Source: Ralstonia sp. SET104
GTDB taxonomy: Bacteria; Pseudomonadota; Gammaproteobacteria; Burkholderiales; Burkholderiaceae
Assembly: GCF_003851545.1 (NCBI RefSeq)
Contig: NZ_BHVX01000003.1
Span: 124,001 to 188,000 of the forward strand
Length of the DNA stretch: 64,000 bases
Direction of reading: 5' to 3'
Both the position numbers and the translations under genes were made by a program. This document shows positions 1-64,000 of this stretch, piece after piece; the stretch's first letter is position 1; every line of letters begins with the position of its first letter. Below the pieces are notes generated by a model. The model searched no databases and was not told the DNA's origin. It was given only the letters and a program-made list of their open reading frames with translations.

Positions 1-4
1 GCCA

Positions 5-5
5 G
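5..5. other. Window edge note
   Basis: The frame of the first gene is open from base 3 onward, so the left edge probably cuts a coding region. Nothing upstream can be judged. Confidence 0.4.
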
Positions 6-23
6 CTGGGCATACCGGGCTTC

Positions 24-644
24 GTGCGCGTGCCGCCGCCGTTTGGCACGCCGCGTCCAGCCGTATGGACGCTCCGCGCCGCGCTCGCCCGCGTACAGGG
101 CGATGAGCTGCCGGCCATGGCCGAAACCGAACGCCGGGCAGCGCGTGCGCAATGGCGCCAATGCCTGACGATCGTCGCTGTCGGAATGGCGTGCACAGCG
201 GCTGCCGCGCTGATCGGCGCGTATACCGGCAAGCGCGTGCAACCCGCGCTCGACATTGCCCCGATGCAGCATGCGGCCAGCACCAACCCTGCTCCGGCTG
301 GGGCCGATCCGGCCAAGATCGAGATCGAAAAAGCGCCTGAGGCACGGTCCGACATCATCGCGACAGCCGATGACGAGCAAAAAATCCGGATCGCGCCTGC
401 TCTCATGAAATCGCCGGACAAACCCATGAAGCCGCGTACGCTTGCGCGCACAAGCGGCCGCACAGCGATGCCTGCTGTGCCTGCTCAACCGGCCACGACG
501 ATTTACGATAAACCGGTGCCTCTCGACGCCTATCGCGCAATGACTGACACGGCGCCAGTTGCCTCCAGCTACGTCGCGCCTGGCACCTCGGTGCATATCG
601 AGCCGCTACGCCACACTCGCCTGACCGAAGAACCGACGGACTGA
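24..644 (+). CDS. Hypothetical single-pass membrane protein, probably 5'-truncated
   Basis: I do not recognise this protein. A hydrophobic stretch (LTIVAVGMACTAAAALIG, about residues 48-65 from the GTG at 24) is the only likely membrane segment. It follows a basic N-terminal part and precedes a long Ala/Pro/Lys-rich tail of low complexity, so the picture is a cytoplasmic head, one anchor and a disordered periplasmic tail. The frame stays open to the window edge, so the gene may begin upstream. An internal ATG at 117 is another possible start. Neither start has a strong ribosome-binding site. It converges on pcp. Reality of the gene is likely from length and codon use; its function is unknown. 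Confidence 0.5.
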   Translation: MRVPPPFGTPRPAVWTLRAALARVQGDELPAMAETERRAARAQWRQCLTIVAVGMACTAAAALIGAYTGKRVQPALDIAPMQHAASTNPAPAGADPAKIEIEKAPEARSDIIATADDEQKIRIAPALMKSPDKPMKPRTLARTSGRTAMPAVPAQPATTIYDKPVPLDAYRAMTDTAPVASSYVAPGTSVHIEPLRHTRLTEEPTD

Positions 645-672
645 TCGGCGCGCATTTCACCGCACCAACCAA

Positions 673-709
673 GCGGGCGGCCGTTGCCTAGTGCAATTGG
701 CCGCCCGTT
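673..709. terminator. Hairpin between convergent genes
   Basis: CGGGCGGCC pairs with GGCCGCCCG around a 16-base loop and is followed on the plus strand by only three T. It overlaps the pcp stop codon. A shared terminator for the hypothetical gene and pcp is likely, but the U-tract is weak in both directions. Confidence 0.45.
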
Positions 710-1335
710 TCGCGTACATCGTGCAGCGTACGCAAGGTCGTCTCGATAGCGATGCGCAGGCCGCTGACGATGGTGTCGTGCGCCATGCTCGGCTGCCCCG
801 GATGCCGGGCCGCCTGCGACGGCAGATACGGAATATGGATGAAACCGCCACGCGTAGGCAGCTTGTGGCGAGCGATGGCGTGCATCAGCCCATAGAAGAC
901 GTGATTGCAGACGAACGTGCCCGCCGTCTGCGATACGGAAGCAGGCACCCCGGCGGTGCGCAATTCACGCACGATGGCCTTGATCGGCAGCGTTGAGAAA
1001 TACGCCGCCGGCCCGTCGCTCGCAATCGCAATGTCGATGGGCTGCTTGCCGGCGTTGTCGGCAATGCGCGCGTCGTCCACATTGATGGCGATGCGCTCGA
1101 TGGCCATCTCGGCACGGCCACCGGCCTGCCCCACGGCGATCACCACATCGGGCTGCAGCGTCTGCAGCAACTTGCCGAGCACCTTGTTGGATTCACCAAA
1201 GAGAGTCGGCAACTGGCGCGCGACGATCTCGGCGCCGGCGATTCCCTGGCCATCGAGCGTGCGCACGGCCTCCCAAGACGGATTGAGGGGCTCGTTCTCG
1301 AACGGATCGAAACCGGTGACGAGGACGGTAGGCAT
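688..1335 (-). CDS. pcp: Pyrrolidone-carboxylate peptidase (pyroglutamyl peptidase I)
   Basis: Cytoplasmic cysteine peptidase (family C15) that removes N-terminal pyroglutamate from peptides and so releases 5-oxoproline. The 215 residues match the family length. The catalytic triad is visible: Glu80 (in AEMAIERIA), Cys143 (in TAGTFVCNHVFYG) and His167 (in GGFIHIPYLPSQ), and the N-terminus MPTVLVTGFDPF is typical. It lies 78 bp downstream of the TRAP binding protein on the same strand and closes the 5-oxoproline locus, where its product would be the substrate of PxpABC. Identification is firm; co-transcription with pxp is an inference from position. Confidence 0.95.
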   Translation of the reverse strand: MPTVLVTGFDPFENEPLNPSWEAVRTLDGQGIAGAEIVARQLPTLFGESNKVLGKLLQTLQPDVVIAVGQAGGRAEMAIERIAINVDDARIADNAGKQPIDIAIASDGPAAYFSTLPIKAIVRELRTAGVPASVSQTAGTFVCNHVFYGLMHAIARHKLPTRGGFIHIPYLPSQAARHPGQPSMAHDTIVSGLRIAIETTLRTLHDVRETGGQLH

Positions 1336-1413
1336 GATGTTCTCCTGCGACTTGCGTAAGACTAAAACGATGATAAACGTCCGTCGAACATCATGCCCAA
1401 GCGCGTTGCAGCC

Positions 1414-2439
1414 TTAGTTGGCCTTGCTGCGCTTGTTCTCGAAATTCAACAGGATGTCGACTTCCTCTGTGCCCGCCGTGTGCAGCCATTCGCGCGTCAG
1501 GCGCTCGCCCAGGCGGCGCATGTCACCTTGCAGGGTCACGTCGGGGTTGAGTACGCGCACGCCGGTCTTGGCGAGTTCGGCTTCGTCGCGCTCATAGGTC
1601 TGGCGGCTTGAATCCCACCCGCGCGTTTCATAATCCTTGGCAAGCTTGAGCACAGTCTGCTGAGTTGCCGGCGGCAGCTTGGCAAAGCGCGCCTCGTTGA
1701 TGAACACGGCGTTCTTCGGGATCCATGCGTTGACCTTGTAGTAGTAGGCCATGCGCTGACCGGCCTTGGTTTCCAGGCCGGTGGACGGCGAGGTAACCAT
1801 GGTGTCGATCTTCCCGCCGGCAATGGCGGCGCTCAGGTCAGCGGCTTCCACCTGCACGGCCTGCGCGCCGTACATCTCGGCGATGCGCTTTTGCGCGGCG
1901 TTGTACGTGCGCAAACGATGTCCTTTCAGGTCGGACAAACGGGCGATCGGCGTTTCGGAATACAGGTTCTGCGGCGGCCAGGGCACGGCATACAGCAAGC
2001 GCAGGCCGTTGGCCTTCATCAGCGCCTCGATGTGGCTGCGCGAGGCGTCCCACAGCAGGCGCGCGTCGTTATAGCCCGACACCACGAAGGGAATCGAATC
2101 CACACCAAAAAGCGGATCGCGCTGGGCCAGCGTCGAAAGCATCACTTCACCCGCTTCGGCCTTGCCGTCCTTGACGCCATCAAAAATGGCGGCCGGCTTG
2201 AGGAGCGTGCCGTTCGGGTAGACCTCGAGCTTGAGCCCACCGTTGGTGGCGGAGCTGACCGCGCTGGCGAAGGCCTGCAGGTTTTGCGTATGGAAATTGA
2301 GGGCCGGGTACGGCGTGGCCACCCGGAGCGTTTCGGCGCTGGCTTGCGCGACCGAGATCAGCGACAGGGCGCTGGCTGCGAGAACACAAAAAAAGCGGCG
2401 TCCCGACATGGAACGGCCGCTCGTCATCTGGCTGCTCAT
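1414..2439 (-). CDS. TRAP transporter solute-binding protein, DctP type (orphan)
   Basis: Periplasmic substrate-binding protein of the DctP family, 341 residues. The start at 2439 gives a clean Sec signal peptide (basic SGRRFF, hydrophobic CVLAASALSLISV, cleavage near AQASA-ET); the longer open frame upstream adds an implausible Arg-rich leader and runs into an intergenic repeat. Typical DctP features are the VATPYP strand after the signal, ..EVYPNGTLLK.. and ..LSDLKGHRLRTYNA... No DctQ or DctM membrane gene lies next to it; instead the neighbours are the DUF969/DUF979 membrane pair and pcp. It may serve those membrane proteins or a TRAP permease encoded elsewhere. The ligand is unknown; 5-oxoproline or a related acid is a guess from context. 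Confidence 0.85.
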   Translation of the reverse strand: MSSQMTSGRSMSGRRFFCVLAASALSLISVAQASAETLRVATPYPALNFHTQNLQAFASAVSSATNGGLKLEVYPNGTLLKPAAIFDGVKDGKAEAGEVMLSTLAQRDPLFGVDSIPFVVSGYNDARLLWDASRSHIEALMKANGLRLLYAVPWPPQNLYSETPIARLSDLKGHRLRTYNAAQKRIAEMYGAQAVQVEAADLSAAIAGGKIDTMVTSPSTGLETKAGQRMAYYYKVNAWIPKNAVFINEARFAKLPPATQQTVLKLAKDYETRGWDSSRQTYERDEAELAKTGVRVLNPDVTLQGDMRRLGERLTREWLHTAGTEEVDILLNFENKRSKAN

Positions 2440-2489
2440 GAATCCCCCCGGAGAAGAGCACGATGCGAGAAAGGATGCACCGTCAAGCG

Positions 2490-2587
2490 ACCGCGCAGCT
2501 TGATCTCGGCTCTGCGATGCTAGCCGCACCCGTGTATGGCTGCGCTTCTCGAACCGACCTCGACCCCGCTCGCTACGCTTTCCAGTG
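2490..2587. repeat. Intergenic repeat, copy A
   Basis: First of three related copies of about 95 bp (others near 4389-4480 and 19069-19165). Shared blocks are CTGCGATGC, an imperfect GCCGyA..TAyGGC hairpin, GCTTCTCG and GCTCGCTACG. This copy lies between DUF979 and the TRAP binding protein gene and is the most diverged of the three in the hairpin. Confidence 0.7.
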
Positions 2588-2663
2588 CATCCCCGTGCGG
2601 TGACATACGCTGGCAAGCGACCCGCCAGCGTGACTCACACCGCACGTCACGCATTAGACATGA

Positions 2664-3620
2664 TTAGTGCAGCATCAGGAAGTACAGCAGCGCGATATTG
2701 GCTGCAAGCAACAGTAGCGCGGTCGGGACTTGCGCTTTGATCACAGCGTTCTTATCGGACAACTCCAGCAGCGCAGCCGGCACGATGTTGAAGTTGGCCG
2801 CCATCGGGGTCAGCAGCGTGCCGCAGTAGCCCGAGAACATGCCGATGGCCGCCATGACCGCCGGGTTGCCGTGGAATACGCCCACCAGGATCGGCACCCC
2901 CACCCCGCCTGTCATGACCGGGAAGGCCGCAAAGCCGTTGCCCATGATGACGGTGAACAGCGCCATGCCCACGCAATAGACGATCACCGCGACGAGGCGA
3001 TAGTCCATGTTGATGTAAGCAGTGGTCAGGTGCGCCACGGCCTTGCCTACGCCCGCATCGGCGAAGACCAGGCCCAGCATGGCCAGCATCTGCGGCAGTA
3101 CCAGTGCCCAGCCGAGCGATTCCGTCAGGCGACGCGATTCACGCATGGCTTGCACCGGCGTGTCGCGCATCAGCCAGCACGCCAGCGCGAGCGAGATGAT
3201 GCAGCCCAGGCCCAGTGAGACGAAGGTCTGGTTCTTCGGATCGAGCAGCAGGTCACCCCCGATCTTGATGTCCTTCAGGAACACGCTGCCGATGACGGTG
3301 ACCAGCGGAATGGTCAGCGCCGGGATAAACAGCCGATTGCTCAGGCGCTTGGCCGAAGCGCGGCGCTCTTCTGCCGGCAGTTCACCATGCTTGCCCAGCG
3401 TCACGCCGCCCGTGCCGGCCAGCAATGCCATCAGCACGGCACCGGCGCCCACCACGATCGGCGGGATCTTGTCGCCAATGAGGAAGATGGCGGCGAAGAT
3501 CGCCCAGAACAGGCCCGTGGTCCAGCGACGCGGGTGATCCTTGTCGGCAAAGGTCATCAGCGCGGTGATCGTCAGGATGATCCCGGCCAGCCAGTACAGA
3601 TAGTTGATCGACAGAATCAT
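2664..3620 (-). CDS. DUF979 family membrane permease-like protein
   Basis: Polytopic inner-membrane protein of 318 residues with about eight to ten hydrophobic segments. It matches the DUF979 family by its pairing with DUF969 and by the C-terminal block around MFSGYCGTLLTPMAANFNIVP, whose Gly/Pro-rich re-entrant look recalls secondary ion-coupled transporters. It begins 3 bp after the DUF969 stop, so the two are translated together and probably form one heteromeric carrier. Association with 5-oxoprolinase genes suggests uptake of 5-oxoproline or pyroglutamyl compounds, but no transport activity can be read from the sequence. The family call is strong; the substrate is inferred. Confidence 0.85.
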   Translation of the reverse strand: MILSINYLYWLAGIILTITALMTFADKDHPRRWTTGLFWAIFAAIFLIGDKIPPIVVGAGAVLMALLAGTGGVTLGKHGELPAEERRASAKRLSNRLFIPALTIPLVTVIGSVFLKDIKIGGDLLLDPKNQTFVSLGLGCIISLALACWLMRDTPVQAMRESRRLTESLGWALVLPQMLAMLGLVFADAGVGKAVAHLTTAYINMDYRLVAVIVYCVGMALFTVIMGNGFAAFPVMTGGVGVPILVGVFHGNPAVMAAIGMFSGYCGTLLTPMAANFNIVPAALLELSDKNAVIKAQVPTALLLLAANIALLYFLMLH

Positions 3621-3623
3621 GGC

Positions 3624-4349
3624 TTACCCCTGCTTGGCCGTGACGGCGTTGTTGTTGCTTGCTGCGCCCATCTCTCGGGCGAGCCAGCCGTCCAGGCGCT
3701 TGAGGCGCACAGAGTGGATCAGGAACGCGCAGACCGCGGTCGGGATACCCCATACGGCAATGTGCAGCGGCTCCACGTCGATGCCCGAGCCGAGCAGGAA
3801 CGTGTGCATCAGCGCGATGGCGCCGAACGCCACGAAGATGTCTTCGCCAAAGAACAGGCCGACGTTGTCGGTGGCAGCGCAAAAGGCCAGCAGGCGCTCG
3901 CGCACCGGCTCGGGCAGCTTGCCGAAGCGGTTCTCGGCGGCGCCTTCGGCCATCGGGGCCAGCAGCGGACGCACCATCTGCGGATGACCGCCGAGGCTCG
4001 TCAGACCGGCGGCCGCCGTCAGCTCGCGCACGCCGAGGTAGACGATCAGCAGACGGCCAACCGTGGCCGATTGAATGCGCGAGATCCAGTTCTGCGCGTG
4101 TTCACGCAGGCCATGGCGCTCGAGCAAGCCCACCACCGCCAGCGGCAGCAGGATGATCAGCGGCAACGTCCGCGTTTTGATGATGCCCGTCCCGATCGCC
4201 GTCAGGATTTGGTCGATGGACATCGATGCCGCAAAGCCGGTGGCGATGGCGGCCACAGCCACCACCAGCATCGGATTGAATCGCAGGATGAACCCCGCGA
4301 TGATGACGACCACCCCGATCAGCGGCCATAGATTCACTGCCGTACCCAT
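3624..4349 (-). CDS. DUF969 family membrane protein
   Basis: Inner-membrane protein of 241 residues with about five to six membrane segments: starts LWPLIGVVVIIAGFIL, then LVVAVAAIATGFAASM, then LPLIILLPLAVVGLLERHGL. The LLERHGLREHA and GHPQMVRPLLAPMAEGA loops are typical of DUF969. It is immediately upstream of DUF979, its constant partner, so the pair probably makes one transporter. A terminator-like hairpin and an intergenic repeat separate it from pxpA upstream, so it may be expressed from its own promoter or by read-through. Its role in 5-oxoproline uptake is inferred from the neighbours. Confidence 0.85.
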   Translation of the reverse strand: MGTAVNLWPLIGVVVIIAGFILRFNPMLVVAVAAIATGFAASMSIDQILTAIGTGIIKTRTLPLIILLPLAVVGLLERHGLREHAQNWISRIQSATVGRLLIVYLGVRELTAAAGLTSLGGHPQMVRPLLAPMAEGAAENRFGKLPEPVRERLLAFCAATDNVGLFFGEDIFVAFGAIALMHTFLLGSGIDVEPLHIAVWGIPTAVCAFLIHSVRLKRLDGWLAREMGAASNNNAVTAKQG

Positions 4350-4388
4350 GTGGTGCTTCCCCCCAAGTTACGAACCCGCCCGTGCTCG

Positions 4389-4480
4389 TGCTGCGCGGCC
4401 CGGTCGTCGCCCTGCGATGCGCGCCGTATGCCTCTACGGCTGCACTTCTCAGGCCAACCCCGGACCACTCGCTACGGAGC
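4389..4480. repeat. Intergenic repeat, copy B
   Basis: Second copy of the repeat. It contains CTGCGCGGCCCG, CCTGCGATGC, a perfect GCCGTA-N6-TACGGC hairpin, CACTTCTC and ACTCGCTACGG. It lies between DUF969 and the hairpin that follows pxpA. Confidence 0.75.
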
Positions 4481-4492
4481 CCGAACAGGTTC

Positions 4493-4521
4493 AAAAAAGG
4501 CCCCGTTGGAAGGACGGGGCC
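4493..4521 (-). terminator. Rho-independent terminator after pxpA
   Basis: On the minus strand GGCCCCGT pairs with ACGGGGCC (8 bp, 7-base loop) and is followed by six T. This is a textbook terminator 9 bp past the pxpA stop. It would cut or attenuate transcription between pxpBCA and DUF969-DUF979. Confidence 0.85.
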
Positions 4522-4529
4522 ATCGTGGC

Positions 4530-5273
4530 TCAGGCGCCGGCGCGGACAGCGATGCCTTCGCTGCCAAGCCGTTCCCGAATACGTCGCGCGAACGCCAGCG
4601 CATGCGCGCCGTCGCCGTGCAGACAAACCGTTTCCGCGCGGATCGGAACCCACGTGCCATCGGTGGCCTTCACGCGCTGCTCGCGCACCATCGTCAGCGT
4701 TTGGTCCAAGGCGGCTTCCTCGCTGTCGATCAGGGCACCGGGGGTGCCGCGTTTGACGAGTGAACCGTCCGCGTTATACCCGCGATCGGCAAATACCTCT
4801 TCCTTGGCCTGCAGGCCCAACTCGCGTGCGGCCTTGACCAGCTCACCACCAGCCAGGCCAAACACCACCAGCGACGGATCGAAATCGCGGATGGCGCGCA
4901 CGATGGCCGTGGCCAGTGGGCGGTCCCGCGAGGCCTGGTTGTACAGCGCGCCGTGCGCCTTCACGTGCGCCAGCTTGCCGCCCTGGGCACGCACGATGGC
5001 CGACAGCCCGCCAATCTGGAACAGCACGCCGGCGTAGACGTCTTCCGGCGGCAGGTGCATCTCGGTGCGGCCGAAGTTTTCGCGGTCGGGAAAGCTCGGA
5101 TGCGCGCCGATCGACACGCCCTGGCGCAGCGCCCACGCGGTGGTCTGGCGCATCGTGCTGACGTCGCCGGCGTGCCAGCCGCAAGCGATATTGGCCGAAC
5201 TCACCAACGCGAGCAGGGCTTCATCGGTATCGCAGCCTTCGCCGAGGTCGGCGTTCAGATCAATTGCAGTCAT
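4530..5273 (-). CDS. pxpA: 5-oxoprolinase subunit PxpA (LamB/YcsF family)
   Basis: Subunit of the prokaryotic ATP-dependent 5-oxoprolinase, which with PxpB and PxpC hydrolyses 5-oxoproline to glutamate in the cytosol. All LamB/YcsF hallmarks are present in 247 residues: DLNADLGEG at the start, [46 protein letters not shown] and [10 protein letters not shown]. It is the third gene of pxpB-pxpC-pxpA, 18 bp after pxpC. The family was long misannotated as lactam utilisation protein LamB. Identification is firm. Confidence 0.95.
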
Positions 5274-5291
5274 GGTGTTCTCTTCGGGTGC

Positions 5292-6353
5292 TCAGGCATT
5301 CAGTTGCACGTTCGGCCGCGTCTTTGCCATGCGCCGCGCGGTCGACAGAATGCCCTGGCGCTGCCAATCCAGCGCGGTTTCAATTTGCTGCAGATAGCGT
5401 GCCACGTCGGCACGGGCGGCCTCGGCCTCTTCCAGCGATACGCGCTCGAAGCGCACCCGCGTGCCCAGAGGAATCTGCGCCAGGCGCCATTGGTCGGCCA
5501 GAATGACGGAGCCGATCTTCGGGTAGCCGCCGGTGGTTTGCGCATCAGCCATCAACACAATCGGCTGCCCCGACGGCGGCACCTGGATCACGCCCGGCAC
5601 CACGCCGTGCGAGAGCAGATCGCCGCTGCGCTGCTTCTTGCGCTTGAGTTCCGGCCCTTGCAAACGAAAGCCCATGCGGTTGCTGTTGGGCGTGAGCGTC
5701 CAGTCGGATGCCCAGAACGCGGCTTGCGCATCGGCGACGAAATCGTCGTATTCGGGGCCGGGCAGCACGCGCATGACGGGGGTGTCTGCCTGCGCGCGAT
5801 CGAACGTCCAGCACGCGGCTTTCACGGCGACGGCATCGCCGCTGATGTCGGGGGCGTACGTTGTATCGGCAGGCAGCACGGGCAGCTTGTCGCCGTCCTT
5901 CAGCGGGCGCCCTTCGAAGCCGCCAAAGCCGGCTTTCAGATCCGTGCTGCGCGAGCCCATCATCTCTGGCACATCAATGCCGCCGGCCACGCACAAGTAC
6001 GCTCGCACGCCGCCCTGCGCTACACGCAAGGTCAGTGTCTGGCCGCGCTGCACAGGGGTGGCGCGCCAGGCATGCACCGGCGCGCCGTCGAGCGTGGCGC
6101 GACAATCAGCGCCCGTCAGCGCGATCAAGCCGTTGGCCGTGAAGCGCAGGGTGGCGTTGCCCAGCGTGAACTCAATGCCCGCCGCATCGCTGCGATTGCC
6201 GACCAGGCGATTGCCCACGTACAGCGACAGCGGGTCGAGCGCGCCAGACGTGCACACACCAAAGCGGCGATAGCCGGTGCGGCCCAGGTCTTGCACCGAC
6301 GCCAGCACGCCGGCCCGCACGATCTCGATCATGGGTTGGAGTTTGGTACTCAT
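5292..6353 (-). CDS. pxpC: 5-oxoprolinase subunit PxpC (biotin-dependent carboxyltransferase-like, KipA family)
   Basis: The 353-residue partner of PxpB, of the allophanate-hydrolase subunit 2/KipA family. Visible signatures are IEIVRAGVLASVQDLGRTGYRRFGV near the N-terminus, SGALDPLSLYVGNRLVGN, GGIDVPEMMGSRSTDLKAGFGG and GYPKIGSVILADQWRLAQ. Its ATG overlaps the pxpB stop by 4 bp (ATGA), so the two are coupled; a second Met seven residues in is another possible start. PxpB and PxpC probably activate the substrate through phosphorylation, with PxpA completing hydrolysis. The older label biotin-dependent carboxyltransferase is misleading, because no biotin domain is encoded here. Confidence 0.93.
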   Translation of the reverse strand: MSTKLQPMIEIVRAGVLASVQDLGRTGYRRFGVCTSGALDPLSLYVGNRLVGNRSDAAGIEFTLGNATLRFTANGLIALTGADCRATLDGAPVHAWRATPVQRGQTLTLRVAQGGVRAYLCVAGGIDVPEMMGSRSTDLKAGFGGFEGRPLKDGDKLPVLPADTTYAPDISGDAVAVKAACWTFDRAQADTPVMRVLPGPEYDDFVADAQAAFWASDWTLTPNSNRMGFRLQGPELKRKKQRSGDLLSHGVVPGVIQVPPSGQPIVLMADAQTTGGYPKIGSVILADQWRLAQIPLGTRVRFERVSLEEAEAARADVARYLQQIETALDWQRQGILSTARRMAKTRPNVQLNA

Positions 6354-6997
6354 GCGCGCACCTTCGAGGCGACAAAGCGGATGCGGTCTCCGGGGGCCAG
6401 CAGCGTGGGGGGATTGCGCTGCGGCATGAAGAGCGGCGCGTCTGTGCGGCCCAGCAGTTGCCAGCCGCCTGGGGATGCAGCGGGGTAGATGCCGGTCTGC
6501 TCCCCGCCAATGCCGACTGAACCTGCCGGCACCGCCATGCGCGGCTCCGAGCGGCGCGGCGTGGCGAGCGATTTATCGAGCCCGCCCATATAGGCAAAGC
6601 CCGGCTGAAAGCCGAGGAAATAGACGATGTATTCGGGCGCGGTGTGGCGGCGTACGACTTCGGCCGTGCTCAGGCCGGTGTGCTTGGCGACATCGCGCAG
6701 GTCAGGGCCTTCGTCACCGCCGTAGGCAACTTCGATGTCGACGAGTTTGCCGTCGGCCACCAGGGCCTGGCTTTCTTCCCAGGCTTCGCGCAGTTGCGTG
6801 GTCAATCGCTGCGCATCGGCCAGCGGGCCGAACACGAGCGTGAGGTTGTTCATACCGGGCACCACGTCAATCACGCCCGCCCAGTTGGACGCGCGCGAGG
6901 CCATGGCCCAGATGCGCTGCTGGCAGTTCAGGGTGGCCGGCGGCGGCACTTCGCACAACAGCGCCAGTTCGCCCAGCCGGTGAATCGTGCACTGCAA
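6350..6997 (-). CDS. pxpB: 5-oxoprolinase subunit PxpB (KipI family)
   Basis: First gene of pxpBCA, 215 residues. The KipI/allophanate-hydrolase subunit 1 fold is shown by GVIDVVPGMNNLTLVFGP, IEVAYGGDEGPDLRDVAKHTGLS, YIVYFLGFQPGFAYMGGLD and PAGSVGIGGEQTGIYPAASPGGWQLLG. The best start is a TTG at 6997, preceded by a GGGGG run 6-10 bases upstream; no ATG or GTG lies nearby in frame, so weak initiation is likely. The 264-bp gap upstream should hold the operon promoter. With PxpA and PxpC it forms ATP-dependent 5-oxoprolinase. Confidence 0.92.
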   Translation of the reverse strand: MQCTIHRLGELALLCEVPPPATLNCQQRIWAMASRASNWAGVIDVVPGMNNLTLVFGPLADAQRLTTQLREAWEESQALVADGKLVDIEVAYGGDEGPDLRDVAKHTGLSTAEVVRRHTAPEYIVYFLGFQPGFAYMGGLDKSLATPRRSEPRMAVPAGSVGIGGEQTGIYPAASPGGWQLLGRTDAPLFMPQRNPPTLLAPGDRIRFVASKVRA

Positions 6998-7212
6998 CTT
7001 AACCCCCGGTCTCGAAAAGCACGCGCATTGCGACGTGCGGATGAAAACGAAAGCGATACGTTAATAAAACGTCGATAAATTCTGTATAAGAAGTAACCCT
7101 TAGTCGCACTAGGTCTGGTCACATCCGAACGCACTCTGGCTGTCCTCATCATAGGCGCCGGACACGATCTACGTGACAGGCATGTTATGCCAAAGTCATA
7201 TGAAAGGATGAA

Positions 7213-7236
7213 GGCGCCTCTAGAACAAGAGGCGTA
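7213..7236 (-). terminator. Weak hairpin after the MFS gene
   Basis: CGCCTC pairs with GAGGCG about 28 bp past the MFS stop on the minus strand. There is no good U-tract, so the terminator call is weak. Confidence 0.35.
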
Positions 7237-7261
7237 GACAAATAGCGGGAATCGTGGGGAA

Positions 7262-8476
7262 TCAGGTGCTGGGCTCTTCGCGCGTGATGCGCAAGCCCAG
7301 AACCAGCGCGGCGACGGCGCACACGGCCATCATGCCCAGCAGCGGCAACGCGGTCTGGCCAATGGCGGCAACCACCGTGCCGGTCACCATGCCGAGGCCG
7401 AATTGCATGGCGCCCATCAGCGCCGAACCTGTGCCCGCGCGGGCGCCCTGCCCCGCCATCGCCAGCGCCCCGGTGTTGGGCGAGATGCAGCCGATCGACG
7501 CGATATAGCAGAACAGCGCGGCGAGCACGAGCGGCAGCGGCGTAAAGCCAGCAGCGGCCGCCACCGCCGCCAGCACGCTGGTGATGGCCGGCACCCACAG
7601 CGCCCGCCGCAACACACGCGCGGGCGAATACTTGCGCACCAGCCGCACATTCACGCGTGAGGCCGCGATCATCCCCGCCGCATTGCTGCCGAACACCCAG
7701 GCATAGTGCGATGGCGTCAGCCCATACCCCTCGATCAGCACGAACGACGACACGGTGATGTACGCAAACATGCCCGACAGGAACACTGCGCCACACCACA
7801 TATAAGCGGCGTAATGGTGATCGCGCAGCAGTTCCCAGTAGTCGCGCAGCACGTGACTGGCCGCCAATTTGCGCGCCTGCTCGGGTACCAGCGACTCACG
7901 CATCAGGTAGTGCACCGCCACGAGCGACAGCACACCGAACGCCGTCAGCAAGACGAAGATGACGCGCCACGTTGCAAACTGCAGCACCGCGCCGCCAATC
8001 ATCGGCGCGAGGATGGGGGCTACGCCCATCACCAGCATCAGCGTCGAATACGCCTGCGCGGCGCCGGCCGCGTCCATGCGATCGCGCACGGCCGCGCGCG
8101 CGATGACCATGCCCGCACAGCCGCCAAACCCCTGCACGCCACGCAATACGGCCAGCATGGTGGCGTCCTTGGCGAAAGCACAGCCAATGGAAGCCGCCAC
8201 GTACATCGCCAGGCCGATATAGAGCGGCGGCTTGCGGCCAAAGCGGTCACTGGCCGGGCCGTAGATCAACTGGCCGACCGCCAGGCTGATCAGGAACACG
8301 GTGAGCGTAAGCCCCGCCGCGGCCGACGACGTATTCAGATCGCGCGCGATGGTGGGCAAGCTCGGCAGGTACATATCGACCGACAGCGGGCCGATGGCCG
8401 TGAGCGCGCCAAGCAGCAGGAGCCAGCCGGGAATCAGGCCCGGCATGCGGGATCGTGCAGGAGCGGGAGCAGTCAT
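7262..8476 (-). CDS. MFS multidrug efflux transporter, Bcr/CflA family
   Basis: Twelve-helix major facilitator of the drug:H+ antiporter 1 subgroup (Bcr/CflA). From the ATG at 8476 it is 404 residues, normal for the family. Typical features are IGPLSVDMYLPSLPTIARDL in helix 1, motif A YGPASDRFGRKP between helices 2 and 3, and GACAGMVIARAAVRD-like motif C sequence (here GCAGMVIARAAVRD). Upstream in-frame ATGs would add a short basic leader without a better ribosome-binding site. It exports toxic compounds; the substrate cannot be told. It is divergent from the nucleoside ABC operon and independent of pxp. Confidence 0.88.
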   Translation of the reverse strand: MTAPAPARSRMPGLIPGWLLLLGALTAIGPLSVDMYLPSLPTIARDLNTSSAAAGLTLTVFLISLAVGQLIYGPASDRFGRKPPLYIGLAMYVAASIGCAFAKDATMLAVLRGVQGFGGCAGMVIARAAVRDRMDAAGAAQAYSTLMLVMGVAPILAPMIGGAVLQFATWRVIFVLLTAFGVLSLVAVHYLMRESLVPEQARKLAASHVLRDYWELLRDHHYAAYMWCGAVFLSGMFAYITVSSFVLIEGYGLTPSHYAWVFGSNAAGMIAASRVNVRLVRKYSPARVLRRALWVPAITSVLAAVAAAAGFTPLPLVLAALFCYIASIGCISPNTGALAMAGQGARAGTGSALMGAMQFGLGMVTGTVVAAIGQTALPLLGMMAVCAVAALVLGLRITREEPST

Positions 8477-8940
8477 GAGTGAGAAAACCAGACGCAGCAG
8501 CGGACGCAGCATCCGTGCCGAGGCAAACCGCGAACTGTAGCGCAAAGCGAAACGCCTCGCCTACGCACAGGTCAAGTGCATGTTGCGTCTGGCCTTGCCC
8601 ACGCGCCCCATGCGGGGGCCGTGCGTGCCACCTGCATACCTCGGCATGACAAGTTGCCATCGGCAAATCGGCGTGCTTGGCCCGGCACGGGATTTGCACT
8701 CGGCCACCCCTCGTGCAAGGCAAGTGCACACCCGGCGAAATCGGCGTCCGCGGCGGTGCTGGACGATATAATTCAACGTTAATGTTCACCATCAACGCGC
8801 CGTGATGATTGCTGCGATGCGTCGGCGCGAACCTGCGTCGGCATCGCCTGTTGTGAAGTGTTGTCAACGCCCATAAGAGACCGCCTCCGCCACAGCCCTG
8901 CGCTCGCGGTGAGCGGCACGGAAACCACGAGCCAACTGTT
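8477..8940. other. Divergent intergenic region between MFS and ABC importer genes
   Basis: No convincing gene is seen in these 464 bp. A TATAAT at 8767-8772 could be a -10 box for the ABC operon, although no good -35 lies 16-18 bp upstream. Two direct repeats of the form CGGC(G)AAATCGGCGT occur at 8661-8674 and 8733-8747. Around them are several copies of AAGTGCA/TTGCACT-like sequence. These could be regulator sites. The short frames here have no family resemblance. Confidence 0.4.
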
Positions 8941-10473
8941 GTGACACCACTCCCACCGCGCCTGTCTCTGACAGGCATGACCAAACGCTACCCGAGCGTG
9001 GTCGCCAACGACGGCGTGAGCCTTACCGTCGCGCCGGGCGAGATCCACGCCGTGCTGGGCGAAAACGGCGCCGGCAAATCGACGCTGATGAAGATCATCT
9101 TCGGGGCGGTGCAGCCCGACGCCGGCGAGATGCTGCTCGACGGCCAGCACGTCGAGATCGCCAACCCGCACCAGGCACGCGCGCTAGGCATCGCCATGGT
9201 GTTCCAGCACTTTTCGCTGTTCGACACGCTCACGGTGGCAGAGAACATCCTGCTCGGCCTGCCCTTCGGCACCGATCTGCGCGACGTTGCCGAACAGGTG
9301 CGCACCACCGGCGACAAGTACGGCCTGCCGCTGGAGCCGCATCGCCATGTGCATACGCTATCGGTGGGTGAGCGCCAGCGCGTTGAGATTGTGCGCGCGC
9401 TGCTCACCAAGCCGCGCCTGCTGATTCTCGACGAGCCAACCTCGGTGCTGACGCCGCAGGCCGTCGAGAAGCTCTTCGTGACGCTGCGCCAGCTCGCGGC
9501 CGAAGGCACCAGCATCCTCTACATCAGCCACAAGCTCGACGAGATCCAGGCGCTGTGCCACACCGCCACGGTGATGCGCATGGGCAAGGTCACGGGCGTG
9601 TGCGACCCGCGCCAGGAAACGGCATCGTCGCTGTCGCGCATGATGATCGGCGGTGAACCCCCACGCGAACTGCGCCCGCAGACCACGCCCGGCGAGGTGC
9701 GCATGGAAGTGGCCGGCCTGTCGCTGCCCAAGTCGCACGCCTTTGCGACGGAACTGCGCGACATCGCCCTGCAGTTGCGCAGCGGCGAGATCGTCGGCAT
9801 GGCGGGCGTCTCGGGCAACGGGCAGCAGGAGCTGCTGGCTGCGCTCTCCGGCGAAGACACGCGCGCGTCTGCACACATGGTGAAGATCGACGGCGAGCCG
9901 GTGGCCAGGCTGGACCCGCGTGCGCGCCGCAAGCGCGGGCTGTCGTTCGTGCCGGAAGAACGCCTGGGGCGCGGTGCGGTACCGTCGCTGTCGCTGGCGG
10001 CCAATACGCTGCTTACGCACCAGCGAGCACCACAAGTGCGCGGCGGGCTCATCGACAAGAAGGCTGCCGCCAAGCTGGCGTCTTTGATCATCCAGCGCTT
10101 TGGGGTAAAGGCCGGTGGGCCGGATGCGCTGGCCAAGAGCCTGTCGGGCGGCAACCTGCAGAAATTCATCGTCGGCCGTGAAATCGAATGCGCGCCGCGC
10201 GTGCTCATCGTTGCACAACCCACTTGGGGCGTCGACGTGGGTGCGGCGGCGCAGATCCACAACGAAATCCTCGCGCTCAAAGCCGCGGGCTGCGCCATCC
10301 TCATCGTGTCGGAAGAACTCGACGAACTCTTTGCGCTGTGCGATCGCCTGCACGTGATCGCCAACGGGCGCCTCTCGCCCTCCACCCCCACGCACGCCAC
10401 CGACCGCGAACAGATCGGCCTCTGGATGAGCGGCATGTGGGATCAGTCGAACGTGGAGGTGACCCATGGCTGA
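8941..10473 (+). CDS. ABC importer ATP-binding protein (BMP/nucleoside type, tandem NBDs)
   Basis: The 510-residue double ATPase of a RbsA/YufO-like importer. Domain 1 has Walker A GENGAGKS (40-47), signature LSVGE (140-144) and Walker B LLILDEPT (160-167). Domain 2 has signature LSGGN but a degenerate P-loop (GVSGNGQQ, no Lys) and IVAQPTWGVD in place of Walker B, the normal asymmetry of this class. The start is a GTG at 8941; an ATG 12 codons later is another option. It overlaps the next permease by 8 bp. The set with two dissimilar permeases and a BMP lipoprotein indicates uptake of purine nucleosides or related compounds. Confidence 0.93.
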   Translation: MTPLPPRLSLTGMTKRYPSVVANDGVSLTVAPGEIHAVLGENGAGKSTLMKIIFGAVQPDAGEMLLDGQHVEIANPHQARALGIAMVFQHFSLFDTLTVAENILLGLPFGTDLRDVAEQVRTTGDKYGLPLEPHRHVHTLSVGERQRVEIVRALLTKPRLLILDEPTSVLTPQAVEKLFVTLRQLAAEGTSILYISHKLDEIQALCHTATVMRMGKVTGVCDPRQETASSLSRMMIGGEPPRELRPQTTPGEVRMEVAGLSLPKSHAFATELRDIALQLRSGEIVGMAGVSGNGQQELLAALSGEDTRASAHMVKIDGEPVARLDPRARRKRGLSFVPEERLGRGAVPSLSLAANTLLTHQRAPQVRGGLIDKKAAAKLASLIIQRFGVKAGGPDALAKSLSGGNLQKFIVGREIECAPRVLIVAQPTWGVDVGAAAQIHNEILALKAAGCAILIVSEELDELFALCDRLHVIANGRLSPSTPTHATDREQIGLWMSGMWDQSNVEVTHG

Positions 10474-11575
10474 CGTCATGCATGGCAGCCGCGTGGCGCT
10501 GCCCGTGTCTTTGGAGCTGCGCGCGATTCCGTCGCGCACCATGGCCTATGCCTCGCCGCTGATCGCACTCGTGCTGACGATGGTGTTCGGCTTGCTGCTG
10601 TTCGCGCTGCTGGGCAAAGATCCCATGGCCGGCCTGCGCGTGTTCCTGGTCGAGCCGCTTGCATCCAAGCGGGCGATTGGCGAGGTGCTGCTCAAGACCG
10701 TGCCGCTTGTGTTGTGCGCGCTGGGCTTGTCGGTGTGTTACCGCGCCAACGTGTGGAACATCGGCGCCGAAGGGCAGCTCATCGTTGGGGGCATCTTTGC
10801 GGCGGCCACGGTCATCTACTTTGATACGCCAACGCCCGCCATTTCGGGCGGCTTTGCACTGGTGCTCGCCGTCATCGCGGGGCTGGTCGGCGGGGCGTTG
10901 TGGGCGGCGATCACCGCCCTGCTGCGCGATCGCTTTCACGCCAACGAGATCCTCGTCTCGCTGATGCTCACGTACATTGCACAGTTGCTGCTGCTGTACA
11001 TGGTCAACGGGCCGCTCAAGGACCCGAACGGCATGAACTTCCCGCAATCGATCGTGTTCGATAGCGCGTTCGTATTGCCCACGCTGGTGGCTGGCACGCG
11101 CCTGCACGTGGGTTTCCTGTTCATGCTGGTGATGACGGCAGCGATGACGCTGTTCGTGTTTCGCAGCTTTGCAGGCTATCGGCTGCAAGTGGGTGGGCTG
11201 GCGCCGCAGGCGGCGCGCTATGCGGGCTTCTCGTCACGGGCGGCGCTGTGGACGGCGCTGCTGGTGTCTGGCGGGTTGGCAGGCATTGCCGGTGCGTTTG
11301 AGGTGACGGGCCCGATCGGGCAGTTGCTGCCGTCCATCTCCCCCGGCTACGGCTTTGCCGCCATCGTGGTGGCCTTTGTCGGGCGCCTGAATCCGGTGGG
11401 CACCGTGCTGGGCGCGATCGTGATGTCGCTGTTCTATATCGGTGGTGAACTCGCACAATCGCGCCTGGGCCTGCCATCGGCCATTACCGGGGTGTTCCAG
11501 GGCATGCTGCTGTTCTTCCTGCTGGCCTGCGACACGCTCATCGACTACCGCCTGCGCTGGCGCGCGCATCACTGA
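10466..11575 (+). CDS. ABC transporter permease 1 (YufP/COG4603 type)
   Basis: Inner-membrane permease of 369 residues with about ten hydrophobic segments. The family motif of the long permease is seen as YRANVWNIGAEGQLIVGGIFAA, followed by NEILVSLMLTYIAQLLLLYM and GYGFAAIVVAFVGRLNPVG. The start overlaps the ATPase gene by 8 bp and is coupled to it. It forms the heterodimeric channel with the next gene. Substrate class (nucleosides) is inferred from the BMP partner. Confidence 0.92.
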   Translation: MADVMHGSRVALPVSLELRAIPSRTMAYASPLIALVLTMVFGLLLFALLGKDPMAGLRVFLVEPLASKRAIGEVLLKTVPLVLCALGLSVCYRANVWNIGAEGQLIVGGIFAAATVIYFDTPTPAISGGFALVLAVIAGLVGGALWAAITALLRDRFHANEILVSLMLTYIAQLLLLYMVNGPLKDPNGMNFPQSIVFDSAFVLPTLVAGTRLHVGFLFMLVMTAAMTLFVFRSFAGYRLQVGGLAPQAARYAGFSSRAALWTALLVSGGLAGIAGAFEVTGPIGQLLPSISPGYGFAAIVVAFVGRLNPVGTVLGAIVMSLFYIGGELAQSRLGLPSAITGVFQGMLLFFLLACDTLIDYRLRWRAHH

Positions 11576-11599
11576 TCGGGCCGAGAGAAAAATAGAAAC

Positions 11600-12520
11600 A
11601 TGGAAAGTCTTGCTCCCCTGATCGCTGCGTCGATCAACGCCGGCACCCCGCTGCTGCTGGCCGCCCTGGGCCTGCTGATGAATGAACGCTCCGGCGTGCT
11701 CAACCTGGGCGCCGAAGGGATGATGCTGGTAGCTGCCGTGGCCGGCTTCATGGTCGGTTACCAAACGCAGATTCCGCTGCTGGGTTTTGCCGCCGGCGCG
11801 ATTGCCGGCATGGTAATGGCCGCGCTGTTTGCGTGGCTGGCGCTGGTACTGGTGACGAATCAGGTTGCTACAGGCCTTGCGCTGTCGATCTTCGGCACCG
11901 GGCTGTCGGCCTTCATGGGCCAGCGCTTTGTTGGCATGTCGCTGCCGGCGCAGGCGCACGGCATTCCGGGGCTGCAGTCGATCCCGTTTATCGGCCCGGC
12001 GCTGTTTGCGCACCACTGGATGGTCTATTTCAGCCTGCTGCTGTGCGGCGCGATTGCGTGGTTCCTGTTCAAAACACGCGCGGGGCTGACGCTGCGCGCA
12101 ATTGGTGAATCGCCGGAATCAGCACACGCGCTGGGCTATCCGGTGCGCACTATCCGCTTTGGCGCACTGCTGTTCGGGGGCGCCTGCTGCGGGCTGGCGG
12201 GTGCATATCTGTCGCTGGTATACACGCCGATGTGGGTCGAAAACATGGTCGCCGGCCGCGGCTGGATCGCGCTGGCGCTGACCACCTTTGCCACTTGGCG
12301 CCCGCTGCGCATCCTGCTCGGCGCGCTGCTGTTCGGCGGCGTGACGATCCTGCAATTCCACCTGCAGGGGATCGGCGTGTCGGTGCCGTCACAGATTCTG
12401 TCGATGCTGCCGTTTGCCGCAACGATCATCGTCTTGGTCATCATCTCGCGCAATCCGGACTGGATCCGCCTGAACATGCCCGCATCGCTCGGCAAGCCAT
12501 TCCGCCCGGGGGCTGCCTAA
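11600..12520 (+). CDS. ABC transporter permease 2 (YufQ/COG1079 type)
   Basis: Second permease, 306 residues, with about eight to nine membrane segments. Recognised by NAGTPLLLAALGLLMNERSGVLNLGAEGMML and by SPESAHALGYPVRTIRFGALLFGGACCGLAGA. It begins 24 bp after permease 1. Together they make the membrane channel of the BMP-type nucleoside importer. Confidence 0.92.
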   Translation: MESLAPLIAASINAGTPLLLAALGLLMNERSGVLNLGAEGMMLVAAVAGFMVGYQTQIPLLGFAAGAIAGMVMAALFAWLALVLVTNQVATGLALSIFGTGLSAFMGQRFVGMSLPAQAHGIPGLQSIPFIGPALFAHHWMVYFSLLLCGAIAWFLFKTRAGLTLRAIGESPESAHALGYPVRTIRFGALLFGGACCGLAGAYLSLVYTPMWVENMVAGRGWIALALTTFATWRPLRILLGALLFGGVTILQFHLQGIGVSVPSQILSMLPFAATIIVLVIISRNPDWIRLNMPASLGKPFRPGAA

Positions 12521-12592
12521 ACTGCGGCCTAAGCTGTCTGCATTCCTTTTTTCGCCTCAACACAGTCACGAGCCACACAACAGGAGAAATCG

Positions 12593-13750
12593 ATGAACGT
12601 TACCCGCAGGATCACGCTGGCAGCGCTGGCCGCCGGCGCTGCCCTCACCCTCTGGGGTTGCGGCAAGTCCAACGACAACGCGCCAGGCAATGCCGCACCG
12701 GCAGCATCGTCGGCCCCCGCTGCGACCGCACCGGCGCCGGCCAACGAGCCGCTGAAGGTCGCCTTCGTCTACGTCGGCCCCGTGGGCGACGCGGGCTGGA
12801 CCCACGCCCACGACGACGGCCGCAAGGAAGTCGAAGCCAAGTTCGGCGACAAGGTAAAGACCAGCTTCGTTGAGAGCGTGCCTGAAAGCGCCGCGGATGC
12901 CGAACGCGTGTTCCGCGACCTCGCCACGCAAGGCAACAAGGTCATCTTCGGCACCAGCTTCGGTTTTATGGAATCGATGCTCAAGGTCGCCAAGGAATTC
13001 CCGGACGTGAAGTTCGAGCACGCCACGGGCTTCAAAACCGCAGACAACCTCGGCCAGTACGACGTGCGCACCTATGAAGGCGCGTATCTGGCAGGCGTGG
13101 TGGCCGGCAAGATGAGCAAGTCGGGCAAGCTGGGCGTGGTGGGTTCGGTGCCCATTCCCGAGGTGATCCGCAATATCGACTCGTTCACGCTGGGCGCGCG
13201 CAGCGTCAACCCCAAGGCCACCACCCGCGTGGTGTGGGTCAACAAGTGGTTCGATCCGGGCAAGGAGCGTGAAGCCGCTACCACGCTCATCGGCCAAGGC
13301 GTTGACGTGCTGATGCAGAACACCGACTCCGCCGCCGTGGTGCAGACCGCGCAAGAGAAAGGCGTCTACGCACTGGGCTGGGATAGCGACATGACCAAGT
13401 TTGGCGAGAAAGCCCATCTGGCCGCCTCGATCAACAAGTGGGGCGTGTACTACACCAAAGTCATCGGTGACGTGCTTGAAAACAAGTGGAAGCCTGAGAC
13501 CGTGTGGTGGGGCCTGAAGGAAGGCGCGATCGATCTGGGCGCGTACAACGCCGTGGTGCCGGAAGACGTGAAGGCACTGGTCGAGACCCGCAAGAAGGGC
13601 ATCATCGACGGCTCGGCCCCGATCTGGAAGGGCCCGCTCAAGGACAACACTGGCAAGGAAGTCCTGAGCGCCGACAAGGTCGCCGACGACGGCTTCCTGC
13701 ACGGCATCAAGTTCTACGTGGAAGGCGTGGAAGGCAAGATTCCGGGCTAA
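12593..13750 (+). CDS. BMP family ABC substrate-binding lipoprotein
   Basis: Periplasmic binding lipoprotein of 385 residues in the Med/PnrA (basic membrane protein) family. The lipoprotein signal has basic VTRR, a hydrophobic core and lipobox LWGC with Cys23. A low-complexity Ala/Pro linker follows, then KVAFVYVGPVGDAGWTHAHDDGRKEVE, the family N-terminal signature, and later GTSFGFMESMLKVAKEFPDVKFEHATG. BMP proteins of known structure bind purine nucleosides. It ends the operon and is followed by a strong terminator. Confidence 0.93.
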   Translation: MNVTRRITLAALAAGAALTLWGCGKSNDNAPGNAAPAASSAPAATAPAPANEPLKVAFVYVGPVGDAGWTHAHDDGRKEVEAKFGDKVKTSFVESVPESAADAERVFRDLATQGNKVIFGTSFGFMESMLKVAKEFPDVKFEHATGFKTADNLGQYDVRTYEGAYLAGVVAGKMSKSGKLGVVGSVPIPEVIRNIDSFTLGARSVNPKATTRVVWVNKWFDPGKEREAATTLIGQGVDVLMQNTDSAAVVQTAQEKGVYALGWDSDMTKFGEKAHLAASINKWGVYYTKVIGDVLENKWKPETVWWGLKEGAIDLGAYNAVVPEDVKALVETRKKGIIDGSAPIWKGPLKDNTGKEVLSADKVADDGFLHGIKFYVEGVEGKIPG

Positions 13751-13767
13751 GTCCTATCCACTGCAGC

Positions 13768-13803
13768 AAAAAGCCGGCACCTCGCAAGAGGGCCGGCTTT
13801 TTT
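13768..13803 (+). terminator. Rho-independent terminator of the nucleoside ABC operon
   Basis: AAGCCGGC pairs with GCCGGCTT and is followed by a run of T to 13803, 17 bp after the BMP stop. An A-run on the 5' side lets it act in both directions. Confidence 0.88.
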
Positions 13804-13916
13804 CATGGGCGATGGGCGCTCGAATCTTGAAACCCGGGCCGTTTCCCCAAGCTGATACGATGGTCCGCCGGTTGACCCACATCATGTGATGCCGGCTTTT
13901 CATCAAGGAGCCCGCA

Positions 13917-14225
13917 ATGTTCGGACGACTCTTGCGCCTGTGGAGCGTGGTGCGCAACGACGTGCGCCTGCTGTGGTTTGCGCTGCGCCATCCCGGCGCG
14001 CCGTGGTGGCTCGCCCCGGCCGCGCTGTTGCTGGTGGGCTACGTGGTCTCGCCAATCGATCTGATTCCGGATGTCATTCCGGTGATCGGTTGGGTAGACG
14101 ACATCGTGCTGGTACCGTTTGCGCTGCACATGCTGCTGCGCGCCCTGCCCGACCGCGTGCGTGAAGACGCGCGCTTTGCCGCCGCCCGGCGGCGGGTGTC
14201 GCCAACCGGGTCGAGCGGGCGATAA
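13917..14225 (+). CDS. DUF1232 (YkvA family) small membrane protein
   Basis: A 102-residue protein with the DUF1232 core WLAPAALLLVGYVVSPIDLIPD followed by VIGWVDDIVLVPFALHMLL; SPxDLIPD is the family hallmark. Two membrane segments are likely. The ATG has AAGGAG eight bases upstream. It stands alone between a terminator and the convergent quinone oxidoreductase. The function of the family is unknown. Confidence 0.9.
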   Translation: MFGRLLRLWSVVRNDVRLLWFALRHPGAPWWLAPAALLLVGYVVSPIDLIPDVIPVIGWVDDIVLVPFALHMLLRALPDRVREDARFAAARRRVSPTGSSGR

Positions 14226-14234
14226 CGTCCCTTC

Positions 14235-15215
14235 TTACGGCAAGAGGATCGTCGAACCGGTCGTCTTGCGCCCTTCCAGATCGCGGTGCGCTTGCGCCGC
14301 ATCCGCCAGCGCATAACGCTGGTGAATCTCGATCTTCACCTTGCCGCTGGCCACCACGTCGAACAAGTCCGCCGCCATCGGCTCCAGCAGGTCGCGCCGC
14401 GCTGTGTAGGTCATGAGTGTCGGGCGTGTGAGCTTGAGCGAGCCCTTGCCACCCAGCACGCTGATATCGAACGGCGGCACAGGGCCTGACGCATTGCCGT
14501 AGCTGACCATCATGCCGCGCGGCGACAGGCAGTCCAGCGAACCGGTAAACGTATCCTTGCCGATACCGTCGTAGACCACCGGCACACCCTTGCCGCCGGT
14601 GATATCACGCACGCGCTCGGTAAAGTTCTCGCGCGTGTAGACGATGGTGTGATCGCAGCCGTGCGCGCGGGCGAGTTCCGCCTTGGCATCGCTGCCCACC
14701 GTGCCGATCACCGTCGCGCCGAGCGCCTTGAGCCACTGGCAGGCAATCAGGCCCACGCCGCCAGCCGCTGCGTGAAACAGCACCGTATCGCCCGGCTGCA
14801 CGCGGTAACTGTCGCGGATGAGGTACTGCGCGGTCATACCCTGCAGCATCATGGCGGCGCCGGTTTCAAAGTCGATGGTGTCCGGCAGACGCACCAGGAT
14901 GTCGGCGGGCATGGTGCGCGTTGCTGCGTAGGCGCCGGTCGGGCGGCCGGCGTAGGCCACGCGATCGCCAGGTTTGACGTGCGTTACGCCCTGGCCTACG
15001 GCTTCCACCACGCCGGAGGCTTCCATGCCGATGCCGGCCGGCAACGGCTGCGGATACAGCCCGGTGCGGAAGTACACGTCAATGTAGTTCAGGCCGATGG
15101 CGTGCTGCTTGACCGTGACTTCGCCAGGGCCGGGCGCGGGCACGTCAACATCGACGTACTGCATCACTTCCGGGCCGCCGGTTTCAAAGATGCGGATGGC
15201 TTTCGTTTGGGTCAT
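14235..15215 (-). CDS. Zinc-independent quinone oxidoreductase (NADPH), QorA-like
   Basis: MDR-superfamily NADPH:quinone reductase, 326 residues from an ATG with GGAG at the right distance. It shows the GroES-like N-domain ([18 protein letters not shown]), the nucleotide-binding Rossmann motif [24 protein letters not shown] and a QorA-like C-terminus. No zinc-ligand Cys set is seen. Its ATG overlaps the mgsA stop by 4 bp, so the two are translationally coupled. It reduces quinones or reactive enals one- or two-electron-wise; the physiological substrate is unknown. Confidence 0.92.
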
Positions 15216-15646
15216 GCGTGAATCTCCTTCGGGTCGGGCGCCACCCGTTGCAGGGCGGACATCACCAGATCGGCGGTTGCCAGGTTGGTAGCGCATGGAA
15301 TGTTGTGGACATCGCAGGCGCGAACCAGCGCGTTGATATCAGGTTCGTGCGGCTGCGGCGTCATCGGGTCGCGCAAAAAAATGACAGCGTCGACGCGGCC
15401 TTCGGCAAGCTGCGCGCCAATCTGCAGGTCGCCGCCCCACGGGCCGGAGAGCATGCGTTGCACGGTCAGGCCGACCTCCTTCTCCAGCCGGCCGCCGGTG
15501 GTGCCGGTGGCCAGTAAATCGCACTGCGACAGGAATGCCTGGTGCGTTTGTGCAAAAGCGACCATGTCGTCTTTCTTGTGATCGTGCGCGATCAGGGCGA
15601 CGCGGCGGCGCTTCGTTGCCGCGCTCTCGGGCGTGATGGTGGTCAT
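15212..15646 (-). CDS. mgsA: Methylglyoxal synthase
   Basis: Converts dihydroxyacetone phosphate to methylglyoxal and phosphate, a bypass of lower glycolysis when phosphate is short. The 144 residues contain [12 protein letters not shown], the phosphate-binding [27 protein letters not shown] and [16 protein letters not shown] with the catalytic Asp/His. The start at 15646 was chosen because upstream sequence in frame overlaps the SDR gene and has no family match. It is 10 bp after the SDR and overlaps the quinone oxidoreductase by 4 bp. Confidence 0.94.
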
Positions 15647-15656
15647 GGTGGTTGGC

Positions 15657-16448
15657 TTAGAAAGTGCCAGGGAAAGCGCCGCCATCCAACAGGATGTTCT
15701 GCGCGTTGAGGTAACCGGCGTGCTGGCTGCACAGGAAGGCACACACGGCGCCAAACTCGGCTGGTTGACCGAAGCGTCGAGCCGGATGGCCCTGCCGCTT
15801 GCGGTCGAGATTCTCTTCTACGCTGATGCCAGACGCTTTGGCGCCCGCTTCCAGCGTCTTGGTCAGGCGGTCGGTCTCAAACTGGCCGGGCAGCAGGTTG
15901 TTGATGGTCACACCGTGCTTGGCGACTTCGCGTGCAAGGCCTGCCACGAAGCCGGTCAGGCCCGAGCGTGCGCCGTTGGACAAACCCAGCACATCGATCG
16001 GCGCCTTTACTGCACTGCTGGTGATGTTGACAATGCGGCCCCAGCGGCGCTCGATCATCTTGTCGACGGTCGCCTTGATGAGGTCGATGGGCGTGAGCAT
16101 GTTGGCGTTGAGCGCGGCATTCCACGCGTCGCGGTCCCAGTCGCGGAAGTTGCCCGGCGGCGGGCCACCGGCGTTGTTGACGAGGATGTCGGGCGAGCCG
16201 CCCAGGCGTTCGCAGGCGAGCAGTGCTTCGGCACGGCCTTCCGGCGTGGTGATGTCGGTGGCGACAGCCTCGACGCGCACACCGTACGCCGCGCGGATGC
16301 GCTCGGCTGCGGCCGACAGTGCTTCAGCACCGCGCGCAACGATCACCACATCCACGCCTTCGGCCGCCAGCGCGTTGGCGCATGCGAAACCCAGCCCTTT
16401 GCTCGCACCGCACACCAGCGCGCGCTTGCCCTTCAAGCCCAGATCCAT
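15657..16448 (-). CDS. SDR family oxidoreductase with altered catalytic residues
   Basis: Short-chain dehydrogenase/reductase fold of 263 residues; the ATG at 16448 has AAGGAG upstream. The coenzyme motif GASKGLG is intact and NNAGG is present. The active-site region reads [23 protein letters not shown], so the usual Tyr-x3-Lys is replaced by Ser and Arg when aligned to FabG. This belongs to a divergent beta-ketoacyl reductase-like subgroup lacking the perfect tetrad. Activity on a carbonyl substrate is uncertain. It sits between an EamA exporter and mgsA. Confidence 0.88.
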
Positions 16449-16462
16449 CCTGGCTCCTTGTT

Positions 16463-17416
16463 TTATTTGGATTGACCATGACGCCGCGACAGCAGCGCCA
16501 TGCCGGCCAGCACCAGTGCACTGCCGGCAACCTGCCACAGCGTGATCGGCTCGCCGAGCAGCCACCAGCCAAGCAGCAGCGTCGACACCGGCCCGATCAT
16601 CCCCGCCTGCGACGCAACCGGCGCGCCCACCCGGGCGACCGCCATCATCGTCATCGTGACGGGCGCCACCGTGCAGAACACCGAGTTGATGGCCGACAGC
16701 CCATACACCTGCCACGGCAACATCAGTGCAGACAACGGCCGCAGCACCAGAAATTGAATGATGCAGGCCACCGTTGACACGCACATGGCATAGGCCACGA
16801 GCCGCATCGAACCCACACGCTTCACCAGCTCGCCGCTGGCCAGCAGATAGATACCGTAGCTGATGGCGCTGGCAAGTACCAACCCGCCGCCCAACCACAC
16901 GTTGTTGCCGCTCAGGCTCAGGTCATGCGCAAACACAAGCACGATGCCGGCATACGCCAATGCCAGCGACACCCACTGCAAGCCGGTGATGCGCCGCTTG
17001 AACACCGTCGACGTGATCAACAGTACGAACGATGGCGTGAGAAACAAAATAAGCCGCTCCAACCCCGCCGTGATGTATTGCAGGCCGAGAAAATCCAGGA
17101 AGCTGGAGAGGTAATAACCGATGATGCCGAGCCCGACGATGCGCCAGCGGTCTGATGGCGTCAGCGGCACCGCACGGCGCGATTGCCACCAGCCCATCGC
17201 CATGAACAGCGGCGCGGCCAGCAGCATCCGCAACGTGATCACCATCACGGCATCAATCTGGTAGCGGTACATCAGCTTGGCGACGATGGCCTTGGCCGAA
17301 AACAGCACCGCGCCCACGGAGGCGAGCAGCAAGCCACCAGTGTCGGGGTGGCGCATGGAGGTGGAGGACGCAGAAGATGCGGTGGTCACAGCAGAACGCG
17401 AGCAGGCGGAGGGCAT
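16463..17416 (-). CDS. EamA/DMT family transporter
   Basis: Ten-helix drug/metabolite exporter of 317 residues with the two EamA repeats: one from GGLLLASVGAVLFSAKAIVAKLMY, the second from GLVLASAISYGIYLLASGEL. An alternative start 20 codons in (Met at 17356) would remove a Ser-rich leader without membrane character. It is the first gene of the minus-strand group EamA-SDR-mgsA-qor, 14 bp before the SDR. The exported metabolite is unknown. Confidence 0.87.
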   Translation of the reverse strand: MPSACSRSAVTTASSASSTSMRHPDTGGLLLASVGAVLFSAKAIVAKLMYRYQIDAVMVITLRMLLAAPLFMAMGWWQSRRAVPLTPSDRWRIVGLGIIGYYLSSFLDFLGLQYITAGLERLILFLTPSFVLLITSTVFKRRITGLQWVSLALAYAGIVLVFAHDLSLSGNNVWLGGGLVLASAISYGIYLLASGELVKRVGSMRLVAYAMCVSTVACIIQFLVLRPLSALMLPWQVYGLSAINSVFCTVAPVTMTMMAVARVGAPVASQAGMIGPVSTLLLGWWLLGEPITLWQVAGSALVLAGMALLSRRHGQSK

Positions 17417-17496
17417 ATGAGAAAGCGCCGTCGATTGTATTGGAATTCAACAAAACGTTCCGACGACGGGTGCGCTGCACGTGGCATGGGTTTCGC

Positions 17497-17524
17497 TTGG
17501 GCGCAAGCATGGCCGCCGTACAAT
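17497..17524 (+). promoter_or_regulatory. Candidate sigma-70 promoter for the NCS1 transporter
   Basis: TTGGGC, a 16-bp spacer and TACAAT lie 49 bp before the NCS1 start. Spacing is slightly short and the -35 is imperfect; the TACAAT box recurs before upp, hemF and dnaE in this window. Confidence 0.4.
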
Positions 17525-17572
17525 CGCGCCTGCATTCCGAATATCTAGAACGACAACGGATTCCACATCGAC

Positions 17573-19051
17573 ATGAGCCAAACCACCTCCCCCGCCTACT
17601 CCGACGGCGTCGGCAACGTGCCCGACCCGACCCTCTGGAACGAAGACCTCAACCCCACCCCGCCCGCTGCCCGCACCTGGACAGCAGCCAACTACGCCGC
17701 GCTGTGGGTATCGATGGTCGTGTCGGTGCCGGCATACATGCTGGCGTCGGGCTTGATGAGCGAAGGCATGAACTGGTGGCAGGCCGTGCTGACGGTGTTC
17801 CTGGGCAACCTCATCGTGCTTGTGCCGATGGTGTTGGTAGGCCACGCGGGCACCAAATACGGCATCCCTTTCCCGGTGTTGGTGCGGGCATCGTTTGGTG
17901 TGCGCGGCGCGCAGTTGCCGGCCATCCTGCGGGCCATCGTGGCATGCGGCTGGTTTGGTATCCAGACGTGGCTGGGCAGCCAGGCCATCTACACGATCCT
18001 GAATGTCGTCACCGACAACATGCTGGTGGGCAGCAACATTCCGGGGCTGGGCATCAACCCGGGGCAAGCGTTCTGTTTCCTGCTGTTCTGGGCGCTGCAC
18101 ATCTGGCTGATTACCAAGGGGCTGGAATCGATCAAGCGCTTTCAAGCGCTGGCTACGCCGCTGCTGGTCCTGGCCGCGCTTGGCCTGGTCTGGTGGGCAT
18201 ATGTGAATGCGGGCGGGTTCGGCCCGATGCTGTCGGCACCGTCGGCATTTGCCGCGGGCGGCAAGCGCGCCGGCGAGTTCTGGGGCTTCTTCTGGCCGTC
18301 GCTCACGGCCATGGTCGGCTACTGGGCCACGCTGGCGCTGAACATTCCCGACTTCACCCGCTTCGCGCGCAGCCAGCGCGATCAGCTCGTCGGTCAGGCC
18401 ATCGGCTTGCCGCTGCCGATGGGGCTGCTGGCGCTGGTGGCCGTGCTCGTCACCTCGTCCACGGTGGTCATTTACGGCCAGGCCATCTGGGACCCGGTTA
18501 CGCTGGCCGGCAAGATGACGGGGCCCTCGGTCATCGTCGCGCTGCTGGCCCTGATTACCGCCACGCTGATGACGAACATCGCCGCCAACGTGGTGTCGCC
18601 GGCGTATGACTTCTCAAACCTCGCACCGCACCGCATCTCGTTTCGCATCGGTGGCTACATCACCGCAGGCATCGGTCTGGCGATGATGCCGTGGAAGATC
18701 CTGGAGACCACCAAGGGCTACATCTTCACGTGGCTGGTCGGCTACGGTGCGCTGTTGGGCCCGGTGGCCGGCATCATGATGGTCGACTACTTCCTGGTGC
18801 GCCGCACGGTGCTCAAGACCGGCGAGCTGTTCCGTGTGGACGGCCCCTACGGCTACGGCAATGGCTGGAACGGCCGCGCCATCGTCGCGCTCATCATCGG
18901 TGTGCTGCCGAACCTGCCGGGCTTCTTTAAGCAGGCCGGTTTCGTGGCCAGCGTGCCGGGCGTGTTCGAGGCGCTGTACACGTATGCGTGGTTCGTGGGG
19001 CTGGCGATTTCGGCCATCGTCTACATCATCCTGATGCGCGGCCGCCGCTAG
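17573..19051 (+). CDS. NCS1 family nucleobase/hydantoin:cation symporter
   Basis: Twelve-helix LeuT-fold symporter of the nucleobase-cation-symport-1 family, 492 residues. Signatures are [19 protein letters not shown] before helix 1, [17 protein letters not shown], and [16 protein letters not shown] in helix 3 with Trp and Gln at substrate-site positions known from Mhp1. [14 protein letters not shown] and [14 protein letters not shown] follow. Substrates of the family include cytosine, uracil, allantoin and hydantoins. The next gene on the same strand is upp, which favours uracil or a related pyrimidine, but this is inference. Confidence 0.9.
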
Positions 19052-19068
19052 AAAGGCGCCGCAAAGCT

Positions 19069-19165
19069 GCTGCGCAGCCCGAGTCTGGCCCTGCGATGCT
19101 CGCCGTAGACGTATACGGCTGTGCTTCTCGGACCAGCCTCGAACTGCTCGCTACGGTTTTCAGCA
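19069..19165. repeat. Intergenic repeat, copy C
   Basis: Third copy: CTGCTGCGCAGCCCGAG, CCTGCGATGCTCGCCGTA, TACGGCTGTGCTTCTCG and GCTCGCTACGGTTTTCAGCA. GCCGTA and TACGGC form a hairpin as in copy B. It lies between the NCS1 gene and the upp promoter region. Confidence 0.75.
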
Positions 19166-19241
19166 CCTTCCTGAGCACGCATTCCGGAACCCCCTCCGGG
19201 GGCGCCGTACAATGCGCTCCATTACCGCGTTCCTCCTCGCC

Positions 19242-19892
19242 ATGAAACAAGATCCGCGCTTTCCGAACCTGTTCATCCTCAATCACCCGCTGATCCAGCA
19301 CAAGCTCACGCACATGCGCGACAAAGACACGTCCACGCGCACGTTCCGCGAGCTGCTGCGCGAGATCACGCTGCTCATGGGCTACGAGATCACGCGCAAC
19401 CTGCCGCTCACCACCCGCCACATCGACACGCCGATGGGCCCGATGGACGCGCCCGTCATTGCCGGCCGCAAGCTGGCCGTGGTGCCGGTGCTGCGTGCGG
19501 GCGTGGGCATGAGCGATGGGCTGGTGGAGCTGATCCCGTCAGCGCGCATCGGCCACATCGGCGTGTACCGCGACGAGCACCATCGCCCGGTCGAATACCT
19601 CGTGCGTCTGCCTGATCTGGAAGACCGTACCTTCATCCTGTGCGATCCGATGGTCGCCACGGGTTACTCAGCCGTGCACGCGGTCGACGTGATGAAGAAG
19701 CGTGGCGTGCCGGATGAGAACATCCTCTTCCTGGCCCTCGTGGCCGCGCCGGAAGGCGTGGAGGTGTTCCAGCAGGCGCATCCGGGCGTGAAGCTGTTCG
19801 TGGCGTCGCTCGATTCACACTTGGATGAGAACGCCTACATCATCCCCGGCCTGGGCGATGCCGGCGACCGCCTGTTTGGCACGAAAAACTGA
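19242..19892 (+). CDS. upp: Uracil phosphoribosyltransferase
   Basis: Makes UMP from uracil and PRPP (pyrimidine salvage). The 216 residues show [31 protein letters not shown], the PRPP loop [16 protein letters not shown] and the C-terminal [13 protein letters not shown]. An ATG at 19212 in frame was rejected because it overlaps a TACAAT (19208-19213) that looks like the -10 box; transcripts from there would begin after it, and the shorter start matches the family. A terminator shared with the convergent ATPase gene follows. Confidence 0.96.
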
Positions 19893-19910
19893 TCGCGCGC
19901 CTCTGTGCGC

Positions 19911-19946
19911 AAACAAAAACAGCCGGCATTGCCGGCTGTTGTCTTT
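19911..19946. terminator. Bidirectional terminator between upp and the HerA-like gene
   Basis: AACAGCCGGC pairs with GCCGGCTGTT around ATT. A-rich sequence on the left (AAACAAAAAC) gives a U-tract for the minus-strand gene; the plus side has GTCTTT. It separates two convergent genes. Confidence 0.8.
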
Positions 19947-19962
19947 GGTGCGCTGGAAACGC

Positions 19963-21525
19963 TCAGCGCCTTTTGCCACCACCCAGGATACTGCCCAGCA
20001 CGCCACGCACAATCTCGCGCCCAACCGTCGAGCCGATGGTGCGCATAGTCGACTTGGCCAGCGTTTCAACAATCGAATCGCCGCGGCCAGTGCGGCCAGT
20101 GCCCTTGGTCAGGATCGAGCCAACCTCGCCGAGCCAGCCGCCCTCTTGTGCAGGCACCTGAGCAGGTGCCGGTGCAGGCGCTGCCCCCGGTGACGCGCCA
20201 AAATCCGTGCCGATGGAACCCGGTGCCGGCGCGGCCGCCGCACCACCACCCGCGACACGTCCGGTCAAAATTTCGTAGGCCGATTCACGGTCAATTGCCG
20301 TGTCGTAGCGACCAGCCACCAGCGAATTCGAAATAAGCGCACGACGCTCATCGTCCGAGATCGGCCCGATGCGCGACGCCGGCGGCACGACAAACGCACG
20401 CTGCGTAATTTCCGGGCGGCCACTCTCATCCAGCATAGAGATCAACGCCTCGCCCACGGCCAACTCGCCGATGGCCGCTTCGATGCTGAATTCCGGGTTC
20501 GCGCGCATCGTGGTGGCAGCGGCCTTCACAGCCTTCTGGTCACGCGGCGTAAAGGCCCGCAGCGCGTGCTGCACACGATTGCCAAGCTGACCGAGCACGG
20601 TGTCGGGCACGTCGGACGGGTTCTGCGTCACGAAGTACACGCCCACGCCCTTCGAACGGATCAGTCGCACCACCTGCTCCACCTTCTGAAGCAGCGACGG
20701 CGGCGCGTCGTTGAACAGCAGGTGCGCCTCGTCAAAGAAGAACGCCAGCTTGGGCTTGTCGAGGTCGCCCACTTCCGGCAGGTGCTCGAACAGCTCGGAG
20801 AGCATCCACAGCAGGAACGTCGCGTACAGCTTGGGCGCATTGAGCAGCTTGTCAGCCGCCAGGATGTTGATCACGCCCTGGCCACGCACGGTCTGCATCA
20901 GGTCGTTGACGTCGAGCATCGGCTCGCCGAAGAACTGGTCGGCGCCCTGCTCTTCCAGCGCAATCAGGTTGCGCTGGATGGCCCCAATGCTGGCCGACGA
21001 GATATTGCCGTACTTGTTCGTGTAGTCCGACGCGTGCTCACCCACATGCTGCAGCATCGCGCGCAGGTCCTTCATGTCGAGCAGCGCGAGGCCGGCGTCA
21101 TCCGCAATCTTGAAGACCAGGTTCAGCACGCCGGTCTGGATATCGTTCAGCTCCAGCATGCGAGACAGCATCAGCGGGCCCATGTCGGACACGGTGGCAC
21201 GCACGGGGTGGCCGCGCTCGCCGTACACATCCCACAGGGTGACGGGGCAGCCGGCCCATTGCGGCTCTTCCAGACCACGTTCCTGCAGGCGGGTCTTGAG
21301 TTTGTCGTTCGACTGACCGGGTTGCGAGATGCCGGTCAGGTCACCTTTGACGTCAGCCAGGAAGACCGGCACGCCGATCTTCGACAGGCCTTGCGCAATC
21401 GTCTGCAGGGTGACGGTCTTGCCGGTGCCGGTGGCACCGGTGATCAGGCCATGCCGGTTGGCGAGCTGGGGCAGCAGCACCAGTTCGGCTTTGGCGTTCT
21501 TGGCAATCAGGATGGGATCGGTCAT
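19963..21525 (-). CDS. HerA/FtsK-like ATPase, DUF853 family
   Basis: A 520-residue RecA-fold ATPase of the DUF853 (YjgR) family. Walker A is [12 protein letters not shown] near residue 30 and a Walker B-like [10 protein letters not shown] follows around residue 270; [27 protein letters not shown] is diagnostic. The C-terminal part is Ala/Pro/Gly-rich with a final SILGGGKRR. The start at 21525 fits the conserved [20 protein letters not shown]; the longer frame lacks similarity. HerA relatives pump or unwind DNA, but the role of this family is not established. Confidence 0.88.
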
Positions 21526-21697
21526 GAGGTTCTGACGAGGATCAATCGGGGGGATGGCACACCCGCGGCTCGACCGGATGGACGGGGCGGCGGACGTGCC
21601 CAGCATGCTAAAATCTGCGACCGATTATAGAGCGTGCAGGTGGCGTCAGACCGCCATCTGGGCGCCAGATTCCACCGCATTTCGCTCGGAGAGTTTC

Positions 21698-22423
21698 ATG
21701 GCCGGTCATTCCAAATGGGCCAACATCAAGCATAAGAAAGCCGCTGCCGACGCCAAGCGCGGCAAAATTTGGACGCGACTGATCAAGGAAATCACCGTAG
21801 CGGCCCGCCTGGGCGGCGGCGATGCCGATTCCAACCCGCGCCTGCGCCTGGCCATGGATAAGGCCACCGACGCCAACATGCCCAAAGACAACATCAACCG
21901 CGCCATCCAGCGCGGTGTGGGTGGCCTGGAAGGCGCAAACTACGAAGAAATCCGCTACGAAGGCTACGGCATCAACGGCGCCGCCATCATCGTCGACTGC
22001 CTGACCGACAACCGTACGCGCACGGTGGCCGAAGTCCGCCACGGGTTCGACAAGTACGGTGGCAATATGGGCACGCAGGGCTCGGTGGCCTTCATGTTCG
22101 ACCATGTCGGCCAGTTCATCTTTGCCCCAGGCACGCCGGAGGACAAGCTGATGGACGCCGCGCTCGAAGCCGGCGCCGACGATGTTGTCACCCATGAAGA
22201 CGGCGCGCTCGAAGTCATCTGCCCGCCCAACGATTTCTCCAAGGTCAAGACTGCGCTGGAAGCCGCCGGCTTCAAGGCGGAATTGGCCGAAGTCATCATG
22301 AAACCGCAAACCGAAGTCGAGTTCACCGGCGACGATGCGGCCAAGATGCAGAAACTGCTCGACGTCCTGGAAAACCTGGACGACGTGCAGGAAGTCTTCA
22401 CCAACGCGGTCATCGGAGAATAA
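21698..22423 (+). CDS. YebC/PmpR family transcriptional regulator/translation factor
   Basis: A 241-residue YebC/TACO1-family protein. The N-terminus [32 protein letters not shown] is nearly invariant, with [21 protein letters not shown] and [21 protein letters not shown] following. The start at 21698 has a GGAGAG-like site upstream. Family members bind DNA or ribosomes; recent work links YebC to translation of proline stretches. It lies upstream of purD, separated by a terminator. Confidence 0.94.
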
Positions 22424-22440
22424 GCTCCGGACGCGCGCAC

Positions 22441-22476
22441 AACGGCGATCGACCTCACGATCGCCGTTTTTGTTTT
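22441..22476 (+). terminator. Rho-independent terminator after yebC
   Basis: AACGGCGATCG pairs with CGATCGCCGTT (11 bp) followed by TTTTGTTTT. It starts 18 bp after the stop and would insulate purD. Confidence 0.9.
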
Positions 22477-22518
22477 CCAGATTTCGAATCGGATTTTGTA
22501 ATTTCAGGTAGGTACAGC

Positions 22519-23787
22519 ATGAAAGTGATGGTGGTCGGTTCGGGCGGACGGGAACACGCCCTGGCATGGAAGCTGGCTCGTTCGCCCAAGGTGCAGGTGG
22601 TGTACGTGGCGCCGGGCAACGGCGGCACGGCGCTCGACAAGCGCCTGCAGAACCTGCCGATCACGGACCCGGAAGTGCTGGCCGCGTTTGCCGAGCGCGA
22701 AGGCATCCATTTCACCGTGGTGGGGCCCGAAGCGCCGCTGGCCGCCGGTATCGTCGACCTGTTCCGCGCCAAGGGCCTGCGCATCTTCGGGCCGACGAAG
22801 GCGGCTGCGCAGCTCGAATCGTCGAAGGACTTCGCCAAGGCGTTCATGCATCGCCACGGCATTCCGACCGCCAAGTACCAGACCTTCAGCGACGCGGCGC
22901 AAGCGCATGCCTATATCGATCAGGAAGGCGCGCCCATCGTCATCAAGGCCGACGGCTTGGCCGCCGGCAAGGGCGTGGTCGTGGCCATGACGCCCGAAGA
23001 AGCACACGGCGCCATCGACATGATGCTGGCCGACAACCGCCTGGGCGATGCCGGTGCGCGCGTGGTCATCGAAGAATTCCTGGCTGGCGAAGAAGCCAGC
23101 TTCATCGTCGTGTGCGACGGCAAGCACGTCGTGGCGCTGGCCACCAGCCAGGACCACAAGCGCCTGCTCGACGGCGACGCCGGCCCCAACACCGGCGGCA
23201 TGGGCGCCTACTCGCCCGCGCCGGTGGTCACACCCACGCTGCACGCCCGCGCGCTGCGCGAGATCATCATGCCGACCATCCGCGGCATGGAGCGCGACGG
23301 CATCCCGTACACCGGTTTCCTGTACGCCGGCCTGATGATCGACGCCGAAGGCAATCCGAAAACGCTCGAATTCAACTGCCGCATGGGTGACCCCGAAACG
23401 CAGCCCATCATGGCACGCATGAAGACCGACCTGTATGACGTACTCGACCGCGCCATCGACGGCAAGCTCGACGGCATGGAGCTCGACTGGGACCGCCGCA
23501 CCGCGCTGGGCGTTGTGATGGCCGCGCACAACTACCCGGACACGCCGCGCAAGGGTGACATCATCACCGGCATCCCGAAGGAGACCGAAGATAGCGTCAC
23601 CTTCCACGCCGGCACCACACTCAAGGACGGCGTGCTGACCACCACTGGCGGCCGCGTGCTGTGCGTGGTCGGTCTGGCGGATACCGTCAAGGCCGCCCAG
23701 CGCGCCGCGTACAACGCCATCGAACAGATCCAGTTTGACGGCGCCCAGTACCGCAAGGACATTGGCCACCGCGCCATCCGCCATTAA
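22519..23787 (+). CDS. purD: Phosphoribosylamine-glycine ligase
   Basis: GAR synthetase, step 2 of purine synthesis: ATP-dependent joining of glycine to phosphoribosylamine. It has 422 residues with the pre-ATP domain [20 protein letters not shown], the ATP-grasp region [45 protein letters not shown] and [12 protein letters not shown] (metal/ATP ligands). An AGGTAGG sequence precedes the ATG. It is monocistronic between yebC and hemF. Confidence 0.97.
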
Positions 23788-23796
23788 GCGAATCCC

Positions 23797-23834
23797 CCGC
23801 CGCGCTCATGCCCCCAAAGGGGGCAAGCGCGGTA
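23797..23834. terminator. Nested GC-rich hairpin after purD
   Basis: CCGCGCT and AGCGCGG enclose an inner GCCCCC-AAA-GGGGGC stem. It is stable but has no U-tract, so it may stabilise the 3' end or mark a Rho-dependent stop rather than act as an intrinsic terminator. Confidence 0.5.
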
Positions 23835-23858
23835 TTCGTCACCCGGGTGATCCCCAAC

Positions 23859-23885
23859 TTGCCCCGGCGGCCCGCCCGCTACAAT
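23859..23885 (+). promoter_or_regulatory. Candidate promoter for hemF-nadD
   Basis: TTGCCC, 15 bp and TACAAT lie 48 bp before the hemF ATG. The spacer is short, so the call is tentative. Confidence 0.38.
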
Positions 23886-23932
23886 GGTGACAACCGCATG
23901 ACTCGGCCGCCCGCGCGGCCTCGCCCGATCTG

Positions 23933-24841
23933 ATGGATACCCAAGCCGTCCGCGCCTACCTGCTGGCTTTGCAGGACCGCATCACCACCGCCGTCGGCGC
24001 ACTCGACGGCGGCACCTTCGCCACCGACGCGTGGGACAAGCCGCCCACCGAACGCCTGCGCGGCAGCGGCCGCACCCGCATTCTGGAAGGCGGCGCGCTA
24101 CTGGAGCGCGGCGGCGTCGGTTTCTCGCACGTCATGGGCGACACCTTGCCACCGTCCGCCACCGCCAACCGGCCCGAACTGGCCGGGCGCGGCTTCGAGG
24201 CGATGGGCGTGTCGCTGGTCTTCCACCCGCGCAATCCTTACGTACCGACAGTGCACATGAACGTGCGCTGCTTCGTCGCCGTACGCGCCGATGCCGAGCC
24301 CGTCTGGTGGTTCGGGGGCGGCATGGACCTCACGCCCTATTACGGCTTCACCGAAGACGCCACGCACTTCCACCGCACCTGCCAAAGCGCCCTCGCCCCC
24401 TACGGCGATGAGCTGTACCCGCGCTTCAAGCAGTGGTGCGACGACTACTTCTATCTGAAGCACCGCAAGGAAGCGCGCGGCATCGGCGGCATCTTCTTCG
24501 ATGACTTTGCCGAACTCGGCTTCGAGCGCAGCTTTGAGATGATGCGCGGCGTTGGCGACGCGTTCCTGCCCGCCTGGCTGCCCATCGCCGAGCGACGCCA
24601 CGCCACGCCCTACGGTGACAGCGAACGCGACTTCCAGGCCTACCGCCGCGGCCGTTATGTCGAATTCAACCTGGTGTTCGACCGTGGCACGCTGTTCGGC
24701 CTGCAAAGCGGCGGCCGCGCGGAATCGATCCTGATGTCGATGCCGCCCGTGGCCAACTGGCGCTATGACTGGCAGCCCGAACCGGGATCACCGGAAGCCG
24801 CGCTCTATACCGACTTCCTGCCGGCGCGCGACTGGGTATGA
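23933..24841 (+). CDS. hemF: Oxygen-dependent coproporphyrinogen-III oxidase
   Basis: Oxidative decarboxylation of coproporphyrinogen III to protoporphyrinogen IX in heme synthesis, using O2. The 302 residues show GGGVGFSH-like sequence ([12 protein letters not shown]), [12 protein letters not shown] with His108, [15 protein letters not shown] and [16 protein letters not shown], all diagnostic. The gene overlaps nadD by 4 bp (ATGA). It indicates aerobic growth. Confidence 0.97.
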
Positions 24842-25548
24842 CGCTTCCCGCTTTCCTGCGCCCCGATCTTGACCGCCCTTACCGCCTCGGCCTGCTGGGC
24901 GGTACGTTTGATCCGCCGCACGTCGGCCACATCGCCCTGGCCGAACTGTGCATCGCCCGGCTCGACCTGGATGAGTTGCTGTGGATTCCAACCGGCGTGT
25001 CATGGCAGAAAGCCGCCGATATCACGCCCGCGCCGCTGCGTTTCGCGATGACCGAACTGGCGGCAAAAACCGTGCAAGGCGGCCGCGCCCGCGTGCGGGT
25101 GACTTCAATGGAAGTCGACCGCCACGGGCCCAGCTACACCATCGACACCGTGCGTGAATTGCGCGGCGTCTATGGCCCGGACACCTCCATGGCGTGGCTC
25201 ATGGGCGCCGACCAGCTCGTCGGCCTGGACACCTGGCACGGCTGGCAAGACCTGTTCGAATACGTCCACCTGTGCGTGGCCACACGCCCCGGCTTCGACC
25301 TGCAGGCGCTGCATGCGCCCGTACAACGCGAGCTGGATGTGCGCCGGGGCGACACGGCATTGGTACAATGCGCACCCGCCGGCCATATGTGGATCGACCA
25401 GACCCTGGCCGTCGACCTGTCTTCCACCCGCCTGCGCCAGCAGCTTGCCACCGGCGCGCGCTGCGACGTAGACCTGCCTGCCGGCGTGGCCGACCTGATC
25501 CAATCGCATTCGCTGTACCGCCGTGCCAATGGCACGGTCAGTGCTTGA
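24838..25548 (+). CDS. nadD: Nicotinate-nucleotide adenylyltransferase
   Basis: Adenylates nicotinate mononucleotide to deamido-NAD. It has 236 residues with [13 protein letters not shown] (HxGH at 28-31), [18 protein letters not shown] and the C-terminal SSTRLR motif. Translation is coupled to hemF. It heads the common nadD-rsfS-rlmH-maf-rng order of beta-proteobacteria. A TACAAT near 25364 inside the gene could serve as an internal promoter for rsfS. Confidence 0.96.
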
Positions 25549-25627
25549 CCGCGTGTTCGGTGTTCAGCCACGTTCGCGCGCTTTTCTGACCTTTTTTCTC
25601 GCCCTTTAAACGTTCTTCTCACTCAGT

Positions 25628-26281
25628 ATGGATATTCGCAAACTACAACGCGTGATCGTCGACGCGCTCGAAGACGTCAAGGCGCAAGACATCAAGGTCT
25701 TCAACACGACCCACCTGACCGAACTGTTCGACCGCACGGTCATCGCCAGCGGCACGTCCAACCGCCAGACCAAGGCGCTCGCCGCCTCCGTGCGTGATGC
25801 CGTCAAGGAAGCCGGCGGCCACGTCATCGCCGTGGAAGGCGAAGACGTGGGTGAATGGGTGCTGGTCGACTGCGGCGACGCCGTAGTCCACATCATGCAG
25901 CCGCAACTGCGCCAGTACTACAACCTCGAAGAAATCTGGGGCGACAAACCGGTGCGCGTGCAGCTCGGCGGTACGGGCGGTCGCGGCCTGCCCAAGGCCA
26001 GCGAAGGTTACGACGACGAGGAAGACGAGGCCGAAGAAGTGACGCCGGCCAAGCGCCGTACGACCAAGCCGAAGCTTGCGGGTGAGCGCCCGACCAAAGC
26101 GGCGGCACCGGCCAGGAAGGCTCCCGCCAAGACCGCTGCCAAGAAGTCGGCCAACAAGCCCGCCACCAAGCGCGCCACCGGCACTGGCAAGCCCACCACG
26201 AAGACCGCCGCGAAAACGGCGACCAAGACGGCGACCAAGACGGCAGCCAAGCGCGCTCCGGCCAAAAAGCGCGCGGCGTAA
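25628..26281 (+). CDS. rsfS: Ribosome silencing factor RsfS with long Lys/Ala-rich tail
   Basis: RsfS binds ribosomal protein L14 and blocks subunit joining when nutrients are short. Residues 1-115 are the normal domain: IKVFNTTHLTELFDRTVIASGTSNRQ, EGEDVGEWVLVDCGDAVVHIM and YYNLEEIWGD. Family proteins usually end near there, but this one continues to 217 residues with an acidic patch (about 129-138) and a histone H1-like tail of KTAAK/KTATK repeats (about 140-217). The tail may bind rRNA or nucleic acid. It is 21 bp before rlmH. Confidence 0.94.
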   Translation: MDIRKLQRVIVDALEDVKAQDIKVFNTTHLTELFDRTVIASGTSNRQTKALAASVRDAVKEAGGHVIAVEGEDVGEWVLVDCGDAVVHIMQPQLRQYYNLEEIWGDKPVRVQLGGTGGRGLPKASEGYDDEEDEAEEVTPAKRRTTKPKLAGERPTKAAAPARKAPAKTAAKKSANKPATKRATGTGKPTTKTAAKTATKTATKTAAKRAPAKKRAA

Positions 26282-26302
26282 CCTCGCGCAGGCAGCTTCG
26301 CC

Positions 26303-26773
26303 ATGCAGTTGTTGATCGTTGCCGTCGGGCACAAGATGCCGTCCTGGATTGAGGACGGCTTCTCTGAATATGCCAAGCGCATGCCGCCGGAGCTGCGCAT
26401 CGAACTGCGCGAGATCAAGCCCGAGCAGCGCTCGGGCAGCCGCACCGCCGCCACCGTCATGCAGCTCGAAGCCGCGCGCATTGAAGCCGCGCTGCCCAAG
26501 GGCTGCCGCATGATCGCGCTGGATGAGCGCGGCAAGGATCTCACCACCGTCGCGCTGGCGGAATCCCTCACGGGTTGGCAACAGGAAGGCGGTGATATCG
26601 CTTTCGTGATTGGCGGCGCGGATGGACTGGATCCGGCGCTCAAGGCCCGCGCCCGCACGCTGATCCGCCTGTCAAGCCTGACGCTGCCGCACGGCATGGT
26701 GCGCGTGCTGCTGGCCGAGCAGCTCTATCGCGCGTGGAGCATCACGCAAAACCACCCGTATCACCGCGTATGA
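26303..26773 (+). CDS. rlmH: 23S rRNA (pseudouridine1915-N3)-methyltransferase
   Basis: SPOUT-class methyltransferase that methylates pseudouridine 1915 of 23S rRNA in assembled ribosomes. The length (156) is right, the N-terminus is [28 protein letters not shown], the SAM-knot sequence is [11 protein letters not shown] and the C-terminus [14 protein letters not shown] is near-invariant. It overlaps maf by ATGA. Confidence 0.96.
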
Positions 26774-27393
26774 CCATGGATGCACCCGGCGCACCACACC
26801 TTTATCTCGCCTCGCAAAGCCCGCGCCGGCAGGAGTTGCTGCGCCAGATCGGCGCGCGCTTCGAGTTGCTGCTGGCTGATGGTGATGAAGATGCGGAAGC
26901 GCTGGAAGCCGTGCTTCCCGGCGAGACGCCCGACGACTACGTTCAGCGCGTCTGCGCATTGAAGGCACAGGCTGCCGTGCGCCGCCGCATCGCACGCAAT
27001 CTTCCCGCCCTGCCGATCCTGACGTCTGACACCACCGTGTGTCTGGGCGGCGAGATTCTCGGCAAACCCACCGACGCCGCCGACGCCTACCGCATGCTGC
27101 GCGGCATGTCGGGCCGCGAACATCGCGTGCTGACGGCCGTTACTGTCGTCAAAGCCGACGGCACACCGATGCATGCGTTGTCCATTTCCGACGTGCGCTT
27201 TGCCGTACTGACGGACAACGATATCGCCCGCTACATCGCCAGCGGCGAGCCATTCGGCAAAGCCGGCGCGTACGGCATTCAGGGCCGCGCAGCCGCCTTT
27301 GTTGCCCATATTTCGGGAAGCTATTCGGGTATCATGGGCCTACCCTTGTTCGAGACCGCCGCACTGCTCGCACAGGCGAGCATCATGCTGTGA
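26770..27393 (+). CDS. Maf family nucleotide pyrophosphatase (dTTP/UTP type)
   Basis: House-cleaning pyrophosphatase acting on canonical or modified dTTP/UTP. The 207 residues contain [10 protein letters not shown] (15-24), [15 protein letters not shown] with the catalytic Asp, [11 protein letters not shown] and [10 protein letters not shown]. The SPRR form of the first motif favours the YhdE (dTTP/UTP) subgroup over YceF (m7GTP). The start at 26770 overlaps the rlmH stop; an upstream in-frame Met lies inside rlmH and is less likely. Confidence 0.92.
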
Positions 27394-27534
27394 ATCACGC
27401 TGTAACTCGCGCCCCCTGACCGGCCGCTGACGCACGCACCGGACAGCGTGCGAGGGCCGGTTTCAAGACACGCTTCGGGCGCGCACGATCAAGCCCAGAG
27501 GCGGGTGCTGAAACCCGCTCTCCAGGTATCCCCC

Positions 27535-29004
27535 ATGTCCGAAGACATCCTCGTCAATATCACGCCGCAAGAAACGCGCGTGGCCATCGTCCAGCAAGCC
27601 GCCGTCCAGGAGCTCCACATCGAGCGCACGCTCACGCGCGGACTGGTCGGCAACATCTACCTTGGCAAAGTAGTGCGCGTGCTGCCGGGCATGCAATCGG
27701 CCTTTATCGATATCGGGCTGGAGCGTGCAGCGTTTCTGCATGTGGCAGACATCTGGCACCCGCGCGACGCCAAAGACGCGCCGCCCACGCCGCAGGTCGC
27801 TATCGAGAAGACGCTCTTCGAAGGCCAGGCGCTGATGGTGCAGGTCATCAAAGACCCGATCGGCACCAAGGGCGCGCGGCTGTCCACGCAGGTCAGCATT
27901 GCCGGCCGTACGCTGGTGTATCTGCCGCAGGACCCGCACATCGGCATTTCGCAGAAGATCGGTAACGAGGCCGAGCGTGAAGCACTGCGTGCACGCGTGA
28001 CGGGCATGGTGCCGGCGGACGAGCGCGGCGGCTTTATCGTACGCACCATCGCCGAGGAATCGACCGACGAAGAGCTTGCCAACGATGTCGCTTATCTGCG
28101 CAAGATCTGGGCAACCATCCGCCACAACGCCACAACGTTGCCCGCGCCGTCGATCCTGTATCAAGACTTGAACCTCGCCCAGCGCGTGCTGCGCGATTTC
28201 GTGACAGACGAGACGCGCAGCATCCAGGTCGATTCGCGTGAGAACCATCAAAAGCTGGTCGAATTTGCGCAGGAGTACACGCCGGCCGTGGTCGAGCGCC
28301 TGACGCACTACACCGGCGAGCGCCCGATCTTCGACCTCTACAACATCGAAGCGGAAGTCGAGCGCGCGCTGTCGCGCCGGGTCGACTTGAAATCGGGCGG
28401 CTATCTGATGATCGATCAGACCGAGGCGATGACGACAATTGACGTCAACACCGGCGGTTACGTGGGCGCGCGCAACTTCGACGACACGATCTTCAAGACC
28501 AACCTGGAAGCCGCACACACCATCGCGCGGCAACTGCGGCTGCGCAACCTGGGCGGCATCATCATCATCGACTTCATCGACATGGAGTCGGCCGAGCATC
28601 GCGACGCGGTGCTGGCCGAACTGCGCAAGGCGCTGGCGCGCGACCGCACGCGCATCACGGTCAACAGCTTCTCGCAGTTGGGGCTGGTGGAGATGACGCG
28701 CAAACGTACGCGGGAATCGCTCGCGCACGTGCTGTGCGAGCAGTGCCCGGTGTGCCAGGGCAAGGGTCAGGTGAAGACGCCACGCACGGTGTGCTACGAC
28801 ATCCTGCGCGAGATCATGCGCGAATCACGCCAGTTCAATCCGCGCGAGTTCCGTATTCTGGCGTCGCAATCGGTGATCGACTTGTTCCTGGAAGAGGAAA
28901 GCCAGCACCTGGCGATGCTGGGCGATTTCATCGGCAAGCCGATTTCGCTGCAGGTGGAGTCTTCTGCGGCCAGCCAGGAGCAGTACGACATCATCCTGAT
29001 GTAG
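27535..29004 (+). CDS. rng: Ribonuclease G
   Basis: Single-strand endoribonuclease for 5'-end maturation of 16S rRNA and mRNA decay. It has 489 residues, the normal length, with no RNase E-like scaffold tail. The S1 domain spans about 39-128, the catalytic Asp303 (in TIDVNTGGYVG) and Asp346 (in IIIDFIDM) fall at the RNase E numbering, and the Zn-link is C404-PV-C407. The ATG at 27535 begins the conserved MSEDILVNITPQETRVA; the 29-codon upstream extension is unlikely. It ends the nadD-rng run. Confidence 0.96.
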   Translation: MSEDILVNITPQETRVAIVQQAAVQELHIERTLTRGLVGNIYLGKVVRVLPGMQSAFIDIGLERAAFLHVADIWHPRDAKDAPPTPQVAIEKTLFEGQALMVQVIKDPIGTKGARLSTQVSIAGRTLVYLPQDPHIGISQKIGNEAEREALRARVTGMVPADERGGFIVRTIAEESTDEELANDVAYLRKIWATIRHNATTLPAPSILYQDLNLAQRVLRDFVTDETRSIQVDSRENHQKLVEFAQEYTPAVVERLTHYTGERPIFDLYNIEAEVERALSRRVDLKSGGYLMIDQTEAMTTIDVNTGGYVGARNFDDTIFKTNLEAAHTIARQLRLRNLGGIIIIDFIDMESAEHRDAVLAELRKALARDRTRITVNSFSQLGLVEMTRKRTRESLAHVLCEQCPVCQGKGQVKTPRTVCYDILREIMRESRQFNPREFRILASQSVIDLFLEEESQHLAMLGDFIGKPISLQVESSAASQEQYDIILM

Positions 29005-29031
29005 TCGCACCCGGCCTGCTCCAGCAAGCGG

Positions 29032-29628
29032 TTACTTCCTCTCGCGCGGCAAGCGGCCGAGCAGAAAGAACTCATCGTTCGGCCGCATCGAGATCACGTT
29101 CGCCATGCGGTTCGACAAGCCGAAGAACGCCGTGATGCCAGCGATATCCCAGATGTCTTCATGGTCGAAACCGTGCACGCGCAGGGCGTCGTAATCGACT
29201 TCATTGACGGTGTGCGAGGCGGTGCAGACCTTCATCGCAAAGTCGAGCATGGCGCGCTGGCGCGGGGTGATGTCGGCCTTGCGATAGTTGACCGCCACCT
29301 GATCGGCCACCAGCGGATTCTTCTCGTAGATGCGCAGGATGGCACCGTGCGCGACCACGCAATACAGGCATTGGTTGGCGCCGGAAGTCGCCACCACGAT
29401 CATCTCGCGCTCGCCCTTGGTCAGACTGCTGCCTTCGCGCAGCATCAGCGCATCATGGTAGGCGAAGAACGCGCGGCACTCGGCAGGCCGGTGCGATAAC
29501 GCGAGGAAAACGTTCGGCACAAAACCGGTCTTCTCCTGCACCTCGAGAATGCGCGCGCGGATGTCTTCGGGAATGTCGGCCAGTTCAGGAACGGGAAACC
29601 GGCTGATGGGCGGCGTGGTGATCGTCAC
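29032..29628 (-). CDS. Peroxidase-related protein of the AhpD/CMD family
   Basis: A 198-residue carboxymuconolactone decarboxylase-fold protein. The AhpD-type redox motif is visible as QCLYCVVAHGA (C-x2-C-x3-H), preceded by KGEREMIVVATSGAN. It matches the uncharacterised peroxidase-related enzyme group. The start is a GTG at 29628 with AAGGAGA upstream. It lies 49 bp downstream of msbA on the same strand. Thiol-dependent peroxide reduction is probable; the electron donor is unknown. Confidence 0.88.
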   Translation of the reverse strand: MTITTPPISRFPVPELADIPEDIRARILEVQEKTGFVPNVFLALSHRPAECRAFFAYHDALMLREGSSLTKGEREMIVVATSGANQCLYCVVAHGAILRIYEKNPLVADQVAVNYRKADITPRQRAMLDFAMKVCTASHTVNEVDYDALRVHGFDHEDIWDIAGITAFFGLSNRMANVISMRPNDEFFLLGRLPRERK

Positions 29629-29677
29629 GATGTCTCCTTGTGTTGAGCATCTGAGCACGCCGCCCGAGAGGAATGGC

Positions 29678-31447
29678 TTATTGAGTGGCGAACTGGATGC
29701 GATGCAGTCCAGCATACAACCCATCGCGGTCAATGAGTTCGCGGTGCGTGCCGACTTCGGCAATCTTGCCGTGCTCCAGCACGACAATGCGGTCGGCGTT
29801 TTCGATGGTCGAAAGGCGGTGCGCGATCACCAGCGTCGTGCGCCCCTCCATCAGCCGTTCAAGCGCGGCTTGCACTTGGCGCTCGGATTCCGAATCCAGC
29901 GCGGAGGTGGCTTCGTCGAGAATCAGGATCGGCGCATCCTTATAGATGGCGCGGGCAATTGCCAAGCGCTGGCGCTGGCCGCCCGAGAGCTTCGAACCGT
30001 TGTCACCGACATTGGTATCGATGCCCCCCGGCAGGTTGTCCACCACATCCGTCAGGTAGGCTGCTTCCAGCGCGCGACGCACGCGCGCCATGTCGATCTC
30101 GGAGGCGTCACGGGCGCCATACGCTACGTTGGCGGCGATGGTGTCGTTGAACAGCACCACGTCCTGGCTCACGAAGGCAATCTGGCGCCGCAGATCGTGC
30201 AGCGATAGATCGCCCAGCGCATCGCCGTCGAGCGAGATCGTGCCTGAGGTCGGATCAAAGAAGCGCGGCAGCAGGTTCACCAGCGTGGTCTTGCCGCTGC
30301 CCGATGGGCCAACCAGCGCGACGACCTCACCCGGTTTGACGTGCAGGTTGACGTTGTCGAGCGCAGCACGGCCATCTTCGCCATAGCGGAAGGTGACGTT
30401 GTCGAAACGGACATCGCCGCGGGCGCGGTCCATCGGCTTGCCGCCCTCTTGCGGCTCGATTGGCGTGTCAATCAGCCCGAAGATGAACTCGGCGGCGGTC
30501 AGGCCACGCTGCAAGGGCTGGTTCACGTCAGTCAGGTGCTTGAGCGGCGAGATCAGCAGCAGCATCGCCATCACAAAACCGGTAAAACCACCAACCGTGG
30601 TCTGGTTGGCCTGAGCCTGCATCATGGCGATCGCCAGGATGATCGACAGCGCCAGCGCCGCCAGGAACTGCGTTACGGGCTGGTTCAAGCCGCCGGCCAC
30701 AGCCACGCGCATGGCGTAGCCGCGCAGGCGGTTGGTCATGGCGTTGAAGCGCAGCGATTCATACGCCTCGCCGCCGTGCAGCTTGACGACCTTGTAACCG
30801 CCCACGGCCTCTTCCACCACATAGGCGGCCTGGTTGGTCAGGTTCTGGCTCTCGCGGTTGAGCGAGCGCAGACGGCGGTTGATGCGCGACATCAGCAGAC
30901 CAATGATCGGCAGGATCACTGCCACCACCAGCGTCAGCCGCCAGTTGGTATAGAAGAGGAACACCAGCAGCGCCAGCACCGTCATCGAGTCGCGCACCAG
31001 CGTAATAAACACGCCGGTCAGCACCTGCAGCACCTGGTTCACCTCAAAGATCACCGCGTTGATGATCGACGCTGCCGTATTGCGCTGATAGTACGAAGCG
31101 GGTGCCTGCAGCAAACGCTCGAACATCTTCATCCGCAGATTCAGCAGCACCTTGTTCGACACGAGGCTCAGCAGGTACGTCGATGCAAACTGCGCGATGC
31201 CGCGCACCACGGCAATGCCCACCAGCATGGCGGGCACTTGCCATAGCTTGCCAGCGTATTCACCGCCGAAACCCTGATCCAGCAGATCCTTCACGACCTT
31301 GGGGATGATCCCCTCCGTGGCCGCCACCACGCCCATGGCGACCATTGCCAGGATGAAGGCGGTCAACTCGGGGCGCAGGTAGCTCCACAACCGCTTGAGC
31401 ATCGGCTTGGCGGGCGCGGGATGGTCGGACTTTGCTTGTATACTCAC
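29678..31447 (-). CDS. msbA: Lipid A export ATP-binding/permease protein
   Basis: Homodimeric ABC flippase that moves core-lipid A across the inner membrane. The 589 residues comprise six membrane helices (about 25-330) and one NBD with Walker [10 protein letters not shown], signature LSGGQRQR and Walker [15 protein letters not shown]. Position next to the LPS-core cluster supports MsbA rather than a generic exporter. It is divergent from the GT25 gene and followed by the AhpD-like gene. Confidence 0.93.
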
Positions 31448-31634
31448 GGCGTTTTCAAATAAGAGTGGGCAGCCTGCATCGCATGACGACGGGCACTGCC
31501 GACAGAAAGTGTGTTGCAGCGGCTGTCATCCGACAGACGGGCGACCCGGCATTTTAGCGGCAATCGACCACTCGGGCCCATCCTGCTGCGCAATCCCCGG
31601 CCAACGCGGCCGGCGCATCACCTGACGCTTCCCA

Positions 31635-32417
31635 ATGAGTTCGCGCGTTCCCACGTTTTTCATCAATCTCGACCATGACGCCGGGCGCCGCGCAGCGCTG
31701 GAACGCCAGCTCGATGCGCTTGGCCTGCAGCACAGTCGCTTTCCGGGCGTGTACGGCAAGGCACTTTCAGCCGAGGCGCTTGCACGTCACTACGACCACG
31801 CCCGCGCTATCGGCCAAAGCCGCGAACTGACTGTCGGCGAAGTGGGCTGCGCGCTGAGCCACCTGGGCGTCTACCGCGCGATGATCGAGCAGAATCTGCC
31901 CTATGCGCTCATCCTCGAAGACGACGCGAAACTCGGGCCGCACGTGCCCGCGGTGCTCGATGCGCTGACACAGCAGGTGTCACCCGACGAGCCCGTGGTC
32001 ACGTTGCTCACGCACATCGACCGCTACTACAAGCGCAGCGCAAAACCACTGACGGCTGACCACAGCACGGTCAGGCTCGCCAACTACCAGTGGCTTGCGC
32101 ACGGCTATTTCGTCACCCGCGCGGCAGCGCAGCGCATGGTGAAGCAACTTTACCCAGTGTGGCTGGCCGCGGACTACTGGCACAAGTTTGAGCGCGAAGG
32201 CATCGTACAAATGCGCGCGGTCGTACCTTATGTGATTGGCGTACAGAACTTCGACAGCGGCTCCAACCTGGAGGCTGATCGCGCCATCAAAAGCCGTGAA
32301 GCCGATGAGCGGCTTGGGGTCGGCCATCATTTGCGCCAGATCTTCGTGCGCAAATTTCTTTACCAGATTTTCGTGCGGCCGTTCCTCGGCATCGCCAAGC
32401 AGAAGAAGACTTGGTGA
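31635..32417 (+). CDS. Glycosyltransferase family 25 (LPS biosynthesis)
   Basis: LOS/LPS glycosyltransferase of GT25 (LgtB/Lex2 type), 260 residues, cytoplasmic face of the membrane. The GT25 start TFFINLDHDAGRRAALERQLDALGL, the VGEVGCALSHLGVYRAMIE block and the acidic LILEDDAKLG motif are visible. It is the only glycan gene on the plus strand here and converges on the GT2 gene with a 16-bp gap. The sugar and acceptor cannot be told. Confidence 0.9.
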   Translation: MSSRVPTFFINLDHDAGRRAALERQLDALGLQHSRFPGVYGKALSAEALARHYDHARAIGQSRELTVGEVGCALSHLGVYRAMIEQNLPYALILEDDAKLGPHVPAVLDALTQQVSPDEPVVTLLTHIDRYYKRSAKPLTADHSTVRLANYQWLAHGYFVTRAAAQRMVKQLYPVWLAADYWHKFEREGIVQMRAVVPYVIGVQNFDSGSNLEADRAIKSREADERLGVGHHLRQIFVRKFLYQIFVRPFLGIAKQKKTW

Positions 32418-32433
32418 GCGCGGCGACGCCAGC

Positions 32434-33276
32434 TCAGGCGCCCTGCCCGCGTAACTCCGCCAACCCGGATTCCGCACGGATGAAGTCGGTATTACGGCGC
32501 ACCATCATGCGTTGGTAGTTGGGGCTTTCCTGCTCGCGTGACTGTTCGCGGTGCCACAGATGGAAAACTTCAGTCGCGCAAAAGCCGCGTTTGCGCCGCA
32601 CGCCGGCGTTGTACAGTCGCACGACCAGATCAGCATCTTCATGGCCCCAGCCAACGAAACTCTGGTCGAAGCCGTTCACGTGTTCGAAATCGCTGCGCCA
32701 CACGCCAAGGTTGCAGCTCTTGATGCCACGCAGGCTGGTGTCCTTGAACGTACGCGGCACAGGCAAGCCCGGCACCAATAGCGGCAGGAATTTGTTGATG
32801 CGACCGGCGCGCCAGGCACTGAACCAATACGCGCGGTCTTTCAGGTGGATATCGAGTTGCCGCGCAACCACTTCACGCGTCATCGCTTCATCCAGGAGGA
32901 TGCGGCTACCAGACAGCAAGCGCCCCGGCTCAGCCAACGCGCGGTGCCGGGCGACGAAATCCGGGCGCGGTACGCAATCGCCATCGAGAAAAACGAGGTA
33001 ATCGGCGTCGGTGGCCAGCACGCCGCGGTTGCGGATTTCACCCGCGCGGAAACCGTCGTCAGGATGCCAGACATGGCGCAATGGATACGGCGCAGCCTTG
33101 GCAGCGGCTTCGACCGCCACGCGCGTATCGTCGCGCGAACCATCGTCGGCGACGATGACGTCGAATGCACCGTCGGTCTGAGCACCACAACCGGCCAGTA
33201 CGCGGGCGAGCGCGTCGGGGCGGTTATACGTCGTAACGATCAGGGCGATGCGACGCGGCGGCTCAGCGCTTGCCAT
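32434..33276 (-). CDS. Glycosyltransferase family 2 with GT7-like C-terminal domain
   Basis: A 280-residue inverting transferase. The GT-A start ALIVTTYNRPDALARVL, VIVADDGSRDDT, the metal motif VFLDGDCVP and the C-terminal GWGHEDADLVVRLYNAG (galactosyltransferase GT7 C-domain type) are present. It overlaps the upstream WaaE-like gene by 14 bp and ends the minus-strand LPS group. It probably adds a hexose to the LPS core or O-unit; specificity is unknown. Confidence 0.9.
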   Translation of the reverse strand: MASAEPPRRIALIVTTYNRPDALARVLAGCGAQTDGAFDVIVADDGSRDDTRVAVEAAAKAAPYPLRHVWHPDDGFRAGEIRNRGVLATDADYLVFLDGDCVPRPDFVARHRALAEPGRLLSGSRILLDEAMTREVVARQLDIHLKDRAYWFSAWRAGRINKFLPLLVPGLPVPRTFKDTSLRGIKSCNLGVWRSDFEHVNGFDQSFVGWGHEDADLVVRLYNAGVRRKRGFCATEVFHLWHREQSREQESPNYQRMMVRRNTDFIRAESGLAELRGQGA

Positions 33277-34036
33277 GACGATGCAGCATCATCAGCTTGA
33301 TGTAGCGGTAGTACGTACCCTCGGCATTCGACACGGCCAGCATGAAGCCCTCCGCGCCATCGAGGAAGCCGCGCTGGATGACGTAAGTGCGGATGAACGC
33401 CCACAGCCCGTGACCGATCGCGCTGCCCAGTGATGCGCGCTTGCCCTTTGCATAGGCTGCGGCCGCGCCGGCGGTCGAGTAATCGTTCGCTTTGTCGAGT
33501 GCGGCCTTCAGGTCTGGGATCGAGTAATGGATGATCGGGGCGTGGAAGTCGCCCACGGTGCCCTCGAAAACCAGATGCGAGTGCACCGGCGCATCGAAGA
33601 ACGTCACCTGTTCGCGCTTGAAAAAGCGGCGGATACGGTCAGGCCACCAACCGGAGTGCTTCATGAAACGGCCGCAGAAGCTCGAGCTGCGCGGCATCGA
33701 ATACACAGTGTGCGAGCTGCCCGATTCGAGCACCGCAATCATCTCGGCGCGCAGTTCGGGGCTGACGCGCTCATCGGCATCCAGGGAAAGCACCCAGTCA
33801 GTACGGGCTTCGCGCAAGGCGCGGTTGGATTGCTCGCCGTAGCCGGGCCAATCGGTCTCGAACACGCGTGCGCCCAATTGCCGGCAGATATCCTGTGTGC
33901 CATCCGTGCTGCCGGAATCGAAGACGATGACGTCGTTCGCCCAGTCGCGCACCGAGCGGATGCAGTCGCCAATATCAGCGGCTTCATTCTTGGCGACGAT
34001 GATGACGGCGAGCGTGGCTCGGTTGGATGCGGACAT
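33263..34036 (-). CDS. Glycosyltransferase family 2, WaaE/KdtX-like (LPS core)
   Basis: A 257-residue GT2 enzyme closest in pattern to WaaE/KdtX, a beta-1,4-glucosyltransferase of the inner core. Signatures: AVIIVAKNEAADIGDCIRSV, VIVFDSGSTDGTQDICR, GYGEQSNRAL, WVLSLDADERVS and the HSGWWPDRIRRFFKR block. It starts 12 bp after the O-antigen ligase gene and overlaps the next transferase. The exact acceptor is inferred from similarity. Confidence 0.88.
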   Translation of the reverse strand: MSASNRATLAVIIVAKNEAADIGDCIRSVRDWANDVIVFDSGSTDGTQDICRQLGARVFETDWPGYGEQSNRALREARTDWVLSLDADERVSPELRAEMIAVLESGSSHTVYSMPRSSSFCGRFMKHSGWWPDRIRRFFKREQVTFFDAPVHSHLVFEGTVGDFHAPIIHYSIPDLKAALDKANDYSTAGAAAAYAKGKRASLGSAIGHGLWAFIRTYVIQRGFLDGAEGFMLAVSNAEGTYYRYIKLMMLHRHGKR

Positions 34037-34048
34037 GCGAAAACGATC

Positions 34049-35329
34049 TCAGAGAACAGGAACGGCGCCAAGCTGCTGCCGGCGCCGATGAATATGCGCG
34101 GTGAACACGGCCACCATCACGCTGTAGAACACGACCGTCTGCGCGATGATGAGCATCACCTCCGTCAGCCCGAACAGCATGAAACCGACACACAGCGTGA
34201 GACCCATCGCGCCGGTAGTGCGCAGGATCCGGTCATCACACAGTGCAGCGCGCAGGAAGTACGCGGCAGGCACCAGATACAGCGCAAGCAGCGCCGCGAT
34301 GCCCAGCACACCAAGCGAGGCGCCATTGTATAGAAACTCGTTATGGGCATGCTCGAAGGCGGTGGCTTCTTGCGTAATCACGCCCTCGGCATGCATGACC
34401 TGCAACGTATCGTGGAACTTGCCCCGGCCGACGCCAGCCAACGGATGGCGCGTCAACATCAGCGTGGCAGCCTTCCAGAGCTGGAAGCGAATACCAACGG
34501 AAGTATTGAGTTGCCCGGCCTCGTAAGCGTGAATATCGCTCACAGCCTGATCGAAGCGGGCGCGGACAATACTCGATGACACGCAGACGGCCGCAAGCAG
34601 CGCAAAAAACACCAGCAATGCAGTGAGTCGCTTTTTCCAGCTCACATGGCGCAGCGTCGCCACGGCAATCAACAACAGAACGGGAATCGCCACCCAGCCG
34701 CCCCGCGACTGAGACATATAAGACGCGTAAAGTCCCGCCGCGCCACCCAATATGCGTAACGCGACGCGCACCCGGCTATCGTTGTGCGCCCATCCAATGG
34801 AGATCAACGAGAACAATCCCAACAGCAGCGACAGATTGCCGAACGGGATGGCGTTGGCAAACCCACCTACTTCTCCCGAACGCCCGGAACGCAGCTCCAG
34901 ATACGCCCATACCATTGAGGCAAGCGCACCCGCTACGCAACCCCACTGAACACGCTGCAACTGTTCAGGCCGCAATTGCAGCAGCCCGAACAAGACAAAC
35001 CCAAGCAGCCACAGACGGCCATAGGCAAACGGAACGTTACGCGGCGCAGCCGGATTCAGAAGCGAGCTGATCAGCATCGCTGTCGGCAGGGCGGCCATGG
35101 TCAGGATCAGCCAGCGATGGTCGCGCCACATGGCGCGCAGCCTGCTCGCAAGCGCCCCGGGCGAGGCCAGCATCGCCCAAAGCCCCGCTACCAGCAACAG
35201 TGAGTACGACAGAAATGCTGCGCCGCTCACCGACAACATGAACGCCGGAAGAATCCCAATCCCGAGCACGGCAAGCCCTGCCGGCGCGCTGGACACCAAC
35301 GCCCGGCCACGTTGCATCAAACCACTCAT
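34049..35329 (-). CDS. O-antigen ligase family protein (WaaL/Wzy_C)
   Basis: A polytopic membrane protein of 426 residues with about 11-12 helices and a large periplasmic loop containing RFQLWKAATLMLTRHPLAGVGRGKF and ATAFEHAHNEFLYNGASLG, the Wzy_C pattern with conserved Arg and His. WaaL joins O-antigen to core-lipid A in the periplasm; an O-antigen polymerase is the alternative. It overlaps the upstream GT4 gene by 4 bp. Core-cluster location favours the ligase. Confidence 0.87.
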   Translation of the reverse strand: MSGLMQRGRALVSSAPAGLAVLGIGILPAFMLSVSGAAFLSYSLLLVAGLWAMLASPGALASRLRAMWRDHRWLILTMAALPTAMLISSLLNPAAPRNVPFAYGRLWLLGFVLFGLLQLRPEQLQRVQWGCVAGALASMVWAYLELRSGRSGEVGGFANAIPFGNLSLLLGLFSLISIGWAHNDSRVRVALRILGGAAGLYASYMSQSRGGWVAIPVLLLIAVATLRHVSWKKRLTALLVFFALLAAVCVSSSIVRARFDQAVSDIHAYEAGQLNTSVGIRFQLWKAATLMLTRHPLAGVGRGKFHDTLQVMHAEGVITQEATAFEHAHNEFLYNGASLGVLGIAALLALYLVPAAYFLRAALCDDRILRTTGAMGLTLCVGFMLFGLTEVMLIIAQTVVFYSVMVAVFTAHIHRRRQQLGAVPVL

Positions 35330-36393
35330 CGCAATGTCCCCGCGCTGGGTGCAAGCGCCAACAAGGCGTCGATGTGCGCGGCGATACTCGGGTCGTAGCG
35401 CAGGTGTTCGTGCGGGTTCGCCAGGCGCGCCTGACCAGCCTGCGCACGGGCCACTGCCATCTCGATCGTGCGTGCCAGCGTGGCCGGATCATTCAGGTCG
35501 AAGGTGGGTGCGCCCGCATCCGAGATCACCTCGGTGCAGGCGATATTGCCGGCCAGCACGGCGGGCGTACCGCACAGCACGGACTCCACCCCGATCAAGC
35601 CAAAGGGCTCATAGTGCGACGCGAGAATCGTGTAATCCGCTGCACGATAGACATTCTCGACATCCTTGCGATAGCCCAGGTAGCGGATGTTGGGCGAGGA
35701 CGACGATACCGGCCGCCCGATCACCACCAGTTGCACCGGCAAATCCGTCTTGGAAAAAAACGCCTCCAGCAGCGGATAGCCCTTGCGCTTGTGGCTCGAC
35801 GACGGAAACACGAACGTGACGCGATCCGTGGCAAAGCCCAGCTCATCGCGCAGACGCTGGCGCTGCGCCTCATCCACCAGCGAAAACTTCGCCTCGCTCA
35901 CCGGCGGGTAGACCGTCTTCACCTTGGCTTCGGGGATGTCGTAATAGTCGAGCACCTCCTGCGCCATCAATTTCGAATGCGCGACGATCACGTGCGAGCG
36001 CACGTAGTCACGGCGCTCCAGTGCGATCTGCTGGCGGTCCCAGAAACCGGCCGGCTTTGGGAAGCTCTTGAGGTAACCGACATGTGTGCCACCGCAGATG
36101 GCAATGTCCGACGCTCCCGTGCGGTTGCAGCCAATCATCAGGTCGATCTGCTCGTGCTTGGCCAGGTGGCGTACCAGCCAGCCGAAAACGTGATCGTTCA
36201 GCTTGCCCATCAGTTTGCGCGTGGGCAATGCAATGGCCTTGACCTGGCGGTATTCGGGAAGCGCTTTGTCCACCATCTTGGCGAAGAACACAGGACGGAT
36301 GGCGCGCTCATGCAGGCCGCGCACCAGGTCCATCGCATAGCGCTCGCTGCCGCCGCTGTAGCCCAGCGCGTTGCACGAGATTCCGACGTTCAT
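35326..36393 (-). CDS. Glycosyltransferase family 4 (RfaG-like)
   Basis: A GT-B retaining transferase of 355 residues. The N-domain begins MNVGISCNALGYSGGSERYAMDLVRGL, and the C-domain has FPSSSHKRKGYPLL and the nucleotide-sugar motif HYEPFGLIGVESVLCGTP (E-x7-E). It is the first gene of the minus-strand LPS cluster and is coupled to waaL by ATGA. RfaG-type glucosyl transfer to inner-core heptose is plausible but not proven. Confidence 0.88.
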   Translation of the reverse strand: MNVGISCNALGYSGGSERYAMDLVRGLHERAIRPVFFAKMVDKALPEYRQVKAIALPTRKLMGKLNDHVFGWLVRHLAKHEQIDLMIGCNRTGASDIAICGGTHVGYLKSFPKPAGFWDRQQIALERRDYVRSHVIVAHSKLMAQEVLDYYDIPEAKVKTVYPPVSEAKFSLVDEAQRQRLRDELGFATDRVTFVFPSSSHKRKGYPLLEAFFSKTDLPVQLVVIGRPVSSSSPNIRYLGYRKDVENVYRAADYTILASHYEPFGLIGVESVLCGTPAVLAGNIACTEVISDAGAPTFDLNDPATLARTIEMAVARAQAGQARLANPHEHLRYDPSIAAHIDALLALAPSAGTLR

Positions 36394-36476
36394 GGATGCT
36401 CTAGTAATAGTCGTATTGAGACTGCAGTCGTGCCGGGCCCGCGCCCGGCGATGGCGCGCCCTGCGCCATCTTCGAA

Positions 36477-39400
36477 CTACTCGTAGACCGTCGCCACGTT
36501 CTCGGCGTCCAGCGCCTGACGCAGCGCGGTGATTGCCGCTTCGCTCGGAACGATGCGCCAGGCGTCGCCGAGCACGGCTTCACAGCGGGCCTGCTCGCAA
36601 ACATAGCTGATGCGAACCGAAACGCCGTTGCCATCCGCCGCCACATGCGGCGTCAGCAGATCGCGCAGCTTGGCTGCCGTTGAGTCGCCGTTCATCGATA
36701 GACGGATCGCCCGCGCGAACTTGCCGCGCGCCTGTGTCATGTCCATGACAGACTCAGCCGTCACGCGCACGCCACCGGTAAACATGTCGTGGCGGGCGCT
36801 GCCCTGCACGATCAGTACCTCGTCTTCTTTGAACAGCGCGCGGTTGGCTTCAAACACTTCGTTGAAGACCGTCACTTCGGTAGCTTCACTGGCGGAGCCA
36901 TCGTCGAGCATGACGATCAGCATCTTGCCGCGCTGAGTCATCTGTGTACGCTGGCCGACGATCACGCCGGCCACGGTCTTGTTGCGCGCATCACGGTTGC
37001 CATAACCACCGCCACCATTGCCTTTGTCCGTCACCTCGCGGGCCAGGTCGGCCAACGTCGTGCGCGCAAAGCGGCGCACCTCGTCTCGGCATTCATCGAA
37101 AAGATGGCCCGACAGGTAGAAGCCCAGCGCCTGCTTTTCTTCCTGCAGCTTGCGCTTGGTGGTCCAGGCCGGCTCGTCGACGAGCTCGGGGCCGTGCTGC
37201 TCGGCATCGTCGCCGCTCATCAGGTCGAACAGCGAGACCTGATTGGCAGCCGCGGCCTTCTGCTCGGCGGCTTCCATCGCCAGGCCGATCGAGGCGAGCA
37301 ACTGTGCACGGTTGTCATGGAGGCTGTCGAAGGCTCCGGCTCGCACCAGCGCTTCAATCGTGCGGCGGTTGACCTGGCGCCGGTCAACGCGTTCGCAGAA
37401 GTCGAACAGATCCTTGAACGGGCCGTCTTCGCGCGCGCGCAGGATGTCTTCGATGGCGCCCTGCCCGCTGCCCTTCACGCCACCCAGGCCGTAGCGGATG
37501 GTCTTGGCGTCGGTCGGAGCAAAGCGGTACTGGCTCGCGTTGATGTCGGGCGGCAACACGACGAGGCCATTCTTTCCCCGGGCATCGTCGTAGAGGATCT
37601 TCACCTTGTCGGTGTCGTCCATGGCGAGCGACATGTTGGCTGCCATGAATTCGGCCGGGTGATGCGCCTTGAGCCACGCGGTGTAGTACGCCAGCAGTGC
37701 ATATGCGGCCGCATGCGACTTGTTGAAGCCGTAGCCTGCGAACTTCTCCATCAGGTCGAAAATCTCGTCGGCCTTTTCGGTGGAGAGCCCGTCCTTGGCC
37801 GCACCGCTGCGGAACAGCTCGCGGTGCTCGGCCATCTCTTCGGCCTTCTTTTTGCCCATCGCGCGGCGCAGCAAGTCGGCGCCGCCGAGCGAGTACCCGC
37901 CCACGATCTGCGCCATCTGCATCACCTGCTCCTGGTAGACCATGATGCCGTAGGTCTCCTTGAGCACCGGCTCGACGCGCGGGTCGGGATACTCCACCTT
38001 CTCGCGGCCGTGCTTACGCGCGCAGAAGCTGGGAATCAGGTCCATCGGGCCCGGGCGGTAGAGTGCCACCAGAGCGATGATGTCCTCGAAGCGGTCAGGC
38101 TTGGCGTCTTTCAGCATGCCCTGCATGCCGCGGCTTTCCAGCTGGAACACAGCCACCGTGTTGGCCGTCTTGAGGATGTCGAACGCCTTCTTGTCCGTCA
38201 GCGGGATGTGGCTGCAGTTCCAGTCCGCCTTGGACGGATCGAGCATGCGGATGTAGCGCTCGGCCCAGTCGAGGATCGTGAGCGTGGTCAGGCCCAAGAA
38301 GTCGAACTTGACCAAGCCGACGGCCTCCACGTCGTCCTTGTCGTACTGGCTGACGACGCCGGCGTCTTCTCCACCCTGTGTGTAGAGCGGGCAGAAATCG
38401 GTCAGCTTGCCCGGCGCGATCAGCACGCCGCCGGCGTGCATGCCGACGTTCCGCGTCATGCCTTCCACGCGCTGCGCGAGTTCCAGAAGCTGCTTGACCT
38501 CTTCCTCGTTGGCTTCGCGCTCGGCCAGCAGCGGTTCTTCCTTCTTGGCCTCTTCCAGCGTGACGAGCTTGCCCGGCTTGAACGGAATCAGTTTGGCCAC
38601 GCCATCAACGAAGTTGTAGCCGAGGTCCAGCACACGGCCCACATCGCGCACCGCGGCCTTGGCGGCCATGGTGCCGAAGGTGGCGATCTGCGAGACGGCA
38701 TCCTTGCCGTACTTCTCTTTCACGTACTGGATGACGCGGTCGCGGCCGTGCTGGCAGAAGTCGATGTCGAAGTCAGGCATCGACACGCGTTCCGGGTTCA
38801 GGAAGCGCTCGAACAGCAGGTTGTATTTGAGCGGGTCCAGATCGGTAATCCCCAGCGCATACGCCACCAGCGAACCCGCGCCCGAACCCCGGCCTGGTCC
38901 CACTGGCACACCGTTGTTCTTGGCCCAGTTGATGAAGTCCGCCACGATCAGGAAGTAACCCGGAAAGCCCATCTTGATGATGGTGCCTGTCTCGAACTCC
39001 AGGCGGGCGTAGTACTCAGCGCGCTTGGATTCACGCACGGCCTCATCGGGGAACAGCACCTCCATGCGCTTTTCCAACCCTTCCTTGGCGAGCTGAACGA
39101 GGTAATCGTCCAGCGACATGCCGTCGGGCGTCGGGAACAGCGGCAGCTTGGGCTTGCCCAGTTCCAGCTTGAGGTTGCAGCGTTGCGCGATCTGCACCGC
39201 GTTGGCCAGCGCCGACGGGATGTCGGCAAACAGCGCGCACATCTCGTCCTGCGTCTTGAAGTACTGGTCCGTCGTGAAACGCTTCGTGCGACGCGGATTG
39301 GCGAGCAACTCACCCTCTGAGATGCACGTGCGCGCTTCGTGCGCGGTGAAGTCGTCCGGCGTCATGAACTGCACCGGGTGCGTGGCGACCACCGGCAGGT

Positions 39401-39998
39401 GCATCGCCGCGGCCAGCTTCACGGCTTGCTGAACGTAGGCTTCCGTGCCTGCATGACCAGCGCGCTGCAGCTCGATGTAGAACGCATTCGGGAACACGCG
39501 CGACCAATTTGTCGCCAACTTGCGCGCCAGCGCATCGTTGCCGTTGGCCAGCGCCATGCCGATATCGCCGCCCATGGCGCCGGACAGCGCCAGCAGGCCC
39601 GTGGCCAACGGCGCGTTTTCCACGCCGGGCTCATCGAACCATTCGGGGGCAATCTCTGCGCGGCCACGATGCTGGTTGGAGAGCCAGGCACGCGCGAGCA
39701 ACTGGCACAGATTCAGGTAACCCTGCTTGTCACGCACCAGCAACAGCAGGCGTGACGGTTTGTCGCGCTCGTCGTGATTGGTGATCCACACGTCGGCGCC
39801 GACGATAGGCTTGACGCCCTTGCCGCGCGCTTCCTTGTAGAAACGCACCAGCCCGAAGGCATTGGCGAGGTCGGTGAGCGCCAGAGCGCCCATGCCATCT
39901 TTGGCGGCGGCCTTGACGGCATCGTCCAGACGGACGTTGCCATCGACGACGGAATATTCGGAGTGGAGACGAAGGTGGACGAAGCGCGGCGAATTCAT
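36477..39998 (-). CDS. dnaE: DNA polymerase III alpha subunit
   Basis: Replicative polymerase, 1173 residues. Order: PHP domain from [15 protein letters not shown], palm/catalytic region with [23 protein letters not shown] and [13 protein letters not shown] (catalytic Asp residues), thumb/fingers with [29 protein letters not shown], an OB fold near [19 protein letters not shown] and a tau-binding C-terminus. The ATG at 39998 begins the family N-terminus; 22 codons of open frame upstream have no similarity. A TACAAT box ends only seven bases before this ATG, suggesting a very short or absent leader. Confidence 0.97.
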
Positions 39999-40160
39999 CC
40001 GCGCATTGTACCGGGTGACACCTTGCGCAAAGCATTCCGGGCTTGCCCGATTGACCATCAGCAACCCCGCACGGCAGCGTGGGCGGCTATAATTTCGGCT
40101 TACGAATCAACAGGTTACCCAAAGCGCCAGAAAACGCACCCGCACACGGCGCCGCAGCAC

Positions 40161-41009
40161 ATGCAAATCGTCAATATTTCAGCTTACAAATTCGTCACCC
40201 TCGATGACCGCGAGACCTTGCGCCCCGCCCTGCTGGCCGAGTGCCAGGCGCGCGAGCTAAAGGGTACCGTGCTGCTGGCGCCTGAGGGCATCAACATCTT
40301 CCTGGCCGGCTCGCGCGAGGCCATTGACGGCATCGTCGCGTGGCTGCGCAGCGATACGCGCTTTGCTGATCTGGCCCCCAAGGAGAGCATCTCCGACAAG
40401 CAGCCGTTCCGTCGCCTGCTGGTGCGCCTGAAGAAAGAAATCATCACCATGCGCCATCCGCTGATCCGCCCCGAAGACGGCCGCGCGCCGTCGGTCGCTC
40501 CGCCGGATCTCAAGCGCTGGCTAGATCAGGGCCACGACGACGAGGGCCGCCCGGTGGTGATGCTCGATACGCGCAATGACTACGAAGTAGCGGTCGGCAC
40601 ATTCAAGAACGTCGTCGAATACAACCTCAAGAAGTTCACCGAATTCCCGCCCGCCATTGCCGCGCACAAGGACGACTTTGCCGGCAAGACCGTCGTGTCG
40701 TTTTGCACTGGCGGCATCCGCTGCGAGAAAGCGGCGATCCACATGCAGGAGATCGGCGTTGAGCGGGTATATCAGCTCGAAGGCGGCATCCTCAAATACT
40801 TCGAAGAAGTCGGCGGCGACCACTACGACGGCGATTGCTTCGTCTTCGACCACCGCACCGCGCTCAATCCCGAACTGTTACCGGCCGGCCCGAAGCAATG
40901 TTTTGCTTGCCGGGCCGTCGTCACGCCGCAAGAGCAGCAATCGGCGGATTACATCCCAGGCCAGCGCTGCCCGCACTGCGCGAGCAACCAGACCCGCGCA
41001 GCCGCATGA
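40161..41009 (+). CDS. trhO: tRNA uridine(34) hydroxylase (rhodanese domain)
   Basis: TrhO (formerly YceA/UPF0176) hydroxylates U34 of tRNAs with O2 to start 5-methoxy/carboxymethoxyuridine synthesis. The 282 residues have an acylphosphatase-like N-domain ([19 protein letters not shown]) and a rhodanese domain with Cys182 in [16 protein letters not shown]-terminal Cys pairs (CFAC and CPHC) are seen. The ATG at 40161 starts [19 protein letters not shown] at 40088-40093 is the likely -10. It is divergent from dnaE. Confidence 0.94.
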
Positions 41010-41131
41010 AGCGTCTTGCCGCCGCCATCCTTGTCGGCCTGCTCGGCCTTGCGGTATTGGGCGGCTGCTCAACGAGTTGCGCGGGCGGATCGAACCGGGG
41101 CGTGTTCTGCGGGGCCGGCACGCGGTTTTGA
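41006..41131 (+). CDS. Small putative lipoprotein, 41 residues
   Basis: A very short gene whose ATG overlaps the trhO stop by 4 bp. It starts with basic MKRL, has a hydrophobic core [14 protein letters not shown] and a lipobox LGGC with Cys21; the mature peptide would have only 21 residues with further Cys25 and Cys35. The signal-like organisation and the translational coupling argue that it is real. Similar tiny lipoproteins (entericidin-like) exist but no specific match is recognised. Function is unknown. Confidence 0.68.
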
Positions 41132-41150
41132 CCTGCCGTAGCACGCCAAC

Positions 41151-41183
41151 AAAAAAACGCCGGACATTCCGGCGTTTTTCTTT
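41151..41183. terminator. Bidirectional terminator
   Basis: AACGCCGG pairs with CCGGCGTT, flanked by seven A on the left and TTTTTCTTT on the right. It serves both trhO-lipoprotein and the convergent WrbA-like gene. Confidence 0.9.
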
Positions 41184-41195
41184 CAGCGATCTGTT

Positions 41196-41768
41196 TTACT
41201 GACGGCCGCGCACGAACTGGTTGGTGATTGCAACAATGCGTTCGCCGAACAGTTTGGCCGTTTCCAAATCACCAGGCAGCGGGCCTTCTTCAGCGCTGGC
41301 ATCCGAGGGCGATTGCGCCAGCGCGCCACCAAAACCAGCCAGGTAGTTCACGTCATTGCGCGTGGCCGCTTTGCTGTTGGCCGGCATCATGCCCGTGCCG
41401 ACCCAGATCATTCCGTGCTGCTGCGACAGCGTCCACAGATACTGGATCGACGCGTACTTGTCGCCGTTCATCGATGCCGAATTCGTGAAACCAGCAGCAA
41501 TCTTGTCCTTCCACGCGCCGGTGAACCACGCTTTGGACGAGGCATCGGCAAATTTCTTGAAGTCGCCCGAAACGCCGCCCATGTAGGTCGGCGCGCCGAA
41601 GACGATCGTGTCGACGCTGGCCAGCAGCTCCCACGTGGCATCGTTGACGTCAGTGACCGAGATCAAGTGCGCCTCAGCGCCAGCGTTCTGCACGCCCGCA
41701 AACACGGCCTCGGCCTGCTTCTTGGTGTGGCCATAACCGCTGTGATAGACAACTGCAACTCGTGCCAT
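41196..41768 (-). CDS. Flavodoxin/WrbA-like NAD(P)H:quinone oxidoreductase family protein
   Basis: A flavodoxin-fold FMN protein of 190 residues. The FMN phosphate loop is VVYHSGYGHTKKQAEAV, and GAPTYMGGVSGDFKKFADA and ATRNDVNYLAGFGGALAQSPSDA fit the flavodoxin/NADPH-dependent FMN reductase group near WrbA. The start at 41768 has GAGGA upstream. It lies downstream of a pirin gene on the same strand but a terminator separates them. Two-electron quinone reduction under oxidative stress is probable. Confidence 0.88.
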   Translation of the reverse strand: MARVAVVYHSGYGHTKKQAEAVFAGVQNAGAEAHLISVTDVNDATWELLASVDTIVFGAPTYMGGVSGDFKKFADASSKAWFTGAWKDKIAAGFTNSASMNGDKYASIQYLWTLSQQHGMIWVGTGMMPANSKAATRNDVNYLAGFGGALAQSPSDASAEEGPLPGDLETAKLFGERIVAITNQFVRGRQ

Positions 41769-41813
41769 GGGAATCCTCTTGGGGTTGGGGTAACGATGGG
41801 GAAAAAACGGACA

Positions 41814-41841
41814 AGAAAAACGGCGCACCCAGCGTGCGCCG
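41814..41841 (-). terminator. Terminator after the pirin gene
   Basis: On the minus strand GGCGCAC pairs with GTGCGCC and is followed by GTTTTTCTTG, 6 bp past the pirin stop. It separates pirin from the WrbA-like gene. Confidence 0.8.
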
Positions 41842-41847
41842 CGAACA

Positions 41848-42546
41848 TTACGGCAGATCGAATACCAGCACTTCGCTGTCTTCGCCGCCCGAAAGCGTGA
41901 GCGCCGCTTCGTGGGTGAGCTTGGCAGCATCGCCGCCAGCCAGCGTGCGACCGTTGACGCTCACCTTGCCGCGCACCACGTGTACATAAGCGCGGCGGCC
42001 TTCGGCGATGGAATGCGTCGCAGTTTCCGCGCCATCGAACTTGCCGGCGTACAAGGCCATGTCCTGATGCACTTGGACCGAATCGTTACGGCCATCGTTG
42101 CTGGCAATCAGGGCGAGCTTGCCTCGCTTGGCAGCCTCGTCAAAGTGACGCTCTTCGTAGCCGGGCGTGAGATTCAACTGCGCTGGCAGCACCCAAATCT
42201 GCAGAAAGTGCGTGGTCTGGTCCTGCGCGTGGTTGAACTCGGAGTGACGCACGCCTGTCCCAGCCGTCATGCGTTGCACGTCGCCGGGGCGCAGCACACT
42301 GCCGTTGCCCATGCTGTCTTTATGCGCCAGTTCGCCGTCTAGCACATAGCTGATGATTTCCATGTCGCGGTGGCCGTGGGTGCCAAAACCCATACCAGCG
42401 GCGACGCGGTCTTCATTGATGACACGCAACGGCCCGAATTGAACATGTTCCGAATCCATGTAATCGGCGAACGAGAAGCTGTGATACGACTTGAGCCAGC
42501 CGTGGTCTGCGTAACCGCGGTCTTGAGAGAGGCGAATTTCAATCAT
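41848..42546 (-). CDS. Pirin family protein (YhaK-like)
   Basis: Bicupin of 232 residues. The pirin signature FGPLRVINEDRVAAGMGFGTHGHRDMEIISYVLDG holds the metal-binding His residues, followed by HKDSMGNG and MTAGTGVRHSEFN. YhaK-type pirins react to oxidants; some cleave quercetin. The start at 42546 is preceded by GGGAG ten bases upstream. It is divergent from a LysR gene, whose operator lies in the 106-bp gap, so it is the probable target of that regulator. Confidence 0.92.
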   Translation of the reverse strand: MIEIRLSQDRGYADHGWLKSYHSFSFADYMDSEHVQFGPLRVINEDRVAAGMGFGTHGHRDMEIISYVLDGELAHKDSMGNGSVLRPGDVQRMTAGTGVRHSEFNHAQDQTTHFLQIWVLPAQLNLTPGYEERHFDEAAKRGKLALIASNDGRNDSVQVHQDMALYAGKFDGAETATHSIAEGRRAYVHVVRGKVSVNGRTLAGGDAAKLTHEAALTLSGGEDSEVLVFDLP

Positions 42547-42623
42547 TTTGATGAATCTCCCATCCAAATCACTGCATTAATGTGTGAATGTTACGCAGAT
42601 TTGCTATAGTTGCGCGGTACGGC

Positions 42624-42642
42624 TTTGATTCAATACATCAAA
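42624..42642. promoter_or_regulatory. LysR-type operator (TTTGAT-N7-ATCAAA)
   Basis: A perfect 6-bp inverted repeat with the T-N11-A core of LysR binding sites lies 10 bp before the LysR ATG. An extended -10 (TGC-TATAGT, 42602-42610) lies just upstream. The site falls downstream of that start point, so it would repress lysR itself while possibly activating the divergent pirin gene. Confidence 0.6.
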
Positions 42643-42652
42643 AATTCTGAAC

Positions 42653-43555
42653 ATGGCGCTATCACTGGAATCTCTGGAAGTGCTGGACGCGATCGAACGC
42701 AAGGGCAGCTTTGCCGCTGCCGCCCACGAGTTGGGCAAAGTGCCGTCGGCGCTCACGTATGTGGTGCGCAAGCTGGAAGACGATCTCGATGTGCTGCTGT
42801 TTGACCGCCGCCGCCACCGTGCGGAGCTTACGCCCGCCGGCCGCGCGCTACTGGACGAAGGCCGGCACCTGCTGCAGGCCGCCGACGAACTGGCCCGCCG
42901 TGTCAAACGCCTCGCCACTGGCTGGGAAGCCACGTTGACCATCGTGGTGGACGATCTCGTGCACTTTCGCGCACTCATGCCGGTCATCCAGGATTTCTAT
43001 GCTGAAAACACCGCCACACGTCTGCGCTTCTGCCGCGAAGTGCTGGCCGGAACGTGGGACGCGCTGCTCTCTGGCCGCGCTGATCTGCTGATCGGGCCAG
43101 CGCAGGCGATGCAGGTGCAGGGCATCCAGACGCGTACGGTGGGGAGCATTCCTTTTGTGTTTGCGATCGCGGCACATCACCCGCTCGCGCAAATGGAAGA
43201 GCCGTTGCCGGCCGCTGCCATCACGCGCCACCGCATCGTTGCGGTGGGGGATACATCGCGCAATCTGCCGGCGCGCACTATCGGCATCATGGCCGGCCAA
43301 GACACGCTGGTGGTGCCGTCGATGGCCGACAAGGTGCAGGCACAGATTCGCGGCCTCGGCTGCGGCTGGCTGCCGGTGCCACTGGCACGGCCCTATCTGG
43401 ATTCCGGCGTGCTGATCGCCAAGGAAACCACCGAAGACAAGCGCGCCGGCACGTTCCAGGTGGCCTGGCGCAACAACATGCGCGGCAAGGCGCTGCAGTG
43501 GTGGGTCGACAAGCTGGAAGACCCGCGCCTCGCGCAGGCGCTGATGATGCAGTAG
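42653..43555 (+). CDS. LysR family transcriptional regulator
   Basis: A 300-residue LTTR: winged helix 1-60 (LEVLDAIERKGSFAAAAHELGKVPSALTYVVRKLEDDLDVLLFDRR) and a periplasmic-binding-like effector domain from about residue 90 (WEATLTIVVDDLVHF). Divergent from pirin, with an LTTR box in between. Neighbouring pirin and WrbA-like genes suggest a redox or quinone signal. The effector is unknown. Confidence 0.93.
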   Translation: MALSLESLEVLDAIERKGSFAAAAHELGKVPSALTYVVRKLEDDLDVLLFDRRRHRAELTPAGRALLDEGRHLLQAADELARRVKRLATGWEATLTIVVDDLVHFRALMPVIQDFYAENTATRLRFCREVLAGTWDALLSGRADLLIGPAQAMQVQGIQTRTVGSIPFVFAIAAHHPLAQMEEPLPAAAITRHRIVAVGDTSRNLPARTIGIMAGQDTLVVPSMADKVQAQIRGLGCGWLPVPLARPYLDSGVLIAKETTEDKRAGTFQVAWRNNMRGKALQWWVDKLEDPRLAQALMMQ

Positions 43556-43614
43556 CTGCGTCGATCCTTCAGAATAGCGGCATCGATCCCGATCCCCGCG
43601 CCTGGAGCGTTACG

Positions 43615-44562
43615 TTGTCCCAAGCCAGTCTCGATTTTCCCAATACTTCTGACACGCCCGTGCATGGCCCGTACCGTGGGCGCTTCGCCCCCTCGCCCAC
43701 GGGGCCGCTGCACATCGGCTCACTGGTCACCGCGCTGGCGAGTTGGCTGGATGCACGTGTGCACGGCGGCACGTGGCTGGTGCGCATCGAAGACATTGAT
43801 TTCCAGCGCAACGTGCCAGGTGCGGATCGCGACATCCTCGCCACGCTGGAGACGCTCGGGCTGGTGCCCGACGAAGCGCCGCAGTGGCAAAGCACGCACC
43901 TGCCGCGCTTTGAGCAGGCACTGGAGCAATTGCAGGCCATCGGCAGCCTCTACCCTTGTGGCTGCACGCGCCGCGAGGTCGCCGACTCCATCACCAGCCT
44001 CGATGCCAACGGCAACCTGCGCCACCAGACCTTGATCTACCCCGGTACGTGCCGCAACGGTCTGCACGGCCGCCCGCCGCGCGCATGGCGCGTGCGTGTG
44101 CCGGACGCCGATGCCGCCACGGTTTGCTTCCATGACCGCTGGCAAGGCACGCAATGCCAGAATCTGGCCGAAGCCGTGGGCGACTTCGTGCTCAAGCGCG
44201 CCGACGGCATGTGGGCGTATCAGATTGCGGTGGTGGTGGACGATGCCACGCAAGGCATCACGGACGTCGTGCGCGGGGCGGATCTGCTCGACTCGACGCC
44301 GCGCCAGATCTATCTGCAGCAATTGCTGGGGCTGCCTACCCTGCGCTACCTGCATGTGCCCGTGGTGGTCAACGCCGACGGTGAAAAACTCAGCAAACAG
44401 ACCGGCGCGCGCGCCATCAATCGCAACCAGCCGCTGGTCGCGCTAACTGAAGCGGCCCAGCACCTGGGCCTCGAGATTCGCGCGAAGGATGTGGAGGGGT
44501 TCTACCGGGACGCCATCCCGGCATGGGCGAATCGTCTTGCGCAACCGGCCTTGCGCAATTGA
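43615..44562 (+). CDS. gluQ: Glutamyl-Q tRNA(Asp) synthetase
   Basis: GluRS-like paralogue lacking the anticodon domain; it attaches glutamate to queuosine 34 of tRNA-Asp. The 315 residues contain the HIGS motif (33-36, in RFAPSPTGPLHIGSL), zinc ligands CGC..YPGTC, and KLSKQTG. The preferred start is a TTG at 43615 with GGAG eight bases upstream; an upstream open frame continues into lysR. The presence of GluQ implies that the cell makes or salvages queuosine. Confidence 0.93.
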   Translation: MSQASLDFPNTSDTPVHGPYRGRFAPSPTGPLHIGSLVTALASWLDARVHGGTWLVRIEDIDFQRNVPGADRDILATLETLGLVPDEAPQWQSTHLPRFEQALEQLQAIGSLYPCGCTRREVADSITSLDANGNLRHQTLIYPGTCRNGLHGRPPRAWRVRVPDADAATVCFHDRWQGTQCQNLAEAVGDFVLKRADGMWAYQIAVVVDDATQGITDVVRGADLLDSTPRQIYLQQLLGLPTLRYLHVPVVVNADGEKLSKQTGARAINRNQPLVALTEAAQHLGLEIRAKDVEGFYRDAIPAWANRLAQPALRN

Positions 44563-44564
44563 CC

Positions 44565-44590
44565 CCGGCGACATAGCCGTCGCCGTTTTC
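44565..44590 (+). terminator. Terminator after gluQ
   Basis: CGGCGAC pairs with GTCGCCG and is followed by TTTTC. It lies in the 39-bp gap to the convergent rhlE. Confidence 0.75.
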
Positions 44591-44601
44591 AACGTAACGA
44601 C

Positions 44602-46098
44602 TTAACGCTTGCGCGGCGCGCCGCCGAGCAACGCAGCAATCGGGCGCTTTGCGCTGCGCGGATGGCCGGCCGGTTGCGCCGGCTTGGCAGCCTCTGCCGA
44701 GTCAGCCGGCACGGCCGATTCGTATGGGCGATTGAAGAACGGATCGTCCGACGGACGGAATGCCGGGCGCACGATCGTGTGATCCAGCACGCGGGCGCCG
44801 TTGCGCTCATCGCGTTCGCGGGAGCGACGAACCTCGCTGCGGGCACGCTTTTCATCACGCTCACGGCGCTCTCGGTCACGGGCCTGTTCGCCGGTCGGAT
44901 CGAACTCAGCCAGTTGCTCGCGCGGCAGGTTACGCTTGATCAGCTTTTCAATGTCGGCCAGCAGGCGTTCATCACCTGGGGCGAATAGCGACAGCGCGTC
45001 ACCAGAGGCACCAGCACGGCCCGTGCGACCAATCCGGTGCACGTAGTCTTCTGCGTTGAACGGCAGGTCGAAGTTGATCACGCACGGCATCTGCGAGATG
45101 TCGAGACCGCGCGCGGCCACATCGGTCGCGACCAGCACATCGACGGTGCCCTGCTTGAAGGCCTCGAGCGTTTGCATGCGCTCGGTCTGTGTCTTGTCGC
45201 CGTGGATGGCGTTGGCGTTGATGCCTTCGCGCTCCAGCGCGCGCGACAGGCGCGAGCAGCCGATCTTGCTGTTGGAGAACACGATGCACTGGCGCGGCAG
45301 GCCTTGCTCTGCACGCTGACGCAACAGGTGCACGAGTGCAGCCTGCTTGTGGTTGTCCGGCACGGTGTAGATGACCTGGCGGACGTTCTCTGCCGTGGCA
45401 TTGCTGCGTGCGACTTCAATGGTTTGCGGATGGCGCAGGTAGCTGGAGGCCAGCTTCTTGATCTCGGGCGAAAACGTGGCCGAGAACAGCAACGTCTGAC
45501 GATGCGCCGGCAGCAGGTTGATGATGCGCTGCAGGTCGGGCAGGAAGCCCATGTCGAGCATGCGGTCGGCTTCGTCCAGCACCAGCATGCGCACCTGCGA
45601 CAGGTTCACGCTGCGCTGCTGCACGTGGTCCAGCAAGCGACCCGGCGTGGCAACGAGGATTTCCACACCGCGGCGCAGTTGCTCAGTCTGCGGGTTCATG
45701 TCGACACCGCCGAAGACGACCGCACTGCGCAGCGCCGTGTACTTCGCGTACTTGGCAACGTTGTCGTACACCTGGTCGGCCAGTTCACGCGTGGGCGTGA
45801 GAATCAGCGCCCGCACCGGATGGCGTGCCGGCGACGCGCTGGTGTTGGCGTCGGGCAGCAGGTTGTGGATGATCGGCAGCGAAAAGCCAGCCGTTTTGCC
45901 GGTGCCGGTTTGCGCGGCGCCCATGACGTCGCGGCCAGCGGTGACCACCGGAATGGCGGCAGCCTGGATGGGCGTTGGCTTGGTGTAACCGCTTTCGGTC
46001 AGCGCGCGGAGGACGTCCGGATGCAGGCCGAAGCTGTCGAATGTCACCGATTCATTGGCCGGCGCTTCAGACGCTTCAGACATCGTTGCAGTATTCAT
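44602..46098 (-). CDS. rhlE: DEAD-box ATP-dependent RNA helicase RhlE
   Basis: RNA helicase of 498 residues involved in ribosome assembly and RNA turnover. Motifs: Q-motif FGLHPDVLRALTESGYTKPTPIQ, I AQTGTGKT, Ia PTRELADQV, II DEAD, III SAT, VI HRIGRTGRAG. The C-terminal tail is Arg/Glu-rich, then basic (PRKR), typical of RhlE. A Met five residues further in (46083) is another possible start. It is divergent from the di-iron protein gene. Confidence 0.94.
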   Translation of the reverse strand: MNTATMSEASEAPANESVTFDSFGLHPDVLRALTESGYTKPTPIQAAAIPVVTAGRDVMGAAQTGTGKTAGFSLPIIHNLLPDANTSASPARHPVRALILTPTRELADQVYDNVAKYAKYTALRSAVVFGGVDMNPQTEQLRRGVEILVATPGRLLDHVQQRSVNLSQVRMLVLDEADRMLDMGFLPDLQRIINLLPAHRQTLLFSATFSPEIKKLASSYLRHPQTIEVARSNATAENVRQVIYTVPDNHKQAALVHLLRQRAEQGLPRQCIVFSNSKIGCSRLSRALEREGINANAIHGDKTQTERMQTLEAFKQGTVDVLVATDVAARGLDISQMPCVINFDLPFNAEDYVHRIGRTGRAGASGDALSLFAPGDERLLADIEKLIKRNLPREQLAEFDPTGEQARDRERRERDEKRARSEVRRSRERDERNGARVLDHTIVRPAFRPSDDPFFNRPYESAVPADSAEAAKPAQPAGHPRSAKRPIAALLGGAPRKR

Positions 46099-46261
46099 AG
46101 GGGAGTGCGGCATGCCGGTTGGCATGGCGGCGCGCCAGACCCAAGCGGAAGAGCCCGCATGCGGCTCGCGCAAAGCGTTAAAAATCAAAAGTTTATCACG
46201 TGAGACCCGGCCGGGGCCGGATGACCGGCCTACCCAGGGCAATGTCGGCGCCACACCTGCC

Positions 46262-46275
46262 TTGACACGGATCAA
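46262..46275. promoter_or_regulatory. FNR/ANR-type box (TTGAC-N4-ATCAA)
   Basis: TTGACACGGATCAA differs from the consensus TTGAT-N4-ATCAA at one base. Its centre is about 47 bp before the ATG at 46316. This suggests control by an oxygen- or NO-sensing CRP/FNR family protein. Confidence 0.6.
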
Positions 46276-46315
46276 ATGTGGCGGGCGCTCGCTGCGCCAC
46301 CATCAGGGCATTCCA

Positions 46316-47152
46316 ATGTGCGCCCGCCCCTCCCTCATGGTCACCACGCTGTATGAAACACCCGAGCACGTCTGCCTGATGTTTTCCGATCTGGCCGACG
46401 ATCACGACGACCTGCCGGTGCAGACCAACCAGTTCCTCATCGTCGATCACGGCCATGGCGCGCTGATTGATCCGGGTGGCCAGATGACGTACAACGCGCT
46501 CTTCCTGGCGATGAGCCGATACTTTCCGCCCAAGCAGCTCGACTACGTGCTGGCGTCGCACGCAGACCCGGATATCGTGGCCTCGGCCGGCAGATGGCTG
46601 ACGAGTTCAAGCTGCGACATCCTGATCTCGCGCGTATGGGAACGTTTTCTGCCGCACTTCTGCTCGGTCGGCAAAACCGAAGGACGCATCGTGCCGATCC
46701 CGGATACGGGCATGGCGATTCCGCTGGGGCAATCGCACCTGCTGGCGGTGCCGGCGCACTTTCTGCACTCGGAGGGCAACTTCCAGTTCTACGATCCGGT
46801 ATCGCGCATCCTGTTTTCGGGCGACCTGGGAGCGTCGATGGTGCATGCCAACGTGGCGGCTAAGCCCGTCGAAGATTTCGATGCGCACTTGCTGTTAATG
46901 GCGCCGTTCCACCGCCGCTATATGAGCGGCAATCGCGTGTGCCGGCTGTGGGCGCAGATGGCGCGCGGGCTGGAGATTGAGTGGATCGTGCCGCAGCATG
47001 GCCAGCCGTTTCGCGGGCCGGCCATGGTCAACCGGTTTATCGACTGGGTGGAAACGCTCGACTGCGGCATCGACCTGATGACGCCGGAGATCTTCCGGCT
47101 GCCCGCATTGCCCAATGCATCGGCGGGCGCGACGCTCAGGACGCGGGTTTAG
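46316..47152 (+). CDS. MBL-fold oxygen-binding di-iron domain protein (flavodiiron-like)
   Basis: A 278-residue metallo-beta-lactamase-fold protein related to the di-iron half of flavodiiron proteins (ODP group); no flavodoxin domain is attached. Metal-site regions are HADPD (within VLASHADPDIVAS), VPAHFLHSEGNFQFYDP, LFSGDLGAS and VPQHGQPFRG. Such proteins bind or reduce O2 or NO, or act as sensors. The start is at 46316, with a second ATG seven codons on that fits better if FNR activates from a class II position. Its 3' end overlaps the convergent tetR gene by 17 bp. Confidence 0.85.
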   Translation: MCARPSLMVTTLYETPEHVCLMFSDLADDHDDLPVQTNQFLIVDHGHGALIDPGGQMTYNALFLAMSRYFPPKQLDYVLASHADPDIVASAGRWLTSSSCDILISRVWERFLPHFCSVGKTEGRIVPIPDTGMAIPLGQSHLLAVPAHFLHSEGNFQFYDPVSRILFSGDLGASMVHANVAAKPVEDFDAHLLLMAPFHRRYMSGNRVCRLWAQMARGLEIEWIVPQHGQPFRGPAMVNRFIDWVETLDCGIDLMTPEIFRLPALPNASAGATLRTRV

Positions 47153-47855
47153 CAGCCGGACTCTGAGCCGCCGGCAGGATGATCTTCATCATGGCGCCCG
47201 ACAGCTCGACCGCCAGCACATCGGCATCGATGCGCGACGGATCGTGCCACGTGTACATGAAGCCCATCACGCCGCCCATCGAATGCGCCGCAACGCGCGC
47301 ATCACCAAAATCGAACACGCCGGCGCGTTTGCCCTCATCAAGCAACGCATAGAGATCGCGGTAGTAGCCGCGCGACATGCCGTGCAGCCACTCCACCGTT
47401 TCGGGGCGCAGGTATTGCCTGTCACGATACGTGAGCGCGGCGGCGTAGTGACAGTCAATGCAGCGGCGCGCCATTTCCAGCAGGCAGGCCTGCAAGCGCT
47501 CACGCACGGGCAACGCCGGGTCGGCCGTCTCGCGGATGGCCGACAGGCAGATCTGCGCGGCCTCGCGGCACAGGATGTCGAAAATCTCGTACTTGTCGGT
47601 GAAGTAGTAGTACACCGCCGGTTTCGTCACCCCGAGCGCGTTGCACAGATCGCTCATCGTCATGCCGGCGTAGCCCTTAGTAAAGAAAAGCTGCGCGGCT
47701 GTGTCGAGAATCTGCCGGCGGCGTGCCTCCTGCCGCTCGGCAATGTGCGGGCGCGTGACCGACGGCGTGACGCTGGGGGCTTCGGGCGCCTCGGTTTCAG
47801 CAGACGGTTGCACGTCAGGAACGGCAGATTTGCGGGCGATGGACATGGTGTGCAT
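47136..47855 (-). CDS. TetR/AcrR family transcriptional regulator
   Basis: A 239-residue regulator. A disordered N-terminal stretch (about 1-40) precedes the HTH: RRRQILDTAAQLFFTKGYAGMTMSDLCNALGVTKPAVYYYFTDKYEIFD. The ligand domain follows, with Cys-containing ..MARRCIDCHYAAALTYRDR... It is divergent from the acyl-CoA synthetase-carboxylase operon, with an ATACC-N4-GGTAT palindrome between them. Repression relieved by an acyl-CoA is the likely mode, by analogy with other TetR regulators of acyl-CoA genes. Confidence 0.92.
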   Translation of the reverse strand: MHTMSIARKSAVPDVQPSAETEAPEAPSVTPSVTRPHIAERQEARRRQILDTAAQLFFTKGYAGMTMSDLCNALGVTKPAVYYYFTDKYEIFDILCREAAQICLSAIRETADPALPVRERLQACLLEMARRCIDCHYAAALTYRDRQYLRPETVEWLHGMSRGYYRDLYALLDEGKRAGVFDFGDARVAAHSMGGVMGFMYTWHDPSRIDADVLAVELSGAMMKIILPAAQSPAAKPAS

Positions 47856-47953
47856 TCTCGCATGCCGCCTTTGGACGCGCCGTCGTGTCTGCGCATCTGG
47901 GCAGCATCACGCGCGGGAAATGCTTGACGCATCAAGTGACGCTTTCTATATTC

Positions 47954-47990
47954 ATACCCGTTGGTATAAAAAATTACTTCTCAGTATAGA
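47954..47990 (+). promoter_or_regulatory. Promoter with overlapping TetR-type operator
   Basis: An ATACC-CGTT-GGTAT inverted repeat (47954-47967) overlaps a -35-like TTGGTA (47961-47966). After an 18-bp spacer comes TATAGA (47985-47990). TetR bound here would block RNA polymerase at the acyl-CoA synthetase promoter. The region is unusually AT-rich for this genome. Confidence 0.55.
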
Positions 47991-48047
47991 TAGTGCGACG
48001 CCACTTTGCGCACGCACTGCACAACCCAACGGAGACAAGCTTTGGCG

Positions 48048-49751
48048 ATGGACGAGTCCGAGTACCTCGGCCGCGTTCGCGCGCTTTGGGCGCGCGCATG
48101 GCCGGTCGATACCCCCCGAGAGCCCCACTACCCGATCGGGCGCGCGCCCCTCACCGAATACCTGCGTCATTGGGCCCGCACCACGCCAGACAAACCGGCC
48201 ATCCACTTCTACGGGCACGACACAACGTTCGCGCAGCTTGACGATCTTTCCGACCGCTTTGCCGCCCTGCTCGCTCAGCACGGCATTGGTGCGGGCGACC
48301 GGGTGGCGGTGTTCCTGTCGAACTGTCCGCAGTTCAACGCGGTGTTCTTCGGCATCCTCAAGCTGGGTGCCGTGTATGTGCCAATCAGCCCGCTATCGCA
48401 GCGTGCCGAACTGATGCATGCGCTTGGCGATGCAACGCCCCGCGCCATCGTCACGCTGGACCGCCTGATGCCGCTGGTGCGCGACGTGCGGGCCGAGACA
48501 TCGCTTGAACACATCTTCGTCACACGTTACGCAGATGTGCTCCCTGCCCAGCCGACGCTGCCGCTCCCGGCAATGCTCACCGAGCCGCCGCTGGCCTGCG
48601 ATGACGCGATCGACCTGTTGCCGGCGCTCGCCAGGACGGCACCGGTCGCCCTGCCGCCCGCGTCACTCGATGCCGTTGCCGCGCTCAACTACACCGGCGG
48701 CACGACCGGCCTGCCTAAAGGCTGCATCCACACGCAGGGCGACATGGTGGATATGGCCGCCGCATTCTCAGCGGTGTCGCTACGTGCGGATGCGGGCACC
48801 GTCATGCTCAGCTTCTACCCGCAGTTCTGGATTGCGGGCGAGAACACGGGGCTGATCTTCCCCGCCTTCCTGGGCGTGCCGCTGGTGCTGCTCGCACGTT
48901 GGGATGCTGAGGCTTTCATGGCCGGCGTGCAGCGCTACCGCGTGACCAACGGTTCGATGCTGGTCGACAGCGCGGCCGAGGTAATGGCACATCCGCGCGT
49001 GCATGAATACAACCTGCGCTCGCTGCGGCATACGGGCGTGTCGTCATTCGTAAAAAAGCTAAACCCCGAATACCGCCGTGCGTGGCGCGAACTCACCGGC
49101 TCGATGATGGCCGAGAGCGCCTGGGGCATGACGGAAACCCAGACCTGCAACAGCTTCACCGTCGGCATGCAGGACGACGATTTCGATCTGCGCTCGCAGC
49201 CGATCTTTGTGGGCCTGCCCGTGCCGGGCACCGACTTCAAGATCTGCGATTTCGACACGCACGAACTGCTGCCGATCGGCGCCGAGGGCGAACTGTGCGT
49301 GCGCACACCCACGCTGCTCAAGGGCTACTGGAACAAGCCCGAGGCCACCGCACAGACACTGCGCGACGGCTGGTTCCACACCGGCGACATCGGCTGCATC
49401 GACGAGCACGGCTACGTCCACTACCTCGGCCGCCGCAAAGAGATGCTCAAGGTCAACGGTATGAGCGTGTTCCCCGCCGAGATCGAAGCCATGCTCGGCA
49501 AGCACCCGGCCATTCTCGGTTCGGCCGTGGTGGGCCGCGCCGATGAGCATCGCGGCCAACTTCCCGTCGCTTTCGTGATGCTGCGCCCCGAGGCCGTCGG
49601 CACGCTGGACGACGCCACGCTCACCGGCTGGTGCCGCGAGAACATGGCCGTCTACAAGGTACCCATCGTGCGCATTGTCGATGCCCTGCCGCTCACCGCG
49701 ACAGGCAAGGTGCGCAAGCAGGATCTCGCGCCGCTCGCAGAACAGCTCTAA
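48048..49751 (+). CDS. AMP-dependent acyl-CoA synthetase
   Basis: ANL-superfamily ligase of 567 residues that activates a carboxylic acid to its CoA thioester via acyl-AMP. Core motifs: P-loop YTGGTTGLPKGC, A5-like AESAWGMTETQT, GWFHTGDIG, RRKEMLKVNGMSVFPAEIE and the C-terminal Lys motif LTATGKVRKQDL. A TTG two codons upstream (48042) is better spaced from GGAG and could be the true start. It is followed 14 bp later by a single-chain acyl-CoA carboxylase. The acid substrate is unknown. Confidence 0.9.
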   Translation: MDESEYLGRVRALWARAWPVDTPREPHYPIGRAPLTEYLRHWARTTPDKPAIHFYGHDTTFAQLDDLSDRFAALLAQHGIGAGDRVAVFLSNCPQFNAVFFGILKLGAVYVPISPLSQRAELMHALGDATPRAIVTLDRLMPLVRDVRAETSLEHIFVTRYADVLPAQPTLPLPAMLTEPPLACDDAIDLLPALARTAPVALPPASLDAVAALNYTGGTTGLPKGCIHTQGDMVDMAAAFSAVSLRADAGTVMLSFYPQFWIAGENTGLIFPAFLGVPLVLLARWDAEAFMAGVQRYRVTNGSMLVDSAAEVMAHPRVHEYNLRSLRHTGVSSFVKKLNPEYRRAWRELTGSMMAESAWGMTETQTCNSFTVGMQDDDFDLRSQPIFVGLPVPGTDFKICDFDTHELLPIGAEGELCVRTPTLLKGYWNKPEATAQTLRDGWFHTGDIGCIDEHGYVHYLGRRKEMLKVNGMSVFPAEIEAMLGKHPAILGSAVVGRADEHRGQLPVAFVMLRPEAVGTLDDATLTGWCRENMAVYKVPIVRIVDALPLTATGKVRKQDLAPLAEQL

Positions 49752-49765
49752 CCCACGCTTGCTCC

Positions 49766-52700
49766 ATGACGTTTCGCAAACTGCTGATCGCCAATCGCGG
49801 CGAGATCGCCATTCGCATTGCCCGCGCCGCCGCCACGGTTGGGCTGCCCTCTGTCGCGGTGTATTCCGAGGACGACCGCGATGCGTTGCACGCGCTGCGC
49901 GCCGATGAAGCTGCGCCCTTGCCCGGCACCGGCCCGCGCGCCTATCTCGATGGCGCGGCCATCCTTGCTGCCGCACGCGCCGTGGGCGCCGACGCCATTC
50001 ACCCCGGCTACGGCTTCCTCAGCGAGAACGCGGCCTTTGCGCGCCGGTGCGCAGAGGCTGGCGTGCAATTCATCGGGCCGGCACCGCACGTGCTCAATCT
50101 CTTTGGCGACAAGGCACGCGCACGCGCGCTCGCGCATGAGGCCAGCATCCCCATCGTCAACGGCACGCAAGGCGCGACAACGCTTGCGGATGCGCACGCC
50201 TTCTTCGCAGCGCTGCCGCCCTCGCACGGCATGATGATCAAGGCCGTGGCCGGTGGCGGCGGGCGCGGCATGCGCACGGTGCACGATGCTGAGGCGATTG
50301 CCGAGGCGTATGCGCGCTGCGTCTCCGAAGCCACCGCCGCGTTCGGCAGCGGCGACGTGTATGTCGAAGCGCTGGTGCCGGCGCCACGCCATATCGAAAT
50401 TCAGATCGTTGCCGACGCGCACGGCAATGTCGCGCACTTGGGCGAGCGTGAGTGCAGCCTGCAGCGCCGTCATCAGAAGCTGATCGAGATGGCGCCCAGC
50501 CCGTCGCTGGACGATGTGCTACGTGCGCGCATCGCAGATGCAGCCGTCACCCTCGCCAAAGCCTCGGGCTACTGCGGCATCGGCACATTCGAGTTTCTGG
50601 TGGAAAGCACGGGCACACCACATGCCACGTTCTACTTCATGGAGGCCAACCCACGCGTACAGGTCGAACACACCGTTACGGAGATGGTGACGGGCGTCGA
50701 TCTGGTGGTGACGCAACTGGCGCTGGCGCAAGGCGTGTCGCTTGCGGAACTCGGGCTTGCACAGCCGATCGCGCCGCGCGGCTACGCCGTACAGGTTCGC
50801 ATCAATGCAGAGACGCTCGATGCGTCGGGGCAGCCGCATCCTTCCACCGGCACGCTCACCGCGTTCGAGCCGCCCAACGGCCCCGGCGTGCGCGTCGACA
50901 CCTGCGGCTACGCGGGCTACCGGCCCAACCCGCGCTTCGACTCGCTGCTGGCCAAGCTGATCGTGCACGCGCCACGCGGCACCTATGCGCAGACCCTGGC
51001 GCAAACGTACCGCGCGCTGTGCGAGTTCCGCATCGAAGGGCTGGCCACCAACAAGCGGCTGCTACAGGACTTGCTGAGCGATGCACGTGTGCAAGCCAAC
51101 GCCGTGCACACGCAGTTTCTCGACGAACGTTTGGCCGAACTGGTGAGCGCCAGCGACGGTGCGCATCCCGCGCTCCATGCATCAGCGGACGTGGTTGCCG
51201 ATCACGAGACCGAGCCGGGCGAATCACTGCTTGACGCGCTGCCAGACGATGCCGAACTGCTGACCGCGCCGATGGACGGTGCGCTGATCCAGGTCAACGC
51301 CCAGCCCGAAGAAACCGTGGTGCGCGGGCAAGTGCTGGCTGTGATCGAAGCGATGAAGATGGAGCATGTGGTGCTCGCACCCGCATCCGGAAAGGTGCTG
51401 CAGGTATGCGCCCAAACCGGTGCCACGGTGCGAGAAGGCCAGCCGCTGGTGGCGCTGCTCCTGAGCGACGCAGAACACCACACCGAGTCCACCGACGCCG
51501 AGATCGACCTCGACCACATCCGCCCAGACCTGCAGGCCGTCATCGACCGCCATGCCTTTGGACTCGACACCAACCGGCCAGATGCCGTCGCACGCCGCCG
51601 CAAGACCGGCCAGCGCACCGCACGCGAAAACATCGCGCACCTGTGTGACGCAGACTCGTTTATCGAATACGGCGCGCTGGCCATCGCCGCGCAACGCCAA
51701 CGGCGCGCGCTCGACGACCTGATCCGCTCAACGCCGGCCGACGGCATCATCACCGGCATCGGCACCGTCAATGGCACGCACTTCCCCGACCAGGACGCGC
51801 GCTGCATGGTGCTCGCCTACGACTACACCGTGCTGGCCGGCACGCAGGGCACCTTCAACCACAAGAAGACTGACCGCGCGCTGGAATTGGCGCAGCAATG
51901 GAAGCTGCCCGTTGTGCTGTTCGCAGAAGGCGGTGGCGGCCGGCCGGGCGACACCGAAAAGCGTGGCGTCAGCGGTTTGGACTGCCCGACCTTTATTCAC
52001 TTCGCGCGTCTGTCGGGGCTGGTGCCGACCGTGGGCATCGTGTCGGGCCGCTGCTTTGCCGGCAACGCTGCGCTGCTGGGTTGCGCTGACGTGATCATCG
52101 CCACCCGCGACGCGACCATCGGCATGGGCGGCCCGGCCATGATCGAAGGCGGTGGCCTTGGCGTGTATGCGCCTGAAGAAGTTGGCCCCGTCAGCATGCA
52201 GGCGCCCAATGGCGTAATCGACGTGCTGGTCGAGGACGAAGCCCAAGCCGTAGACGCCGCGCGCCGCTACCTGAGCTACTTCCAGGGGCCGCTTGCCAAC
52301 TGGAGCGCCGGCGACGCACGCCACCTGCGCCATGTGATTCCAGAGAACCGCATGCGCAGCTACGACATGCGCGCCGTGATCGAAGCGCTGGCCGACACCG
52401 GCTCGGTGCTGGAACTGCGGCAAGCCTTCGGCGTTGGCATCATCACCGCGCTGATCCGCATCGAGGGCCGCGCATTCGGCTGCATCGCCAACAACCCGCG
52501 CCATCTGGGCGGCGCCATCGATTCAGCCGCAGCCGACAAGGCGTCGCGCTTTATGCAGCTGTGCAACGCGTTCGACCTGCCTATCGTCTCGCTGTGCGAT
52601 ACACCGGGCTTCATGGTCGGCCCCGAAGCGGAAAAGACGGCCACCGTGCGCCACGTGAGCCGCATGTTCGTAACGGCCGGTAATCTGCGCGTGCCCTTCT

Positions 52701-53083
52701 TTACCGTCGTGCTGCGCAAAGGCTACGGGCTTGGGGCGATGGCGATGGCGGCAGGCGGCTTCCATGCGCCGTTCTTCACAGCATCGTGGCCGAGCGGCGA
52801 GTTCGGCGGCATGGGCATTGAAGGCGCCATCCGCCTCGGTTACCGCAAAGAGCTGGAGGCCGTGCAAGACCATGCCGGGCGCGAAGCGCTGTTCCGCAAA
52901 ATGGTCGACGCCGCCTACGAGGAAGGGCGCGCGCTCAACATCGCCAGTTATCTCGAAATCGACGCCGTGATCGACCCCGCCGACACGCGCCGCTGGCTGC
53001 TGCGCGGGCTGCAATCGGCGCCGCCCGCACTGCCGCGCCACACACGCGATCCGGCCGCGCGCCGCTTCATCGATACCTGGTAG
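49766..53083 (+). CDS. Single-chain acyl-CoA carboxylase (BC-BCCP-CT fusion, LCC-like)
   Basis: One 1105-residue polypeptide carries all activities of a biotin-dependent acyl-CoA carboxylase. Residues about 1-450 are biotin carboxylase (FRKLLIANRGEIAIRI; GGGGRGMR; EANPRVQVEHTVTE). The biotinyl domain is near 495-575 with the biotinylation motif EAMKMEH. Residues about 600-1090 are carboxyltransferase, with TGIGTVNG, GVSGLDCPTF and DTPGFMVGPEAEK. This architecture matches the long-chain acyl-CoA carboxylase (LCC) known from Mycobacterium avium, a homohexamer of broad substrate range. It probably carboxylates the CoA ester made by the upstream ligase. The ATP-grasp N-half could be mistaken for carbamoyl-phosphate synthase. 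Confidence 0.92.
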   Translation: MTFRKLLIANRGEIAIRIARAAATVGLPSVAVYSEDDRDALHALRADEAAPLPGTGPRAYLDGAAILAAARAVGADAIHPGYGFLSENAAFARRCAEAGVQFIGPAPHVLNLFGDKARARALAHEASIPIVNGTQGATTLADAHAFFAALPPSHGMMIKAVAGGGGRGMRTVHDAEAIAEAYARCVSEATAAFGSGDVYVEALVPAPRHIEIQIVADAHGNVAHLGERECSLQRRHQKLIEMAPSPSLDDVLRARIADAAVTLAKASGYCGIGTFEFLVESTGTPHATFYFMEANPRVQVEHTVTEMVTGVDLVVTQLALAQGVSLAELGLAQPIAPRGYAVQVRINAETLDASGQPHPSTGTLTAFEPPNGPGVRVDTCGYAGYRPNPRFDSLLAKLIVHAPRGTYAQTLAQTYRALCEFRIEGLATNKRLLQDLLSDARVQANAVHTQFLDERLAELVSASDGAHPALHASADVVADHETEPGESLLDALPDDAELLTAPMDGALIQVNAQPEETVVRGQVLAVIEAMKMEHVVLAPASGKVLQVCAQTGATVREGQPLVALLLSDAEHHTESTDAEIDLDHIRPDLQAVIDRHAFGLDTNRPDAVARRRKTGQRTARENIAHLCDADSFIEYGALAIAAQRQRRALDDLIRSTPADGIITGIGTVNGTHFPDQDARCMVLAYDYTVLAGTQGTFNHKKTDRALELAQQWKLPVVLFAEGGGGRPGDTEKRGVSGLDCPTFIHFARLSGLVPTVGIVSGRCFAGNAALLGCADVIIATRDATIGMGGPAMIEGGGLGVYAPEEVGPVSMQAPNGVIDVLVEDEAQAVDAARRYLSYFQGPLANWSAGDARHLRHVIPENRMRSYDMRAVIEALADTGSVLELRQAFGVGIITALIRIEGRAFGCIANNPRHLGGAIDSAAADKASRFMQLCNAFDLPIVSLCDTPGFMVGPEAEKTATVRHVSRMFVTAGNLRVPFFTVVLRKGYGLGAMAMAAGGFHAPFFTASWPSGEFGGMGIEGAIRLGYRKELEAVQDHAGREALFRKMVDAAYEEGRALNIASYLEIDAVIDPADTRRWLLRGLQSAPPALPRHTRDPAARRFIDTW

Positions 53084-53121
53084 ACGAAATAACAGAACGC
53101 CCCACACAACAAGGAGGAGAC

Positions 53122-54411
53122 ATGCCCGCATCGACCCGCTTTGCCTGTCCGTTGTCCGCGTTGGCCTATGCATCTGCCTGCGCGATCACCACGCTCTGCG
53201 CGCCGATGGCGCATGCTGCAGACCCTGCACCGATCAAGGTGGCGTTTATCGACCAGTTGAGCGGGCCGCTATCGAATGTGGGCGAGCAATTTCTGGCCAA
53301 CCTGAAACTCGGCATCGACGATGCCAACGCACAACCTCAAGGCGTGTTGAACGGCGCGCGCTACGAGCTGTCGACCTACGACAACAAGCTGTCAGCGCAG
53401 GACAGTTTGTCGGCGTTGCAAAGCGCCATCGATGCCGGCGCAAAGATCGTGTTCACCGGTGGCTCGGGTTCGTCCGTGGTGGCGGCCATGGTGGATGCGG
53501 CCACCAAGCACAACGAGCGCAATCCGGACAAGCGCGTGCTGATCATCAACTACGCGTCGATCGACCCTGACCTGACCGGCGCGCACTGCAGCTTCTGGCA
53601 TTTCGCCACCGAGGCCAACACGGCCATGAAGATGCGCGCGCTGGCCAACTTCGTGAAGACGCAGCCCGACATCCGCAAGGTCTATTCGCTCAATCAGGAC
53701 TATGCGCACGGGCGGCTGTGGGCGTCCTTGGGCAAGCAGATGATCTCGGCCGCGCGGCCTGACGTGCAGTTCACAGGCGAGACGTTGCACCCGATCGGCA
53801 AGGTGAAGGACTTTGCGCCCTATGTGTCAAAGGCCAAGGCGACAGGCGCGGACACGCTGCTCACCGGCAACTGGGGGCAGGATCTGAACCTGCTCATCAA
53901 AGCCGCGGGCGATATGAGCTACGACGTGCGTTATCTCAACCACAGCGGCGCAGGTGCACCCGGCACGGTGCTGGCAGTGTCACAGGCCAAGATCGGCAAG
54001 GTGACGTGGGTCTCTGAATGGACACCCGGAAACGGCAATGCCCAACTGACGCAGATGGATGCACGCGTGCGCCAGACGCCCGCCGGCGAACACTTTGCGC
54101 CGCGCACCGTGCTGTCCGTCGAACTCGTGACCGATGCCATCCGCAAGGCCAACTCCACCGACCCGCTGAAGATTGCACTGGCGCTGGAAGGCATGCAGAA
54201 ACAGAGCTTTCTGGGCGAAGTCACCATGCGCAAGGTCGACCACCAGTTGCTGCTACCGCAGGTTGTATCAACGATCGCGCCGGTGGACGGCAAGACCGTC
54301 AAGGTCGGCTACGACGGCACCCAGTGGGGCCACAAGACCGAGAGCACGACCGCAGCCAAGGAACTGGACCTGCCGACCGCTTGCAAGATGAAGCGGCCGG
54401 AGAGGGGCTAG
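53122..54411 (+). CDS. LivK-type ABC substrate-binding protein (orphan)
   Basis: Periplasmic binding protein of 429 residues in the branched-chain amino-acid/aromatic acid class (Peripla_BP_6). A Sec signal peptide ends at AHA-AD. The mature start IKVAFIDQLSGPLSNVGEQFLANLKLGIDDAN is typical, as are VYSLNQDYAHG and LTGNWGQDLNLLIKAA. The conserved ligand loop reads FTGGSGSS. No permease or ATPase genes adjoin it; it is 38 bp after the carboxylase gene and has GGAGGAG upstream. It may capture the acid used by this operon and feed an ABC channel encoded elsewhere. Confidence 0.9.
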   Translation: MPASTRFACPLSALAYASACAITTLCAPMAHAADPAPIKVAFIDQLSGPLSNVGEQFLANLKLGIDDANAQPQGVLNGARYELSTYDNKLSAQDSLSALQSAIDAGAKIVFTGGSGSSVVAAMVDAATKHNERNPDKRVLIINYASIDPDLTGAHCSFWHFATEANTAMKMRALANFVKTQPDIRKVYSLNQDYAHGRLWASLGKQMISAARPDVQFTGETLHPIGKVKDFAPYVSKAKATGADTLLTGNWGQDLNLLIKAAGDMSYDVRYLNHSGAGAPGTVLAVSQAKIGKVTWVSEWTPGNGNAQLTQMDARVRQTPAGEHFAPRTVLSVELVTDAIRKANSTDPLKIALALEGMQKQSFLGEVTMRKVDHQLLLPQVVSTIAPVDGKTVKVGYDGTQWGHKTESTTAAKELDLPTACKMKRPERG

Positions 54412-54437
54412 CCCATCGGCGGGGAAGAGGCGAAAAA

Positions 54438-54525
54438 TGGTGGGCCGGGTGGGATTCGAACCCACGGTGTCCTTTCGGAGGCGGATTATGAGTCCGCTGC
54501 CTGCAACCAGCACGGCGTCCGGCCC
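54438..54525 (-). tRNA. tRNA with CAU anticodon and long variable arm (Met/Ile2-type anticodon, atypical)
   Basis: Cloverleaf on the minus strand: acceptor GGGCCGG/CCGGCCC, discriminator A, encoded CCA (54438-54440), 3-bp D-stem GCC/GGC with GG in the loop, anticodon stem GCGGA/TCCGC with loop CTCATAA (anticodon CAT at 54488-54490), and T-stem GTGGG/CCCAC with TTCGAAT. The variable region is 15 bases (TCC-GAAA-GGA plus CACC), as in type II tRNAs. Position 8 is A and position 14 is T, the reverse of the usual U8-A14. It could read AUG, or AUA if lysidine-modified; it is not a standard Met, fMet or Ile2 tRNA. It lies after the rpoD terminator. Confidence 0.8.
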
Positions 54526-54534
54526 TGTACACCG

Positions 54535-54566
54535 AGAAAAAAAGAGACCCGGCGCTTAGGCCGGGC
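54535..54566 (-). terminator. Terminator of rpoD
   Basis: On the minus strand CCCGGC pairs with GCCGGG around CTAAGC and is followed by T-CTC-TTTTTTT. It lies about 55 bp past the rpoD stop and only ten bases before the tRNA, so the tRNA needs its own promoter, which I could not see clearly. Confidence 0.82.
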
Positions 54567-54620
54567 CTCGTACGGGATTTTACCCGAAAGTGGGCGCAAG
54601 CCCACTCAGAAATCACCTGC

Positions 54621-57251
54621 TTAACTACCTTCCAAGAAGCTCTTCAGCTTGTCGGAACGGCTCGGATGACGCAGCTTGCGCAGTGCCTTCGCTTCGATCT
54701 GACGGATACGCTCGCGGGTCACGTCGAACTGCTTGCCGACCTCTTCCAGCGTGTGGTCGGTGCTCATCTCGATGCCGAAGCGCATGCGCAGCACCTTGGC
54801 TTCGCGCGGCGTCAGCGAGTCGAGCACGTCCTTCACCACGCCGCGCATGGAGCCATGCAGCGCCGCTTCGGCCGGAGCCAGCGTATTCGTATCCTCGATG
54901 AAGTCGCCCAGATGGGAGTCGTCGTCGTCACCGATCGGCGTTTCCATGGAGATCGGCTCCTTGGCGATCTTCATGATCTTGCGGATCTTGTCTTCCGGCA
55001 TTTCCATCTTCTCGGCCAGCGTTGCCGGATCCGGCTCGTTGCCGGTTTCCTGCAGAATCTGACGCGAGATGCGGTTCATCTTGTTGATCGTCTCGATCAT
55101 GTGCACCGGAATGCGGATGGTGCGCGCCTGATCGGCAATCGAGCGCGTGATGGCCTGACGGATCCACCACGTGGCATACGTCGAGAACTTGTAACCGCGG
55201 CGGTATTCGAACTTGTCCACCGCCTTCATCAGGCCGATGTTGCCTTCCTGGATCAGATCGAGGAACTGCAGACCACGGTTCGTGTACTTCTTGGCGATCG
55301 AGATCACCAGACGCAGGTTGGCCTCGGTCATCTCGCGCTTGGCCTCGCGGGCGCGGCGCTCGCCTTCCGACATCTTGCGGTTGACGTCCTTGAGTTCCGT
55401 CAGCGGCAGTACCACGCGGGCCTGCAGGTCGATCAGCTTCTGCTGCAGTTCATGCACGGCCGGCACGTTACGCTCGACGATGACGCTGTACGGCTTGCCA
55501 TCGGCCACCACGGTCTCGATCCACTTGAGATTGGTTTCGTTGCCCGGGAAGCGCGAAACGAAGTCGCCACGCGGCATGCCGCACTTGTCGACCACGATGT
55601 TCAGGATGGCGCGTTCCAGCTTGCGCACTTCGTCCACCTGGCCACGCAGCGTGTCGCACAGGCGCTCGACGTTGCGGGCCGTGAAGCGAATCGTCATCAG
55701 CTCGGCCTGGATGGCTTCCTGCGCCTTCACGTAAGGCTTGGATTTGTAGCCTTCCTTCTCAAACGCACGACGCATCTTGTCGAACTGCTCGCCGATCACG
55801 CCAAACTTGATCAGCGCCGCCTGCTTAAGCTCTTCGAGTTGACGGGCCGAAGCTGCCGCAGCGCCGGCACCTTCATCGTCCTCGTCTTCCTCTTCGTCGC
55901 CTTCCTCTGCGGCTTCCTCGTCCTCGAACTCCTCTTCTTCCTCGGCCGCAGCGGCTTCGGCTTCAGCGTTCGGGTCGATCAGGCCGTCGATGAATTCGTC
56001 GATCTTGGATTCATCGTTGGCCACGCGCTCGCCCATGGCGAGGATTTCGGAAATGGTGACCGGGCAGGCCGAGATGGCCATGACCATGTCTTTCAGGCCG
56101 GCTTCAATGCGCTTGGCGATTTCAATTTCGCCTTCGCGCGTGAGCAGCTCGACGGTGCCCATTTCGCGCATGTACATGCGCACCGGGTCGGTCGTGCGGC
56201 CAAATTCGGAGTCAACCGTCGACAGCGCGGCTTCGGCTTCTTCCTCAGCTTCTTCTTCCGTGGTCACGGAAGGCGCGTTGTCGTTCAGGAGCAGCGTTTC
56301 GGCGTCCGGGGCCTGCTCGTACACGGCAACGCCGATGTCGTTGAGCGTGGCGACCAACGTTTCCATCGACTCCACGTCGACCATGTCGTCGGGGAGGTGA
56401 TCGTTGATTTCGGCGTAGGTCAGGTAGCCGCGCGATTTGCCCAGCTTGATCAGCGCCTTGAGCTTCTGGCGGCGCGCCTCGAGCTCTTCTTCCGAACCGC
56501 CTTGCTGCGAGGCAGCGAACTCCTTGAGCAGGGCCTTTTCCTTGGCCTTGCGGTCACGGGCCTTCAGCTTTTCAGTTTTCGGTGCCGGAGCGGCGGGGGT
56601 GTCAAATTCTTCAGTCACGTCCGTGCTGCTGTCGTCTGCCTGCGTCTCTGCCTTGGGCTTGCGGCCGCGCTTCTTGGGCTCGGCCGCTGCCTCGGCGCGG
56701 GGCGCAGGAGGAGTTGTGGGAGTGGCCTCTGCCTGGGCGGTGCGCTTGGTGTCTTCCGCGGCTGCCTTGGCTGGCTTGGCTGCGGTGCTGGTACGAGCGG
56801 TACCCGTCTTGGTTGCGCTTGCGCTGGCAGGGGTCTGCTTGCTCTCGACTTCGGTTGCTTTCGATTTCGCCACGGTGGTTGTCTTGCCCTTGAGTGCGAC
56901 GGAAGCGGCTGTGCCGCCAGGTCTGGCGCTCGTGCTCATCGACGTCGAGACCTTGCCTGAGGTTGAAGATTGGATCGCGCCCTTTGTGCGCGGTGCCGGC
57001 TTAGCCGGCTTGGCAGCGACGGTGATCTCGGCGGTCTGGCGCGGCTGGGCTTTCCCCGTCTTTGCCGGCGCAGTGGCCTTGACCCCTGTCTGTGCTGCCT
57101 GCCCTATATGAGTCCGACCATTTGCGACTTTCGTCGTTCCCGCTGCGGTTTTCCCGCCTCCGGCGCCGCGCGCCGATGAGGATCGCGTGGCAGAAACAGA
57201 AGCAGGACTGGCCTTGGAACTGGCCTTCGCGGAGGTCTTCACCTTCACCAT
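54621..57251 (-). CDS. rpoD: RNA polymerase sigma factor RpoD (sigma-70)
   Basis: Primary sigma factor, 876 residues from the ATG at 57251, which has GGGGGAG eleven bases upstream. Residues about 1-215 are a Lys/Ala/Thr/Pro-rich low-complexity extension. Region 1.1 follows, then 1.2 ([16 protein letters not shown]), a non-conserved acidic segment ([18 protein letters not shown]), region 2 ([36 protein letters not shown]), region 3 and region 4 ([36 protein letters not shown]). It is 169 bp after dnaG in the macromolecular synthesis order. A TTG 14 codons upstream is a less likely start. Confidence 0.96.
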
Positions 57252-57305
57252 GGGCACGCTCACTCCCCCAAAAATGGGAAAAAGGTCTTGCAATCCAAAC
57301 CGGCT

Positions 57306-57335
57306 ATTCTAGCACGCCAGACCAAGCCGGTCTAA
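57306..57335 (-). promoter_or_regulatory. Candidate sigma-70 promoter for rpoD
   Basis: Minus strand TTAGAC, 18 bp, TAGAAT, in the 169-bp gap between dnaG and rpoD. It would give a leader of about 50 bases and let rpoD be transcribed independently of dnaG. Confidence 0.45.
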
Positions 57336-57420
57336 ACGAAAATCGGGTTTTCGCCTGAAAAATCAAGGGGCTACCCGCAATTGCCCGCCCCGCTTGGAGC
57401 TTCGCTCTGCGGCGTATGCG

Positions 57421-59232
57421 CTACACGAGCTGCCGGCGGCGGCTGATTTCGCCCACCAGCCAGCGCATGCGCTCCTTGTCATCGTCGCCGGCATGGCCGG
57501 CTTCCATCTTGCGTTGCAGCATTTCCAGCTCACGCTTGAGTGGCTCGGCAAGCATCTTTTGTACGGCGGTATCGAATTCAGAAGTGGCCGGCTCCAGCTC
57601 AATATCGTCTTGGAGCACGGCGGTACGCAGCCCGGCGAAAGCTTCTGCGTAAGGCGTCTGACCCAAACGCTCGACAAAGGCCCCGAAGTGCACCTCGGGG
57701 CCTGCAGCATCGCATTCGGCCAGTAGCCCCGCCAATACCTCACCTTGGGGCAATTGGGGCGCAGTCAACTGGCCGCGAGCATCGGCATCGAGCCGCGCCG
57801 CCAGTGCGGGATAGCGCATCAGCAAACGGAGCACCTTCTGCTCCAATGCCGTGGGTGCGGTGCGCGCCACGCGGGGGCGCTTCTGCGTCATGCGGCCCGC
57901 TTGCGCGGGGTCGCTGCGCAGGCCGCACAGCGCTTCGATGTCGGCGGGCGTCGTGCCGGTCATGTCAGCCAGGCCGCGCACGATCTGCAAGCGCAGGCCA
58001 CCGGCGGGCATGGCGGTCAGCAGCGGCTTGGCTTCGTATTGCGCGCGGGCACGCCCCTCGGGCTGGCGCAGGTCGAGGTCTTCGGTCACGGCCTGCAGCA
58101 GGAAGCGCGACAGCGGCATCGCGTTATGGACTTCGCGCGCGAAAGCTTCAGTGCCCTCTTCGCGGACAAAGCTGTCCGGATCGTGCTCAGAGGGCAGAAA
58201 GAGGAACTTGATGGTCTTGTTGTCGGTGGCGTGCGGCAGGCACGCTTCCAGCGCGCGGCGCGCGGCACGGCGCCCGGCCGAATCCCCGTCGAACGAGAAG
58301 ATAACGGTATCGACCTGCCGCAACAGCTTCTGCACGTGGATCGGCGTACAGGCCGTACCGAGCGTCGCCACGGCATTGGCAAAGCCGAGCTGCGCCAGCG
58401 CGACCACGTCCATATAGCCTTCCACGACCAGCACATAGTCGAACTCGCGGATGGCATTGCGCGCCTCGAACAGGCCGTACAGCTCGGTGCCCTTGCTGAA
58501 CAGCGGCGTCTCGGGCGAGTTGAGGTATTTCGGCTCGCCTTGCCCCAGCACCCGGCCGCCAAAGCCGATCACCACGCCCTTGGTATTGCGGATCGGGAAC
58601 ATGATGCGATCGCGAAAGCGGTCATAGCGGCGGTGCGAGCCGTCGGCGGACGTCTTCTCGCTTTCGATGACGAGGCCCGCTTCGATGAGCGGCCCGGCAG
58701 TGGCATCTTCGCGATACGGGCCGAACACGCCTTCGAGCGACTGCCAGTCGTCAGGCGCATAGCCGAGGCCAAAGTGTGCGGCAATCTCGCCGGTCAGGCC
58801 ACGGCCCTTGAGGTACTGGATGGCGTTGGGGGCGCTGCGCAGTTGCTTGCGATAGTGATCGCACGCGCGGGACATGATGTCACCGAGCGCGACCGTTTTG
58901 GCCTGCTGCTCGGCGCGAGCGGCAGGCGGCAAGCCGCCACGCTCTTCGGGCACCACCATGCCGACGGACTGCGCGAGGTCCTTGATGGCCTCCACATACG
59001 ACTGCCCCGAAAATTCCATCAGAAAGCCGATGGCCGAGCCGTGGGCGCCACAGCCGAAGCAGTGATAGAACTGCTTGGTGGGCGACACCGAGAACGACGG
59101 CGACTTCTCGTTATGGAACGGGCACAGCCCCATGAAGTTGGCGCCGCCCTTCTTCAATTGCACGTAACGGCCCACCACGTCGACGATATCGACGCGGTTG
59201 AGCAGGTCGTCAATGAACGGCTGCGGGATCAC
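57421..59232 (-). CDS. dnaG: DNA primase
   Basis: Synthesises RNA primers at the fork; 603 residues. The zinc-binding domain has C37-x2-H40 and C58-x2-C61 (in GLCPFHNEKSPSF and YHCFGC). The RNA polymerase core contains GRGLTGEIAAHFGLGYAPD and RDRIMFPIRNTKGVVIGFGGRVLG, and the TOPRIM motif is VVEGYMDVVAL. The C-terminal DnaB-binding domain follows. The start is a GTG at 59232. It is 40 bp downstream of yqeY. Confidence 0.96.
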   Translation of the reverse strand: MIPQPFIDDLLNRVDIVDVVGRYVQLKKGGANFMGLCPFHNEKSPSFSVSPTKQFYHCFGCGAHGSAIGFLMEFSGQSYVEAIKDLAQSVGMVVPEERGGLPPAARAEQQAKTVALGDIMSRACDHYRKQLRSAPNAIQYLKGRGLTGEIAAHFGLGYAPDDWQSLEGVFGPYREDATAGPLIEAGLVIESEKTSADGSHRRYDRFRDRIMFPIRNTKGVVIGFGGRVLGQGEPKYLNSPETPLFSKGTELYGLFEARNAIREFDYVLVVEGYMDVVALAQLGFANAVATLGTACTPIHVQKLLRQVDTVIFSFDGDSAGRRAARRALEACLPHATDNKTIKFLFLPSEHDPDSFVREEGTEAFAREVHNAMPLSRFLLQAVTEDLDLRQPEGRARAQYEAKPLLTAMPAGGLRLQIVRGLADMTGTTPADIEALCGLRSDPAQAGRMTQKRPRVARTAPTALEQKVLRLLMRYPALAARLDADARGQLTAPQLPQGEVLAGLLAECDAAGPEVHFGAFVERLGQTPYAEAFAGLRTAVLQDDIELEPATSEFDTAVQKMLAEPLKRELEMLQRKMEAGHAGDDDKERMRWLVGEISRRRQLV

Positions 59233-59272
59233 GCGGAGTGCGTCCCTTCGGGGTTGGGAGTTTGAAAGGAAA

Positions 59273-59731
59273 TCAGGCGCCGGCCAGGACGGCCTTGACG
59301 CGTGCCGAGACTTGCGTCATGTCGGCACGGCCGGCCAGGGAGGGCTTGAGGATACCCATCACCTTGCCCATATCTTGCGGGCCGGCGGCACCGGCCTTGG
59401 CCACAGCGTCGCGCACAGCGGCGTCGACCTCAGCTTCTGACAGTTGCGCGGGCATATAGACCTGCAGCACGGTCACCTCTGCGGCCTCCTTGGCGACGAG
59501 ATCGTCACGGCCGGCTTGCTCGAATGCGGCGATGGAATCCTTGCGCTGCTTGACCATCTTGTCGATCACGGCCAACACGGCAGCGTCATCCAACTCGATA
59601 CGCTCATCCACCTCGCGCTGTTTGATTGCGGCCTGCAACAAACGGATCGTGCCCAGACGGTCCGTTTCCTTGGCGCGCATGGCGGCCTTCATGTCTTCCG
59701 TGATCTGTGCCTTGAGGGACAACTGCGACAT
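59273..59731 (-). CDS. GatB/YqeY domain protein
   Basis: A 152-residue YqeY-family protein: MSQLSLKAQITEDMKAAMRAKE, RLGTIRLLQAAIKQREVD, and the C-terminal GKVMGILKPSLAGRADMTQVS, which resembles the tail domain of GatB. It is the usual gene before dnaG in this group. A role in tRNA amidation is suspected but unproven. The start at 59731 avoids a leader with no similarity. Confidence 0.93.
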   Translation of the reverse strand: MSQLSLKAQITEDMKAAMRAKETDRLGTIRLLQAAIKQREVDERIELDDAAVLAVIDKMVKQRKDSIAAFEQAGRDDLVAKEAAEVTVLQVYMPAQLSEAEVDAAVRDAVAKAGAAGPQDMGKVMGILKPSLAGRADMTQVSARVKAVLAGA

Positions 59732-59855
59732 TCCGAACTCCGATAAACGGCAAAACCCGCTCGGGCGGCTGACCCCAGCGGGTTGCAAACTTGGAAAAAT
59801 GGGTCACTGATCGTAGCACAGAACCAAAACAGTTCCAGGGCTGATCAGTGGGGGG

Positions 59856-61079
59856 TCAGCGTGCGGACGCGGCCTCCCCCGCCGCCACGGCCGAAGCCCA
59901 CGCCCACTGGAAGTTATAGCCGCCCAGCCAGCCCGTCACGTCGACCACCTCGCCGATGAAGTACAGACCGGGCGCAGATTGCGCCTCCATGGTGGCGGAC
60001 GACAGCGCGCGGGTATCGACACCGCCACGCGTCACTTCGGCCTTGCGGTAGCCCTCGCTGCCGGATGGCGTGAGTTCCCACCGGTTAAGTGCGCCGCCCA
60101 GCGTGCGCAGTACCTTGTCCGGCAACTCAGCAATCGGCGCCTGGGGGTTGGCGCCATGCGTGGCACACCATGCCTGTGCGACACGCTCCGGCAGGCGCTG
60201 CGCCAGCACCGTCCCGAGCTGCTTGCGCGAGCCGGATTTCTCGTCGCATAGCCACTGCGGCGCATCCGTGTCCGGCAGCAGGTTGATGACGAGCGGTTGG
60301 CCCGCGTTCCAGAAGCTGGAGATTTGCAGCACAGCCGGGCCAGACAAGCCGCGGTGCGTGAGCAGCAAGTCTTCGCGGAACGTCATAGCACCGCCCTTGC
60401 GGCCCCCCTTGCCCGCAGGCTGTGCAACGGCCACGTCCACTTCCATCGACACCCCCGACAGTACCGAGAACGGCGCCCAATGCTCGGCGTTAAAGGTGAG
60501 CGGCACCAAGGCGGGGTGCGTCTCAACAATCTTTAGCCCGAACTGCCGCGCAATGCGATACCCGAAATCCGTCGCGCCGATCTTGGGAATGGACAAGCCA
60601 CCCGTGGCGATCACCAGCTTGCTCGCGACGATCTCGCCCGCGCTGGTCAACAGACGGTAGGCATCGCCGTCCTTGCCTACCTCCGCGACCGAACAACCGG
60701 TACGCCAGACAACGTTGCCCCTCTCGCACTCGACTTCAAGCATGCGGATGATGTCTTCCGCGCTGTCGTCGCAAAAGAGCTGGCCCTTGTGCTTTTCGTG
60801 ATACGCAATGCGGTAGCTGGAAATGAGGCTGATGAAATCCTGCGCCGTGTACCGTGCCAGCGCCGAACGGCAGAAATGCGGGTTGTTCGACAGATAATTG
60901 GCCGGCGCCGCGTTGACGTTGGTGAAGTTGCAGCGGCCGCCGCCGGAGATGCGGATTTTCTCTGCGAGCCTGGTCGCATGGTCGATCAGCACCACGCGTG
61001 CGCCGCGCTGCCCGGCCACGGCCGCGCACATCATCCCGGCCGCGCCCGCGCCGATCACCGCTACATCGCACCGCATCAT
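59856..61079 (-). CDS. NAD(P)/FAD-dependent oxidoreductase, HI0933 (YhiN) family
   Basis: Flavoprotein of 407 residues. The FAD motif is VAVIGAGAAGMMCAAVAGQRGARVVLID, followed by EKIRISGGGRCNFTN, the HI0933 signature, ATGGLSIPKIGATDFGYRIARQFG, and the C-terminal SATMEAQSAPGLYFIGEVVDVTGWLGGYNFQWAWASA. The start could also be Met2. It lies 125 bp before yqeY and is divergent from tsaD. Substrate and role are unknown. Confidence 0.9.
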   Translation of the reverse strand: MMRCDVAVIGAGAAGMMCAAVAGQRGARVVLIDHATRLAEKIRISGGGRCNFTNVNAAPANYLSNNPHFCRSALARYTAQDFISLISSYRIAYHEKHKGQLFCDDSAEDIIRMLEVECERGNVVWRTGCSVAEVGKDGDAYRLLTSAGEIVASKLVIATGGLSIPKIGATDFGYRIARQFGLKIVETHPALVPLTFNAEHWAPFSVLSGVSMEVDVAVAQPAGKGGRKGGAMTFREDLLLTHRGLSGPAVLQISSFWNAGQPLVINLLPDTDAPQWLCDEKSGSRKQLGTVLAQRLPERVAQAWCATHGANPQAPIAELPDKVLRTLGGALNRWELTPSGSEGYRKAEVTRGGVDTRALSSATMEAQSAPGLYFIGEVVDVTGWLGGYNFQWAWASAVAAGEAASAR

Positions 61080-61184
61080 GATCGCTGCGCTCGCCTCTAT
61101 GCTTGAAAACCGCGCATTTTAACTTGTGCTATCTTCGTCGGCCTTTCCATTGCAATTCCTCACGCCCCGGCGTTCTTATTTGCC

Positions 61185-62228
61185 ATGCTGGTCCTCGGCA
61201 TCGAATCCTCCTGTGACGAAACCGGTGTCGCGCTGTATGACACGGATGCCGGTCTGCGCGCGCACGCGCTGTACTCGCAGATCGCCATGCACCGCGAATA
61301 CGGCGGCGTGGTGCCCGAATTGGCCTCGCGCGATCACATCCGACGCGTAATTCCGCTGCTGGAAGAAGTGCTCGGCAAGGCCGTCGCTACACGCGCGGAC
61401 ATCGACGCTATCGCTTATACGAAAGGCCCCGGGCTGGCCGGCGCGCTGCTGGTGGGCGCCTCGGTGGCCAATGCGCTGGCCTTTGCGCTGGGCCGGCCGC
61501 TCGTCGGCGTGCACCACTTGGAGGGGCATCTGCTCTCGCCTCTGCTGGAAGCGGAGCGGCCTGAGTTTCCGTTTCTGGCGCTGCTCGTCTCGGGCGGGCA
61601 CACGCAACTGATGCGCGTCGATGCGGTTGGCCAGTACACGCTGCTCGGCGAGACGCTCGACGATGCCGCTGGCGAGGCTTTCGACAAGACCGCCAAGCTG
61701 CTCGGCCTGGGCTACCCCGGCGGCCCCGCCGTCTCACGCCTGGCTGAATTCGGCAACCCGGGTGTGTTCGACCTGCCCCGGCCGATGCTGCATTCGGGCA
61801 ACTTCGATTTCTCGTTCGCGGGCCTGAAAACGGCGGTGCTCACGCAGGTGCGCAAGCTCAACCTGACTGACAGCGAAACCTGCTACCAGCCGCGCGCCGA
61901 CCTGGCCCGTGCGTTTGTCGATGCCATTGTCGAAGTTCTCGTCAAGAAGACACTACGTGCCGCGCGCGAGCATGGCCTCAAGCGCATCGTCGTGGCTGGC
62001 GGCGTGGGTGCCAACCGCCAATTGCGCGAAGGCCTGAACGCCGAAGGCAAGAAGCGTGGCCTGCGCGTGTACTACCCCGACCTGCAGTTCTGTACCGATA
62101 ACGGCGCAATGATCGCCTTTGCCGGCGCCATGCGGCTCCAGGCCGACCCAACGCAAGTGCAGGACGGCTACGGCTACGGCGTCACGCCGCGCTGGGATCT
62201 GGAAGACATCCGCATCCGGCAAGCATGA
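61185..62228 (+). CDS. tsaD: tRNA N6-adenosine threonylcarbamoyltransferase
   Basis: Transfers threonylcarbamoyl to A37 of tRNAs reading ANN codons (t6A), with TsaB and TsaE. The 347 residues show [19 protein letters not shown], the metal site H111-HLEG-H115 (GVHHLEGH), [10 protein letters not shown] and the C-terminal [19 protein letters not shown]. Monocistronic, with a terminator shared with convergent folE2. Confidence 0.97.
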
Positions 62229-62260
62229 AAAAAGCCGCTCGATTTGAGCGGCTTTTTGTT
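62228..62260. terminator. Bidirectional terminator between tsaD and folE2
   Basis: AAAAAGCCGCTC pairs with GAGCGGCTTTTT around GATTT, directly after the tsaD stop. The U-tracts on both strands fit convergent termination. Confidence 0.92.
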
Positions 62261-62274
62261 GGGCGCGACGTCGA

Positions 62275-63081
62275 TTACTTATCGGTGCGCTTGTCGTGCT
62301 CGATCAGCGCATAGGCGCTATGGTTGTGGATCGACTCGAAGTTCTCGGCCTCCAGCGTATAAGCGACGATGCGGTCGTCCTGGTTCAGGCGCATCGCGAT
62401 ATCGCGCACCAGGTCTTCCACGAACTTCGGGTTCTCGTACGCGCGCTCGGTCACAAACTTCTCGTCCGGGCGCTTGAGCAGGCCCCACAGTTCGCACGAA
62501 GCTTCTTCTTCGGCCATGCGGATCAGCGATTCGACCGGCGTGTCGGCCGCCAGCTCGGCATCGATCGTGATGTGCGAGCGCTGGTTGTGCGCGCCGTACT
62601 GCGAGATCTTCTTCGAACACGGGCACAAGCTCGTCACGGGCACCAGCGCCTTGACACGAACCTTGGTATGGCCGTCACGCACTTCGCCGATCATCGTCAC
62701 TTCATAGTCCATCAGCGACTGCACGCCCGACACCGGGGCCGTCTTGCTGACGAAATACGGGAAATGGACTTCGATGCGGCCGGCATCTGCTTCCAGCTTT
62801 TCCAGCATTTTTTCCAGCAGGAGCTGGAACTGGGCCAGATTCAGCGGTTCGCGCTCTTCTTCGAGCAGCGCAACGAAGCGCGACATATGCGTGCCCTTCT
62901 GGTCTGCCGGAAGGTGCACATCGAGGTTGTATGTACCCACGGTGTTCTGCACGCCCGACGGCGTTTGCAGCGACATCGGATAACGCACGCCGCGCACGCC
63001 CACGCGTTGAATGGGGATCTGGCGGGTATCGTGGCTGGACTGCACGTCCGGCATCGCGAAAGCCGGGTTCATATCGTTCAT
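62275..63081 (-). CDS. folE2: GTP cyclohydrolase I, type IB (FolE2)
   Basis: Zinc-independent GTP cyclohydrolase that starts folate (and queuosine precursor) synthesis; FolE2 can use other metals. It has 268 residues with [49 protein letters not shown] (catalytic Cys region) and [17 protein letters not shown]. Members are often zinc-repressed by Zur, but I see no clear Zur box in the 250-bp upstream gap. Its presence alongside gluQ fits a queuosine-making cell. Confidence 0.95.
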
Positions 63082-63271
63082 GATCGGTTTCCTTTACGGT
63101 CGCCCGGCCATCGCAGTCGGCCGAAACGCAACGAGTGTGAAACCGCGGAACCTGGCTGACGGTGACCACCCCTCAAGTGATCAAATCAACCCATCCCGCG
63201 ACTGCGCACACAATTCACAAATAAGACTGGCGGAGTGTAAAAGAAATTTCCCACCTCTGCAGTCAACTACT

Positions 63272-63298
63272 CAAACCCGCGGATGCAATGCGGGTGAT
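63272..63298 (-). terminator. Weak hairpin after dxs
   Basis: ACCCGC pairs with GCGGGT around nine bases, about 36 bp past the dxs stop on the minus strand. Only TTTGAG follows, so the terminator call is weak. Confidence 0.4.
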
Positions 63299-63331
63299 TG
63301 ATTCTGCCTATGATTCGGCGCTGCAAGTGCT

Positions 63332-64000
63332 TCAGGCGACACGCGGCGCCGCGGCGCGCGGCTGCACGGCAAAGCGCTCCCGGATGGAGGCGAGGATGCC
63401 ATTGGCATCGAGCCCGCACTGCGCCAGTAGCGCGGCGTGATCGCCATGATCGACAAAGCGATCGGGCAGCCCCAGTTGCAGCACGGGCGTTGCCACACCA
63501 GCAGCAGCCAGTGCCTCCAGGCAGGCGCTGCCGGCGCCGCCCATCACGCAGCCCTCTTCCACCGTGACGACGTAATCGTGTGTGCGCGCCATTTCCTGCA
63601 CGCAGGCCACGTCGAGCGGCTTGACGAAGCGCATGTTGACAACGGTCGCGTCCAAACGCTCGGCCGCCGCCGACGCGGGCGCAACCATCGAACCGAACGC
63701 CAGAATCGCAACGCGCTGGCCCACCGGGGCGGTGGAAGCGCGGCGTACTTCGGCCTTGCCCAAAGGCAGCGGCTCCAACGTCGGCTGCACCGTCACGCCC
63801 GTACCGGCGCCACGCGGATAACGCACTGCCGTCGGGCAATCCTGCGCAAAAGCCGTGTTCAGGAGCTGGCGGCATTCGTTCTCGTCAGCCGGCGTCATCA
63901 CCATCATGTTGGGGATGCAGCGCAGGTACGCAATGTCATACGCGCCGGCATGCGTTGCACCGTCTGCGCCGACCAGGCCAGCGCGATCCAGGGCGAACAC
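63332..64000 (-). CDS. dxs: 1-deoxy-D-xylulose-5-phosphate synthase, C-terminal part
   Basis: The first enzyme of the MEP isoprenoid pathway, cut by the right window edge: only the last 222 residues are here. The visible part has the transketolase Pyr-domain segment [28 protein letters not shown] and [11 protein letters not shown], then [10 protein letters not shown] and the C-terminal domain with [19 protein letters not shown] and [11 protein letters not shown]. The thiamine-binding N-terminal half lies outside the window. It reads towards folE2 on the same strand, 250 bp away. Confidence 0.95.

Follow-up and report, generated by a model that had tools for sequence, protein, structure and literature searches.

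A long-armed CAU tRNA after rpoD in Ralstonia and related Burkholderiaceae as the probable replacement of the canonical tRNA-Ile2

With good confidence, we regard a tRNA gene located next to rpoD in Ralstonia sp. SET104 as a functional type II tRNA-Ile2 that is very probably the sole reader of AUA codons and that replaced the canonical tRNA-Ile2 at the rpoD site in several lineages, probably from a mobile pool. We infer that this tRNA is expressed, carries lysidine at C34 and is charged with isoleucine, and the route and direction of transfer proposed below have the same standing. The gene lies in a 64,000-nt stretch of DNA, analysed as a whole and called the window, from a draft assembly of 58 contigs that is rated 100% complete. 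The features of the window considered here, all on the minus strand, are as follows.

54438..54525, minus strand: putative type II tRNA-Ile2 gene (CAU), 88 nt including the encoded CCA (sequence, ARAGORN, Rfam, fold and relatives)
54499..54516, minus strand: D-arm with a 3-bp stem, possibly with three more pairs past a bulged G (fold and relatives)
54486..54492, minus strand: anticodon loop CTCATAA (sequence and ARAGORN)
54466..54480, minus strand: 15-nt variable arm, composed of C, TCC-GAAA-GGA and CACC (sequence; the three stem pairs covary)
54438..54495, minus strand: 3′ half that recurs alone elsewhere, sometimes beside a tyrosine integrase (att-like); the window holds the full gene only
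54526..54536, minus strand: short leader, unlike the leader of canonical-type Ralstonia (flank comparison)
54544..54569, minus strand: terminator-like hairpin and T run between rpoD and the tRNA, also found in canonical-type Ralstonia
54621..57293, minus strand: longest ORF, start as predicted, taken to be rpoD (sigma-70 family), as in the preliminary description; locus marker (orthologues adjoin Ile2 in relatives)

ARAGORN found no other tRNA in the 64-kb window; it reads the anticodon as CAT and labels the gene tRNA-Met(cat). Additionally, the Rfam model RF00005 matches positions 54441-54525 with 46.7 bits (gathering score, 29). The minus strand of 54438-54525 reads GGGCCGG-AC-GCC...GGC-A-GCGGA-CTCATAA-TCCGC-CTCCGAAAGGACACC-GTGGG-TTCGAAT-CCCAC-CCGGCCC-ACCA. 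The cloverleaf, the 7-bp acceptor, the encoded CCA, the CTCATAA loop, A8, U14 and the 15-nt arm with its TCC/GGA stem, all listed in the preliminary description, are present in these letters, as is A73. With 15 nt and a 3-bp stem, the variable region has both the length (at least 10 nt) and the stem that define class II. The cloverleaf is also the fold of the isolated strand (-42.6 kcal/mol, z -3.23), which 0 of 200 shuffles equalled. The 3-bp D-stem described earlier is seen in the sequence, but in the fold three further pairs (14-24, 15-23 and 16-22, gene numbering) may extend it beyond a bulged G13. These pairs can form in 17 of 17 distinct relatives, one of them shifting from C-G to U-G; they are compatible with the relatives rather than proven by them, because 4/5 bases on one or both sides are invariant. 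Similarly, the letters A8 and U14 stand, but the swapped 8/14 pair proposed earlier is a reading of those letters only, and, in the folded model, U14 may belong to the D-stem instead of forming such a pair.

The stems of the tRNA covary among its relatives. In an alignment of 17 distinct rows, from which L092 (a shortened Cupriavidus copy) and the copies of genomes G065, G171 and G183 were left out, 391 of 391 stem cells are paired. All three pairs of the variable stem change on both sides, TCC/GGA becoming GGA/TCC, and both-sided changes also occur in one anticodon-stem pair and one T-stem pair; a further variable stem, TCA/TGA, is present at locus L164. The double-change cells number 27 vs a shuffled mean of 10.3, and 0 of 500 shuffles reached that value, while the number of pairs with double changes, five, was matched by 32 of 500 shuffles. 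The signal disappears when the partners are shifted out of register. Since the alignment rows are related, this covariation represents few events.

Full-length copies with 86-100% identity were found in 38 of 200 family genomes, distributed, by inferred genus names, over Ralstonia (10/16), Paraburkholderia (17/21), Trinickia (7/11) and Cupriavidus (4/21). Outside the family, no genome in the samples of the order (300) and the phylum (398) exceeded 72 bits, vs 117-118 bits for members, and the seven phylum matches at 70-72 bits were six tRNA-Tyr and one tRNA-Ser. When the collection of named genomes was scanned with a pattern, at least 119 stretches matched, i.e., at least 113 full copies and at least six 3′ halves, and the titles among the matches listed name Paraburkholderia, "Burkholderia sp.", Trinickia, Ralstonia, Cupriavidus and Burkholderiaceae only. 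Paraburkholderia xenovorans LB400 is one of the type II carriers. One exception in the 3′ end is G113, which encodes CTA and not CCA.

The genome of SET104 has 49 RF00005 matches in a profile search of its contigs. Based on the ARAGORN list, the other 48 loci include a single initiator and a single elongator Met(CAU) sequence and Ile(GAU), and neither a second Ile2 nor an Ile(UAU) was found among them; in the same list, tRNA-Cys(GCA) has two clearly distinct sequences. A type I Ile2 pattern had no match in 34 of the 38 carrier genomes, and the remaining four, all Cupriavidus, have a canonical Ile2 besides the type II gene. Because this pattern misses intron-bearing genes, the canonical 3′ exon was searched as well; it was absent in the same 34 of 38 carriers and present in the four Cupriavidus carriers and in 7 of 7 positive controls. 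Both Ile2 patterns are blind to some conceivable Ile2 forms, and these counts come from genomes not all of which are closed. The preliminary description had allowed either AUG or AUA as the codon; AUA is the likelier, since no other candidate reader of AUA was found in the genome and no other Ile2 in those 34 carriers. The suggestion of a special-purpose tRNA is not supported, because the tRNA looks like a housekeeping one. As separate observations, two canonical tRNA-Ile2 copies occur in Cupriavidus G069 (contig C21), G131 and G183 (contig C88), ~10-11 kb apart in G069 and G183, and a weak tRNA match of 30.9 bits at G000:C20:41687-41760 (L048) is probably the odd Gly(GCC)-like tRNA.

A decayed gene, or the remnant of an attachment site of an integrative element, would explain why att-like 3′ halves occur beside integrases, and broken acceptor pairs are indeed seen in 2 of the 15 named Cupriavidus copies among the matches listed and in one further plasmid copy. 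However, the compensatory stem changes and the carriers without any other Ile2 argue against it, as do 98 of 98 non-Cupriavidus full copies among the matches listed, which have all stems intact under a scan pattern that requires parts of the T-arm and ACCA and is therefore biased to intact genes. Drift restricted to genomes that retain a canonical copy would be expected of a sole tRNA that works, although the Cupriavidus numbers are small. We thus consider a decayed gene or remnant extremely improbable. Simple decay, one of the options raised earlier, was rejected on the covariation and the intact copies, which bear out the other option raised there, a noncanonical but real tRNA.

The meaning of AUA was examined in rpoD, dnaG and two other neighbours of the tRNA gene, all four verified as sense genes and aligned across the type II genomes; columns were counted because some genomes are entered twice under different loci. 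Of the 21 columns that have ATA at least once in a conserved context, 16 have mostly Ile among their other codons, two mostly Thr, one each mostly Met, Val and Arg, and none mostly Leu. At three rpoD columns with fully conserved context, the other codons are ATC or ATT only. In a codon comparison of SET104 with G087 over 101 unverified longest ORFs, the 21 ATA sites corresponded to 10 ATA, 7 Val, 3 Met and 1 Thr, with no ATC or ATT and no Ile signal, which speaks against our reading.

A second Met tRNA, in which C34 would be unmodified and MetRS would charge a reader of AUG, leaving AUA to some other means, would agree with the CAU anticodon, A73 and the ARAGORN label, and a further codon comparison, made without filtering, had a Met majority at 71 of its 141 sites. 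Nevertheless, an initiator and an elongator Met tRNA are already present, the MetRS acceptor elements U4-A69 and A5-U68 are absent from the window tRNA, which has the TilS elements instead, TilS is kept in 21 of 21 genomes tested (above the cut-off), and in the verified genes Met accounts for 1 of 21 AUA columns. Two ORF clusters, including the one with most Met columns, are antisense to rpoD (75/75 and 11/11 members). The reading of AUA as Met was rejected, since its signal comes partly from such antisense ORFs and the four verified genes gave Ile; a second Met tRNA is highly unlikely. A long open frame antisense to rpoD, at L095:8801-9376 (plus strand) and 74 more loci, is itself widely kept in Paraburkholderia-type loci.

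The acceptor pairs G3:C70, C4:G69 and C5:G68 are present in the window tRNA, with U5-G68 in one of the 17 distinct rows. According to PMC12514573, the TilS of B. cenocepacia uses G3:C70 and the D-loop, and the E. coli enzyme uses C4:G69 and C5:G68. The D-arm of the window tRNA is wholly different from that of the canonical Ile2, a difference that speaks against our reading. The bacterial IleRS elements listed in PMC9976931 include U12-A23 and C29-G41; these are E. coli-type contributors and not a definition of Ile2. Both are absent here (C12-G and G29-C41), which also counts against the reading, although the canonical Ralstonia Ile2, which has U12-A23, lacks C29-G41 too.

Leucine charging, proposed in the preliminary description on account of A73, would make this tRNA a Leu adaptor, with LeuRS acting via the long arm and A73 and AUA read wholly or partly as Leu, as with the nematode nev-tRNA-Ile(UAU) in vitro. 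A73 and the large variable region, both present here, are Leu elements in PMC9976931, and nev-tRNAs take Leu in vitro (PMC4300185). Additionally, the own tRNA-Leu(CAA) of SET104 aligns with the window tRNA at 62 of 80 positions, and its loop differs by one base. However, the U8:A14 pair, important for LeuRS in some systems (PMC9976931), is absent in this tRNA, which has A8 and U14, and the AUA columns are mostly Ile (16/21) and never Leu (0/21); Leu charging is therefore not supported. Nematodes also retain a normal Ile(UAU), which the type II bacteria seem not to. We regard a Leu adaptor as very unlikely, and return to the tRNA-Ile2. Its gene would be transcribed after rpoD and the product matured, TilS would convert C34 to lysidine by means of the CAU loop and the three acceptor pairs, and IleRS would charge the lysidine-bearing tRNA, so that Ile would be inserted at AUA. 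Both enzymes would have to tolerate the long arm and the remodelled D-arm, and the loss of U8:A14 would help to exclude LeuRS.

The same gene was sought after rpoD in other Burkholderiaceae, as the preliminary description had advised, and the best type II loci follow rpoD directly in 30 of 30 cases. Among the matches listed in the named collection, 95 of 95 non-Cupriavidus full copies with upstream DNA follow rpoD and three more come without upstream sequence, while 0 of 15 Cupriavidus copies are placed at rpoD, one of them without upstream sequence. In the type I Ralstonia G087, G105, G129 and G137, the gene after rpoD is a canonical tRNA-Ile2. The upstream flank with the hairpin and T run is common to both kinds of Ralstonia, which differ in the tRNA and in the leader that adjoins it, and the downstream flank is alike in parts between the type II G024 and the canonical G105, G129 and G137; therefore, the swap was about gene-sized. 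In SET104, the tRNA begins ~11 nt past the hairpin (54544-54569, minus strand), and a promoter search around the gene found no sigma-70-like promoter near it.

A further 22 genomes, picked for having neither type or another form, had rpoD in 21 cases (not in G144). In G114, G040, G085, G128, G150, G134, G155, G172 and G036, rpoD is followed by a canonical Ile2 whose anticodon loop is interrupted by an insert of ~250-300 nt, and other type I forms follow it in, e.g., G158, G097, G013 and G141. The label "neither type" was thus rejected for G114, G040, G085, G128 and G150, as the canonical gene with its insert is present. No credible Ile2 was found in the stretches examined of G184, G006 and G052, and the stretch of G166 is that of an rpoD paralogue. 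The loci with such inserts after rpoD are L277, L278, L279, L281, L283, L284, L286, L289 and L292. No Rfam family reached its gathering score in the 12 loci examined for intron class; group I introns in the tRNA-Ile2 of Acidovorax and Burkholderia are mentioned by the tRNAscan-SE authors (PMC8450103). Separately, L115 (G009:C1:333424-333500) and ~20 other g10 genomes have a short-arm Ile2-like tRNA with A8 after rpoD; at L115, its acceptor and T-stem are the same as those of the type II tRNA, of which it is possibly a relative or hybrid.

In our best reading, the type II gene displaced the standard Ile2 in place, and did so more than once. A quick rpoD tree with 59 rows, which gives no direction of change, requires the type II label to change 10 times, and the well supported branches force at least three changes; one row (L275), labelled canonical, actually has another type I form, which leaves the type II count unaffected. 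The reverse history, in which type II had long occupied this locus in Paraburkholderia and Trinickia before canonical, intron-bearing and other type I alleles displaced it, would fit the high share of carriers in the samples of these two genera (17/21 and 7/11). It would also fit a well supported node that pairs the canonical, intron-bearing G040 with the type II G136, in a tree blind to gain vs loss. The drop in score outside the family, in the order and phylum samples, speaks against it, as do the identical 88 nt in Ralstonia and Trinickia, whose rpoD ends are only ~84% identical. We therefore hold this reverse order to be unlikely and retain the displacement of the canonical gene, which would have been swapped out at the rpoD site by about gene-sized exchange in several Burkholderiaceae lineages, probably from a mobile pool.

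Plasmid copies, prophage-att halves and the long-arm CAU and CUU tRNAs of phage contigs suggest such a pool. A full copy is carried on nine Cupriavidus plasmid records, in a plasmid collection whose gene table has no RNA genes, so that missing annotation there means nothing. A 58-nt 3′ half lies near a tyrosine integrase on NZ_CP018813.1 (L082), a 27.6-kb Paraburkholderia "plasmid" that looks like an excised integrative element. The 22 loci on viral contigs, three of which are on one contig, comprise eight other long-arm CAU tRNAs, four long-arm CUU tRNAs, four of the Burkholderiaceae form and six 3′ halves only; a ninth other long-arm CAU tRNA (L139) lies within a tRNA array, and a stricter CUU pattern matched no viral contig. 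Like the window tRNA, the tRNAs at L139, L308, L312, L314, L315, L317, L321, L325 and L327 combine CAU with a long arm, but their acceptor and anticodon stems differ, also in L327, which shares A8 and the GCCGTG-TGGTTGCAGGC D-arm with the window tRNA. Five of six tested ORFs of L327 match phage families, mostly of unknown function.

Phage tRNAs of 87-88 nt with the same variable-arm plan (N, 3 bp, GAAA, 3 bp, CAYC), annotated as tRNA-Lys, occur in Ruegeria phage V10, Rhodobacter phage RcXuper and Xanthomonas phage XacN1. The V10 tRNA is identical to the window tRNA at 70 of 87 positions; these phage tRNAs differ in having CUU and not CAU, another D-arm and, in V10 and RcXuper, U8. A long variable arm is an unusual build for tRNA-Lys(CUU), as found in phages at L107:1472-1559, L109:1473-1560 and L110:488-574. 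In a search of the 398 phylum genomes with the Ruegeria phage tRNA, the top two matches were Burkholderiaceae type II tRNAs (2.3e-16 and 1.9e-13), and the next two were ordinary tRNA-Ser (~3e-8). A common ancestry of the phage long-arm tRNAs and the Burkholderiaceae type II tRNAs is plausible. An origin from tRNA-Leu(CAA) alone was rejected, as the phage long-arm tRNA-Lys is more similar. More tentatively, as a possibility short of one that we would favour, a class of long-arm CAU and CUU tRNAs may move among phages, plasmids and integrative elements; one of its lines would have repeatedly displaced the essential single-copy Ile2 at rpoD through swaps of gene size. Such an unusual body may be of advantage through escape from tRNA-cutting toxins, anticodon nucleases or intron insertion into the anticodon loop, which would hit the standard form.

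The closest known system is the canonical tRNA-Ile2 (CAU, lysidine by TilS), which shares with the window tRNA the CTCATAA loop, a near-identical anticodon stem, A73, the pairs G3:C70, C4:G69 and C5:G68, the place after rpoD and the presence of a TilS gene. In contrast, the window tRNA has a variable region of 15 nt vs 5 nt, another D-arm and A8/U14, and 60 of 77 aligned positions are identical. Long variable arms typically distinguish the tRNAs for Leu, Ser and, in bacteria, Tyr, and LeuRS and SerRS respond to such an arm as a positive element; tRNA-Sec also resembles the folded model of the window tRNA in its long D-stem. Allo-tRNAs and bacterial tRNA-Sec are likewise bacterial and long-armed, with unusual anticodons; the window tRNA has A73 where these have G73. 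Its acceptor/T-stem build is 7/5, unlike the 8/4 or 9/3 of allo-tRNAs given in PMC7609411. The nematode nev-tRNA-Ile(UAU) also has an Ile anticodon on a long-arm body (PMC4300185), but it is eukaryotic, accessory, charged with Leu in vitro and present alongside a normal tRNA-Ile. No earlier description of a long-arm bacterial tRNA-Ile2 was found in the titles and abstracts of the literature searched, a scope outside which most subscription papers lay.

Some Ralstonia, Paraburkholderia and Trinickia thus seem to read the rare AUA codon with a long-armed Ile tRNA encoded at the place of the ordinary gene. As ARAGORN labels this gene Met, annotations of how these genera decode AUA may be wrong. 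If our reading is true, IleRS and TilS accept the class II build in a housekeeping Ile tRNA that is kept by selection across many species, and identity and anti-identity rules, such as those involving A8/U14 and the variable arm, could be tested on a natural example. It also looks as if lineages have exchanged an essential tRNA gene whole, and similar tRNAs occur in plasmids and phages.
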